Source of the DNA: an uncultured Alphaproteobacteria bacterium
GTDB taxonomy: Bacteria > Pseudomonadota > Alphaproteobacteria > Bin95
Length of the DNA: 48,903 bases
Direction of reading: 5' to 3'
NCBI GenBank assembly: GCA_937891825.1
Contig: CALAHN010000027.1
Span: 1-48,903, forward strand
Part shown: positions 1-48,903 of the stretch, piece after piece
How the letters are laid out: every line of letters begins with the position of its first letter
How positions within the stretch are numbered: the first letter of the stretch is position 1
The notes under the pieces: generated by a model
Databases searched by the model: none
Told to the model about the DNA's origin: nothing
The model's input: the letters and a program-made list of their open reading frames with translations, nothing else
Made by a program: the position numbers and the translations under genes

Positions 1-982
1 CGAGACGGGAAATGGCCGTATCGATATTCAGGCCCTGATCGATCTCCGCGGCATAACTCAGAGCCATGCGGTGGCGCAGCACGGCGGGCGCCAGATCGAT
101 GACGTCGTCCAGCGACGGCGCCAGGCGGCCGTCGAGCAAGGCGCGGGCGCGGGCGGCGAGCGCCAGCGCCTGACTGGCGCGCGGGCCGGGGCCCCAGGCG
201 ACCGCGCCGGCAGGCAGCGGGCTGTCGGCAGCGCCCGGCCGTGCGGCGCGGACCATGCGCAGGATGCCCTCAATCACCGCCTCGCCGATCGGCATGGCGC
301 GGACGGACGCCTGCGCCTGCATCAATTCAGCGGCGGTGAGAGCGGCGGAAGCAGCGGCGGCGCGGGCGCCGGTCGTGGCCGCGAGGATCCGGCGTTCGGT
401 ATCGAGGGTGGGAAAATCGACGCGGATTTCCATCAGGAAACGGTCCAACTGCGCTTCCGGCAGGGGATATGCGCCTTCCTGCTCGATCGGGTTCTGGGTG
501 GCGAGCACATGAAACGGTTTCGGCAGATCGCGGTTCAGGCCGCCGACAGCCACTTGCCGTTCCTGCATCGCCTGCAGCAGCGCCGATTGGGTGCGGGGGC
601 TGGCGCGGTTGATTTCGTCCGCCATCAGCAACTGGCAGAAGACCGGCCCTTCCAGGAAGCGGAAAGCGCGCTTGCCGCTCGCGTCCTCCTCCAGGACTTC
701 CGATCCCAAAATGTCGGCGGGCATGAGGTCGGGCGTGAACTGGATGCGGCGGGTGGACAGGCCGAAGACGGTGGCGACGGTCTCGACCAGTAGGGTCTTG
801 CCGAGGCCGGGCACGCCGACGATCAAGCCATGGCCGCCGGCCAACAGCGTCGCCAGGACTTCCTCGACGACTTTCTCCTGGCCGATGAAGACCTGGCCGA
901 TGGCGTCGCGCGCATCCTGCAGGCGCGCGCCCGCCTGCTCGAAGTCCATGGGCGTGACGCCGCTCGCCAAGATGTCATCCAT
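1..982 (-). CDS. moxR: MoxR-family AAA+ ATPase (3' end cut by window edge)
   Basis: AAA+ ATPase of the MoxR group, which acts as a chaperone-like remodeller of partner proteins and usually works with DUF58/VWA proteins encoded downstream (here beyond the left edge). The reverse-strand translation shows Walker A GVPGLGKT (about residues 56-63), Walker B LLMADEIN (118-125), the ATQNPIEQEGAYPLPEAQLDRF-type sensor region and the helical lid. ATG at 982 has GGAAGG about 10 nt upstream; an in-frame GTG at 994 is the alternative start. About 327 residues are visible of a usual 320-335, so only the extreme C-terminus is missing. It diverges from the DUF1285 gene. The family assignment is firm; the substrate is unknown. 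Confidence 0.93.
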   Translation of the reverse strand, partial: MDDILASGVTPMDFEQAGARLQDARDAIGQVFIGQEKVVEEVLATLLAGGHGLIVGVPGLGKTLLVETVATVFGLSTRRIQFTPDLMPADILGSEVLEEDASGKRAFRFLEGPVFCQLLMADEINRASPRTQSALLQAMQERQVAVGGLNRDLPKPFHVLATQNPIEQEGAYPLPEAQLDRFLMEIRVDFPTLDTERRILAATTGARAAAASAALTAAELMQAQASVRAMPIGEAVIEGILRMVRAARPGAADSPLPAGAVAWGPGPRASQALALAARARALLDGRLAPSLDDVIDLAPAVLRHRMALSYAAEIDQGLNIDTAISRL

Positions 983-1146
983 GTGTTCGCTCACCTTCCA
1001 GAAGCCTGGCTGCGCCGGCAGATGATGGCGGCGCGCCGCGTTCGACATAGTATAGGGCGTGTCGCGCCATTTGGCGCGGTCTCACAGGGGCCGTGATTGA
1101 CGGTTCCGTGCATAACTTTCGACGAAGATATGGCATTTTCACGACG

Positions 1147-1713
1147 ATGACAGATGACGATAAAGAACTTGACCGCATCGCCGCCGCAGCCGCCAGGCGC
1201 GCCGACGGCGACGGTCGGCCGCCCCGGGTTCAGCACGATATGGGCCATTACGGCATCAGCATCGACGCCGCGGGCCTTTGGCATCATGGCGGCACGCCGT
1301 TCCCCCGTGTGGCGCTGGCGAAGCTGTTCGCAACGGTCCTGAAACGCGACGAGGCAGGCGACTATTGGCTGGAAACGCCTGTCGAGCGCGGCCGGGTCGA
1401 TGTCGCCGACGCCCCCTTCGTCGCGGTCGCGATGGAGGTCGAAGGCGCCGATCACAACCGCGTTATCAGGTTCCGGGACACGCTGGATCAGGTGACGACG
1501 CTGGATGCGGCGCATCCGCTCCGCGTCGCCTTCGACCCCGAGACCGCCGAACCCCGGCCCTATGTTCTGGTGCGGGACCGTCTTGAAGCATTGCTGGCGC
1601 GGACGGTCTATTACGAATTGGCGGAATTGGCGGAGGAAGCGCCGACGAAAGGGCGTATGGTCGTCTGGAGCGCCGGGGCGGCGCACGATCTCGGGCCGAT
1701 GGAAGAAGCATGA
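1147..1713 (+). CDS. DUF1285 domain-containing protein
   Basis: Conserved proteobacterial protein of unknown function, about 188 residues from ATG 1147 (MTDDDKELDR). The frame stays open upstream to 1093, but that part reads as leader. The family signature of GHYGISIDAAGLWHHGG followed by FPRVALAKLFATVL is present near the N-terminus. The stop overlaps the start of the next gene by 4 nt (ATGA), so the gene is translationally coupled to the CoA pyrophosphatase. In alphaproteobacteria this family commonly sits beside moxR and the CCA-adding enzyme, as here. Function is not assigned. Confidence 0.85.
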   Translation: MTDDDKELDRIAAAAARRADGDGRPPRVQHDMGHYGISIDAAGLWHHGGTPFPRVALAKLFATVLKRDEAGDYWLETPVERGRVDVADAPFVAVAMEVEGADHNRVIRFRDTLDQVTTLDAAHPLRVAFDPETAEPRPYVLVRDRLEALLARTVYYELAELAEEAPTKGRMVVWSAGAAHDLGPMEEA

Positions 1714-2357
1714 CGCCAGACCTGATCAGCCAGCGCTTGAAGTCGCTCGACGACGTCCTCGCGACAACCGGCCTGGCGGAGCGGCCGCTGCGGAGCGACT
1801 TCGATCTCCGGCCCGACGGGACCCGGCTGCCCGGCGTCACCGCCCGGACGCTGAAGCCAGCGGCGGTGCTGGTGCCGATCGTCAATCGGCCGACCGGGCC
1901 GACGGTTCTGCTGACGCAACGGACCGCGCATCTGAAGAAGCATGCCGGCCAGATCAGCTTTCCCGGCGGCGGCGTCGAGGCGGGCGATCCCCATCACGTC
2001 GAGACCGCGCTCAGGGAGACGGAAGAGGAAATCGGCTTGCACCGGCGGCATATCAAATTGCTCGGCCGACTGTCGATGTATGAAACGTCGACGGCCTATG
2101 GCGTGACGCCGGTGGTCGGTTGGGTGGAGCCGCCGTTCGACCTGACGATCGACCGCTTCGAGGTGGATGAAGTCTTTGAAACGCCGCTCGCATTCCTGTT
2201 GGACCGGAACAATCATGTAAAGGAGGCCGCCATGCGCGACGGGGTCAAGCGCTGGTTCTATGTCATGCCCTATGAAGGCCGACGTATCTGGGGGGCGACG
2301 GCGGGAATGCTGGTCAATCTTGCTGACATGCTTGAGGGAAAGACGGAACGCTCATGA
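1710..2357 (+). CDS. CoA pyrophosphatase (Nudix hydrolase)
   Basis: Nudix hydrolase of the NudL/CoAse group, predicted to cleave CoA and its derivatives to phosphopantetheine and 3',5'-ADP. It has 215 residues. The UPF0035 signature LLTQRTAHLKKHAGQISFPGG (67-87) leads into a Nudix box with the REXXEEXG core (102-109). As in E. coli NudL, the first Glu of the textbook box is not conserved. The start overlaps the DUF1285 stop and the stop overlaps the DUF6111 start (ATGA), marking a tightly coupled operon. The role is cofactor turnover in the cytoplasm. The family call is confident; exact substrate range is not visible. Confidence 0.92.
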   Translation: MTPDLISQRLKSLDDVLATTGLAERPLRSDFDLRPDGTRLPGVTARTLKPAAVLVPIVNRPTGPTVLLTQRTAHLKKHAGQISFPGGGVEAGDPHHVETALRETEEEIGLHRRHIKLLGRLSMYETSTAYGVTPVVGWVEPPFDLTIDRFEVDEVFETPLAFLLDRNNHVKEAAMRDGVKRWFYVMPYEGRRIWGATAGMLVNLADMLEGKTERS

Positions 2358-2629
2358 GGAATGCTCTGGCGATTATTCTGCCGCTGCTAGCGCCGACAAT
2401 ATTGTATCTGATGATCAAGTATTGGGGCGGCACGCGGCCGGTGGTGGCGGCCAAGGATGCGCCGTGGATCTGGCTGGCGGGCGGCGGCGTGTTGCTGGCG
2501 GCGGCTGTGCTCGGGTTGTGGACAGCGTTCTCCGGCGCCGCGCCGGACGCGCAATATGTGCCGGCGCGCTATCAGGATGGCGTTCTGGTTCCGGAGCACT
2601 ATGTCCCGAACGACCCAGCCACGAAATGA
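2354..2629 (+). CDS. small membrane protein, DUF6111-like
   Basis: A 91-residue protein with two predicted membrane segments (about 4-20 and 36-56) separated by a short basic loop (KYWGGTRP), and a polar tail containing PARYQDG and HYVPNDP. It lies between a Nudix gene and the CCA-adding enzyme, overlapping both by 4 nt. This matches the small DUF6111-type membrane proteins found at this spot in alphaproteobacteria. No enzymatic motif is visible. The family call rests on size, topology and context; function is unknown. Confidence 0.75.
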   Translation: MRNALAIILPLLAPTILYLMIKYWGGTRPVVAAKDAPWIWLAGGGVLLAAAVLGLWTAFSGAAPDAQYVPARYQDGVLVPEHYVPNDPATK

Positions 2630-3852
2630 TGCCTGCGACCGCCTCAGATGCGGCCTGGCGAACGGCGCCGGCGGTCGTGGCGGTTCTGGATGCCCTGGCG
2701 GTCGGCGCCGGCAGCGCGGCGACGCGCTTTGTCGGCGGCGCGGTGCGCGACTGTCTGGCGCGCCGCCCTGTGGCCGATATCGATCTGGCGACCCAGCTTT
2801 CGCCCGTGGAGACCATGCGCCGGCTGGCGGCGGCAGGCCTGAAGGTCGTGCCGACCGGTCTGGCCCACGGCACGGTGACGGCGATTTCGGAGGGGAGGCC
2901 GTTCGAGATCACTGCGCTCCGCGAGGATGTGGCGACCGACGGGCGCCACGCGGTCGTCGCGTTCACCGACGATTGGCGAGCGGACGCCGCACGGCGCGAT
3001 TTCACGATCAACGCCATGTCGATGGACCCAGGAGGGCAGGTGTTCGATTATTTCGGCGGCCAGGACGATCTCGCGGCTGGCCGGGTGCGTTTCGTCGGGG
3101 CGGCCGATCAGCGCGTCGCGGAGGATTATCTCCGTATTCTCAGGTTTTTCCGGTTTCACGCCTGGTATGGCAGGGGCGCGCCGGACGCGGGCGGATTGGC
3201 CGCCATCGCACGCGGGCGGGACGGCCTGCATCGGATTTCCGGCGAGCGTGTGCGCGCCGAGATCCTGCGCCTCCTGGCGGCGCCGGACCCTGGCGTCGTC
3301 CTTGAGGCCATGGCGGCGACCGGGACGCTCCAGGCGGCGGTCGGGCTTGGGGACGGCGATATCGCGGCCTTGCTGGTGGTCGAGACGGCTGCGCAAGCGG
3401 CGCCCGATCCGCTTCTCCGACTGGCGGCGCTGGCGGCCGGCCTCGATGCCGACGGGCGGCGGGGCCTTGCCGGCCGCATGCGCCTTTCGAACGACGAAGC
3501 CGAAACCCTGGCGGCCCTGGCGCCGCCCTGGACGACGCTCGGCAGGACCGCAGCCGATTGGCGCCAGGCGCTGCATCGGGACGGGGCTGAATGCTTTCGT
3601 CGCCGCGCGCTCCTGGCGGCGAGCGTCGGGGAGACGGAGGTGCTGGCGCCCCGTCTGGCGGCGGCTGCGGCCTGGACGCCCCTGGCGATGCCGCTTAGCG
3701 GCGGGGATATCGTCGCCCTCGGCGTGGCGCCGGGTCCGGCGGTCGGAACCCTGCTGGCGGAGCTTGAGGCCGAATGGCGCGCGAGCGATTTTAAGTTGGA
3801 CCGCGCGGCGCTGTTGGCCCGGGCGGGCGGGCGCGTCGAGAACGACCGATAA
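2626..3852 (+). CDS. cca: CCA tRNA nucleotidyltransferase
   Basis: Class II CCA-adding enzyme or poly(A) polymerase-like nucleotidyltransferase that builds or repairs the 3' CCA end of tRNAs. From ATG 2626 (overlapping the upstream stop; ATG 2629 is equally possible) it has 408 residues. The head domain has GGAVRD (37-42), the metal-binding DID (51-53), the RRDFTINAM motif (123-131) and AEDYLRILRFFRF (165-177), followed by a helical tRNA-binding tail. The reading frame is open for about 366 nt upstream, but that part overlaps the DUF6111 gene and is a shadow. It is the last gene of the coupled operon. Confidence 0.94.
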   Translation: MMPATASDAAWRTAPAVVAVLDALAVGAGSAATRFVGGAVRDCLARRPVADIDLATQLSPVETMRRLAAAGLKVVPTGLAHGTVTAISEGRPFEITALREDVATDGRHAVVAFTDDWRADAARRDFTINAMSMDPGGQVFDYFGGQDDLAAGRVRFVGAADQRVAEDYLRILRFFRFHAWYGRGAPDAGGLAAIARGRDGLHRISGERVRAEILRLLAAPDPGVVLEAMAATGTLQAAVGLGDGDIAALLVVETAAQAAPDPLLRLAALAAGLDADGRRGLAGRMRLSNDEAETLAALAPPWTTLGRTAADWRQALHRDGAECFRRRALLAASVGETEVLAPRLAAAAAWTPLAMPLSGGDIVALGVAPGPAVGTLLAELEAEWRASDFKLDRAALLARAGGRVENDR

Positions 3853-3873
3853 GGAACAATGGGAGAGCCGCCG

Positions 3874-4293
3874 ATGAGCATGGAAGCCGCCGCGGTATTG
3901 GCCGCGAACCAGGCATTCTACGATGCGTTCAAGGCGGGCGACATGGCCGCAATGGCGGCGGCGTGGGCCGAAGCGGCGCCGGTCGCCTGCGCCCATCCAG
4001 GCGCTCCGCTGCTGGTCGGCCGCGCAACGGTGCTGGAGAGCTGGGCCAGCATCCTGGGCTCCCCCGACCGCCCGGAAATTACCTGTCAGCAGCCTCAGGC
4101 GCACCTTCTGGGGGAAAGCGCCTTCGTCACCTGCTACGAGCGTTTCGGCAGCGAGCGCGGCGCGACGCTGCTCGCGACGAATATCCTGGTCAAGGAAGGC
4201 GGGCAGTGGCGGCTTGTGCATCATCACGCCGGTCCGACGCCGGTCGCCCCGCCACGCACGGCGCCGGCGCCCTCTGGCCATAGCGTGCATTAA
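3874..4293 (+). CDS. NTF2-like / SnoaL-fold protein
   Basis: Small cytoplasmic protein of about 139 residues with the NTF2-like cone fold: an N-terminal helix pair (LAANQAFYDAFKAGDMAAMAAAW), a central region (HPGAPLLVGRATVLESWASIL) and C-terminal strands (RGATLLATNILVKEGGQWRLVHHHAGP). This resembles SnoaL_3/DUF4440 ketosteroid isomerase-like proteins. ATG 3874 is preferred because GGGAGAG lies 6 nt upstream; ATG 3859 in the same frame is also possible. It follows the cca gene by about 20 nt and may be co-transcribed. Enzymatic activity cannot be inferred. Confidence 0.85.
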   Translation: MSMEAAAVLAANQAFYDAFKAGDMAAMAAAWAEAAPVACAHPGAPLLVGRATVLESWASILGSPDRPEITCQQPQAHLLGESAFVTCYERFGSERGATLLATNILVKEGGQWRLVHHHAGPTPVAPPRTAPAPSGHSVH

Positions 4294-4339
4294 GCGGGAA
4301 ACTGCGTCGAATTTCATATAGGGGGAAACGAGAACCGCC

Positions 4340-5146
4340 ATGGCCAAGACAGCGACAATCCAAGCCAACGGCATCGCCATGCGCTACAGCGACGAAGGCC
4401 CGAAAGACGCGCCCGTCGTCATGATGAGCCACTCATTGAGCGCCGAACTCGCGATGTGGGCGCCTCAGGCCGAAGCGCTCAAAGGCGACTATCGCGTCAT
4501 TCGCTACGATACCCGCGGCCATGGCGGCACGGATGCGCCGGTCGGGCCCTACAGCCTGGACATGTTGGGCAAGGATGCCGTGGCGCTGATGGACGCGCTT
4601 GGCCTGGGCAAGGTCCATTGGGTCGGCCTCTCCATGGGCGGCATGATCGGGCAGACAGTCGCGCTCGCGGCGCCGGAGCGCCTGCAGACGCTGACCTTGG
4701 CCGATACCTCATCGGGCTATCCGCCGGAAGCGGTCGCGGGCTGGGCGGAGCGGATTGCGGGCGCGCGCAAGAACGGCATGGCGGCCGGCGTGGAGGCCAC
4801 TATCGACCGCTGGTTCTCGCCGGGCTTCGTGAAGTCCGCCGCGGCGATTGTCGATCCTGTGCGCGACATGATCCGGAAGACGCCGGTCGAGGGCTATTGC
4901 GGCTGCGGCGCGGCCATCGCCCAACTGAACGTCACGCCTCGCCTTGGCGCGATCAAAGCGCCGACCCTGGTGATCGTCGGCGAGGACGATCCGGGCACGC
5001 CGGTCGCCATGTCGGAAATCATGGCGAAGGGCATACCGGGCGCCGAGCTCGTCATTCTGCCGGTCGCCCGGCATCTGGCGAACCTGGAGGACCCGAAGGG
5101 GTTCAATGACGCGCTCCTGGCCTTCCTCAAGCGGCATGCGGGGTGA
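4340..5146 (+). CDS. alpha/beta hydrolase (3-oxoadipate enol-lactonase-like)
   Basis: Alpha/beta-fold hydrolase of 268 residues resembling PcaD enol-lactonases and related esterases. It shows the cap-domain arrangement of the family, the strand RVIRYDTRGHGGTD (52-65), the nucleophile elbow GLSMGG with Ser98, an acidic residue in VGEDDPGTP and the C-terminal catalytic His in PVARHLANLED. GGGGGAAACGAG-type purine-rich sequence precedes the start. The next gene, a hotdog hydratase, begins 6 nt after the stop, and an acyl-CoA dehydrogenase follows, so it probably cleaves an ester, lactone or thioester in that module. No other pca genes are nearby, so the lactonase name is only a homology label. 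Confidence 0.88.
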   Translation: MAKTATIQANGIAMRYSDEGPKDAPVVMMSHSLSAELAMWAPQAEALKGDYRVIRYDTRGHGGTDAPVGPYSLDMLGKDAVALMDALGLGKVHWVGLSMGGMIGQTVALAAPERLQTLTLADTSSGYPPEAVAGWAERIAGARKNGMAAGVEATIDRWFSPGFVKSAAAIVDPVRDMIRKTPVEGYCGCGAAIAQLNVTPRLGAIKAPTLVIVGEDDPGTPVAMSEIMAKGIPGAELVILPVARHLANLEDPKGFNDALLAFLKRHAG

Positions 5147-5152
5147 TCGGCG

Positions 5153-5965
5153 ATGACGACCACAGCCCAATCGGAAGCCCCGCCGCCCGTCGGCTTCAAG
5201 TTCGAGCCAAGGGACGTCGCGGTCGAGCGGTCGCGGCAACGGACCAAACTCAGCCATTGCGGCGTCGATCCCGACCTTTGGGGCGATGTCGCCGACCCGA
5301 CGTTCTTCGCCTTCTTCACGATCATGGCGCAGCGCTGGAGCGGCCGCTCGATCAACGGCAACGTCCACATGACCCAAGTCTATCGCCTGGCCTCGGCCCT
5401 GCCGCTGGACGCGCCGCTGACGATGACGGGCGTCGTCTCCAGGATCGACCGGCATCCCAGGGGCAGCGTCGTGCATGCGGACTTCGCGTTCCGGGACATG
5501 GCCGGCAAGGAGCCGATGACGGCCAGCCGCTCCAGCCTGAACCCCGGACCGGGGGACGCATCGGCGCCGCGCAATGCGCTGGCGGCCCGCAGCCTCGACA
5601 CGATGGGCGAGATCAGCCGGACGACCTTGGTTCCGGACCGGGTCGCGGCCTTTTCCGACGAAGCCGAAAACCTGATCCACTCCGACCCTGCGACGGCGAA
5701 ACGCTTCGGTTTTCGCGCGCCGATCGCGGGCGGCCTGATGGCGTCGCACATCATGCTCGGCGCGCTGATCGAGGAAGCTGGCGGGGCAGGCGGCGTGACG
5801 GCCCTGAATGGCGAGATCGCCTTCCTTCGACCGATGTTCTGGGACGAACGCCTCCGCGTTTTCGCCAGCGACGTGAAAGATGCCGGGCCGCGCTTTCTCG
5901 CCCTCGTCGGCGACGACGATAAGCCGCGCTGCCGCGCCACTATTGACAGCATAACCTTCGGATAA
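5153..5965 (+). CDS. double-hotdog MaoC-like hydratase
   Basis: A 270-residue protein with two hotdog halves. The N-terminal half (about 15-130) resembles an FAS1-type dehydratase domain. The C-terminal half (about 140-270) carries the hydratase signature IHSDPATAKRFGFRAPI followed by AGGLMASH. The family normally hydrates enoyl-CoA or 2-enoyl thioesters. The His of the IHSD motif is kept, but the segment before it (FSDEAENLIH) departs from the usual GDxNPIH, so the catalytic Asp is uncertain. It lies 6 nt after the hydrolase and 8 nt before an acyl-CoA dehydrogenase, which supports a fatty-acyl or aryl-acyl oxidation step. Confidence 0.85.
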   Translation: MTTTAQSEAPPPVGFKFEPRDVAVERSRQRTKLSHCGVDPDLWGDVADPTFFAFFTIMAQRWSGRSINGNVHMTQVYRLASALPLDAPLTMTGVVSRIDRHPRGSVVHADFAFRDMAGKEPMTASRSSLNPGPGDASAPRNALAARSLDTMGEISRTTLVPDRVAAFSDEAENLIHSDPATAKRFGFRAPIAGGLMASHIMLGALIEEAGGAGGVTALNGEIAFLRPMFWDERLRVFASDVKDAGPRFLALVGDDDKPRCRATIDSITFG

Positions 5966-5973
5966 TTCCTTAA

Positions 5974-7131
5974 ATGCGCGGACCCTCGGATTTTCAATCC
6001 TTCGACGACTATCTCGCCGCCGTTCGCGACCTCAGCCAAACCGTGCTGCGGCCGAACGAACATCGCCTGACGCGGGAAGCCGGCGTGCCGGCGGACCTGA
6101 CCGAGGCCTTGAAGGAGATCGGGCTGTTCGGCATCTCGATCCCGGAAGCCTATGGCGGCCTTGAGTGTTCGATGACGGAGCAGGTGCTGCTGACGTTCGA
6201 ATTCACCCAGGCGTCCTGCGTCTACCGGTCCCGCTTTTCGACGACGATCGGCCTGACCTCCCAGGCCATCCTGGATTTCGGGACCGAGGCGCAGAAGCAG
6301 CGCTATCTTCCGGCGATGGCGACCGGCGCCTGCACCGGCTCCTTCGCGTTGACCGAGCCCGACGCGGGATCGGACGCCGGGGCGCTGAAAACCAGAGCCG
6401 AGCGCGTGAACGACGGCTGGGCGATCTTCGGCGAAAAGCGCTACATAACGAATGCGCCCCAGGCCGATGTCTTTCTGGTCATGGCCAGGACCGATCCGAG
6501 CGACCTGACGGCGGCGGGCGTTTCCGCCTTCCTGGTCGACGCCGATACGCCCGGCGTCAGCGTCGGGGAGCCGCCGCGCATGCTTGGGAACGAGGGCAGT
6601 CATGTCTGCTATGTCTGGTTCGATAACGCCCGTGTGCCGGCGTCCGCCCTGGTCGGAGGACGGGAAGGGTCTGGCCTCAAGGCGGCCTTGCGCGGCATCA
6701 ATCACGCGCGCCTGCATGTGGCGGCCACTTGCGTCGGCCAGTCGATCCGGCTGATCGAGGAAATGACCGACTATGCGCGCACACGGCGGCAATTCGGGCA
6801 GCCGATCGGCGAATTCGGGCAGATCCAGGCGATGCTGGCCGATAGCCAGTCCGAAATGGCGGCGGCGCGGGCGCTTTGCCTGGAATGCGCCCGGACGTTC
6901 GACGCGGACGGCGCCATTCCCCATGTCGCGATCGCTTCCGCCAAACTGTTCGGCAGCGAAACCGTTTCCCGGATCGCGGATCGGGCGATCCAGGTGCTGG
7001 GCGGACTGGGTTATATGGAAGACCTTTCGCCGATCCCCAGGCTGGCGCGCGACGCCAGATTGTTCCGGATTTTTGAGGGCGCGAGCCAGGTCCAGCAAGC
7101 CAATATCGCCCGCGCGATGTTGCGCGGCTGA
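5974..7131 (+). CDS. acyl-CoA dehydrogenase
   Basis: FAD-dependent acyl-CoA dehydrogenase of 385 residues forming a 2-enoyl-CoA and passing electrons to ETF. Visible hallmarks are the FAD/substrate motif FALTEPDAGSDAG, the second motif (GEKRYITNAPQADVFLVMAR), the RRQFGQPIGEFGQIQ helix region and the C-terminal FEGASQVQQ. Glu368 in that segment matches the catalytic base position of short/medium-chain enzymes. It is the third gene of a tight hydrolase-hydratase-dehydrogenase unit. Chain length specificity cannot be read from sequence. Confidence 0.93.
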   Translation: MRGPSDFQSFDDYLAAVRDLSQTVLRPNEHRLTREAGVPADLTEALKEIGLFGISIPEAYGGLECSMTEQVLLTFEFTQASCVYRSRFSTTIGLTSQAILDFGTEAQKQRYLPAMATGACTGSFALTEPDAGSDAGALKTRAERVNDGWAIFGEKRYITNAPQADVFLVMARTDPSDLTAAGVSAFLVDADTPGVSVGEPPRMLGNEGSHVCYVWFDNARVPASALVGGREGSGLKAALRGINHARLHVAATCVGQSIRLIEEMTDYARTRRQFGQPIGEFGQIQAMLADSQSEMAAARALCLECARTFDADGAIPHVAIASAKLFGSETVSRIADRAIQVLGGLGYMEDLSPIPRLARDARLFRIFEGASQVQQANIARAMLRG

Positions 7132-7292
7132 AGACGTACGAAATCACGTGCATGGCCGTGAAATGTGACGCCGGTCACGCACTTCACGGGGCTGCATTGG
7201 ATTCGCCATCAAGCCGACATATTTTGGGCATGGGGTTGGAAACGGCGCGACGCATGCGCCGGCGCCATGAACGATCAAACAAAGGGGATTTG

Positions 7293-7739
7293 ATGATGCG
7301 ACGGATTTTTGCGGCGGCCGGAATGGCCATGATGCTCGCGGCGCCGGTTTCGGCCATCGCCGCCGGTTCAAGCACATCCATGGATGTGACCATCGGCGAC
7401 GTGAAGCGCTATGTCGACCGCGGCGATTACGATCGCGCCATCGACAAGGCCGAGGAATACCTGAACAGCAACCCGCGCTCGGCCGACGCCTACAACTATA
7501 TCGGCTATTCGAACCGTCAAATGGGCAAGTATCCGCAAGCGCAGGCAGCCTATGACCGCGCGCTGAAGATCGACCCGAACCATGTCGGCGCCCATGAATA
7601 TTACGGCGAGCTGCATGTGAAGTTGAAGAATTTCGACGCGGCTGAAAAGCACCTGGCCGATCTGACGCGCATCTGCGGTTCCTGCTCCGAACAGCGCCAG
7701 TTGAGCGAAGCCATCGCGAAGGGCCGCATGGGCAGCTAG
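7293..7739 (+). CDS. exported TPR-repeat protein
   Basis: A 148-residue protein with a signal peptide (MMRRIFAAAGMAMMLAAP...AIAA, about 24 residues) and about two tetratricopeptide repeats (roughly 34-105, including ADAYNYIGYSNRQMGKYPQA and AYDRALKIDPNHVGAHEYYGE). It is likely a periplasmic or envelope protein-interaction module. ATG 7293 (or the adjacent 7296) is chosen because AAAGGGG lies 5-8 nt upstream and the signal peptide begins there; the upstream open frame from 7152 lacks such features. A strong intrinsic terminator follows, so it is probably a single-gene transcript with its promoter in 7132-7292. Confidence 0.88.
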   Translation: MMRRIFAAAGMAMMLAAPVSAIAAGSSTSMDVTIGDVKRYVDRGDYDRAIDKAEEYLNSNPRSADAYNYIGYSNRQMGKYPQAQAAYDRALKIDPNHVGAHEYYGELHVKLKNFDAAEKHLADLTRICGSCSEQRQLSEAIAKGRMGS

Positions 7740-7793
7740 CCCGGAACGACTTGATCAGGCGGGACGCTTGCTCCCGTTTGCCCTCTCTCAAGT

Positions 7794-7830
7794 AAGGGCG
7801 GTCCGTTTCATCGGGCCGCCCTTCGCTTTT
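7794..7830 (+). terminator. intrinsic terminator downstream of the TPR gene
   Basis: A 12-bp stem, AAGGGCGGTCCG (7794-7805) pairing with CGGGCCGCCCTT (7812-7823) with one G-U pair, closes a 6-nt loop and is followed by CGCTTTT. It lies 55 nt after the TPR stop and about 100 nt before the aminotransferase start, in the right place to end the TPR transcript. The T-run is short, so efficiency is uncertain. Confidence 0.75.
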
Positions 7831-7933
7831 GCGGATGCCTTTTCGTACGATCGACCGCTTGCCGTCGGCGCGCCCGCGGGCGATTGTCGCTCCATTGAAT
7901 TCGGCAGGCAGTTTCTGTTTGGGGGAGGGCGCC

Positions 7934-9112
7934 ATGTTGACGTCAGACGGCAGGTCGCCTGCTCCGGCATTCGGCCCGGCACTGCGCGATCTGTTTCAGC
8001 TTGAGGCTGGCGGCGCGCACCTCAATCACGGCTCCTACGGCGCGACGCCGAAGGCGGTGCTGGCGGCGCAGCGGGACTGGCGCGACCGGATGGAAGCGGA
8101 GCCGAGCCGGTTCTTCGAGCGGGAATACCGTCCGGCCATCCGCGCGGCGGCGGCGCGGCTCGCGCCCTATCTGGGGGCTGACGCGGACGATGTCGCCATG
8201 GTCGAAAACGCGACCCAGGCTGTCAACGCCGTGCTGCGCTCGTTTCCGTTCGAGCCGGGCGACCGCATCCTGATCAACACCCAGACCTACGGCGCTGTCC
8301 GCAATACGGCGCGCTATGTGGCTGCCCGGACCGGCGCCGAAGTCGTGGAATGGCGTCTGCCGTTCCCTGTCGCCGATGCGCAGGAAATCGAGGCGGCGTT
8401 TCATGCCGCACTCGATCCGCCGCCGCGGCTGGCATTGCTGGATCACGTGACCTCGGGGACCGCGCTCAAACTGCCGCTTGCCCGCCTGGTCGCGCTCGCG
8501 AAGGCGGCGGGCGCCCGGGTGCTGGTCGACGGCGCCCATGCGCCTGGCATGACCGAAATCGATCTCCGGCGGATCGGCGCCGATTGGTACACGGGCAATT
8601 GCCACAAGTGGATGTTCGCGGCCAAAGGCTGCGCGTTCCTCTGGGCGGCGACCCAGCAGGACCTGCATCCGACCGTCATCAGCCATGGCTTCGAGGGCGG
8701 GTTCCACGCGGAGTTCGACTATGTCGGCACGCGGGACGGGTCCGCCCAGCATAGTCTCCCCGCCGGCATCGATTTCATGGAGGGCTTCGGCTTCCAGGCG
8801 ATCCAGGGCCATAATCACGCCATGGCCCTGGCGGCCGGCGCACGTCTGGCGGCGGCCTGGGGGACGGAGACGGGCGCGCCGGCGGCCTTGACCGGCTCCA
8901 TGACTACCGTTCGCCTGCCTTACGGCGTCGGCGCCGACCTCAATGGGGCGATCCGCCTGCGCGCCCGTCTTCTGGATGAAGACGGCATTCAGATCCGGTT
9001 GAACCCCCTGGCGGGCGGGCTCTGGGTCCGGGTATCGACCCAGATCTACAATCACATGGACGAGATCGACCGATTGGCCGAAGCCGTGCTGGCGAAGCGG
9101 CCGAACGCCTGA
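7934..9112 (+). CDS. class V aminotransferase (isopenicillin N epimerase-like)
   Basis: PLP-dependent fold-type I enzyme of 392 residues, similar to the isopenicillin N epimerase/cysteine-desulfurase-like branch of class V aminotransferases. It shows HLNHGSYGATP near the N-terminus, NATQAVN (92-98) for cofactor phosphate, VDGAHAPG with the pyridine-N-binding Asp199, and NCHKW with Schiff-base Lys225. ATG 7934 follows GGGGGAGGGC. The frame is open back to 7829, but that region holds the preceding terminator. The reaction (epimerase, lyase or transaminase) cannot be decided from sequence. Confidence 0.88.
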   Translation: MLTSDGRSPAPAFGPALRDLFQLEAGGAHLNHGSYGATPKAVLAAQRDWRDRMEAEPSRFFEREYRPAIRAAAARLAPYLGADADDVAMVENATQAVNAVLRSFPFEPGDRILINTQTYGAVRNTARYVAARTGAEVVEWRLPFPVADAQEIEAAFHAALDPPPRLALLDHVTSGTALKLPLARLVALAKAAGARVLVDGAHAPGMTEIDLRRIGADWYTGNCHKWMFAAKGCAFLWAATQQDLHPTVISHGFEGGFHAEFDYVGTRDGSAQHSLPAGIDFMEGFGFQAIQGHNHAMALAAGARLAAAWGTETGAPAALTGSMTTVRLPYGVGADLNGAIRLRARLLDEDGIQIRLNPLAGGLWVRVSTQIYNHMDEIDRLAEAVLAKRPNA

Positions 9113-9138
9113 TCGCGGTCACACGCTGGCTCTATGCT

Positions 9139-9453
9139 TCAGGTCGGGTCGCCCTTGGCCAGGGCAGGGGCGGACAGCATCTCGAAATGCCGACCGCTCG
9201 CGACGAGGCAGGACATGCCGTTCGGCATCGTCAGGATGATCGTAAAGGTCCGATTGTCGGCTTCCGCCGCCAGCACTTCCAGCACCCCGCCGTTCGCCGC
9301 CATCCCGATCGCGACCGGGGCCTCGGCATAGTCGCTGGCCAGCTTCGCCAGAACGGTCGTGCGGTTTTGGCACACGATGTCCGCATTTGCGGCGGCTGGC
9401 GCCAAGAGCGCGGCTGCAAAAAATGCGCGGGTCGTCAAAGTCCGCTTCATCAC
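9139..9453 (-). CDS. small exported protein of unknown function
   Basis: A 104-residue protein with a clear signal peptide (MMKRTLTTRAFFAAALLAPAAANA, cleavage near residue 24). The mature part has two cysteines (VCQN and MSCLV) that could form a disulphide, and ends in ALAKGDPT. No known domain is recognised. It is convergent with the aminotransferase gene (26 nt apart) and diverges from the 2-hydroxyacid dehydrogenase gene. The initiation region has GAGTGCCGC upstream rather than a strong Shine-Dalgarno site. Coding is supported by the signal peptide and a plausible composition; function is unknown. Confidence 0.72.
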   Translation of the reverse strand: MMKRTLTTRAFFAAALLAPAAANADIVCQNRTTVLAKLASDYAEAPVAIGMAANGGVLEVLAAEADNRTFTIILTMPNGMSCLVASGRHFEMLSAPALAKGDPT

Positions 9454-9652
9454 GCGGCACTCCTCAATGTCCTATTGAGCAGCCTCGATGGACGCATTCG
9501 CTCCGGCCCGTTCCGTCAGGCCGAGGTTTTTCTCCCGGTCGATTCTACTCTAGCCGAAGTGCGTTAAGGGCGGCTGAACGGCCCTTGCTTGCGGTTCCAT
9601 GCCCGCCCTGAAATGATCCGGGCTCCCGACTTTTGCAGCCAATGGACATCAG

Positions 9653-10705
9653 ATGACCGACAACGCGCGCCGCCTCGTGTATTTCGAAGATTGGATGGAT
9701 ACCCCAGCCGCTCTCGCCGCCCTGGAAGCAGCGCCGGACGTTCAGGTGGAGCGGCTGACCTATTCCGGCGACCGGGAAGAGAACGACCGCGCCGTCGCTC
9801 GCGCCCATGGCTATCAGGTGCAATCGCGCACGGAATTGCAGGAGCCATGGTTCCCGAACGCCGATTTTCTGGCGCGGGCGCCCAATCTGGTGGCGCTTTC
9901 CGCTACGGGCGCCGGCTACGACTATATCGACGTCAAGGCTTGCACGGCCCAGGGTCTCGCGGTCGTCAATCAGACGGGCACGAACAAGCAGTCGGTCGCG
10001 GAGCATGCGCTCGGCATGATGCTCGCGATCTCGAAGCAGATGATCCAGGCCGACCGCCGGCTCCGCCGTGAAACAGGCGTCGATCGCATGGAGCTGACCG
10101 GCGTCGAGATGCAGGGCAAGACCCTGGGGGTCGTCGGCCTTGGACAGATCGGCACGCGCACGGCTGAAATCTGCCGGGCCGCGCTTGGCATGACGGTGAT
10201 CGCCTATGACCCCTATGTGGATGAGGCGGAGCTCGCCCGGCGGGGCGCCCGGAAGGTCGATTTCAAGACGCTGCTCGCTGAATCCGATTTCATCACTGTC
10301 CATTGCCCGCGCACCGACGAGACGCTCGGCATGTTCGGGCGGACCGAATTCAAGGCGATGAAATCGACCGCTGTCTACGTCGTGACAGCGCGGGGCGGCA
10401 TCACCAATGAACAGGAACTGGCGGACGCCTTGAAGGCCCGGGACATCGTCGGCGCCGGCGTCGATGTCTTCTGGGAGGAGCCGCCGGGGCCGGATCATCC
10501 TCTGATGGCGCTGGATAATGTGCTGGTGACCCCCCATCACGCGGGCATCACTGTTGAGGCGAACCGCAACATGTCCGTCGGCGCGGCCGAGCAGTGGATC
10601 GCGCTGCTGCGCGGCCATCGTCCGCCGCGTCTAGTCAACCCGGAAGTCTGGCCGGCCTATCAGGATCGCTTCGAGCGCATCATGGGCTTCAGGCCGGACG
10701 ATTGA
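9653..10705 (+). CDS. D-2-hydroxyacid dehydrogenase family protein
   Basis: NAD(P)-dependent D-isomer 2-hydroxyacid dehydrogenase of 350 residues, interconverting a 2-ketoacid and a D-2-hydroxyacid. The Rossmann motif GLGQIG is at 162-167 and is followed about 20 residues later by AYDP. The catalytic Arg lies in TARGGI and the catalytic His in TPHHAG. The N-terminal substrate domain includes LVALSATGAGYDYID. The stop codon overlaps the TTG start of the GNAT gene. This is one of three members of the family in the window; the substrate cannot be assigned. Confidence 0.9.
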   Translation: MTDNARRLVYFEDWMDTPAALAALEAAPDVQVERLTYSGDREENDRAVARAHGYQVQSRTELQEPWFPNADFLARAPNLVALSATGAGYDYIDVKACTAQGLAVVNQTGTNKQSVAEHALGMMLAISKQMIQADRRLRRETGVDRMELTGVEMQGKTLGVVGLGQIGTRTAEICRAALGMTVIAYDPYVDEAELARRGARKVDFKTLLAESDFITVHCPRTDETLGMFGRTEFKAMKSTAVYVVTARGGITNEQELADALKARDIVGAGVDVFWEEPPGPDHPLMALDNVLVTPHHAGITVEANRNMSVGAAEQWIALLRGHRPPRLVNPEVWPAYQDRFERIMGFRPDD

Positions 10706-11190
10706 GCGCCCGCCTGCGAGACCTGGGCCCGGGCGATTTGGGCTGGGTTCACGCGCTCAACCAGACGCACGCCACGGAGCTGTCGTCCCAGACCCCGGCG
10801 GCGTTCCGGGCGTTGATCGCGCGGGCGCGCTATGCCCGCGCGATCGAGGACGAAGGAGCGTTCTTGCTGGCATTCGATCGGCGGCCGGCGCCGTTCAGCC
10901 CGAATTTCGACTGGTTCCAGGCGCGCTTCGAGCGCTTCCTCTATATCGACCGGATCGCGGTTGACGCCCGACATCGCCGCAAGGGCCTGGCCCAGGCGCT
11001 CTATGGCGACCTCGCAGCCTTCGCCCGCGACGCGGGTTTTCAAATGTTGGCAGCCGAGGTGAATTCGGACCCGCCCAACCCGGCATCCGACGCCTTGCAT
11101 GCAGCCCTTGGCTTCACGGTCGTCGGCGAGGCCTATCTGGCCGACCGCGACAAGACCGTGCGGTACTTCCGACTCCCGATCCTAACTTGA
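10702..11190 (+). CDS. GNAT-family N-acetyltransferase
   Basis: Acetyltransferase of the GNAT fold, about 162 residues. The acetyl-CoA pyrophosphate-binding region is YIDRIAVDARHRRKGLAQALYGDL (motif A, Q/RxxGxG/A-like RRKGLA), and the C-terminal HAALGFTVVGE is typical motif B. No ATG fits the N-terminus (LRDLGPGDLGWVHALN), so a TTG at 10702 overlapping the preceding stop (TTGA) is proposed. It is probably translationally coupled to the dehydrogenase. It is convergent with the CoA-transferase gene (4 nt apart). The acceptor substrate is unknown. Confidence 0.83.
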   Translation: MSARLRDLGPGDLGWVHALNQTHATELSSQTPAAFRALIARARYARAIEDEGAFLLAFDRRPAPFSPNFDWFQARFERFLYIDRIAVDARHRRKGLAQALYGDLAAFARDAGFQMLAAEVNSDPPNPASDALHAALGFTVVGEAYLADRDKTVRYFRLPILT

Positions 11191-11194
11191 TCAT

Positions 11195-12397
11195 TCAGGG
11201 CCGTTCGCCGAGCAGCACGCCTTCCCGGACGAGCGCGTTCAGGGTTTCCGCGTCGTAGCCGACCTCCTGCAAAACCTCATAGGTGTCCTGGCCGAGCATC
11301 GGCGCGCCGCGCCGGATTTCGGTCGGCGTTCCCTCGAAGCTGGCGGCGGCGCGGGCTTGTCTGAGACGGCCGACTTCCGGCTCTTCGTGGTCGTATTCCA
11401 TCACGATGCCGGTCGCCTGCACCTGCGGGTGATCGATCATAGCGCGGCGCGTCAGCACCGGCGCCGAGGGCACGCCCGCCTTATCCAGCGTTTCCAGCCA
11501 TTCCGCCGCCCCTCGTTCCAGCAGCGCTTCCTGGATCAGGGTCAGCCGCGCGTCGGCATTGGCGTCCCTGAGCGCCGGCGTCTTGAACCGCGGGTCGTCG
11601 ATCAAGTGGTCCCGGCCGCTGGCGTTACAGAAAGCCGCCCATTGTGCATTCGTCATGGTCGATACGCTGATGTAGTCGTCCTTGGTCTCGTAGATCAGGT
11701 CGATGAAGGTGGCGGCGCGGCGGACGCCGATCTCCCGGCCGACAAAGGTCTGGCCGCCCATGTCCGATGCCCAGAGAAAGGCGATCACGGATTCGAGCAT
11801 CGAGACCTTTACATGATGGCCCTTACCGGTCTTGGCGCGCCCGGCGAGCGCCGCCGTCACCGCCTGCGCCGCTGTCACGGCTGTCAGCTTGTCGGGAACG
11901 ATGGTGCGAATGAGGCGCGGTCGTTCCTCGTCGGAACCCGCCTGGATCGTGGCGAGGCCGGAGAGCGCCTGAATGATCGGGTCGTAGACGGGCTTGTGGG
12001 CAAGCGGCCCGTTTTCGCCCCAGCCGCTCATGGAGACGTAGATCAGGTCCGGCTTGACAGCGCGAAGGTCGGCTTCGCCGATCCCAAGGCGCTCGCAGAC
12101 GCCGGGGCGGAAGTTCTGGATGAACACGTCCGCCGTTTCGACCAGCTTCTTGATCGCCGTCAACCCGGCCGCCGTCTTGATGTCGATGGCGACCGAGCGC
12201 TTGTTGCGATTGTTGTTGAGGTAGGAGGCGCTCATGCCTTTTGGGCCGGGGCCGGCGCTCCGGGTATGATCCGGCCGTCCGGGCGCTTCGACCTTGATGA
12301 CGTCGGCCCCCTGGTCCGCCAGGATCATCGTCGCGAACGGACCCGCGATGACATTGGTCACGTCGACGATCCGGTAGCCTGTTAGCGGTCCTGACAT
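11195..12397 (-). CDS. CaiB/BaiF family (class III) CoA-transferase
   Basis: Class III CoA-transferase of about 400 residues that moves CoA between acyl groups through an aspartyl-CoA thioester. It starts with the typical GYRIVDVTNVIAGPFATMILADQGADVIKVE region, and has FRPGV, YVSMSGWGENGP and YDPIIQALSG, where Asp is the expected catalytic residue. ATG 12397 has AAAGGAG 5 nt upstream; the open frame extends to 12631, but that is non-coding leader. It diverges from an acyl-CoA dehydrogenase gene, and the pair plausibly activates and then oxidises one acid. The CoA donor and acceptor are unknown. Confidence 0.92.
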   Translation of the reverse strand: MSGPLTGYRIVDVTNVIAGPFATMILADQGADVIKVEAPGRPDHTRSAGPGPKGMSASYLNNNRNKRSVAIDIKTAAGLTAIKKLVETADVFIQNFRPGVCERLGIGEADLRAVKPDLIYVSMSGWGENGPLAHKPVYDPIIQALSGLATIQAGSDEERPRLIRTIVPDKLTAVTAAQAVTAALAGRAKTGKGHHVKVSMLESVIAFLWASDMGGQTFVGREIGVRRAATFIDLIYETKDDYISVSTMTNAQWAAFCNASGRDHLIDDPRFKTPALRDANADARLTLIQEALLERGAAEWLETLDKAGVPSAPVLTRRAMIDHPQVQATGIVMEYDHEEPEVGRLRQARAAASFEGTPTEIRRGAPMLGQDTYEVLQEVGYDAETLNALVREGVLLGERP

Positions 12398-12614
12398 GGG
12401 GGCTCCTTTTGGGGCGTAAAGCGCTGGCAGGGTATTTATAAGCGATTGAGCGCGTGGGATTGACCCCAAATTCGCGAGGGACCCATGCCCGTAGCGCACG
12501 CGCGCCCAGGGTCGCCGCCGCGTCCAGGGCGCCTTGCCATCCCGGGCCATAGGTTCAACATTGCAGCCTATAAGAATCCGGGCTGACGCCCTGCCGCCAA
12601 GGAGCAAACGAACC

Positions 12615-13817
12615 ATGGACGCGACCTTCACCGCCGACGATCTGGCCTTTCGGGACGAAGTCCGGGCGTTTCTGAAGGAAAAGCTGCCCGATCATATCCG
12701 CCGCCAGACCGAGATCAGCCCCTCCTACGTTTCGAAGGAGGATACGCGGGAATGGCACCAGATCATCCATCGCCAGGGCTGGATCGCGCCGAATTGGCCG
12801 AAAGAGCATGGCGGCACGGGCTGGACGGCGACCCAGCGCCATATCTGGGAGGAAGAATATCAGGCGGCGAACGCGCCGCGCTTGAGCCCGTTCGGCCTCG
12901 TGATGGTCGGGCCGGTGATCTACACCTTCGGCTCGGACGCGCAGAAGCAGGAGCATCTGCCGAAGATCCTTTCCGGCGAGCGGTTCTGGTGTCAGGGCTA
13001 TTCCGAACCCGGCTCCGGCTCCGACCTCGCGAGCCTCAAGACCCGCGCGATCCGCGACGGCAATGAGTATGTGGTCAACGGCTCCAAGATCTGGACCAGC
13101 CACGCGCAGCATGCCGACTGGATCTTCTGCCTTGTCCGCACCGATACGACGGTGAAGAAGCAGGAAGGCATCAGCTTTCTGCTGATCGACATCAAATCGC
13201 CCGGTCTCGAGGTGCGCCCGATCATCTCCATCGACGGCGGCCACTATCTGAACGAGGTGTTTTTCACTGATGTCCGCGTGCCGATTGGCAATCTCGTCGG
13301 CGAGGAGAACAAGGGCTGGACCTATGCCAAGTTCCTGCTCGGCAATGAGCGGAGCGGCATCGCGGGCGTCGGCAAGTCCAAGCAGAAGATCGACAAGATC
13401 ATCGATGCGGCCCGGCAGGAGCGGGGCAACGGCGGCGCAACCCTTTGGGACGACGCGGATTTCCGCGGCCGGGTGATGGCGATCTCGGCCCGGCTCTCGG
13501 CGCTGGAATACACCAATCTCCGGATGCTCGCGAAGGAAGAAGCGGGCGGCAAGGTTGGCCCGGAAGCTTCAATCCTGAAGATCGACGGCACGGAAATCGA
13601 GCAGGGCCTGAACGAACTCCTGGTCGAAGCGCTCGGCAATTATGCGGCCCCCTACGATCTCGACAGCTTGCGCCTCGACGCCAACCTGGACCTGGTCGGC
13701 CCCGATTATGGCCGTGGCGCGATGACGGAACACCTCTTGCGCCGCGCCGCCTCGATCTATGGCGGCACCAACGAAGTGCAGCGCGACATCATCGCGAAGC
13801 ACGTGTTGCGGCTTTAA
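12615..13817 (+). CDS. acyl-CoA dehydrogenase (FadE-type, YGGT variant)
   Basis: FAD-dependent acyl-CoA dehydrogenase of 400 residues. It shows WCQGYSEPGSGSDLASLKT (FAD/substrate loop) and NGSKIWTSHAQHADW, and ends in YGGTNEVQRDIIAKHVL. The Gly in YGGT replaces the Glu of short/medium-chain enzymes; Glu245 in LLGNERSGIAG sits where isovaleryl-type enzymes carry their base. ATG 12615 has AAGGAGC 9-10 nt upstream. It is divergent from the class III CoA-transferase across 217 nt that must hold both promoters. The substrate is probably not a simple straight-chain acyl-CoA, but this is inference. Confidence 0.92.
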   Translation: MDATFTADDLAFRDEVRAFLKEKLPDHIRRQTEISPSYVSKEDTREWHQIIHRQGWIAPNWPKEHGGTGWTATQRHIWEEEYQAANAPRLSPFGLVMVGPVIYTFGSDAQKQEHLPKILSGERFWCQGYSEPGSGSDLASLKTRAIRDGNEYVVNGSKIWTSHAQHADWIFCLVRTDTTVKKQEGISFLLIDIKSPGLEVRPIISIDGGHYLNEVFFTDVRVPIGNLVGEENKGWTYAKFLLGNERSGIAGVGKSKQKIDKIIDAARQERGNGGATLWDDADFRGRVMAISARLSALEYTNLRMLAKEEAGGKVGPEASILKIDGTEIEQGLNELLVEALGNYAAPYDLDSLRLDANLDLVGPDYGRGAMTEHLLRRAASIYGGTNEVQRDIIAKHVLRL

Positions 13818-13822
13818 CAGCG

Positions 13823-14635
13823 TCAGCGATGGAAGCTGAGCGAGCCCCAGAAGCTGTGCCAGACGACGCCGGTCCGGGCCGCGAGTTCCGGGTCCGGCTC
13901 GATCAGGCGAACGACGCTGATCAGGTGAAAGCCCTTGCCGGCCGGGATGTCGATGCGGCCATCGGCGTCGGTCGTCCTGTGCTCCAGGGCGACCGCGCCA
14001 TCCGGCGCGCGCCGGAAGATTGCGGCCAGTTCGCCCGGCGCCGGCGCGCCCTGCCATAGGATCTGCGCCCGGATCGGCGCGTCGGCGGAGGCGGTGAACG
14101 GATTGACCTCCGCGATCACTTCATAGGGCAGACCCAGCGGACCGTCCGCGCCGGCGCCGTCGCCGACCCGGATCAGCGCTTTCGCGGAGCGGGTATAGGC
14201 CTCGCGGAAATTGGTCTCCGGCAAGCCCCGTTCCCGGTGGCGCGCGATGGCGGCCGCTTGCCCGTCTTTCTGCGCGAAGGCCTCGAACTGTTCGAAGGTC
14301 TTGTAGGTGAGAAAGTCGGGCGAGGAGAGGTAGACGAGGCGGGCGAGCCCCGCGTCGCCAGTCGCCTCGTGAACGGCCGGCTGGTCGCCGATCGTCGAAA
14401 CGACAGGCCGGCACCCGGCGCTGTCGACGAAATCGAACACTTTGAAATAAGCGGTGATGTAGGTGTAGGTCGCGCCGGCCAGCATCTGGCCGACCTTGAC
14501 GTCGACCGCAGCTTCCTCGCCCGGCGCAACGGCGGGCCGCAGCGGCTCCAGCCAGAGCTCGTGGGCGTCGGCCTGCGCTGTGCTCAGTAACAGGGCGGCG
14601 AGAGCCGTCATGGCGACTATCCGGGCGATGGACAT
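13823..14635 (-). CDS. DUF4198 periplasmic protein (metal-uptake associated)
   Basis: Exported protein of 270 residues with a signal peptide (about 1-24, ending ADAHE) and the DUF4198 fold. It has an N-terminal HELWLEPLRPAVAPGE strand and a C-terminal region of TTDADGRIDIPAGKGFHLISVVRL and GVVWHSFWGSL. The mature N-terminus begins with His-Glu, as in several periplasmic metal-binding proteins. DUF4198 proteins are repeatedly found with nickel/cobalt-type transport genes. Here it diverges from a HupE/UreJ-like membrane protein, which supports a metal-handling pair. The metal is not known. The stop is 5 nt from the convergent acyl-CoA dehydrogenase stop. Confidence 0.85.
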   Translation of the reverse strand: MSIARIVAMTALAALLLSTAQADAHELWLEPLRPAVAPGEEAAVDVKVGQMLAGATYTYITAYFKVFDFVDSAGCRPVVSTIGDQPAVHEATGDAGLARLVYLSSPDFLTYKTFEQFEAFAQKDGQAAAIARHRERGLPETNFREAYTRSAKALIRVGDGAGADGPLGLPYEVIAEVNPFTASADAPIRAQILWQGAPAPGELAAIFRRAPDGAVALEHRTTDADGRIDIPAGKGFHLISVVRLIEPDPELAARTGVVWHSFWGSLSFHR

Positions 14636-14762
14636 GGGCGAAAGGCCTCCGACACGGTGTTCAAGACGTTGGATCGGCTCGTCCGCTATGGTATCGGTCG
14701 ATCAATCCGCTCTCGGGGCGTTTCCGCCGAAGCAAGGTCTGATCCAGTCTAGCCGATATCGC

Positions 14763-14778
14763 GCTTCGGCGCCGAAGC
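14763..14778. promoter_or_regulatory. 16-bp perfect palindrome between DUF4198 and HupE-like genes
   Basis: GCTTCGGCGCCGAAGC is a perfect inverted repeat in the 149-nt divergent region, 6 nt before the first possible ATG (14785) of the HupE-like gene. It could be the operator of a dimeric metal-sensing repressor or an mRNA hairpin masking the start. No regulator gene is adjacent. The palindrome is directly visible; its function is inference. Confidence 0.45.
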
Positions 14779-14784
14779 AGGCCG

Positions 14785-15984
14785 ATGAAGCCCTCACCTG
14801 AAAGCATGACCGCGATGCAAAGCCTGTCCAGATCCATGCGCGCCGTCCCGCTGGCCTTGCTGCTCGCGGCCTTGCTGGTTTGGGGCGCGCTCGCGTCCGG
14901 CGGCGCGCGGGCCCATGAGATGCAGCCCGTGATCGTCAGCATTGAGACAACTCGCGACGGCGCGCTGACGCTGACGGCGCGGATGAACATCGAGGCGTTT
15001 CTGGCGAATATCGGCGCGGGCCACGAGGACACCGACGACGCGCCGACCGCCGCGCTCTACAATTCGTTGCGCGGCCAGAATGAAGCTGCTGTGGCCGCTG
15101 CCGCCAAAGCATCGAGCCCGGGCTTGCTCGCTGCGATGACCCTCTCGGCCGACGGAGCGCCAGTGCGGTTGGCCTTCGCCGCCGCCGCCGTTCCCGAGGT
15201 CGGCGACGCAGCGGTCGCGCGCCTCTCCGTGGTCACGCTGCAGGGACGCCTCCCCCTGGGGGCGCAGGCGCTCGTCTGGCAGAATACGAAGCGCTTCGGC
15301 GACGCCGTGCTGCGCGTCTCGCGCTTGGGCGAGCGGGAGCCGTATTTCACGGACTTTGTCGCGGCTGGCGAGCCGAGCGCGCCTGCGCCGCTCGATATCG
15401 ACGCCCGGCAGGCGACCATCGATGTCGTCGTCAATTATGTGATCGCCGGGTTCGACCACATCGTGCCGAAGGGGCTGGATCATATCCTCTTCGTCGTCGG
15501 GCTGTTTCTGTTGAGCACGCGGCTGAAGCCTTTGCTGCTCCAGATCACCTGTTTCACGCTGGCGCATTCGCTGACTTTGGCTTTGGGCGCCCTCGGCCTC
15601 GTTCAGGTTTCCGCCGCCATTGTCGAACCGCTGATCGCAGCCTCTATTGTTTTCGTCGCTGTCGAGAATCTCTTCACATCGCGACTGCAGGTCTGGCGGC
15701 CGGCGGTTGTGTTCGGCTTCGGGCTGCTACACGGCTTGGGCTTCGCCAGCGTCCTCGCAGACTTCGGCCTGCCCGACGGCCAGTTCGTGGCGGCGCTGGC
15801 GGCGTTCAATGTCGGCGTCGAGATTGGTCAACTGACGGTCATTGGGCTGTGTTTTGCGCTGGTGGGGTTTTGGTTTGGCGGCAAGCCTTGGTATCGTCGC
15901 TATATCGTTGCGCCAGCGTCGATCGGGATCGCGCTTGTCGCGCTGTTCTGGCTGGCGGAGCGAACAGGGATGATCGGCGCATAG
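14785..15984 (+). CDS. HupE/UreJ-like membrane protein
   Basis: A 399-residue protein with an N-terminal signal sequence (about 18-43, ending ARAHE), a periplasmic domain to about 215, and a C-terminal membrane domain with about six helices. The membrane part carries the His-containing family motifs HIVPKGLDHILFVVG (225-239), CFTLAHSLTLALG (256-268) and GLLHGLGFASV. HupE/UreJ proteins are nickel permeases, and this long form with a soluble N-terminal domain is a related branch whose metal is uncertain. Start 14785 is the longest option; ATG 14806 with GAAAG upstream also leaves a good signal peptide. Divergent pairing with DUF4198 supports metal transport. Confidence 0.85.
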   Translation: MKPSPESMTAMQSLSRSMRAVPLALLLAALLVWGALASGGARAHEMQPVIVSIETTRDGALTLTARMNIEAFLANIGAGHEDTDDAPTAALYNSLRGQNEAAVAAAAKASSPGLLAAMTLSADGAPVRLAFAAAAVPEVGDAAVARLSVVTLQGRLPLGAQALVWQNTKRFGDAVLRVSRLGEREPYFTDFVAAGEPSAPAPLDIDARQATIDVVVNYVIAGFDHIVPKGLDHILFVVGLFLLSTRLKPLLLQITCFTLAHSLTLALGALGLVQVSAAIVEPLIAASIVFVAVENLFTSRLQVWRPAVVFGFGLLHGLGFASVLADFGLPDGQFVAALAAFNVGVEIGQLTVIGLCFALVGFWFGGKPWYRRYIVAPASIGIALVALFWLAERTGMIGA

Positions 15985-16012
15985 AACAATCGCGCCGCGA
16001 AGGGCAGGCCGC

Positions 16013-16966
16013 ATGACGACCGCTGTCAGTTTCGATTTCGCCGCGCGCCGAATCACGACCATCGAGCCTGAGGCTGTGCCGGCGGCGGTGGCGGGCGGCG
16101 CTTATTGCTGGATCGATATCGACAGCCTGGCCGAAGCGGAACGCCTGTGCGGGCTGCTGGGCCTCGAGAACGCCGCCGTCGAACGGGTCGTCGCCGATCA
16201 GAACCAGGGCCAGATCACGATCGGCCGTGCTTGCATCGACTGCACCTTCGTCGAAACGGCATTCCACGATCGCGCCCTTGTGACAGGCGCCATGCATCTC
16301 ATTCTGGCCAACGGGTTCCTGGTGACGGCGCATGCGCAAGAGTCCGCCCTCTTGAAGCATCTCAGCGAGACGATCGAGGAGGATTTCCAGCGGGAGGCGC
16401 AATCGGGCGGGTTTCTGCTCTTTGAAATCGTCGATCATCTGATCCACGAATATCGCCAGACGCTATCGGCGCTGTCGGCGGAGATCGATGGAATTCAGCG
16501 GACGCTGCTGGGAGACGTCGGCGACGAAATCCTGACGGACGTATCGGAATTGACCCGGGCGCTCCTGGAATATCGGAATGCCGTCGTGACGGCGCGAGAG
16601 ACGGTGCATGAACTGGCGACCCGGCTTTCGCCCTATGTCGCGCCCAGCACTCAGCCCTATCTCGAGCGCCAGACAGCGCCGCTATCCCGCCTCGCCGGCG
16701 ACGCGGCGACGGAACGGACCGTGCTGTCGGAAAGCCTGAACCTATATATGGGCATCGTCAGCCACCGCACGAACCGGGTCGTGAACCGCTTGACGGTCGT
16801 CAGCATGATCTTTCTGCCATTGAACTTTCTGGCCGCCGTCTACGGCATGAACTTCCATGTCATGCCCGAGCTAGGCTGGCGCTACGGCTATCCCGCATTC
16901 TGGGCCGTATCGTCGCTTCTGGTCGTGCTGCTGTTGATCTGGCTGAAGCGTCGGCGCCTGTTTTAG
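16013..16966 (+). CDS. CorA/ZntB-family divalent cation transporter
   Basis: CorA-superfamily channel of 317 residues: a large cytoplasmic N-terminal domain, then two membrane helices at the C-terminus (about 255-277 and 296-313) separated by the signature GMN (278-280) in YGMNFHVMPELGW. The loop after GMN and the overall length resemble ZntB-like members, so Mg2+, Zn2+ or Co2+ transport is possible. It starts 28 nt after the HupE-like gene and may share its transcript, which would give a three-gene metal locus with DUF4198. Its last 4 nt overlap the convergent SDR gene. Confidence 0.9.
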   Translation: MTTAVSFDFAARRITTIEPEAVPAAVAGGAYCWIDIDSLAEAERLCGLLGLENAAVERVVADQNQGQITIGRACIDCTFVETAFHDRALVTGAMHLILANGFLVTAHAQESALLKHLSETIEEDFQREAQSGGFLLFEIVDHLIHEYRQTLSALSAEIDGIQRTLLGDVGDEILTDVSELTRALLEYRNAVVTARETVHELATRLSPYVAPSTQPYLERQTAPLSRLAGDAATERTVLSESLNLYMGIVSHRTNRVVNRLTVVSMIFLPLNFLAAVYGMNFHVMPELGWRYGYPAFWAVSSLLVVLLLIWLKRRRLF

Positions 16967-17709
16967 GTTTCGACGCCGCCATTGACGGCGATGATCTGTC
17001 CGTTGATGAAACCGCCGTCGTCGCTGCACAGCAATCGGACGAGGCTGGCGATATCGCTGGCTTCCCCAAGGCGGCCGACGGGGGTTTGCTCCAGCAACTT
17101 CTGCAGGCGCCCGCCCGCGTGCTGGACGTTCTCGCCCTCGCCGGGGAAGGTGCCGGGGGAGATGATGTTGCTGGTGATCCCCATCGGGCCGAATTCCCGC
17201 GCCAGCGCCTTGGTCAGGCCCCATGCGGCATGCTTCGACATCGTGACATGGGGACGGCCGGCGGCGCCTTTCTGGGCGTTCATGCCGGTGAAATTGACGA
17301 TGCGCCCCCAGCCGCCAGCGATCATGCCCGGCAGAAACGCGCGGGCGAGCCATACGGCTGAATAGGCATTGACGTTCATGACCCGCTCCAAATCGGTGTC
17401 GGTCATGTCGAGGAACGGCGTGACGGGGCGGATGGCGGCGTTGTTGATCAGCACGTCGATCCGCCCGAAGGTCTTGAGCGCCGCATCGGCCATCGCCGCG
17501 CATGCCGCCTGATCGCCGATATCGGCCATGGCGACGGCGGCGTCCGGGCCGATGGCGCGTACCTCGTCCGCCACGCGCTCACAGGCCGCGCGGTCGCTCG
17601 AGCCGTTGACGACGATGTTGAACCCCGCCCGCGCCAGATACTGGGCCGAGCCGCGGCCGATATTGCGCCCGGCTCCGGTGATCAGTGCAGTTCGCGCCGC
17701 TCGCGCCAT
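16963..17709 (-). CDS. SDR-family protein lacking the catalytic Tyr
   Basis: Short-chain dehydrogenase/reductase fold of 248 residues. The dinucleotide motif TGAGRNIG (11-18), LINNAAI and the C-terminal FINGQIIAVNGGVET are all present. At the active site, however, the expected YxxxK reads VTMSK (Val155, Lys159), and the strand before it reads FTGMN instead of the usual SS. Catalytic Tyr and Ser therefore appear to be missing, while the cofactor-binding Lys is kept. It may be a divergent reductase or a non-catalytic binding protein. The gene is convergent with CorA and divergent from the nitroreductase. Confidence 0.9.
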   Translation of the reverse strand: MARAARTALITGAGRNIGRGSAQYLARAGFNIVVNGSSDRAACERVADEVRAIGPDAAVAMADIGDQAACAAMADAALKTFGRIDVLINNAAIRPVTPFLDMTDTDLERVMNVNAYSAVWLARAFLPGMIAGGWGRIVNFTGMNAQKGAAGRPHVTMSKHAAWGLTKALAREFGPMGITSNIISPGTFPGEGENVQHAGGRLQKLLEQTPVGRLGEASDIASLVRLLCSDDGGFINGQIIAVNGGVET

Positions 17710-17855
17710 ATCATTCCCCTTTGTTCCGACTGGAGCCTAAACCGTCGCCAGGGCCGCGCAAAGCGGGAAGTGTGCACGGCGCCGCATTGCATCTGCCGCC
17801 GCTGCCGCCGATGATTGGGATGCAAGCTATCCTGAACCGCAAAAGGCCCCCGCTG

Positions 17856-18542
17856 ATGGAATTCGATGATCTTGTCCGCGCCCGTCGCAGCATTCGCGGC
17901 TACAAGCCCGATCCCGTGCCCCGGGAGGTCATCAAGGAGATTATCGACCTGGCGGTCGGCGCGCCGTCGTCGATGAACACACAGCCCTGGCATTTTCATG
18001 TGGTCGCCGGCGCCGCGCTCGACCGCATCCGCCAAGGCAACACCGAGCGCAATCTGGCGGGTGTCAAGCCGCAACGGGAGATCCCGATGCACGGCGCCTA
18101 TGAAGGCGTCCACCGGCAACGGCAGATCGATGTCGCGGTCCAGCTCTTCGAGGCCATGGGCATCGACCGTTATGACAAGGAACGCCGCCAGGACTGGGTG
18201 ATGCGCGGCTTCCGGCAATTCGATGCGCCGGTTTCGATTGTCGTGACCTACGACAAGAGCCTCGATCCGGGCGCGACCATCGCCCATTTCGATCTGGGCG
18301 CCGTCACCTACGGCCTGGTGTTGGCCGCGTGGACGCGCGGCCTGGGCGCTGTCATCAACGGCCAGGGCATCATGCAATCGGCCGTCGTGCGCGAACATGC
18401 CCGGATTCCCGAAGATCAGGTGATCATGACCTGCGTCGCCATGGGCTACCCGGATGATACGTTCGCCGCCAACGAGGTCAAATCCCTGCGCCGCCCGGCG
18501 GACGAGGTCGCGACATTTATCGGCTTCGACGGCGACGACTGA
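17856..18542 (+). CDS. nitroreductase-family flavoprotein
   Basis: FMN-dependent nitroreductase-fold protein of 228 residues. It has RRSIRGYKPDPVP (N-terminal FMN-phosphate Arg cluster), GAPSSMNTQPWHFHVV, and the second FMN segment AHFDLGAVTYGLVLAAWTRGLG with ALGY-like CVAMGYPDD. Such enzymes reduce nitro, quinone or enone groups with NAD(P)H. ATG 17856 is chosen because AAAAGG lies 9 nt upstream; earlier in-frame ATGs exist at 17811 and 17820. It leads a plus-strand run of five genes, and the next start is 3 nt after its stop, so it is likely part of that operon. Confidence 0.9.
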   Translation: MEFDDLVRARRSIRGYKPDPVPREVIKEIIDLAVGAPSSMNTQPWHFHVVAGAALDRIRQGNTERNLAGVKPQREIPMHGAYEGVHRQRQIDVAVQLFEAMGIDRYDKERRQDWVMRGFRQFDAPVSIVVTYDKSLDPGATIAHFDLGAVTYGLVLAAWTRGLGAVINGQGIMQSAVVREHARIPEDQVIMTCVAMGYPDDTFAANEVKSLRRPADEVATFIGFDGDD

Positions 18543-18545
18543 ACC

Positions 18546-19316
18546 GTGCGCTTACAGAACCGCACCGCCGTCATTACGGGCGCCGCTGGCGGCATCGGCA
18601 AGGCCATTGCGCTCCGCTTTGCCGAGGAAGGCGCGTTCGTCGTGGTCGCCGATATCACCGAGACGCCCCGTGAAGGCGGGACGGCGACTGTTGACGCCAT
18701 CCATGCCGCGGGCGGGACAGCGGCCTTCGTGCGTTGTGACGTCTCGGTCAACGCAGATGTCGAAGCTGCCGTCGCGCGCGCCGTCGCGGAAACCGGACGG
18801 CTCGATGTCATCGTGAACAACGCCGCCATCGGCGTCGATACGCCGTTGCATGAAACAAGCGAGGCCGATTGGGACCGCGTTATGGCGATCAACGCCAAGG
18901 GCGTGTTCCTGGGCTGTCGCGCGGCCGTACGGCAGATGCTCGGTCAGGAAGGCATTGACGAGGTTCGTGGACGGATCGTCAATATATCCTCCCAGCATGG
19001 CATGATCCGGGCGCCGAACGACATCGCCTATGGCGCGGGCAAAGCCGCTGTCGTGTACATGACGCGCCAGATCGCCGGCGATTATGCGAACCACGGCATT
19101 GTCTGTAACGCCGTAGCTCCTGGGAAGATCCTGACCGGCAAAACCGGCCCCGCCATTGCGCCCGCGATGCTCGCCTATTCTCAGGCCCGCACCCCCTGGC
19201 CGCGGCTTGGCCGGCCGCTCGACGTGGCCAACGCCGCGCTCTTTCTTGCGAGCGATGAGGCGACATACATTACGGGCGAAAATCTGATGGTGGACGGCGG
19301 TTGGATGGCTAACTGA
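18546..19316 (+). CDS. SDR-family oxidoreductase
   Basis: Classical short-chain dehydrogenase of 256 residues with GTG start 18546, 3 nt after the nitroreductase stop. It has TGAAGGIG (11-18), NNAA (91-94), Ser149 in NISS, and YGAGK with Tyr162 and Lys166, so the catalytic triad is intact. The C-terminal YITGENLMVDGGWMAN is typical of the family. The substrate is probably an alcohol or ketone handled by the surrounding operon (nitroreductase, MetX-like enzyme, another SDR). Specificity cannot be assigned. Confidence 0.92.
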   Translation: MRLQNRTAVITGAAGGIGKAIALRFAEEGAFVVVADITETPREGGTATVDAIHAAGGTAAFVRCDVSVNADVEAAVARAVAETGRLDVIVNNAAIGVDTPLHETSEADWDRVMAINAKGVFLGCRAAVRQMLGQEGIDEVRGRIVNISSQHGMIRAPNDIAYGAGKAAVVYMTRQIAGDYANHGIVCNAVAPGKILTGKTGPAIAPAMLAYSQARTPWPRLGRPLDVANAALFLASDEATYITGENLMVDGGWMAN

Positions 19317-19354
19317 CGGCGCCTCGCGATTAAGCGATTGAGGGAACCGGATCG

Positions 19355-20368
19355 ATGACTGAAGTCAAAACCTTCCGCCTCGGCGATTTTCGCCTGCAGA
19401 GCGGCCGTATTCTGCCGGATGCGCAGCTCACCTATGTCGTTTATGGATCGATGAACGCCGACAAGAGCAACGTCGTGCTCTATCCGACTTCCTACGGCGC
19501 CCAGCATGCAGACATCGCTTGGGCGGTCGGCCCGGATAAGGTCCTGGACCCGAACCGCTGGTGCGTGATTATCGTCAACAAGTTCGGCAACGGCATGTCG
19601 ACCTCGCCGTCGAATGTGGCGGCCCCGGTGGCGCGCGGCCGCTGGCCCAAAGTAACCCATGTCGACAATGTCGCTGCCCAGGCGCGGTTATTGACGGAGG
19701 TATTCGGCGTCGAGCGTTTGGCGCTGGTCTACGGCTGGTCGATGGGCGGCCAACAAGCGCTGCATTGGGGCGCGTTGCTGCCGGAGCGCGTCAAGGCGAT
19801 CTGTGCGGTCTGCACGTCGGCCAAGACATCGGTTCACAACAAGGTGTTCCTGGACGGCGTGCGCGCCGCGCTGACCGCCGACGCCAACTGGACCGGAACC
19901 CACTTCCGCGCCAAGCCGGAGGTCGGCCTGCGCGCCATGGGCCGCATTTATGCCGGCTGGGCGATGAGCCAGGCTTTCTACCGCGAGGGCCTGCATCTGA
20001 CCGACGCCAACCCGTCGCTCGAGGATTATCTGGTCCGGGTCTGGGAGGGCAATTTCCTCCGCCGGGACGGCGATGATCTCCTGGCGATGCTGCAAACCTG
20101 GACGGATTCGGACATTTCCGCGAACGACCGGTTCCATGGCGACCTTGGCAAGGCGCTTGGCGCGATCCGGGCGCGCGCCTTCATCATGCCGTCGCGGACC
20201 GATCTCTACTTCACAGTGGCGGACGCTGAAATTGAAGCGAAGCAGATGCCGAACGCCACGTTCCGGCCGATCGAATCGATCTGGGGGCACCGGGCGGGCA
20301 ATCCCGTCGGCCATGCGCCGGATCGTGATTTTATCCGCAAGGCCGTCGACGAGCTGACGGCCGATTAG
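19355..20368 (+). CDS. MetX-like alpha/beta-fold acyltransferase or hydrolase
   Basis: Alpha/beta-fold protein of 337 residues in the homoserine O-acetyltransferase superfamily. It shows the family-specific N-terminal LTYVVYGSMNADKSNVVLYPTSYG, the nucleophile elbow GWSMGGQQ with Ser129, an Asp in SRTDLYFT and the catalytic His in IWGHRAGNP. Known members use an acyl-enzyme intermediate to acylate homoserine or serine, or act as esterases. Its company of SDRs and a nitroreductase rather than met genes argues against methionine synthesis, so the gene is not named metX. GAGGGAACCGG-type sequence precedes ATG 19355. Confidence 0.87.
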   Translation: MTEVKTFRLGDFRLQSGRILPDAQLTYVVYGSMNADKSNVVLYPTSYGAQHADIAWAVGPDKVLDPNRWCVIIVNKFGNGMSTSPSNVAAPVARGRWPKVTHVDNVAAQARLLTEVFGVERLALVYGWSMGGQQALHWGALLPERVKAICAVCTSAKTSVHNKVFLDGVRAALTADANWTGTHFRAKPEVGLRAMGRIYAGWAMSQAFYREGLHLTDANPSLEDYLVRVWEGNFLRRDGDDLLAMLQTWTDSDISANDRFHGDLGKALGAIRARAFIMPSRTDLYFTVADAEIEAKQMPNATFRPIESIWGHRAGNPVGHAPDRDFIRKAVDELTAD

Positions 20369-20393
20369 AGCACGCAAACCTGGGAACAAAGCT

Positions 20394-21167
20394 ATGTATT
20401 CGATTGCAGGAAAGATCGCTTGGGTGACTGGCGCAGGCACCGGAATTGGCCGGGCGGGCGCGGTCGCGCTCGCCGAGGCCGGCGCCATTGTCGTGCTGTC
20501 GGGCCGGCGCGTCCCGGAGCTGGAGGCCGTCGCGGCGCGGATCCGGGAGGCTGGCGGGGCTGCGGACGTGGCGCCGCTCGATATCGCCGACCGGCCGGCG
20601 GTCGACGCCGTCGTCGATGGCATCGTCAAGCGCCATGGCCGGCTGGATATCATGATCAACAGCGCCGGGCTGAATATCCCGAAGCGCCGCTGGCGCGATA
20701 TCACGCCCGAGGGCTGGAACACCGTCATCGACGTCGATCTGAACGGCGCCTTCAACGTCTCCCATGCCGCGCTGTTGGTGATGCGGCGGCAACGGGACGG
20801 CCTGATCGTCAATGTCTCCTCGATGGCGAGCCAGCGCATCGGCGGCGTCTCCGGCGTCGCCTATATGACGGCCAAGCACGCGCTCAACGCCATGAACGAG
20901 AGCATCAATCACGAGAATTGCCATCTCGGCATCCGGGCATGCGCGCTTTGTCCCGGCGAAGTCGCGACCGAAATCCTGGAGAAGCGGCCGATCCCGGTCA
21001 GCGCCGAAGACCGGGCGCGCATGGTGCAGGAGGACGATGTCGGCCGCACGATCCGCTTCATCGCGGAAATGCCGCCCCATGTCTGCCTGAACGAAATTCA
21101 CATCACGCCGACGTGGAACCGCGGCTATATCGGCGCTGCCGACCGCGCCATTCCGCGCGACGATTGA
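20394..21167 (+). CDS. SDR-family oxidoreductase
   Basis: Classical short-chain dehydrogenase of 257 residues. It has TGAGTGIG (12-19), INSAG (88-92), Ser142/Ser143 in NVSS, and YMTAK with Tyr157 and Lys161, so the active site is complete. The C-terminal half has CPGEVATEILEKRP and ends with a long tail (THITPTWNRGYIG-type region) rather than the usual TG...VDGG, suggesting a distinct subfamily. It lies 25 nt after the MetX-like gene and 16 nt before the 814-residue protein. Substrate unknown. Confidence 0.9.
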   Translation: MYSIAGKIAWVTGAGTGIGRAGAVALAEAGAIVVLSGRRVPELEAVAARIREAGGAADVAPLDIADRPAVDAVVDGIVKRHGRLDIMINSAGLNIPKRRWRDITPEGWNTVIDVDLNGAFNVSHAALLVMRRQRDGLIVNVSSMASQRIGGVSGVAYMTAKHALNAMNESINHENCHLGIRACALCPGEVATEILEKRPIPVSAEDRARMVQEDDVGRTIRFIAEMPPHVCLNEIHITPTWNRGYIGAADRAIPRDD

Positions 21168-21183
21168 TCCGCGGCCCTCGCCC

Positions 21184-23628
21184 TTGCGACGACGGGACCA
21201 TGCGGCCGGACAGATCTCGCTCCTGGATTTTCCCCATCCCTACAAGGCGATGGCGGCGATCGAGAGCGACATAGACGGGACGGCGTTTCCGACCTTCCGG
21301 GAGACCATGCGGCTTCTCCGGACGGAGGCGGATACCCTCATGGGTCCTGGCCTCGGCCTGGATATCGTCAATTCCTTTTGGACGCATGGACCGCATCCGG
21401 ACGGCGCCATCGAACATCGCATCGCTTATCTCGGCGTCGGCGAAGACCCAGGCGCGCGGCCCTATTATGCTGAGGAACTCGCGGCCTATATTCGGGCTGG
21501 GTGGGCCGAGACGCTGCATTGCTATGGCCGGATAGCGGCCCCGTTCACGCGGGACGCTGCAATGCAGGCGCTCGATCGCCTGGAGGGCGTCGGCGCGCGG
21601 CCCGGCATCTGGACGAACCACGGCCGCAACAATCCGCAAAGCATCCTGGGCGATGCTCCCGGCAATGCGGCCTTCGAGGGCGATCGGCCCGACGCCGCCG
21701 GATATCACGCCGACCTCTTGCGCGCCTTCGGCGTCAAATATTTCTGGACCGGCGCTTTCGGTCACGTCACCGGCGGGACACGGCGCCCGGCGCGGCCGAT
21801 GCGCCTGCAGGACGGCGCCCAGGTCTGGGCGTTCGACCGCGCGACTGCGATGCGGATCGATGCAGGCTGCATCGACTATCTGAACCGCAACGGCGCATTC
21901 CCGATGATCCGGGCCGGCGTCGCCAGCGCCAGCCTGGCGCAGCCGGCGCAGCTTGAAGCCATGCTGGCCCCGGAACGGCTGCAGGCGTTGGCCGATGCCG
22001 GAGAATTCTGCATTTTCGCGCAGCATCTGGGCAATGTGGGCGGCTCTCTGGCGTTGCCGCCAAGCGCCGTCGCGGCGTTGCGGGGGTTGAAGGGCTTTCA
22101 CGACCGAGGCGTGGTCCTTGTCGCCGCGACGCGCCGCCTGCTGGACTACAGCATCGCGAGGGACGGCCTCCGGTTCGATTGGACGGTGGCGGCCGGCGTC
22201 GGACGGCTGAACCTGACGGCGATCGCGGACCCTGTGACAGGTCCCCGGACGCCCACGACCGATGAGGTCGCGGGCCTGTCGTTCGCCTTCACTCCGGAAG
22301 GCGAGGCCTGGCCAACCGCCATTTCGGTCGCGCTGGACGGCGTCGCTCTCCCTGCAGACCGACTATTCTTCGAGCAGGGCGAGCGCTCGCTCATATTCGG
22401 CGTCCGGTGGCCCAAGGCGGATGTCGCAGACCATGCGGCAAGCTTCGCCGCCAAGCCTGCAAGGACGCGGCCAGCGATGGCGCAAGCGTTCGATCATGCC
22501 AGCGCGGTCGCGGCGCTGGCGCGACCGACGGGACGGGCCTTGAAGCTTGTCCACGACCCGTCGGGCCGCTGGCGCGCGGCTTTGCTGATGGCGGGGCATG
22601 CGGCCGTCGATCTGCTCGACGCGGACGCGGACCGGGATGTCGGCGGCGTCATCGTCACGTCGCCGTCGGACAAGCCGGCGGCGGCCGTTCTGGCGGACCT
22701 CCGCTCGGTCGCGCCGCCCATCGTCCCGCGCATTTTTCACGTGGAGACGGTCGATGCGGTTCTGGCGACGCTCGCGGCCGGGGACCGCCCGTTGACGCCA
22801 GCGGATATCGCGCCGCTATGGGCCGATGAGCTCAGGCGGCTGGCGCCGCTCCGCATGGCCGACGGCCCGTTCCGGTTCCGGGACCGGGCGGACTTCGCCC
22901 GCGCGCTCGTCTGGTCCGGATATCAGAGTTTCGGCGAGACGGACTGGGCCGGCGGCGCCAGGCTGACCGCCGCCGCAGGACAGGTTGTGCTGGCGCTGGC
23001 GCGGCCCTACCCGCGCGATCCAGAGCAATTTTTCCGCGCGGTCCGGGGCGTCCGCTTTCGCGCGGCGCCCTATGAACAATTGGATTGGATCGCCGAAACG
23101 CTTGGCTTTGCGGCGGCGCTCGAGATAATCGATGCGCAGCCTGCAGACTGGCTGAGCGGCCCGCGACGCCGGGTTCGGGAAATACTCTTCAACGCCGCGT
23201 CCGATGCCAGGGCGAACCGCCGCGCGACGCCGCTCCGCGGCTTATGGGCAGCCGCGGACCGCCTGCTGGCGGCGCGGCGGTTCGCGTCGGTCGGCGCCTG
23301 GGCCGACGCCCTGGCGATCGCCCGCCGGATCGCCACGCCCGAAGCGCGCATGCTCGCCGCTATGGCGGAGGTCGCGGCCGGCCAGTACGACGAGGCGGTT
23401 CCGCAGTTTCAGGCCGCGCCGGCTGGGTCGCAGAGGGCGCTCATCGGGCTGCTGTTCGCCAGCTTGCAAGCCGGGGTGACGGTCGATCACCGCGCCGCCA
23501 TCGCCGCCTATTTCGCCGCGCTTGAAAAAGCCGACAGCGCGGAGCGGGCGCATATCGGCCAGGTCGCAGTCACGCCAACGCCTTCAGCCGCGCGGGCCAT
23601 GGTCTGCCATCTGCTAGGGCGCGGCTGA
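21184..23628 (+). CDS. large protein: deacetylase-like N-terminus plus helical-repeat C-terminus
   Basis: An 814-residue protein not recognised as a named family. The N-terminal third has features of a NodB-like polysaccharide deacetylase barrel: FPHPYKAMAAIESDIDG with a metal-binding-like DID (29-31), SFWTHG, ETLHCYGRI (109-117), WTNHG (143-147) and FAQHLG (278-283). The middle (about 320-450) looks like beta-rich sequence. The C-terminal third (about 650-800) is Ala/Arg-rich and helical, resembling TPR-like repeats. No signal peptide or membrane segment is seen. TTG 21184 is preferred because it keeps the FPHPYKAM segment; ATG 21250 would remove it. It is the last gene of the nitroreductase-SDR operon. 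A role in sugar or glycan chemistry is inferred. Confidence 0.8.
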   Translation: MRRRDHAAGQISLLDFPHPYKAMAAIESDIDGTAFPTFRETMRLLRTEADTLMGPGLGLDIVNSFWTHGPHPDGAIEHRIAYLGVGEDPGARPYYAEELAAYIRAGWAETLHCYGRIAAPFTRDAAMQALDRLEGVGARPGIWTNHGRNNPQSILGDAPGNAAFEGDRPDAAGYHADLLRAFGVKYFWTGAFGHVTGGTRRPARPMRLQDGAQVWAFDRATAMRIDAGCIDYLNRNGAFPMIRAGVASASLAQPAQLEAMLAPERLQALADAGEFCIFAQHLGNVGGSLALPPSAVAALRGLKGFHDRGVVLVAATRRLLDYSIARDGLRFDWTVAAGVGRLNLTAIADPVTGPRTPTTDEVAGLSFAFTPEGEAWPTAISVALDGVALPADRLFFEQGERSLIFGVRWPKADVADHAASFAAKPARTRPAMAQAFDHASAVAALARPTGRALKLVHDPSGRWRAALLMAGHAAVDLLDADADRDVGGVIVTSPSDKPAAAVLADLRSVAPPIVPRIFHVETVDAVLATLAAGDRPLTPADIAPLWADELRRLAPLRMADGPFRFRDRADFARALVWSGYQSFGETDWAGGARLTAAAGQVVLALARPYPRDPEQFFRAVRGVRFRAAPYEQLDWIAETLGFAAALEIIDAQPADWLSGPRRRVREILFNAASDARANRRATPLRGLWAAADRLLAARRFASVGAWADALAIARRIATPEARMLAAMAEVAAGQYDEAVPQFQAAPAGSQRALIGLLFASLQAGVTVDHRAAIAAYFAALEKADSAERAHIGQVAVTPTPSAARAMVCHLLGRG

Positions 23629-23651
23629 AGGAACGGCGCCGCCGAAATCTA

Positions 23652-24113
23652 TCAACCGCGGCCCCGATAGGGGGCGACGCCGGGGTCGGGCAGCCAGAGG
23701 CCTTCGGGCGGCGGGCCGGATTGCCAGAAGACCTCGATCGGGATGCCGCCGCGCGGATACCAGTATCCGGCGATGCGCGCCCAATGGGGTTTGGCTTCGG
23801 CGACGAGGCGGCGGGCGATGGCGACCGTGCAATCCTCATGGAATGCGCCGTGATTCCGGTAACTGGTCAGATAGAGCTTCCAGGACTTGCTTTCGACCAG
23901 CCAGTCCTTCGGCGCATAATCGACGACGAGATGCGCGAAATCCGGCTGGCCCGTGACGGGACAGAGCGACGTGAACTCCGGGCAGACGAAGCGCGCGACA
24001 TAGAGCGTGTCGGCCTGCGGATTCGGCACGCAATCCAGCGTCGCGGCCTCCGGCGACGCCGGGATCGCCGCCGGATGGCCGAGAACCCCGGTTTGCCGCG
24101 GCGGCGTCGTCAT
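23652..24113 (-). CDS. queF: NADPH-dependent 7-cyano-7-deazaguanine reductase (QueF, short form)
   Basis: Reduces preQ0 to preQ1 with NADPH in queuosine biosynthesis. From ATG 24113 it has 153 residues, the usual length of single-domain QueF. The nucleophilic Cys51 lies in [15 protein letters not shown] (48-62), and the diagnostic ESKSWKLYL (74-82), followed by RNHGAFHE, is present. The start overlaps the stop of the 2-hydroxyacid dehydrogenase gene (ATGA), so queF is translationally coupled to a catabolic-looking operon rather than to other que genes. The upstream open frame to 24212 is not used. Confidence 0.95.
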
Positions 24114-25105
24114 CGTTTCAGGGGGATCGTGTTCACGGGAAATGCCGGGATGGCGCCGCGAAACACGGCCGCGATATCCGCGCCGCAGGTGGCGGCGATG
24201 GTGTCCAGGCATTCCCGCGTCGAGCCCGCCATATGCGGCGTAATCAAGAGGTTCTTCGCTGTGTAGAGGGGGCTCGCGGGGTCGGGCGGCTCGCCTTCCA
24301 GCACATCGAGCGCCGCGGCGCCCAGGCGGCCGTCGTTCAGCGCCGCCGCGAGCGCCGCCTCATCGACGAGCGCGCCCCGGGCGCAGTTCACCAGATGCGC
24401 CGTCGGCTTCATCATCGCCAGGGTTGTTGCGTTGATCATGCGCCGCGTCTCCGGGATCGCCGGCGCGTGGAGCGAGATGACGTCGCTGGTCTCGAACAGC
24501 GCCTCGATCGGCATCGGCGTCACGTCGAGGGCCTGCATGGTCTCGTCCGGCACCATCGGATCGCTCGCCGCGACCAACATGCCGAACGCCTGGGCGATGG
24601 GCGCGACCTTCCGGCCGATCTGGCCGAAGCCGACCAGGCCGAGGGTCCGGCCGCGCAATTCGCCGCCCATGACGCGGGCCGTATCCCAGGCCCGTTCCGC
24701 TTTCGCCTGATGCGACGCCGCCGGGATGCCGCGCGCCAGGGCGAGCATCAGGCCGAATACCAGTTCCGCGACCGCGTTGGCGTTCGCGCCGGGCGCATTG
24801 GTCACCTGGACGCCATGGGCCGTGCAGGCGGCGATATCCGCCTGATCGACGCCCGCGCCATGGACCGCGACGACTTCGAGGTCCGGCAATTGCGCCAGCA
24901 AGCTCGGCGTGATGTAGCCGGAGCGTAGCAGGATGCCGCCAGCGCCCTGCAGCGCGCCGGCCCATTCGGTTTCCTCGGCCGCGGTCAGCTTCTTGTAGGG
25001 CAGGGCGACGAGGCGCGCTTCCGCCGTGCCATCGAGCGCGCGCCGCGCCGGGCCGTCCGCTATGGGAAGGTCAGGCGTCCCGCAGAGGGCGACCCAGCGC
25101 GCCAT
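24110..25105 (-). CDS. D-2-hydroxyacid dehydrogenase (NAD-dependent)
   Basis: D-isomer 2-hydroxyacid dehydrogenase of 331 residues, phosphoglycerate/hydroxypyruvate reductase-like. It has [13 protein letters not shown] and [23 protein letters not shown] in the first domain, GFGQIG in the Rossmann fold, catalytic Arg in [10 protein letters not shown] and His in TPHMAGST. It overlaps the ThDP enzyme gene by 1 nt upstream and queF by 4 nt downstream. It may act on the 2-hydroxy or 2-keto product of the ThDP enzyme, but that is inference. Confidence 0.91.
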
Positions 25106-26709
25106 CAGTCGAACACCGTCTCGAAATAGTGGTTGGCGTCGACCACGGCTTCGATGACCGTCGGACCTTTCGCCTTGAACGCCGCCTCAAGCGCCGCCTT
25201 CAATTCGGCGCCCGTGCGGACGCCGACCGCCGGCACGTTGAAATAGTGGCTGGGCGGGTCGCGGTAAGGTTCCGGCTCGACGTTGGAGCCATATTGCTCG
25301 TACTGGCGCTTGTGCTGCTTGATCTGAATGAGGCTGAGCCAGCGGTCATCCAGCACGACGACCGGAATGGCGAGACCGGCGCGGCGGGCGGTCGCAAGCT
25401 CGCCGCAGGTCATCTGGAAGCAGCCGTCGCCGATGATGCAGACGACCGGGCGGTCGGGATGCGCCAGCTTCGCGGCGATGGCGCCGGGCAGGCCGAAGCC
25501 CATCGACGACCAGCCATTGGTCACGAGGAATTCGCGCGGCGCGTGCGCTGGCCACTGGCTCGCGATCTGGTGCGTATGGGCGCCGACATCGAACGAAAGG
25601 ATGCCGTTTCGCGGCGTTTCGCGGCGGACGACGTCAATCGCCTCATGGGGCGTCAGCACATCGGACTTCGGCCGGAGAGAGGCCTGGAAGGCTGTCGTAT
25701 GCGCCTTGATCTCGGCGACGTCCCAGGTGTTTGCAGCGGCTGGCAAGGCCGCGAGCCGACCGACTGCGTCATCGAGATCGCCGATGACTTCGCAAGCCAC
25801 CTTGACGCTCGCCGCCACGTCCGGGCGCTCCATATCGACGGCCAGCAGCGGCGTTTCGCCGATCCAAGCTTCATACTCGACTTCAATCGTGTCGTAGCCC
25901 AGGCCGATCACGAGATCGGCGGAGCGGATGAAGGCGCGCTGCGCCTGTCGCTTGCCGCGCTCGATGCAGCCGATGGCGAGCGGATGGTCGTCGTCGATCA
26001 GGCCCTTCGCCATGGTCGTGGTCGCGAAGGGAATGTTGTGCTTCTCGATGAAGGCCTGCAGCAAGCTGGGGTCGCGCATCCGCATCGCCGACATGCCGAC
26101 GACGGCGACCGGCCGCCGCGCGCCCTTGAGCAGCGCTTCAGCCTTGGCGACGGCCGCGTCGGAGGCGCGCGTGTCAATCGGCTTTGCGGCGATCGGACCG
26201 GATGGCGCGCCCTTGGCTTCGGCCAGCGACACGTCCTCCGGCAGATCGATGTGGACAGGCCCCTGCGGCTCCGCGAGGGCGATCGCGATGGCTTCCTCAA
26301 TGACTTCCGCGACATTGTCATGGCGGGCGGCGAGGGTGGCTTTCGTGATCGGCTTGAAGAGCGCGTGATGGTCGATCAGCATCTGGATGCGCCGCCCAAG
26401 CAGCGGGGTATTCAGGTTGCAGGTGATCGCGATCATCGGCGAACGGTCGAGATAGGCGGAGCCGACGCCGGTCGCGAGATTGGTGGCGCCCGGACCGAGC
26501 GTGGCGATGCACAAGCCCGGCTTGCCGGTGACCCGGCCCATGACGTCGGCCGCGAAGGAGGCCGAGCCTTCATGCGCGGTCAGCACGAACTCCAGACCGC
26601 CTTTGCGCATGGCCTCGATGAAAGGCAACACATTGCCGCTGGGGATGCCGAAGCCGTGGGTGACGCCCGCGTCCTTCAGGGTTTTGACGATCAGATCGGA
26701 ATTGTTCAC
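25105..26709 (-). CDS. thiamine diphosphate-dependent enzyme (acetolactate synthase-like)
   Basis: ThDP enzyme of 534 residues with the three-domain layout of acetolactate synthase, benzoylformate decarboxylase and sulfopyruvate decarboxylase relatives. Glu47 in TAHEGSASFAADVMGR is the cofactor-activating residue. The C-terminal domain has GDGCFQMTCGELATA, but the usual NN end of the metal motif reads LDDRW. Without a regulatory subunit, and next to a 2-hydroxyacid dehydrogenase, it is more likely a catabolic decarboxylase or carboligase than an ilvB product. It follows the antiporter gene by 36 nt. Substrate unknown. Confidence 0.9.
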   Translation of the reverse strand: MNNSDLIVKTLKDAGVTHGFGIPSGNVLPFIEAMRKGGLEFVLTAHEGSASFAADVMGRVTGKPGLCIATLGPGATNLATGVGSAYLDRSPMIAITCNLNTPLLGRRIQMLIDHHALFKPITKATLAARHDNVAEVIEEAIAIALAEPQGPVHIDLPEDVSLAEAKGAPSGPIAAKPIDTRASDAAVAKAEALLKGARRPVAVVGMSAMRMRDPSLLQAFIEKHNIPFATTTMAKGLIDDDHPLAIGCIERGKRQAQRAFIRSADLVIGLGYDTIEVEYEAWIGETPLLAVDMERPDVAASVKVACEVIGDLDDAVGRLAALPAAANTWDVAEIKAHTTAFQASLRPKSDVLTPHEAIDVVRRETPRNGILSFDVGAHTHQIASQWPAHAPREFLVTNGWSSMGFGLPGAIAAKLAHPDRPVVCIIGDGCFQMTCGELATARRAGLAIPVVVLDDRWLSLIQIKQHKRQYEQYGSNVEPEPYRDPPSHYFNVPAVGVRTGAELKAALEAAFKAKGPTVIEAVVDANHYFETVFD

Positions 26710-26745
26710 GTGCAGCGTCCGCCTATCAGTGAGATGTGGGGTCGA

Positions 26746-28026
26746 TCAATGGCGCGGTCCGGGCTGGCCGGCGGCGTCGCCGAAACTGCGCTTCAAGACA
26801 GCTTGTAAGGTAAGGCCCTGCGCCACGATAGAGAAAACCACGGCGATATAGGTCGCGCCAAGCAGCAAGGGCTTGGCTTCGACGGCCGGGAGGGAGAGCG
26901 CCAGCGCGACCGAGATGCCGCCCTTCAGGCCGCCCCAGATCAATGCCGGCGCCGCGCCCTTGGTAAAATCCCCCGTGCGGCGGAGAGCGCCCAGGACGAT
27001 CGTGACCGCCGCGACGCGGCCGATCAGCATGGCCGCAATCGCGACGAGGCCCGCCAGCGCAATATCGCCGTTCAGCCCAAGCGCGACGGCCTCGATGCCG
27101 AGCAGCAGAAACAGGATGGAATTCAGGATTTCGTCCGAAAGCTCCCAGAATCGTAGCAGATTGTCCCGGGTGTGAGTGCTCATCGCCCGGTCGACGCCCT
27201 GATTGCCGATCAAGAGGCCGGCGATGACCACGGCGATCGGCCCGGACAGGTGCAGCGACGCGGCCAGCGCGTAGACGCCGGTCGCCAGCGCCAGGGTGAT
27301 CAGGATCTCGACCAGATGATCGTCGATGCTGCGCAGCGCCAGGAAGGCGACATAGCCCGCCGCAAGCCCAAGCACGCCGCCGCCGACAGCCTCCAGCAGG
27401 AAGATCTCGCCGGCGAAGAGAATGGTCGAACCGACATCGTCGCCAGCGCCGCCTGCGGCGACGCCCAGGATGACGATGAAGACCACGACGCCGACGCCGT
27501 CGTTAAACAGGCTTTCGCCAGCGATCTTCGCCTGGACGCTCGGCGGAATATGCAGGGTCTTGAGGATGCCGAGGGTCGCGACCGGGTCGGTCGGCGAAAT
27601 CAACGCCCCGAATGCCAGCGCCCAGATGAAGGGGATGGGCATCCCGATCAGGCCGAAGCCAAAATAGACGATGGCGCCGATGACAAAGGTCGAAATCAAA
27701 ACCCCGACGGTCGCCAAGAGGCCGATATGCCATTTGCGCGCGGCCAGCCGGTCGAGATCGACATGCAAGGCGCCCGCGAACAGCAGGAAACTCAACATGC
27801 CGTCCAGAAGCGTCGGCCCGAATTCCAGGTCGTTGACGAAGCGGATGACGGCTTCGCCAAGGCCCCAGGTCGGCGTCATCCCATCGACGATGATGACGGC
27901 TATCGACCCGAGCAATGCAGCCAGCGCCACCCCGATCGTGTGGGGCAGGCGCAGAATGCGATGGTTCAGGTAAGCCGCGGCCGCGGTCGCGACCAGCAAC
28001 AGGGCGATGGCCTGGAATGCGTTCAT
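26746..28026 (-). CDS. CPA1-type sodium/proton antiporter
   Basis: Integral membrane protein of 426 residues with about 12 predicted helices, of the Na+(K+)/H+ exchanger (CPA1, NhaP-like) family. Characteristic segments are ALAFGALISPTDPVATLGIL with the ion-binding SPTDP, GESLFNDGVGVVVFIVILG with the conserved ND pair, and the C-terminal WGGLKGGISVALALSLP. It would exchange cations for protons at the inner membrane. It lies 56 nt after grxD and 36 nt before the ThDP gene on the same strand, so it may be read through from the pur transcript. Ion specificity unknown. Confidence 0.92.
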   Translation of the reverse strand: MNAFQAIALLLVATAAAAYLNHRILRLPHTIGVALAALLGSIAVIIVDGMTPTWGLGEAVIRFVNDLEFGPTLLDGMLSFLLFAGALHVDLDRLAARKWHIGLLATVGVLISTFVIGAIVYFGFGLIGMPIPFIWALAFGALISPTDPVATLGILKTLHIPPSVQAKIAGESLFNDGVGVVVFIVILGVAAGGAGDDVGSTILFAGEIFLLEAVGGGVLGLAAGYVAFLALRSIDDHLVEILITLALATGVYALAASLHLSGPIAVVIAGLLIGNQGVDRAMSTHTRDNLLRFWELSDEILNSILFLLLGIEAVALGLNGDIALAGLVAIAAMLIGRVAAVTIVLGALRRTGDFTKGAAPALIWGGLKGGISVALALSLPAVEAKPLLLGATYIAVVFSIVAQGLTLQAVLKRSFGDAAGQPGPRH

Positions 28027-28082
28027 GGCGATCGCCCCGCCGCTGCCGCTGGACGTTCAGGACAAATGCAGGCGCAGGCCGA

Positions 28083-28418
28083 TCAGGCCGGCTGTCCGGC
28101 CGAAACGCCCTTGTCCTGCATCACCTGTTCAAGCTCGCCGGATTCGTACATTTCCCGCACGATATCGCAGCCGCCGATGAACTCGCCTTTGACATAGAGC
28201 TGGGGAATCGTCGGCCAGTTCGAGAATGATTTGATGCCTTCGCGGATTTCCATGTCTTCCAGGACATTGATCCCTTTGAAGGGCACGCCGAGATGCTGCA
28301 ACACCTGCACCGTCATGGCCGAGAACCCGCATTGCGGGAAAACTGGCGTGCCTTTCATGAACAGCACCACTGGCGCTTCGTCAATTTCAGTTTGGATGCG
28401 GGCGGATACGTCAGACAT
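28083..28418 (-). CDS. grxD: monothiol glutaredoxin (Grx4 family)
   Basis: Monothiol glutaredoxin of 111 residues with the CGFS active site (30-33) and the downstream WPTIPQLYVKGEFIGGCDI, giving the WP[T]xPQ and GG[C]D glutathione-binding segments. Such proteins carry [2Fe-2S] clusters for delivery and sensing, often in a complex with BolA. The bolA gene is directly upstream, 21 nt away. The ATG at 418 has AAGGAGA upstream. This is a firm family call. Confidence 0.96.
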   Translation of the reverse strand: MSDVSARIQTEIDEAPVVLFMKGTPVFPQCGFSAMTVQVLQHLGVPFKGINVLEDMEIREGIKSFSNWPTIPQLYVKGEFIGGCDIVREMYESGELEQVMQDKGVSAGQPA

Positions 28419-28439
28419 GGGGTCGATCTCCTTGGGTGA

Positions 28440-28679
28440 TCAGGCGTCTTTCGGAAGCGCGGTCTGGAGGGCGAGGGCGTGCAGTTCGCCGCCCATCCGC
28501 CCTTCCAGCGCCGCATAGACCAACTGGTGCTGCTGCACGCGGCTTTTGCCCTTGAACGCCATTGAGGTCACGTGCGCGGCATAGTGGTCGCCGTCGCCCG
28601 CAAGGTCGCGGATCTCGACCGAGGCATCGGGCAGCGCCGCTTTGATGAGAGTCTCGATAGCGTGAGCGTCCATCGCCAT
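28440..28679 (-). CDS. bolA: BolA-family protein
   Basis: BolA-like protein of 79 residues with the class II KH-type fold: MDAHAIETLIKAALPDASVEIRDL, DHYAAHVTSMAFKGKSRVQQH and the conserved HALALQT end, including the His thought to ligate a shared Fe-S cluster with CGFS glutaredoxins. It lies between purL (17 nt upstream) and grxD. The ATG at 28679 or 28673 could start translation. Role: Fe-S trafficking or stress-related regulation with Grx4. Confidence 0.93.
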   Translation of the reverse strand: MAMDAHAIETLIKAALPDASVEIRDLAGDGDHYAAHVTSMAFKGKSRVQQHQLVYAALEGRMGGELHALALQTALPKDA

Positions 28680-28696
28680 GATCGGCAGTCCTTCGG

Positions 28697-30894
<2,198 letters not shown>

Positions 30895-30898
<4 letters not shown>

Positions 30899-31563
30899 GC
30901 TGCGTCCGCCAGGTTTCGGAAGAGCGCGAGGCCGTCTTCGCCGCCGCTCAAGGGGTCGGTCGCGTTTTCCGGATGCGGCATCAGGCCAAGGACATTGCGC
31001 CCCAAGTTCAGGATGCCCGCGATATCCGCGGTCGAGCCGTTCGGGTTGTCGCCAGCTTTGTAGCGGAAGGCAATGCGATCCTGATCCTCAAGCATTTTCT
31101 GCTGATCGGGGGTCACGAAATAACTGCCGTCATGGTGGGCGACGGGCACGCGCATTTCTGACGTCCCAGGCAGCATGGCGTGGGTGAACGGCGACGCGGC
31201 GGCGCCGCAGACCAGGGTCGTCTCGCGGCAGACAAACTTCAGCGCCGCGTTCCGCAGCAGCGCGCCTTCAAGAATGCCGGCCTCGATCAGGATCTGGAAG
31301 CCATTGCAGACGCCGAGCAGCGGCCGGCCCGCATCGGCGTGGGCGCGGATCGCCGCCATGATCGGCGCGCGGGCCGCAATCGCGCCGGGGCGGAGATAAT
31401 CGCCGTAGCTGAAGCCGCCCGGCACCGCCACGAAATCCACATCGGGCAAGGTCGTGTCTTGATGCCAGACAAATTGCGGCTCGCTGCCGAAGGCGCGGCG
31501 ACAGGCGAGCGCCATGTCCCGCTCCCGGTTCGAGCCTGGAAAGACGACGATAGCCGCGCGCAT
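30895..31563 (-). CDS. purQ: phosphoribosylformylglycinamidine synthase subunit PurQ
   Basis: Glutamine amidotransferase subunit supplying ammonia to PurL. It has 222 residues with FPGSNRERD at the N-terminus, the nucleophile Cys86 in [11 protein letters not shown], and the catalytic His/Glu pair near MPHPENA at the C-terminus. It overlaps purS by 1 nt and purL by 4 nt. The order purS-purQ-purL fits the three-subunit enzyme of alphaproteobacteria and Gram-positives. Confidence 0.97.
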
Positions 31564-31805
31564 CAGCCGATGATCTCGATCTCGTAGTCTTCAATGACGG
31601 GATTGGCGAGCAGGCGCTCGCACATCGCTTTGACCTCGACCTTGGCGGCGGCCGCGTCCGTCGCTTTGATGTCGAGCTCGATCAATTTGCCTTGGCGGAC
31701 ATTGTCGACGCCAGCGAAGCCAAGCGTCGTCAGCGCCTGGCCGATGGCTTTGCCTTGCGGGTCGAGCACATCTGGCCGAAGGCGCACGGAAACCCGCGCC
31801 TTCAT
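31563..31805 (-). CDS. purS: phosphoribosylformylglycinamidine synthase subunit PurS
   Basis: Small structural subunit of 80 residues that joins PurL and PurQ. It shows [37 protein letters not shown] and the C-terminal [14 protein letters not shown] typical of PurS. The start overlaps the purC stop (ATGA) and the stop overlaps the purQ start, indicating coupled translation. Confidence 0.96.
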
Positions 31806-32599
31806 GCCTTAGGCTCCGCCTTATCGGCCGCTGCCGAAGCGTCTTCGTCCTTGGATTTCAGCTCTGTAACATTCGCGTCCTGCAGCACGCCGAGGCGTCG
31901 GGCGACCTCACGATAAGCTTCAATAACGCCGCCCATGTCTTTGCGGAAGCGATCTTTATCGAGAATTTCGTTGGTCTTCATATCCCAGAGACGACAGCTG
32001 TCCGGGCTGATTTCATCCGCCAGCACGATCTGCTCGGAATCCTCGGTCAGCAGGCGGCCGAATTCGACCTTGAAGTCGATCAGCTTCAGCCCGCAGCCCA
32101 TAAACAGGCCCGTCAGATAATCGTTGATCCGAAGCGCCAAATTGAACATGTCGTCCAGGTCGATCGGGCTCGCCCAACCGAACGCGGTGATGTGTTCTTC
32201 CGTCACAAGCGGATCGCCCAGTTCGTCGGCCTTATAATAATACTCGACGATCGAGCGGGGCAGCGGGGAGCCTTCCGCAACGCCGAAGCGCTTGGAAAAC
32301 GATCCGGCGGCCACGTTGCGCACGACGACCTCAATCGGAATGATGTCGACCTCGCGCACAAGCTGTTCGCGCATGTTCAGGCGGCGCATGAAGTGCGTCG
32401 GCACGCCGACTTCCTGCAATCGCAACATCAGATATTCGCTGATGCGATTGTTGATGACGCCTTTGCCTTCGATGATCGCGTGTTTCTGATTGTTGAATGC
32501 GGTCGCATCGTCCTTGAAATACTGGACGATCGTTCCCGGCTCCGGTCCTTCGTAAAGGATCTTCGCCTTGCCTTCGTAGATGCGTCTGCGGCGCGCCAT
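31802..32599 (-). CDS. purC: phosphoribosylaminoimidazole-succinocarboxamide synthase
   Basis: SAICAR synthetase, joining aspartate to CAIR with ATP. From ATG 32599 ([18 protein letters not shown]) it has 265 residues, including [37 protein letters not shown] and [15 protein letters not shown] longer open frame reaches 32866 but overlaps the NRDE gene. The C-terminal tail (about 240-265) is charged and longer than the core family. It is the first gene of the purC-purS-purQ-purL-bolA-grxD unit; its leader contains an inverted repeat at 32671-32689. Confidence 0.96.
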
Positions 32600-32708
32600 T
32601 GATCGGTGCTTTCGGGTCGCCAAAAGGAAACGCGGCCACTTCAGCGACCGCATATGCGATTCGTTATAGAGCATTGCGCCGGACAATGCATCGGAAAGCA
32701 TGCGCCTC

Positions 32709-33467
32709 TCAGATGAGAACCTGGGTATAAGCCGCGCGTTCGGGCCAGGCGGCGGCAAAGCGCCATTCCGGGCGGACCTCGGGGCCGGCGTCCGGGCTCG
32801 GCAACGCGATGAGCGAACTGGATACCGTGCCGAAACCCCAATCGGTCTCCACGTGGATCGCGGCATTGGCGTCCGACTGGCCGGGCGCCATGTCCCGCGA
32901 CGCCAGAAGCGCCTCCCAGGCGGCCCAGTCGCCGGATTCGGGCTCCGGCGCAGGCGTCGCCTCGAATATCGGCAGGTAGTGGCGCGCCCTGGGCGATGCC
33001 GCCGTGTCGTTCAGGTCGTGGGCTGTCAGGATCGAGACGCCGAGCGGCGCCGGCGTGACGATCGGCGCGCCGTGGCCGAGACCCTTCAGCCAGAAGGCGT
33101 CCGTATGGTCGGCGATAACGAGATTGAAGCTTTTGTAGGCGCCCGCGTCCAATTCGGCCAGCGCTTCGGCGGCGTCGCGGGCAGAGGCGAAATCCAGCGC
33201 GTCCAGGACCAGCTCGCCCCGGGTCCGCTTGTCGGCGGCGGGGCCGAGCGATCCGGAGCGGTTCAGGATCGCGGCGACGACGCCGTGGTCGTTCACCCCA
33301 AGCCATGTGCCGCCGGCTTCTCGGTCGCGGCCGGCGATCACTTCCGGCCTGTCCTGCCAATGGCGGGCTGGCGCGTCCCAGGCGCGTTCGAAACGCTCAT
33401 CCCGGTTGGCCGCCAGCAGCAGGGGCCAGCGGGCGTCAGGGCGGCGCAGAAGGATGACAGTGCACAT
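32709..33467 (-). CDS. NRDE-family protein
   Basis: Protein of 252 residues of the NRDE (TANGO2-like) family. MCTVILLR starts with Cys2, the possible N-terminal nucleophile of Ntn-like enzymes, and the eponymous NRDE is at 21-24, followed by GGTWLGVN and [11 protein letters not shown] 33467 is chosen because these motifs begin there; the open frame continues upstream through the promoter region. Family function is unsettled; a hydrolase or haem-related role has been proposed for relatives. It lies between the zeta-inhibitor gene (divergent) and purC (same strand, 109 nt). Confidence 0.9.
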
Positions 33468-33523
33468 GAAGCGTTTGCCTATGAAAAAAGGATTCCAGGC
33501 TCGCGAACCCGGCCTCGGCGCCT

Positions 33524-33529
33524 TATATA
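33524..33529 (+). promoter_or_regulatory. possible -10 element upstream of the zeta-inhibitor gene
   Basis: TATATA within CCTTATATAACC stands out in the GC-rich 102-nt divergent region, 41 nt before the ATG at 33570, and AAGGAG precedes that ATG by about 10 nt. No convincing -35 hexamer at 17 nt was found, so this is a tentative call from base composition and position only. Confidence 0.3.
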
Positions 33530-33569
33530 ACCCCGAGACAGATTCCGATTCCCAAGGAGCGCATCCCTG

Positions 33570-33890
33570 ATGTCGTCGTTCGACAATCGCGAGAAAGACT
33601 TCGAAAGCAAGTTCAAGCATGACCAGGAACTGCAGTTCAAGGTCGGCGCGCGCCGCAATCGCCTGCTGGGCGAGTGGGCTGCCGGCGAAATGGGCCTAGC
33701 CGGCGAAGCGCTCACTGCCTATGCCAAGGATGTCGTCGTCTCGGATTTCCAGAAACCCGGCGACGAGGACGTGCTGGAGAAGGTGCAGTCCGACCTGAAG
33801 GCCGCCGGCATCGAGATCGACGCAAAGCGCCTTCGCCAGAAAATGGACGCGCTGATGGCTGAAGCCAAAGCTCAGGTGATGGCGGAATAG
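33570..33890 (+). CDS. F1-ATPase inhibitor subunit zeta (DUF1476)
   Basis: Alphaproteobacteria-specific protein of 106 residues that blocks rotation and ATP hydrolysis by the F1-ATPase. It begins SSFDNREKDFESKFKHDQELQFKVGARRNRLLG, where the N-terminal helix is the inhibitory part in the characterised Paracoccus protein, and goes on with WAAGEMGL and a helical C-terminus. AAGGAG precedes the ATG. Its last 19 nt overlap the end of the convergent azoreductase gene. The family call is firm and a strong taxonomic marker. Confidence 0.94.
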   Translation: MSSFDNREKDFESKFKHDQELQFKVGARRNRLLGEWAAGEMGLAGEALTAYAKDVVVSDFQKPGDEDVLEKVQSDLKAAGIEIDAKRLRQKMDALMAEAKAQVMAE

Positions 33891-34519
33891 GCCGCCGCGC
33901 CTGACCCCGGCGCTAAGTCGCCTGCCGCTGCATCGATCGTCGCCCTGGCCGCCGTGAGGCCGGCCGCCGCGGCGTCCGGTCCCCGTGACAGCGCCTCCGC
34001 CCGGATGAAGCGGAGGTCGCGGATGCCGATGCAATCCAGGATCGCCGTCAGATAGGGCTGGACGAAGTCCGGCTGGCGGGCGGCCGGCGGCGTGATCGCG
34101 CCGCCGGAGGCGATCACGATGAAGGTCGGCCGGTCCCGCAGCAGGCCGATCTTGCCCTCCGGCGTGCTTTGGAAGGTGCGTCCGAACCGCACGACTTGAT
34201 CGAGCCACGCCTTCAATGCGGCCGGTACGGTGAAATTATGCATCGGCGTGCTGATCGTCAGCACGTCGGTCGCCTCCAGGTCCCGGATCGCCGCCTCGGA
34301 ATAGGCCAGGGCTGGCAGGGCCGCCGCGGCCGCCGCGGTCTGCCCCTGGATCATCGCGGCTGCGAAGTCCGCAGTCGGGAACGGCGGCGGCGCCAGGTCG
34401 AGACGCCTGACCAGCCGCTCGCCATCCGGATCGATCCGGGCAAGCAGGGCTTCCGCGACCTGCCAGCTATAAGCCGCCTCGCCCTTCGGACTGGCGGCGA
34501 CGTGAAGGACGCGGGGCAC
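33872..34519 (-). CDS. azoR: FMN-dependent NADH-azoreductase
   Basis: Flavodoxin-like quinone/azo reductase of 215 residues. It has LHVAASPKGEAAYSW (FMN phosphate-binding SPxGxxS-type loop), STPMHNFTVPAALKAWLDQVVRFGRTF and IVIASGGAI, all typical of AzoR. It lies 6 nt after cysK on the same strand and is probably co-transcribed with it. The 3' end overlaps the convergent zeta-inhibitor gene by 19 nt. The physiological substrate is more likely a quinone than an azo dye. Confidence 0.91.
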   Translation of the reverse strand: MPRVLHVAASPKGEAAYSWQVAEALLARIDPDGERLVRRLDLAPPPFPTADFAAAMIQGQTAAAAAALPALAYSEAAIRDLEATDVLTISTPMHNFTVPAALKAWLDQVVRFGRTFQSTPEGKIGLLRDRPTFIVIASGGAITPPAARQPDFVQPYLTAILDCIGIRDLRFIRAEALSRGPDAAAAGLTAARATIDAAAGDLAPGSGAAAYSAIT

Positions 34520-34525
34520 TTGGGG

Positions 34526-35608
34526 TCAGCTCGGCATCTGGTAGCCCGGCGTGGATTTCGAGAGAGCGGCCTCTTCGTCCGTCATGCCCTCGGCGACGCC
34601 CTCGAACAGGGGCGAGGAGAGATAGCGCTCGCCAGTGTCCGGCAACATGCACAGGATGACCGTGCCAGCCGGCGCCATTTCGGCGATGCCCATGGCGACA
34701 GCGAAGGTCGATCCGCCGGAGATGCCGGTGAAAATCCCCTCCGATTGGGCGAGCTTCCTGGACCACGCGATGCCGTCCGGCCCCGCGACCGGAACGAGAT
34801 TGTCATAGAGGCCGTCATCGATGGCTTCCTGCAGGACGAGCGGAATGAAGTCCGGCGTCCAACCCTGGATCGGATGCGGCTCGAAGGCGGTATGGCTGAC
34901 GGCCGGGGCGCCGTCGGCGGTGCGGTCCTGGCTCTTGCCGCTGCCGATCAACTGCGCGTTCGCCGGCTCGGACAGAATGATCTGCGTTTCCGGGCGCTCC
35001 TTGCGCAGCACCCGGCCAATGCCCGTCACGGTGCCGCCGGTGCCGTAGCCGCTGACGACATAGTCCAGGCGCTTGCCCTTGAAGTCCGCCAGAATTTCGC
35101 GGGCGGTGGTATTGGCGTGAATTTGGGCGTTGTCCTTGGTTTCGAACTGATGGGCGAGGAACCAGCCGTTCGCTTCCGCAAGCTCAACCGCCTTTTTGTA
35201 CATGCCGAAGCCCTTTTCGGCCCGAGGGGTCAGCACGACCTTGGCGCCCAGGAAGCGCATCAGCTTCCGCCGCTCGATCGAGAAGCTTTCCGCCATGGTG
35301 ATGACGAGCGGATAGCCCTTCGCGGCGCAGACCATCGCGAGCCCGATGCCGGTATTGCCGCTGGTCGCCTCGACGACGGTCTGGCCGGGCTTCAGGTCGC
35401 CGCGCTTCTCGGCTTCCTCGATGATGCTGATCGCCAGTCGGTCCTTGACCGACCCCGCAGGATTGAAGAACTCCGCCTTCACATAGAGCTCTACGCCTTT
35501 TGGCGCGAGCCGGTTGATGCGAATGGCGGGCGTATCGCCAATGGTGTCGACAACGCTGTCATAAACGCGGCCGCGGCCGTTGGTTTGACGGGCTGGAGAT
35601 TTGGCCAT
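34526..35608 (-). CDS. cysK: cysteine synthase A
   Basis: PLP-dependent O-acetylserine sulfhydrylase of 360 residues making cysteine from O-acetylserine and sulfide. Schiff-base Lys55 lies in NPAGSVKDR, the phosphate/substrate loop is EATSGNTGIGLA, and GTGGTVTGIGRVL and GISGGS complete the cofactor site. It is longer than typical CysK (about 310-325) because of an N-terminal extension (about 15 residues) and a tail after LPDTGERYLS. It diverges from dgoK and precedes azoR. Assignment as cysK rather than a cystathionine synthase-like paralogue is likely but not certain. Confidence 0.9.
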   Translation of the reverse strand: MAKSPARQTNGRGRVYDSVVDTIGDTPAIRINRLAPKGVELYVKAEFFNPAGSVKDRLAISIIEEAEKRGDLKPGQTVVEATSGNTGIGLAMVCAAKGYPLVITMAESFSIERRKLMRFLGAKVVLTPRAEKGFGMYKKAVELAEANGWFLAHQFETKDNAQIHANTTAREILADFKGKRLDYVVSGYGTGGTVTGIGRVLRKERPETQIILSEPANAQLIGSGKSQDRTADGAPAVSHTAFEPHPIQGWTPDFIPLVLQEAIDDGLYDNLVPVAGPDGIAWSRKLAQSEGIFTGISGGSTFAVAMGIAEMAPAGTVILCMLPDTGERYLSSPLFEGVAEGMTDEEAALSKSTPGYQMPS

Positions 35609-35680
35609 GGGAACGATCCTAGCTTGATATGTTGTGCGGACAGTCTAGCGGCTCGCCGCGGTTCAGGCTACGCAGGCGCC

Positions 35681-36598
35681 ATGAAAACACCTGCCTATAT
35701 TCTGGCGGATTGGGGCACGACGAGCTTCCGTCTTTGGACCGTTGACCGCGATGGGGCCGTGTTGGCGGAAGCGCGCAGCCCCGACGGCATGGCGAGTTTG
35801 TCGCCTGCCGACTATCCGTCGGCGCTATCTGCCGCCGCCGCCGCGGCCGGCGCGGACAGCCGGACTCCAGTGCTGATCTGCGGCATGGCGGGCGCGGCCC
35901 AGGGATGGCGGGAAGCGCCGTATCTGGATGCCGGCGGCCCTCTGCGCGATATCCCCGCCGCCGCCGTCGCGGCGCCGATGCCGGGATGGGACGTCCGCAT
36001 TCTGCCGGGCGTCGCCCTCCGTGACGCCGCCCGGCCAAATGTCATGCGCGGCGAGGAGACGTTGCTGCTTGGCGCAGTCCTGGCCCATGGCGCGTCTGGC
36101 GCTGTCTGCTTGCCGGGCACTCATTCGAAATGGGTTCAGGTCGCGGACGGCCGCATCGCAAGCTTCCGGACTGCGATGACAGGGGAGGTGTTCGGCCTCC
36201 TGGTCCGGCAGTCGACTTTGAAGCACTTCATGGGCGAAGCGCAGACCGATAGCGCGGCCGAGCCGGCCTTCGCTGCGGCGGTCGTCGAAAGCCTGGCCGC
36301 GCCGGAAGCCTTGTTGAACGCCCTGTTTTCGCTTCGCGCCGGGCCGCTGTTGTTTCCGGGCGCACGCCCTGCCGCCGTCCAGGCGCGGCTCTCCGGCCTG
36401 TTGATCGGAGCTGAACTTGCAGCCAATCGTCCGACGGGCCCCGTGACGCTCGTCGCAAGCGGCGGGCTGCAATCGACCTACGCCGCAGCCTTCCAGATCG
36501 CCGGCATCGCCCACACGACGCTTGATAGCGACGCCTGCGCCCGAAGCGGCCTGCTGCACGCCGCCAGACTGATCTGGCCGGACGGACGCTCGGCCTAG
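35681..36598 (+). CDS. dgoK: 2-dehydro-3-deoxygalactonokinase
   Basis: KDGal kinase of 305 residues phosphorylating 2-dehydro-3-deoxygalactonate in the De Ley-Doudoroff pathway. The N-terminal phosphate loop ILADWGTTSFRLW, GMAGAAQGWREAPY, RGEETLLLGA and LPGTHSKWVQV are diagnostic. ATG 35681 starts the domain; the long upstream open frame is antisense to cysK and azoR and is not coding. No dgoA aldolase or sugar-acid dehydratase is in view, so the gene is an orphan here. It is convergent with the hydratase gene. Confidence 0.9.
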   Translation: MKTPAYILADWGTTSFRLWTVDRDGAVLAEARSPDGMASLSPADYPSALSAAAAAAGADSRTPVLICGMAGAAQGWREAPYLDAGGPLRDIPAAAVAAPMPGWDVRILPGVALRDAARPNVMRGEETLLLGAVLAHGASGAVCLPGTHSKWVQVADGRIASFRTAMTGEVFGLLVRQSTLKHFMGEAQTDSAAEPAFAAAVVESLAAPEALLNALFSLRAGPLLFPGARPAAVQARLSGLLIGAELAANRPTGPVTLVASGGLQSTYAAAFQIAGIAHTTLDSDACARSGLLHAARLIWPDGRSA

Positions 36599-36623
36599 AA
36601 GCCTGTTAGGATTCGAGTTTGAC

Positions 36624-37409
36624 CTATGAGTAAGTCGCCGAGACGCTGCCGAACGGGCCGAAGTCCGCGACGAAGGTTTCGCCCTGTTTGGGCCGCAGCA
36701 TGCCGGTGAGCGTGCCGGTGCTGACGATCTGGCCGGCCTTCATGCCGATCCCGGTCGTTGAAAGTTCGTTGGCCAGCCAGACGACCGGCGTGATCGGGTG
36801 GTCCAAGCTCGCCGCCGCTGTTCCCTTGCGGCGCGGCGCGCCGTTGCTGGAGAGGGTCACCTCCTGTCCGGCAATGTCGCGCTGCCGCCAATCCTCGATC
36901 GGCGGGCCGTAGCTGATGCCGCCGCTTCCCGCGCCGTCAGCGAGGATCGCCGGGAGCGGCGGGAATTTTTCGTCATGGATGAAGCGGCATTCAGCCAGTT
37001 CGATCCCCGGATGCAGGGATGCGATGGCCGCGCTGACGTCCTCCGCCGTGTAGGGCCGGTCGCGCGGCGGGAGGTCTGCGCCCAGCATGACTTGGTACTC
37101 GACCTCGGGAATGGGACTGCATTGCTCCGCCAGGACGACCGTGACGGGGGAAGGCTTGATCATCTGCGCATAGACCCGGCCGTAGATCGGCGCGTTAGTC
37201 CGCAATTCCTGCTGCATCTCTTTTTTGAAGGCGCCGATCTTCCAACCGCCGACCTGCCAGCCGAGTTCGTCTTCGACCATACGGGCAATCCGGTAGGCCG
37301 TGGCTGTATCCGGCGGCGTCAGCCGTGGGTCCAGCCCGCTTTGCCGCCGCTTGTCGCGCCGCAATCCAGCGAGCAGTTGCGCCAGATCCCGTTGATCTTC
37401 CGGGTTCAT
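36624..37409 (-). CDS. 2-keto-4-pentenoate hydratase-like protein
   Basis: Protein of 261 residues in the MhpD/fumarylacetoacetase-like fold, hydrating 2-hydroxypenta-2,4-dienoate-type acids or decarboxylating oxalocrotonate-type acids in meta-cleavage pathways. It shows GGWKIGAFKKEMQQEL, GRVYAQM, PIPEVEYQVML (metal-ligand Glu residues) and IVSTGTLTGMLRPKQGE at the C-terminus. No ring-cleavage genes are near, so hydratase versus decarboxylase stays open. It precedes the methyltransferase on the same strand in transcription order after a 33-nt gap. Confidence 0.88.
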   Translation of the reverse strand: MNPEDQRDLAQLLAGLRRDKRRQSGLDPRLTPPDTATAYRIARMVEDELGWQVGGWKIGAFKKEMQQELRTNAPIYGRVYAQMIKPSPVTVVLAEQCSPIPEVEYQVMLGADLPPRDRPYTAEDVSAAIASLHPGIELAECRFIHDEKFPPLPAILADGAGSGGISYGPPIEDWRQRDIAGQEVTLSSNGAPRRKGTAAASLDHPITPVVWLANELSTTGIGMKAGQIVSTGTLTGMLRPKQGETFVADFGPFGSVSATYS

Positions 37410-37442
37410 TGCAGCGGCTTTCCTAATTGCGGCAGCGTCGGC

Positions 37443-38027
37443 CTATGCCGGCGCCGTGCCGATCGTCGTCGAGTGGGCGGGATAGAGGTCATGGTTTGCG
37501 ATGGCGGCGAAGCCTGCGGCCGCGAGATGTTCGGCGATGGTCGTTTGCGGGACGCGGCGGCCGCCCTGCGGGATGCCCGGCTGGTTTTCGGCTCGCCAGT
37601 CGACAATGACGATCGGCGCGCCGGGCGCCAGAATGCGACGGCATTCCTGCAATAGGGCGATCGGGTCATCCAACTCGTGATGCACCTGGAGCATGATCGC
37701 CAGACTCGCCGTCGCGGCAGGAACCGGAACGGTCGCCGGCCCCGGCATCAACGCGGTTTCAAGATTGGCGAGGCCCGCCGACGCGGCCGCCTCATCCAGC
37801 AGCGCCAGCATGCCCGGCAGCACGTCGGCCGCGATCACGCGGCGCGTCGGAAACCGGCGGGCGAAGGGCAGGGCGACATAGCCGACGCCGGCGCCGACAT
37901 CGACGATTGGCCCGTCGCCCAAAGGCGCTGTGACCGTGAGAACCCGCTCCGGGTCGGCGAGAGCGAGACGCGCTGGATCGCGAAGCCGCGCAATCCGCGC
38001 AGGGTCCATTTTCAGAAGATCGGCCAT
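37443..38027 (-). CDS. class I SAM-dependent methyltransferase
   Basis: Methyltransferase of 194 residues with the Rossmann-like SAM fold. Motif I is IVDVGAGVGYVALPFA, the acidic end of strand 2 is VIAADVLPGM, and motif post-II lies in ASLAIMLQVHHELDDP followed by CRRILAPGAPIVIVDW. The acceptor is unknown. It sits between the TTC38-like gene (42 nt upstream) and the hydratase gene on the same strand. It resembles UbiE/methyltransferase-11 type enzymes. Confidence 0.9.
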   Translation of the reverse strand: MADLLKMDPARIARLRDPARLALADPERVLTVTAPLGDGPIVDVGAGVGYVALPFARRFPTRRVIAADVLPGMLALLDEAAASAGLANLETALMPGPATVPVPAATASLAIMLQVHHELDDPIALLQECRRILAPGAPIVIVDWRAENQPGIPQGGRRVPQTTIAEHLAAAGFAAIANHDLYPAHSTTIGTAPA

Positions 38028-38069
38028 AGTCGAACGGGCCTTCCCGATGTCTTATTCTGGCGTTGGCTT

Positions 38070-39350
38070 TTAGGCTGCAGCAAAGCCCTGGATTGCGATG
38101 CCTTGGCGCTGCATCGGCCGACGCATGATGAGCAGGCGCTCCGCCTCGGCCACGGCGCCTTGCTTCAAAAGGGCGTTCAGCAGGGCGAATTCCAGGAGGT
38201 CGCGCTGCGCTCGGCTGCCGCCGATACGCTCGTGGGCTGTCATGATCGACGTTAGGTCGGCCGTCGCATCCGCCCAGCGGTTGGCGGCGATGGCGTCGAA
38301 GGCGGACGCGATCGCGCTGACAGCGTCGGCCGCCGGGCCTTTGGCGCCGGATTTAATCCGCTGCAGGGCGCCCGTGTCGCCAGCCATGGCGTGCGCCACC
38401 GCCGCATGGGCGTCGCCGAAGGCGATGCCGGGATTGGGAAAGAATTCCTGGGCGAAGGCGCTGACCGCACGCCAGCGGTCGGCGGGGACTTCGACCCCGG
38501 CCAGCGTGGCGCGGTAGAGCAGGGCCGCCGAATCCGTCAATACGTTCAACGCTGGCCCCCAAGCCTTGCCGGGCGCGATGTCGGCGTCGAAGGTCCGCCA
38601 CATGGCCGCCGTATCGCCTTGCTCCATCGCCCAAAGGGCGATGTGCCAGGAGATATGACAGTGCAATGCGCCCTCCCGGTCATAGCCCGATATCCAGTCC
38701 TGGATGAACTGGCGCCCGGCGGCGGCTTCGCCGGCTTCATAATAGACATGGGCGCGGATGTGGGCGGCGTGGGCATTGTCGGGCTTGAGGGCGAGGGCGC
38801 GCTCGATCAGGGCTGTGGCCGGACCCGTCTGGCCAGCTTCGACCATGGCGAAGGCGTGCTGGCAGAGGAACCACCAGTCCTCGCCATAGGCCGGCGCGAG
38901 GGCGGCCGCGAACGCCAGTTGCTCGGCCTCGCGGCCCGGTTGCCCGCTGAAGCCGATCATGCCGAAGACGCCCATGCAGGTCTGGGCGATCATGGCGTCC
39001 CTCGGATAGTCCAGGAGATGGGCGCGGATGGCTTTGTAGGCGCCCGGCCCGTCGCCGCCGAGCAGCAAGGCGAAGGCGTTGAAATGGCTCGCTTCACGCG
39101 GGGTCAGGCGGCCGGGTTTGTCGCGGACAGTCTCGAACGCGGCGGCGGCGGCCTGGCCCTTGCCGACGGCCTGGCGCGCTCGGGCGAGGGCCAAATGCGC
39201 GAGCGTGAAGCCGCGATCCGCCGCGATTGCGTCCTGAAACGCCGCCTCGACGCCGCCCTGGGCTGCGAGGAAACGGTCGACGCCGAGACAATAGGCGTCC
39301 CGCGCCGTCGCCGATTGGGTGGAAAGCGCATTGCCGTAGCGGTCGTCCAT
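38070..39350 (-). CDS. TTC38-like tetratricopeptide repeat protein
   Basis: Cytoplasmic protein of 426 residues resembling the tetratricopeptide repeat protein 38 family. Helical repeats run through most of it, for example FTLAHLALARARQAVGKGQ, ALALKPDNAHAAHIRAHVYYE and CHISWHIALWAMEQGDTAA. No signal peptide is seen. It probably binds proteins or small ligands; no enzymatic motif is clear. TTTGATCTAGA lies 34 nt upstream of the start, a 13-nt match with the region upstream of the dehydrogenase gene at 46057. Family call is good; function unknown. Confidence 0.86.
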   Translation of the reverse strand: MDDRYGNALSTQSATARDAYCLGVDRFLAAQGGVEAAFQDAIAADRGFTLAHLALARARQAVGKGQAAAAAFETVRDKPGRLTPREASHFNAFALLLGGDGPGAYKAIRAHLLDYPRDAMIAQTCMGVFGMIGFSGQPGREAEQLAFAAALAPAYGEDWWFLCQHAFAMVEAGQTGPATALIERALALKPDNAHAAHIRAHVYYEAGEAAAGRQFIQDWISGYDREGALHCHISWHIALWAMEQGDTAAMWRTFDADIAPGKAWGPALNVLTDSAALLYRATLAGVEVPADRWRAVSAFAQEFFPNPGIAFGDAHAAVAHAMAGDTGALQRIKSGAKGPAADAVSAIASAFDAIAANRWADATADLTSIMTAHERIGGSRAQRDLLEFALLNALLKQGAVAEAERLLIMRRPMQRQGIAIQGFAAA

Positions 39351-39476
39351 CGCCGTATCCCAAGCTTGTCTGATGCTGTCATTCTAGATCAAAGCATAGT
39401 TGGGCCGATTTGCCCAAGCGCGGCTGGTTCGAGCGCTATCATTGAGATGGCGGGTCTTGAAGATGGAGCGACGGCG

Positions 39477-40217
39477 ATGGCGGCGGGCAAACGGGAATAT
39501 GGCGCGGGCGGATGGGTCGGCGTCGGGACGCCCCAGGCCAACCCCACGGTCGAGATGGAGATGCGCCGCCTGTTGCCGGCCGACGTCGAACCGCTGACGA
39601 CCCGCCTGCAAAGCGCCGCCCCGGACGCGGACGGCCGCCTGGTCGACTATATCGAGCGGCTGCCGGATTTCCTTGGCGCGTTCGATACGCTGCGCCTGGA
39701 TGCGTTCGGGTTCGCCTGCACCGGTTCCTCCTATCTGGTCGGGCTGGAGCGGGAGCAGGCGTTGACGGCGGCCGCGTCCGCGCGGTTCGGCTATCCGGTG
39801 ATCACGGCGGCCGATGCGATCGCCTGGGCGCTTCAGGATATCGGCGCGGCGCGGGTCGCATTGCTGGCGCCCTATCCGACGCGCTTGATCGAGCGGGGCG
39901 TCGCCTACTGGCGCACGCGGGACGTCGAGATCGTCGCCGTCCGCCAGATCGACCTTGGCTCGCCGGACACACGGCTGATCTATGGCTTGAGCGGCGCCGA
40001 CGCCTGCAGCCAACTGGAACAGCTCTCGCCGGTCGACGCCGAGGCGATCCTGTTGAGCGGCACCGGCATGCCGACGCTCCAGGCGCTCAAACTGGCGCGG
40101 GAGCGATATGCCCAGCCGGTCCTCAGCTCGAACGCCTGCCTCGCCTGGGCCATGCTGAGGGCGGTGGACGCGACAGTCGCGCGCGGCGGATTCAAACGCT
40201 GGCTCGCGCACATCTGA
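39477..40217 (+). CDS. maleate cis-trans isomerase-like Asp/Glu racemase family protein
   Basis: Protein of 246 residues in the Asp/Glu racemase superfamily, closest in look to maleate isomerases and arylmalonate decarboxylases. The paired cysteines expected of the fold are Cys81 in FACTGSSYLVG and Cys221 in SSNACLAWAM. The N-terminal GWVGVGTPQANPTVEMEMR is typical. ATG 39477 has GGAG 8 nt upstream; ATG 39447 is a weaker alternative. It is 233 nt upstream of the TAXI-TRAP genes and probably processes the imported acid. Confidence 0.86.
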   Translation: MAAGKREYGAGGWVGVGTPQANPTVEMEMRRLLPADVEPLTTRLQSAAPDADGRLVDYIERLPDFLGAFDTLRLDAFGFACTGSSYLVGLEREQALTAAASARFGYPVITAADAIAWALQDIGAARVALLAPYPTRLIERGVAYWRTRDVEIVAVRQIDLGSPDTRLIYGLSGADACSQLEQLSPVDAEAILLSGTGMPTLQALKLARERYAQPVLSSNACLAWAMLRAVDATVARGGFKRWLAHI

Positions 40218-40257
40218 GCAGATCGGCCCACCTGCCGCCGCGCCGCTAGGATACTTG

Positions 40258-40269
40258 CCGCAATTGCGG
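40258..40269. promoter_or_regulatory. 12-bp palindrome upstream of the TAXI gene
   Basis: CCGCAATTGCGG is a perfect palindrome inside the 233-nt gap between the racemase-like gene and the TAXI substrate-binding gene. It could be an operator for the transport locus. No promoter hexamers stand out in the rest of the gap, and nothing else was identified there. Confidence 0.25.
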
Positions 40270-40450
40270 GCATCGGCGGATATGGGCGCCTTAACCCGCG
40301 CCAATTGCTGTCGGCTGCACAAATAGGACTCGACAGCGCAAAGCCGGAGGGCCACGCTTTGTTGCCGTGCAGCATGCGGAGCAGCGTCCTTCCGCCTCCC
40401 ATAGTCGCGGCATTACGCGTGACTTTGACGCTTAGAACAGGGGAAACGAA

Positions 40451-41404
40451 ATGCGAAAGTTCACAAGACTGGTAGCGGTTTCAGCATTGGCGATCACTGC
40501 GGCGCTGGGCGCTACGACCCAACAGGCGGCCGCAAAGCCCGACCAGTTGACGATCTATGGCGGCCCGCTGAACACAAGCTGGTATGTCATGGCCGGGTGG
40601 CTCGCGACGGAGCTGCAGAAAGCCGGCGTCAAGTCGAGCAGCGAGCTTGGCGGCGCCTTGTCGAATTTGATCCAGATCAGCCAGGGCCCGGCGAACATGG
40701 GCATCACGTTCGCCGCCGCGACGCCAGCGGCCTATGCCGGCACGAAACCGTTCCCAGGCCCGGTCAAGGATTTCTGCGCGATCCAGCTTCTGCAGAAAAG
40801 CGCGTTCCATGCTCTGGTGTCCGCCAGCAGCGAGGTGACGTCGGCTTCCGATCTGAAAGGCAAGACCTTCGGCGCGCAGGCTGTCGGCAATCTGTCGCAA
40901 GTGGCGCTGGCTGACTTTCTCAAGGTCAACGGCCTCGGCGAGAGCGACCTGACCCTGGCGATCGGCGGGCAGCAGTTTGGCGCGGATGGGGTCAAGGATC
41001 GGCGGTTCGCCGGCTTTGCCGCGATGACCGGTTATCCCTCGCCGCCGATGATGGACGCCGCGACCTCGGTTCCGGTGAAATTTCTGCCGATGGACGACGC
41101 GACCTTCGCGGAGGTGAAGAAGCTGAACTCCGGCTATGCGCGGACGGAAATTCCGGCCGGCACCTATCCCGGCCAGACCGAAGCCGTTCAGACCTTCGGG
41201 ACATACTCGATCCTCCTGATGAACCCGAACAGCTCGGTCGACGATCAGACCTTCGTGACCAAGCTGGTGCATGAGAACTGGGCCGGCCTCAACGCCGCCC
41301 ATTCCTCGACCAAGTGGCTGACGCCGAAGATCGCCGCCGACGTTCCCGGCGTGCCGCTCTGCCCTGGCGCCACGGCATACTGGACATCCGTCGGCGCGCT
41401 TTAA
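40451..41404 (+). CDS. TAXI-family TRAP transporter substrate-binding protein
   Basis: Periplasmic solute receptor of 317 residues with a signal peptide (about 1-28, ending QQAAA). The mature protein has LTIYGGPLNTSWYVMAGWLATELQKAG, then ALSNLIQISQGPANMGITFA, typical of TAXI receptors for TRAP transporters. GGGGAAACG precedes the ATG. The fused permease gene starts 132 nt downstream, with a two-hairpin repeat in between. The ligand is probably a carboxylate, but no ligand-binding residue can be assigned from sequence. Confidence 0.92.
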   Translation: MRKFTRLVAVSALAITAALGATTQQAAAKPDQLTIYGGPLNTSWYVMAGWLATELQKAGVKSSSELGGALSNLIQISQGPANMGITFAAATPAAYAGTKPFPGPVKDFCAIQLLQKSAFHALVSASSEVTSASDLKGKTFGAQAVGNLSQVALADFLKVNGLGESDLTLAIGGQQFGADGVKDRRFAGFAAMTGYPSPPMMDAATSVPVKFLPMDDATFAEVKKLNSGYARTEIPAGTYPGQTEAVQTFGTYSILLMNPNSSVDDQTFVTKLVHENWAGLNAAHSSTKWLTPKIAADVPGVPLCPGATAYWTSVGAL

Positions 41405-41419
41405 CTGCTCGGAAGGGCG

Positions 41420-41524
41420 AGAGCATGGCGCGTCCGAGCGGACGCGCGGTCGATGCTCTATCTTACTGATAACGATCAACTTATCCTATTTTTGGCGATT
41501 CCGCCAAGAGCGGGGTTGATCTAG
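41420..41524 (+). repeat. two-hairpin intergenic repeat, copy R1
   Basis: About 105 nt. Hairpin A has GAGCAT (41421-41426) pairing with ATGCTC (41453-41458) around CGCGTCC/GGACGCG. A linker reading CTGATAACGATCAACTTATCC leads to hairpin B, with TTGGCG pairing with CGCCAA around ATTC, and the element ends TTGATCTAG. It aligns along its length with R2 (reverse complement) and R3. It fills the gap between the TAXI and TRAP permease genes and ends 13 nt before the permease ATG, so it is probably transcribed. RIME-like elements of Rhizobiales share the GAGCATG...CATGCTC theme, which is a resemblance only. Confidence 0.9.
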
Positions 41525-41536
41525 GGGCTCGTCGCC

Positions 41537-43495
41537 ATGGATCGCATTGAAGCGCCGAAGCCGTTTGTCATTCTGCCGTCCTGGCGGCAGGACATACGGC
41601 CCTTCCTTGCGGGGATGTCGCTGAAAAAGCTCGCTTCCCTCGTGGCTGTCGCCATGTCGATCTACCATCTCTACACCGGCTATTTCGGCGAGCCGGTGCC
41701 TGAGTTCCACCGCCCGACCCATTTGATGTTCGCGCTCGCCGTACTGTTCTTGGACCGGGACCGGCAAGCGGAAACCTGGTTGGGCCGGATCTGGAAATAT
41801 GTCTGGGACTGGTCGCTGATCGCGCTTCTGGTCGCCTCCTGCGGCTACCTGATCATGAGCGTCGACTATATTCAGACGCGGATGCAGTTCATCACGCCGC
41901 TCACCGATATCGAGCTCGTGCTGAGCGTCGGCCTGTTCGCCATCGTGCTGGAAGCGGCGCGCCGCACGACCGGCTGGGCGCTGGTCATCATCGTTCTGAC
42001 TTTTCTGGCGTTCGCGATCTGGGGGAGTTACCTGCCGTCGCCCTTCTGGCATTCCGGCAAATCCCTGGGCCAGGTCATGGACCTGATGTACCTGACCAAT
42101 CTCGGCATGCTCGGCTCCCCGCTTGGCGTCACGGCGAGCTACATCTTTCATTTCGTATTCTTCGGCGCGCTTCTGGTCGCCTCGGGCGCGGGCAGCTTCT
42201 TCACGGACGCCGCGAACGCCATCACAGGCCGCTACATCGGCGGCGCGGCCAAGACGGCGGTCGTCTCCAGCGCCTTCATGGCCTCGGTCTCCGGCACGGC
42301 CGCGGGCAATGTCGCGACCACCGGTTCATTCACGATCCCGGCGATGAAAGCGGCTGGCTACAAACCTGTCTTCGCCGCAGCCGTGGAAGCTGTCGCCTCG
42401 TCGGGCGGGCTGATGACGCCGCCGGTCCTGGGCGCGACGGCGTTCGTGATGGCCGAGATGACCGGCATCTCCTACACCGACATTGTGATCGCGGCGATCC
42501 TGCCGGCCATTCTCTATTATGTCGGCACGTTCATCACGGTCGACCTGGAAGCTCGCAAGCTCGGCCTGCCGGCGATGCGGGAAGCCGATATACCGCGGCT
42601 TTGGACCGTCTTGCGTCAACGCGGCTATCTCGTCCTGCCGCTCGTGACGCTGATCTGGTTCATCGTCGAGGGCTATACCCTGGTGCATGCGGCGATCTGG
42701 TCGATCATGGCGCTGGTATTTTTGCTGCTGATCTTCGATGCGGAGAACCGCCGCAATGTCCTGGCGGTCCTCTGGAAGGCGATGACGGACGCCCCCAGGA
42801 TGATGGCGCAGATCACGGTCGCGGTGACCATCGGCGGCATTCTGGTCGGCATCATCGTTCAGACCGGCATCGGCGTGCGGCTGAGCGCGATCATCCTGGA
42901 TATGGCGGGCGGCCAGCTCTTCAACGTCCTGCTGCTGACGATGTTCTTCTCGATCCTGCTCGGCATGGGCATGCCGGCGACTGGGGCTTATATCATCCTG
43001 GCGTTGTTGCTGGCGCCGGGGATGGTGCAGTTGGGCGTGCCGCTGCTGGCGGCGCACATGTTCATCTTCTATGGCGGGTGCAAATCCAACATCACGCCGC
43101 CGGTCGCGATCGCGGCGTTCGCCGCCGCGGCGATCGCCGGAACCGGGCCGATGCGAACGGCGATGAAGTCGTTCGTGATCGGCTTGCCGATCTACATCCT
43201 GCCGTTCATGTTCGTCTATTCGCCGGAATTGCTGGGCGTCGGCGGCTTCACGTTGGATAGCGCCTGGCGCTTCGTGACGGCGGCCTTCGGCATCGGCGCG
43301 CTTTCCATCGCCTGCGTCGGCTGGCTGCTGCGCCGGCTGCCCTGGGGCGAGCGGTTCGTGTGGTTCTGTATCTCGGGCATTTTCATTTTCCCGGGCCTGG
43401 TGTTTGATATCGCGGCGTTCAGTTCATTGGCGGCGATGACCGCCTGGGCGATCTGGCGGCGTCCGAAGCCCCTGGCGGCGCCGGAGCGCGCCTAG
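41537..43495 (+). CDS. TRAP transporter permease, fused small and large subunits
   Basis: Integral membrane protein of 652 residues, the fused DctQM (4TM/12TM) permease that pairs with TAXI receptors to import carboxylates with Na+. The large-subunit signature TAAGNVATTGSFTIPAMKAAGYKPVFAAAVEAVASSGGLMTPPVLGATAF is present, followed by further helices to about 640. The start has AGGGG (from the end of repeat R1) 9 nt upstream. The TAG stop lies inside the end of repeat R2. It follows the TAXI gene and precedes an LLM flavoprotein gene. Confidence 0.94.
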   Translation: MDRIEAPKPFVILPSWRQDIRPFLAGMSLKKLASLVAVAMSIYHLYTGYFGEPVPEFHRPTHLMFALAVLFLDRDRQAETWLGRIWKYVWDWSLIALLVASCGYLIMSVDYIQTRMQFITPLTDIELVLSVGLFAIVLEAARRTTGWALVIIVLTFLAFAIWGSYLPSPFWHSGKSLGQVMDLMYLTNLGMLGSPLGVTASYIFHFVFFGALLVASGAGSFFTDAANAITGRYIGGAAKTAVVSSAFMASVSGTAAGNVATTGSFTIPAMKAAGYKPVFAAAVEAVASSGGLMTPPVLGATAFVMAEMTGISYTDIVIAAILPAILYYVGTFITVDLEARKLGLPAMREADIPRLWTVLRQRGYLVLPLVTLIWFIVEGYTLVHAAIWSIMALVFLLLIFDAENRRNVLAVLWKAMTDAPRMMAQITVAVTIGGILVGIIVQTGIGVRLSAIILDMAGGQLFNVLLLTMFFSILLGMGMPATGAYIILALLLAPGMVQLGVPLLAAHMFIFYGGCKSNITPPVAIAAFAAAAIAGTGPMRTAMKSFVIGLPIYILPFMFVYSPELLGVGGFTLDSAWRFVTAAFGIGALSIACVGWLLRRLPWGERFVWFCISGIFIFPGLVFDIAAFSSLAAMTAWAIWRRPKPLAAPERA

Positions 43496-43600
43496 ATCAA
43501 CCCCGCTTTTGGCGGAATCGCTACAAGCGGGATAAGTTGATCGCTATCAATCAGGTAGAGCATGGCCTGCGCGCTCACCTGAGCGCGCAGGCCATGCTCG
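43492..43600 (-). repeat. two-hairpin intergenic repeat, copy R2 (inverted)
   Basis: Reverse-complement copy of R1/R3. On the plus strand it starts CTAGATCAACCCCGC, whose TAG (43493-43495) is the permease stop codon, and ends with CCATGCTC at 43592-43599. Hairpin B here pairs CCCGCTT with AAGCGGG around the conserved GCGATTCCGCC core. Hairpin A has a longer stem (GGCCTGCGCGCTCA with TGAGCGCGCAGGCC). It ends 22 nt before the LLM gene ATG. With R1 it brackets the permease gene in inverted orientation. Confidence 0.88.
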
Positions 43601-43621
43601 AAACAGGGGGAGATCCAATCC

Positions 43622-44701
43622 ATGCGCGTCGGCATTCTGTTTACGTCCCATCCCGACCCGGTGACAGAGCCCTATCCCCATCAAGCCATCCATGCCCGCA
43701 CGACCCGCGAGATCATCGAGGCGGAGGCGCTGGGCTTCGACGCTGTCTGGATCGCGGAACATCATTTCTCCAACCGGTACGGCATCCTGCCGGACCCGTT
43801 CAGCTATCTCGCATATCTTGCGGCCAAGACGACCCGCATCAAGCTTGGGGCCGCGGTGATGGTGGCGCCGCTGCATCATCCCATGCGCATCGTTGAGAAC
43901 GCCGCCCTCATCGACATCCTGAGCGAGGGCCGCTTTCAGCTTGGCCTGGGATCGGGCTACCGGCCCTATGAATTCGAGGGGCTCGGCGTCTCCTACGAGG
44001 AACGGCGGGAGATGCAATATGAGGCCATCCCGCTGATCCTGGACGGCTTTCACAAGAAGCAGGTGCATGCCGCCGGCAAGCACTACAATTTCGACGTCTC
44101 CGGCGACTATGAGGTGTTCCCGCAGCCCGTTCAGGTCCCGCATCCGCCGTTCTACATGGGCGCCGGCACCGAAAGCTCCATGCGGATCGCGGCCGAGAAC
44201 GGCTTCGGCCTGATGCAATCCTCATTGCCGAACCTCGCGACCATCGCGGAGCATGTCGCGTTCTACAAGCGGCACATGGCGAGCGCGCCCGCGCCTTATA
44301 ACCGGAACCCGGCCTTTGGCGAGGTCGATGTCGTCCGCATGGTCTATGTCGCCCCGACGGACGCGGCGGCGCGGGCCGAAAGCGAGGCCGGCATCGTCCG
44401 CCATATGAAGAGCTTCTTTTCCGGCGGCAATACCGGCGGATATCTGGGCGACATCGCGGAGAAGTCCGACGAAAGCCAGTTTGCCTATGACAGGCTGGTC
44501 GATTCGACGATCCTGCATGGCGCCCCGGATACGGTCATCCGGCAGATCAACGCCTTCCGGGACGCGGGCGCGACATCGCTGATGCTGCATTACCCGCCCT
44601 ATTACGGCGTTGAGCAGACCTTGAAGATGCTGCGCCTCTTTGCGGCCGAGGTTCTGCCGCACATCCAGGGGCCGGAGCCGAAAGCGGCGGCGGCCGAATA
44701 G
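43622..44701 (+). CDS. LLM-class flavin-dependent oxidoreductase
   Basis: Luciferase-like monooxygenase fold of 359 residues, using reduced flavin (FMNH2 or F420-like) and O2. It has VGILFTSHPDPV at the N-terminus, GFDAVWIAEHHFSNR (typical EHH segment), RFQLGLGSGYRPYEFEGLG, and PFYMGAGTESSMRIAAENGFGLM. GGGGGAG precedes the ATG at 43622. In this locus it may open or oxidise the imported acid. The stop lies inside an inverted GC-rich repeat. Substrate unknown. Confidence 0.91.
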   Translation: MRVGILFTSHPDPVTEPYPHQAIHARTTREIIEAEALGFDAVWIAEHHFSNRYGILPDPFSYLAYLAAKTTRIKLGAAVMVAPLHHPMRIVENAALIDILSEGRFQLGLGSGYRPYEFEGLGVSYEERREMQYEAIPLILDGFHKKQVHAAGKHYNFDVSGDYEVFPQPVQVPHPPFYMGAGTESSMRIAAENGFGLMQSSLPNLATIAEHVAFYKRHMASAPAPYNRNPAFGEVDVVRMVYVAPTDAAARAESEAGIVRHMKSFFSGGNTGGYLGDIAEKSDESQFAYDRLVDSTILHGAPDTVIRQINAFRDAGATSLMLHYPPYYGVEQTLKMLRLFAAEVLPHIQGPEPKAAAAE

Positions 44702-44712
44702 CCGCCGCCCGC
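44684..44712 (+). terminator. GC-rich hairpin at the end of the LLM gene
   Basis: GGCGGCGGC pairs with GCCGCCGCC around CGAATA, spanning the LLM stop codon (TAG, 44699-44701). No T-run follows, so it may slow or mark the end of transcripts from both sides of the convergent gene pair rather than act as a classic intrinsic terminator. Confidence 0.35.
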
Positions 44713-44732
44713 ATAGTCGATGACGTCGCCGC

Positions 44733-45059
44733 TCAGGGATGCGGGCCCCAGGGGGCGGGATGCAACAGCTTGACTTCCTGGGTCATGACCAGGGGGCGGA
44801 ATTTCGCGGCGAAGTCGTCCATGAAGGCGGGGCTGGCGAAGACCGCCGCCCAGTGGGCCCGCCGGTCGGCGTCGTCCTCGAATTTCCAGATATGCGTCAG
44901 TTGGTTGATCGTGCCGGTGTCGCCCTGGAAATAGCCCACGAGCTTCTTGTCGTGCCCGCCTGCCTGCAAGGCCGGAAAGCCGAATTTCTGATAGAGCTGG
45001 ACGGCTTCCGCCATCTTGCCCACGTAAAGGGTGTAGGTGCGCATTTCATAGATCGCCAT
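44733..45059 (-). CDS. NIPSNAP-family protein
   Basis: Small protein of 108 residues of the NIPSNAP (dimeric alpha/beta-barrel) family, beginning MAIYEMRTYTLYVGKMAEAVQLYQ and containing LTHIWKFEDDADRRAHWAAVFASPAF. Relatives often accompany catabolic clusters, possibly as ring- or chain-cleaving accessory enzymes; function here is unknown. AGGAG is about 8 nt upstream. It follows the 2-hydroxyacid dehydrogenase gene on the same strand (29 nt). Confidence 0.9.
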   Translation of the reverse strand: MAIYEMRTYTLYVGKMAEAVQLYQKFGFPALQAGGHDKKLVGYFQGDTGTINQLTHIWKFEDDADRRAHWAAVFASPAFMDDFAAKFRPLVMTQEVKLLHPAPWGPHP

Positions 45060-45088
45060 GCCGGCAACTCCTGTTGGGCGTCCGGATG

Positions 45089-46057
45089 CTACCGGTCCGC
45101 CAGTTCCTCAATGATCCAGAGGGGGGCTTCGCCGCGATTGACCCGTTGCACATTGTCGAAGGCGTTGCGAACGCGGGCCTTGTGGCTGTCGAAGGTCGGC
45201 CCGGCCATGTGCGCCGTCAGGGTCACGTTATCCAGGCGGAGGAGGGGGTTGTCGGGCGGCGTCGGCTCCTCGTCGAACACATCCAGGCCGGCGGCGGCGA
45301 TCTGGCGGCTTTCCAGCGCCTTGATCAGCGCCGCTTCGTCGACGACCGGCCCCCGGGCCGTGTTGATCAGGATGGCGCTGTCCTTCATCAACCCAAGTTC
45401 CTCGGCGCCGATCATGTGCCGGGTCGAGGCATTGAGCGGCACATGCAAGCTGATCAGGTCCGAGCTTGCGAGCAATTCCCGGAACAGCCGGAAGCGCAGC
45501 CCGAGCGCATCTTCCTCGGCTTCGCTGAGGCGGGCGATATCATAGTAGGTCACATGCATGCCGAAGGCGCGCGCCAGCCGGGCGGTCTTCTTGCCGATGC
45601 TGCCGAGGCCGACGATGCCAAGCGTCTTGTCGCGAAGCTCGCGCAGGTCCGGCGCCGTATTGCCGCGCCAGCGCCCGTTCGCCACGTCTTGATGCTGCTT
45701 CACCAACTGACGCGATACAGCCAGCATGAGCAAGAGCGCGTGTTCTGAAACCGCGGTCGAGTTGGCGCCGCCATTGTTGCAGATCGGCACGCCCGCGGCG
45801 CGCGCCGCTTCGATGTCGGCATTATTGTAGCCGGCGCTCAACAACTGGATCAGCTTGAGCTTTGGCCCGTCGAGGAAGAGTTGCCGGTCGACCAGCATGT
45901 CGACGAACCCGACCAGATAGTCGGCGTCCTTGATCGCTGCCTTGTATTCGGCGCTGCGCGCCTCGGCGATGGCCATGTCGTAGCCGGAGAGCGCCATCTC
46001 CCGGGCAAAATCGGCGGCGACGGGAAAATTGGTGACAAAGACGATTTTCGGCGGCAT
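45089..46057 (-). CDS. D-2-hydroxyacid dehydrogenase
   Basis: NAD-dependent D-2-hydroxyacid dehydrogenase of 322 residues. It has LLSAGYNNADIEAARAAG, NNGGANSTAVSEHALLLMLAVSR, the Rossmann motif VGLGSIG, catalytic Arg in NTARGPVVDEAALI and His in AHMAGPT, with the intervening DVFDEEPTPPDNPLL. It is the third family member in the window and precedes the NIPSNAP gene. TTTGATCTAGA lies 38 nt upstream of the start. It diverges from an SDR gene. Confidence 0.92.
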   Translation of the reverse strand: MPPKIVFVTNFPVAADFAREMALSGYDMAIAEARSAEYKAAIKDADYLVGFVDMLVDRQLFLDGPKLKLIQLLSAGYNNADIEAARAAGVPICNNGGANSTAVSEHALLLMLAVSRQLVKQHQDVANGRWRGNTAPDLRELRDKTLGIVGLGSIGKKTARLARAFGMHVTYYDIARLSEAEEDALGLRFRLFRELLASSDLISLHVPLNASTRHMIGAEELGLMKDSAILINTARGPVVDEAALIKALESRQIAAAGLDVFDEEPTPPDNPLLRLDNVTLTAHMAGPTFDSHKARVRNAFDNVQRVNRGEAPLWIIEELADR

Positions 46058-46187
46058 CTGGGATCTTTCATCGCTGCGGACTGCGACGGAAACTCTAGAT
46101 CAAAGCGCCCCGCGGCGGAAATGCCTGCGCGTGCCATGCTGCACAAGTTCATCTAGTCTGTCGGTAACCGCATCAGGAGGCGCGCCC

Positions 46188-47039
46188 ATGACCATGCTGA
46201 ACACATCCCGCAAGCCAGTCGCCGTCGTCATCGGCGCCACATCGAAATGGCAGGCCGACGGCCGCAATACGAAACTGGCCCACGGCCAGGCGATTTCCGA
46301 CGAAGACCTGCCGGTCGGCGTGCGATGGGGCATCGGCGGCGCGGTCGCGCAGAAGTTCGCCGCCGAAGGCTGCTTCGTCGTGCTGACGACGCGGACGGCC
46401 GCCAATGCGGCAGGCCTGGAAGCCGCGATCCGGGAACAGGGCGGCGACTGCATGACCGTCGAGCTCGATCTCGTCTCGGAGACGTCGATCCAGCAGGCGT
46501 TTCAGACAATCCGCGACAGGGCCGGCGACCCCGATGTGCTGATCTACAATGCCGGATACCTGGAAGGCCGCGACCTGCCGCCGGAAATGGAGCTGCTGGA
46601 ATTCATGCCGGTCGAACTGTTCGATACGGCCCAGCATATCGCGAGCCGCGGGCCGTTCCTGGTCGCGAAGGAAGTGCTGCCGGCGATGCGGAAGCGCGGC
46701 GCCGGGACGTTCCTGTTCTCCAACAATTCAAGCTCGCTGCGGGGCCGCAAGCGCGAGACCGGGCAATCGCTCTATTATCCCCGGGTGATGATGCGCACGC
46801 TCGCCCAGGCGCTGACGGAAGAATATTCCGTACACGGCATCCATGTGGCGAACGTCGTCATCGACGGCTTGATCGATTCTCCCGGCACGCGGGCCTTGAA
46901 GAAGGCGCAGGACAATCCGGAAAGCATCATGAACCCGGTGAAGATCGCCGAGGGTTTCTACTACCTGCATACCCAGGATCGCTCATGCTGGACGCACGAA
47001 CTTCAGATGACGCCGCACGTCACGAAGCCGAGTTATTAG
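46188..47039 (+). CDS. atypical SDR with interrupted glycine motif
   Basis: Protein of 283 residues of the SDR superfamily. The dinucleotide motif is split: VIGATSK (14-20) and RWGIGGAVAQKF (46-57) are separated by about 27 extra residues (WQADGRNTKLAHGQAI...). NAG in YNAGY is kept. The catalytic Tyr-Lys pair is missing: the region reads SLYYPRVMMR, so Tyr196/197 is followed by Arg203 and no Lys. ATG 46188 has AGGAGG 7 nt upstream. The TAG stop is the start of repeat R3. It may be a divergent reductase or a binding protein. Confidence 0.9.
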   Translation: MTMLNTSRKPVAVVIGATSKWQADGRNTKLAHGQAISDEDLPVGVRWGIGGAVAQKFAAEGCFVVLTTRTAANAAGLEAAIREQGGDCMTVELDLVSETSIQQAFQTIRDRAGDPDVLIYNAGYLEGRDLPPEMELLEFMPVELFDTAQHIASRGPFLVAKEVLPAMRKRGAGTFLFSNNSSSLRGRKRETGQSLYYPRVMMRTLAQALTEEYSVHGIHVANVVIDGLIDSPGTRALKKAQDNPESIMNPVKIAEGFYYLHTQDRSCWTHELQMTPHVTKPSY

Positions 47040-47132
47040 AGCATGGCGCGTCCCGGTGGACGCGCGGTCCATGCTCTACCTTATTGATAGCGATCAAATT
47101 ATCCAACCTTAGGCGATTCCGCCTAAGGTTGG
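47038..47132 (+). repeat. two-hairpin intergenic repeat, copy R3
   Basis: Same orientation as R1. It starts AGAGCATGG directly on the SDR stop codon (TAG 47037-47039) and ends TTTGATCTAG. Hairpin A pairs GAGCATGG with CCATGCTC around CGCGTCC/GGACGCG. Hairpin B is perfect: CCAACCTTAGGCG pairs with CGCCTAAGGTTGG over 13 bp around ATTC. It lies between two convergent genes (SDR and SIMPL). The sequence of hairpin B differs from R1 and R2 while the pairing is kept. Confidence 0.92.
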
Positions 47133-47177
47133 TTTGATCTAGAAGAGAGCGGCGCGCCCAAATGAGCGCGGCGTTCC

Positions 47178-47885
47178 TTAATGCTTGATCGCGAATACGA
47201 CCTGGACCTGGGCGCTCAGGCCGACGACGCCCTCGGCGATGGGCGTATCCATCGCCATGGCGCCGCGCGCCGCATATTTCTCATAGGGCACGGACCCGCC
47301 GCCTTCGCGAATGCTGAGGATGGGGCCGACGGTCACGCCCGCCGCCTTGGCGTAGAGGTCGGCTTTCCGCCGGGCATCCCTGACGGCGTCGCCGCGCGCG
47401 CCGTCGAGCAGCGGTTGCGGATCGTCGATGGCGAAGCTGATCGAATGGATCTGGTTGGCGCCGGCGGCCGTGACCTGATCGATCACCTTGCCGAGCGAAG
47501 CGACCTCGCGGACGGTGACGGTGACGATATTGCTCGCCCGGTAGCCGACGATCTTGCGAACGCCGTCCGGAACATTGCGCCGGTCGTCCCACACGGGATT
47601 GAGCGAGAGCTGGCTCGTCTGGAAGTCCTTGCGCGCGACGCCGGCCGCTTCGATGGCCTTGAAGACAGCGTTCATCGCCTTGCTGTTGGCCAGCATCGCC
47701 TGGCCCGCGGTTTCGCCATCGGCGACGACGCCAGCGCTGATCGACGCGACATCCGGCGCGGCTTCGACCGTCGCCGAACCGGAGACATGAATAAGGCGGT
47801 CGGCGGCGTCGTCGGCGCGCGCGATCGACGCCGGGAGCGTCAGGGGAAGCGCCAGAAGCGCCAGTAGTGTCAGGGTGGTGCGCAT
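47178..47885 (-). CDS. SIMPL domain-containing periplasmic protein
   Basis: Exported protein of 235 residues with a signal peptide (about 1-24, ending ARADD) and the SIMPL (DUF541/Oscillin-like) domain. It has VSGSATVEAAPDVASISAGV at the start, NPVWDDRRNVPDG, YRASNIVTVTVREVASLGKVIDQVTAAGANQIHSISF and ARRKADLYAKAAGVTVG. GGAGG lies 4 nt upstream of ATG 47885. Relatives such as BP26 are periplasmic or outer-membrane associated channels or stress proteins. It is convergent with the SDR gene across repeat R3. Confidence 0.93.
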   Translation of the reverse strand: MRTTLTLLALLALPLTLPASIARADDAADRLIHVSGSATVEAAPDVASISAGVVADGETAGQAMLANSKAMNAVFKAIEAAGVARKDFQTSQLSLNPVWDDRRNVPDGVRKIVGYRASNIVTVTVREVASLGKVIDQVTAAGANQIHSISFAIDDPQPLLDGARGDAVRDARRKADLYAKAAGVTVGPILSIREGGGSVPYEKYAARGAMAMDTPIAEGVVGLSAQVQVVFAIKH

Positions 47886-48086
47886 AAATCCTCCAAGCGT
47901 ACGGGGCTGTCGATCAGGTTGCGCGGACGAAAAGCCATCCGATTGCGGCCAAACTATGAACCGGATTTATCTGGGGCATTTGCCGCCGCCGCGCCAGATC
48001 GAATAACGGGAGCCTGGGGATATGATTGACCGGCGCTTGCGGCAGGCGCACCCTGTCGGAAAAGTAATACTAAGGGAGAGCTGGTC

Positions 48087-48488
48087 ATGCCGAAACTGCG
48101 CCACATCGCGATCACCGTGCCGGATATGGAAGCGGCTGCGACTTTCTACGAGAAGACCTTCGGGTTGCAACGCTCGATGAAATCGGAGATTGCGATCCTT
48201 TTGACCGACGGCGTCATCAGCCTCGCGATCCTGAAGTTCAAGACCGACCAGCAGGCGGGCGACGAGCGCGGCAAGGATTTCCACGGCCTGCATCATATCG
48301 GTTTCGTCGACGACGACCTGGCCGGCATGACGAAGACCATCGAAGCGAACGGCGGCAGCTACCACATGCGCTTGCCCGACACCGAAGACGGCGCGACGGA
48401 AGTGAAGTTCCGCGACCCCGCCGGCGTCGTATTCGACATCGTCGACAACGGCTATGCATCGCGCGCCTGGGGGCTGAAGGGCGTTTGA
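48087..48488 (+). CDS. VOC-family (glyoxalase-like) protein
   Basis: Metal-dependent vicinal-oxygen-chelate fold protein of 133 residues. It has RHIAITVPDMEAAATFYEKTFGLQ with metal-ligand His6, HGLHHIGFVDDDLAGM with a second His, and EVKFRDPAGVVFDIVDNG with the expected Glu. Family members include glyoxalases, dioxygenases and resistance proteins; which applies is not clear. GGGAGAG precedes ATG 48087. It diverges from the SIMPL gene across about 200 nt. Confidence 0.92.
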   Translation: MPKLRHIAITVPDMEAAATFYEKTFGLQRSMKSEIAILLTDGVISLAILKFKTDQQAGDERGKDFHGLHHIGFVDDDLAGMTKTIEANGGSYHMRLPDTEDGATEVKFRDPAGVVFDIVDNGYASRAWGLKGV

Positions 48489-48903
48489 CGCAAGGAGCGA
48501 TTGCGCGCCCCTGTTGAGACTGATCGACGGGTCCGCCGCTTGGCGCTTCCGTTTATATATGAGCGCGCCGATTAAGCCCTCTGCGGCTGACAATCGTGCT
48601 CTCGCGGCGGCGACGCGCCGGGGAGCATCGAGCCGGCGGGCGCGGCGATAATTGTAAGATATATTTGAGAGTTTGTCGTTTATCACAAACTATATTTATA
48701 AATTGCGTCCAGTGTAATTGTCGATGCTTTGCGCATGGTTGAGCGCCGATCCTGGCGCGCCGCCGCCACGGAGGGCAGATCCGCACAAAACCTCATGCCG
48801 ATTCCGCCATGATTAGTACCGTCGCGCTCTGGCCAATTCTTAATCAATAGTGAGAACGGCGGTGAGAAAGTCGTCCACTGGAGCGGCGGGATAATCTCGC
48901 TGC
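48489..48903. other. gene-free AT-rich tail of the window
   Basis: No convincing gene lies in these 415 nt. The stretch 48645-48720 is clearly more AT-rich than the rest of the window. It contains an inverted repeat, AGTTTGT (48670-48676) and ACAAACT (48685-48691), with an 8-nt spacer. This may be a promoter or operator region for a gene beyond the right edge, or the border of a different sequence tract. The minus-strand open frames here run into the VOC gene and look spurious. Confidence 0.5.

Follow-up and report, generated by a model that had tools for sequence, protein, structure and literature searches.

Two-armed repeats of an uncultured alphaproteobacterium duplicate TA on insertion, often lie in stop codons, and were probably mobilised by IS630

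Introduction

The RIMEs of rhizobia are 108 bp long and consist of two large palindromes. The CIR elements (CcrM-associated intergenic repeats) of Caulobacter and Brucella, by published description, are about 110 bp long, lie between genes in many copies in Alphaproteobacteria, have TA termini, and contain a linker that connects two inverted-repeat arms, one of which has GANTC at its tip (Chen & Shapiro, 2003, as described by Delihas, 2007; PMC2229807). The Bru-RS1/2 repeats of Brucella (103–106 bp) are described as palindromic and intergenic and are linked to the sequence YTAR; the IS5-family element IS711, which inserts into YTAR with duplication of TA, favors them as targets (PMC2266754). 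RUP of Streptococcus pneumoniae, an intergenic repeat of about 107 bp, was proposed to be a MITE driven by IS630-Spn1 (PMC2229807). Members of the IS630 family move by cut-and-paste into TA, which is duplicated (PMC2170065), and a preference of IS630 for CTAG is indicated in that paper and by the title of one of its references (Tenzen & Ohtsubo, 1991).

The repeats described here were found in a 48,903-nucleotide stretch (the window), which is one whole contig of the 4.3-Mb, 163-contig assembly of an uncultured alphaproteobacterium (G000). They form a genus-restricted family of the CIR/RIME type; the kind is already known, the family is new. New to this class are empty sites resolved to the base, the niche in stop codons, and a candidate mobiliser.

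By description, the CIR elements agree with the repeats of G000 in size, two arms, linker, TA termini, intergenic position, high copy number, and alphaproteobacterial host, and the host examined here has CcrM; GANTC at one arm tip is common to CIR and to part of the G000 copies, a large subfamily of which lacks it. Bru-RS1/2 resemble them in size, palindromic nature, intergenic position, and the link to YTAR. RUP is alike in size, location, and proposed IS630 driver, but it has a single stem formed by pairing of its ends and belongs to another phylum.

Results

The original prediction, made from the letters of the window, described three intergenic copies of a repeat with two linked hairpins that align end to end. 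Alignment bore out that the three copies are real, and their location stood, but their limits had to be corrected:

41419–41523, + strand: copy 1, a member of subfamily III; the TA on the left has become GA, the one on the right is at 41522–41523; GATTC at the arm B tip at 41497–41501
43493–43601, − strand (inverted): copy 2, subfamily III; arm A 4 bp longer; GAATC (arm B tip) at 43515–43519
47037–47141, + strand: copy 3, subfamily I; the best preserved of the window copies

The end given earlier for copy 3 (47132) was 9 bases too short, and the outermost TA on the arm A side is decayed in copies 1 and 2. Folding of the three copies surpassed that of dinucleotide shuffles (z = −4.7, −9.0, and −8.2, respectively), in agreement with two linked hairpins. 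A covariance model built from 29 copies detected exactly three copies in the window (113, 106, and 133 bits), as had been claimed, and the one extra match proved to be a reverse-strand self-echo of the copies. The genome-wide search with this model yielded 138 matches in 4.3 Mb, of which about 58 scored at least 80 bits; decayed copies are undercounted in these numbers because only 150 of 2,917 first-look candidates were scored. The suggestion of an active or recently spread element gained support from these dozens of copies, from nearest neighbors up to 99% identical, and from sites filled in one sister genome and empty in the other (see below). The crowding of three copies in less than 6 kb, in contrast, does not reflect a local burst: the three are not local duplicates, since copy 3 is of another subfamily than copies 1 and 2. 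The family as a whole is large and consists of mobile elements of ~105 bp that code for no product. Rfam gave no match at the gathering score, the sub-threshold matches being chance ones; neither the repeat nor the 36–48.9 kb stretch of the window had a match in the plasmid collection (BLAST with the repeat covered 72,556 plasmids including pSymB), and the repeat pattern was absent from the viral contigs searched.

The plan of each copy is the same: arm A (a 42-bp palindrome), a linker, arm B (a bulged palindrome), and TA at both ends. Typically, the sequence runs Y-TA-GAGCATGG...CCATGCTCTA through the 42 bp of arm A, continues with the linker YCTTATTGATAGC, and ends with GATCAAA-TTAT-CCAACCTTAGGCG ATTC CGCC...GGTTTGATC-TA-R, which is arm B with its 4-nt bulge. 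The parts of copy 3 are the following:

47037–47078, + strand: arm A, palindrome TAGAGCATGG...CCATGCTCTA
47079–47091, + strand: linker CCTTATTGATAGC, of which ATTGAT is also kept in the G001 and G003 families (see below)
47092–47141, + strand: arm B, bulged palindrome GATCAAA-TTAT-CCAACCTTAGGCG ATTC CGCCTAAGGTTGG-TTTGATCTA
47115–47119, + strand: GATTC, the GANTC site at the arm B tip

Compensatory changes are present in arm B, where 13 of 34 pairs occur in more than one Watson–Crick type. Since G·T and A·C mismatches are about equally common in the stems (38 vs 33), there is no sign of an RNA fold on one strand, and RNA-level selection of this kind was rejected. Palindromic DNA suffices to account for the stems. 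In one copy (L079:701–809) the arm B tip is inverted, with GGCGGAATCGCC in place of GGCGATTCCGCC, which looks like a flip of the hairpin tip. In five others (L100:701–809, L104:701–838, L105:701–785, L101:1296–1382, and L109:701–818) the outer half of arm A is missing or replaced and arm B is intact, so the truncation looks one-sided.

De novo repeat finding in pSymB of S. meliloti yielded two dispersed families, 107–120 bp long, with two palindromic arms, a linker, and the ends TAGAGC...GCTCTA or TAGAGC...GATCTA. From their length and layout we infer that these are the published RIMEs (Osteras, 1995). The earlier remark that hairpin A recalls RIME was right in kind, as the pSymB repeats have the same plan and ends, but the view that the second hairpin and the linker are not part of RIME fails, because both the pSymB repeats and the published CIR have two arms and a linker. 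The similarity of the pSymB repeats to those of G000, however, is restricted to the ends. Another pSymB repeat, CTCATCCCTGTGC..., is of a different plan and was seen in 6 copies in 450 kb (L236:24888–25020 and five places in L237–L240).

A pattern of 24 fixed bases, searched against 84,980 species (from which the window's own record was possibly excluded), matched only G001 and G003, which are MAGs of uncultured Alphaproteobacteria of the same genus (CALLKY and CAJXVF, respectively). The stems of their sister family are entirely different, and the ends, the linker ATTGAT, and the TTATCC bulge are common with the G000 family; the arm B tip is GATTC. The repeats of G006, which belongs to another genus, represent a third version of the plan, in which the tip is GACTC or GATTC. 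Within each genome the sequence types are homogeneous and peculiar to it. One gene ends in an element both in G000 (L101:701–809) and in G001 (L075:1501–1608), each copy being of its own genome's type. At another site, common to G003 (L066:1501–1608) and G001 (L072:1501–1608) within 3.1 kb of 88% identity, the elements are ~97% alike and stand in opposite orientations, either by independent insertion into one CTAG or by inversion in place.

In G000, the left TA is preceded by Y in 47 of 57 copies and the right TA is followed by R in 56 of 57; the respective flanks in G001 and G003 are C (15/16) and R (16/16). The window genome itself yielded no two-sided empty site, and direct comparison of the window with its relatives showed a gene order too broken for such sites, therefore the sister genomes were used. 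The flanks of G001 copies were joined on one TA and matched to G003, where three sites (L165/L267, L076/L268, and L062/L270) were found empty, each with a single CTAG, that is, one TA, in matches of 87–92% identity over ~240 bp. The fourth pair (L074/L269) also gave a continuous match in G003, but its target bases were changed. The empty sites and the flanking bases show that insertion occurs at YTAR, mostly CTAG, with duplication of TA, and it is highly probable that the repeat is a TA-duplicating mobile element.

Two other routes of spread bear on this result. Recombination or gene conversion among old insertions, rather than current transposition, could have been the main source of spread and similarity, which would fit the genome-specific sequence types, kept even at the site filled in both genomes (L101 and L075), and the opposite orientations at the L066/L072 site; the clean empty sites with TA duplication, however, make this very unlikely. 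Alternatively, the repeat could be REP-like, its single-stranded hairpins being the substrate of a Y1 (RAYT/TnpA_REP) transposase, since it seems to resemble REP doublets in having two linked palindromes and a tetranucleotide at their foot. Duplication of TA is unexpected for Y1 enzymes, and a Y1/RAYT mobiliser was rejected as no Y1_Tnp domain was found in G000 or seven relatives; this possibility is largely refuted and hardly deserves credence.

In 39 of 57 copies (15 left and 26 right ends), the neighboring gene has the terminal TAG of the element as its stop codon, as counted with a simple codon-usage gene caller. The examples in the window are:

41537–43495, + strand: flanking gene, DctM component of a TRAP transporter (PF06808)
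43493–43495, + strand: TAG at one end of copy 2, with which this DctM-type gene stops
46188–47039, + strand: flanking gene ending in copy 3
47037–47039, + strand: TAG at one end of copy 3, with which the gene at 46188–47039 stops; the G001 ortholog stops at the same codon

The gene at copy 3 ends with ...VTKPSY-TAG and its G001 ortholog with ...STKPSY-TAG. With 41 C-termini joined into a chimeric query, orthologs were found in G001, G003, and G006, and for 21 of 31 genes the ortholog has its stop at the same codon; compared with the remaining ones the G000 protein is slightly shorter or longer. At L094:701–809 the element provides the stop of a GroEL-like gene 25 residues before that of its G001 relative, and the protein, 55% identical over the stretch compared, is without the GGM tail of the latter. 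In 5 of 16 G001/G003 copies, each end lies in frame with a preceding open frame of at least 140 codons, the two frames being convergent. YTAR occurs in the window at 17 sites inside genes, 10 at stops, and 20 intergenic ones. Compared with the non-coding YTAR sites (10/30 at stops), the 39 of 57 copies mean a significant excess (binomial p = 7e-8), which becomes smaller when divergent intergenic sites are omitted from the null (10/20, p = 0.004). Much of the enrichment arises because YTAR is rare inside GC-rich genes, hence the choice of target by itself directs insertions to the ends of genes. We are confident that insertion happens very often exactly inside stop codons and leaves the gene product intact, since the inward TAG at both ends restores the TAA or TAG stop that was hit. 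Tolerance rather than benefit appears to explain this location, and a further benefit is possible. No earlier report of stop-codon insertion by such repeats was found in the open-access PMC literature, and priority is uncertain.

GANTC, the CcrM methylation site, is present at the arm B tip in 31 of 57 G000 copies, which means 22/30, 9/12, and 0/15 by subfamily; the last is subfamily II, nearly all copies of which have GTTTC. It was also found in 13 of 16 G001/G003 copies and in most G006 copies read, and the window's genome encodes CcrM (356 aa; match to 6pbd, E = 1.8e-151). The element might be functional and under selection, with mobility being secondary, as a CcrM-controlled site or as a portable gene 3′-end, in which the stop codon is combined with hairpins that protect the mRNA, stall ribosomes, or terminate transcription. 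The copies do lie where genes end (context convergent in 31, tandem in 19, and divergent in 3 in G000), the stems covary, GANTC recurs at the tip in each of three groups of genomes that differ in their stems, and in E. coli translation is lowered by REPs situated within 15 nt of a stop codon (PMC12306157). However, 26 of 57 copies lack GANTC, among them all 15 copies of subfamily II, the mismatches are unbiased as to strand, and orthologous sites exist without copies, which together render selection for function an unlikely explanation. Since the GANTC-less subfamily II has multiplied, its members reaching 99% identity, GANTC is not needed for spread.

TAGAGC forms the ends of the IS630s of G001 and G003, most copies of which have Y in front of the TA or R behind it. 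In G001, the C-terminus of an IS630 was found in ~60 contig-end fragments (contig ends L287 and L290–L302) ending in ...GAATCTGCTCTA, followed by R in 11 of 13 copies read, and this high-copy IS630-family element probably broke the G001 assembly. Another IS630 end, TAGAGCGGATTTGG, is common in G003, and at L070 of G001 one IS630 end directly adjoins a repeat end. Annotated plasmid IS630s of Azospirillum, Roseomonas, and Sphingobium (~1,059 bp) have CTAGAGC at both ends, the end in Roseomonas being TAGAGCATGATC. The repeats and the IS630 ends have 6–9 bp in common, including TA; the internal terminal-repeat sequence is not common. The IS630 DDE_3 domain was not detected in G000 at E = 0.001, where only a fragment of 37% identity was found, and no intact IS630 was found in that assembly; IS630 is present as fragments in G001 and as IS630-like ends in G003. 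Collapsed repeats may be absent from the 163-contig G000 assembly. As the TAGAGC-type ends and the target of the repeats fit IS630, an IS630 transposase is probably their mobiliser.

Instead, the same kind of MITE could depend on an IS711-like transposase of the IS5 family, as IS711 also duplicates TA in YTAR and favors Bru-RS; DUF4096 (IS5-type) genes do occur, a broken one in G000 and two in G001. Nevertheless, no TAGAGC-type inverted ends surround these genes, whereas IS630s of the same bacterial group carry them, and G003 has repeats, yet gave no DUF4096 match, so an IS711-like mobiliser seems improbable.

Discussion

Taken as a whole, the reading of the repeats as CIR/RIME-type MITEs that insert at YTAR and in stop codons and are moved by IS630 is a reasonably probable one. 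In this reading, the element is a non-autonomous, MITE-like, non-coding unit of ~105 bp of the CIR/RIME class, on the TAGAGC-type ends of which an IS630 (Tc1/mariner-type) transposase, the most likely mobiliser, would act in trans. It inserts at Y-TA-R, mostly CTAG, with duplication of TA, and, as both ends read TAG inward, insertion into the TA of a TAA or TAG stop restores the stop codon. Where two convergent genes stop in one CTAG, each gene regains its stop. Such insertions would be tolerated and may thereby accumulate.

Because both ends carry the inward-reading TAG, stop codons could be safe harbors for two-arm repeats. CIR, RIME, and probably Bru-RS might all have been mobilised by IS630, with stop codons, especially the CTAG of convergent genes, as such harbors, but this extension is only tentative. 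The GANTC-less subfamily argues against CcrM methylation as a requirement for spread. Together with the empty sites and the niche in stop codons, the IS630-like ends provide a testable hypothesis on what moves an old, unexplained class of repeats.
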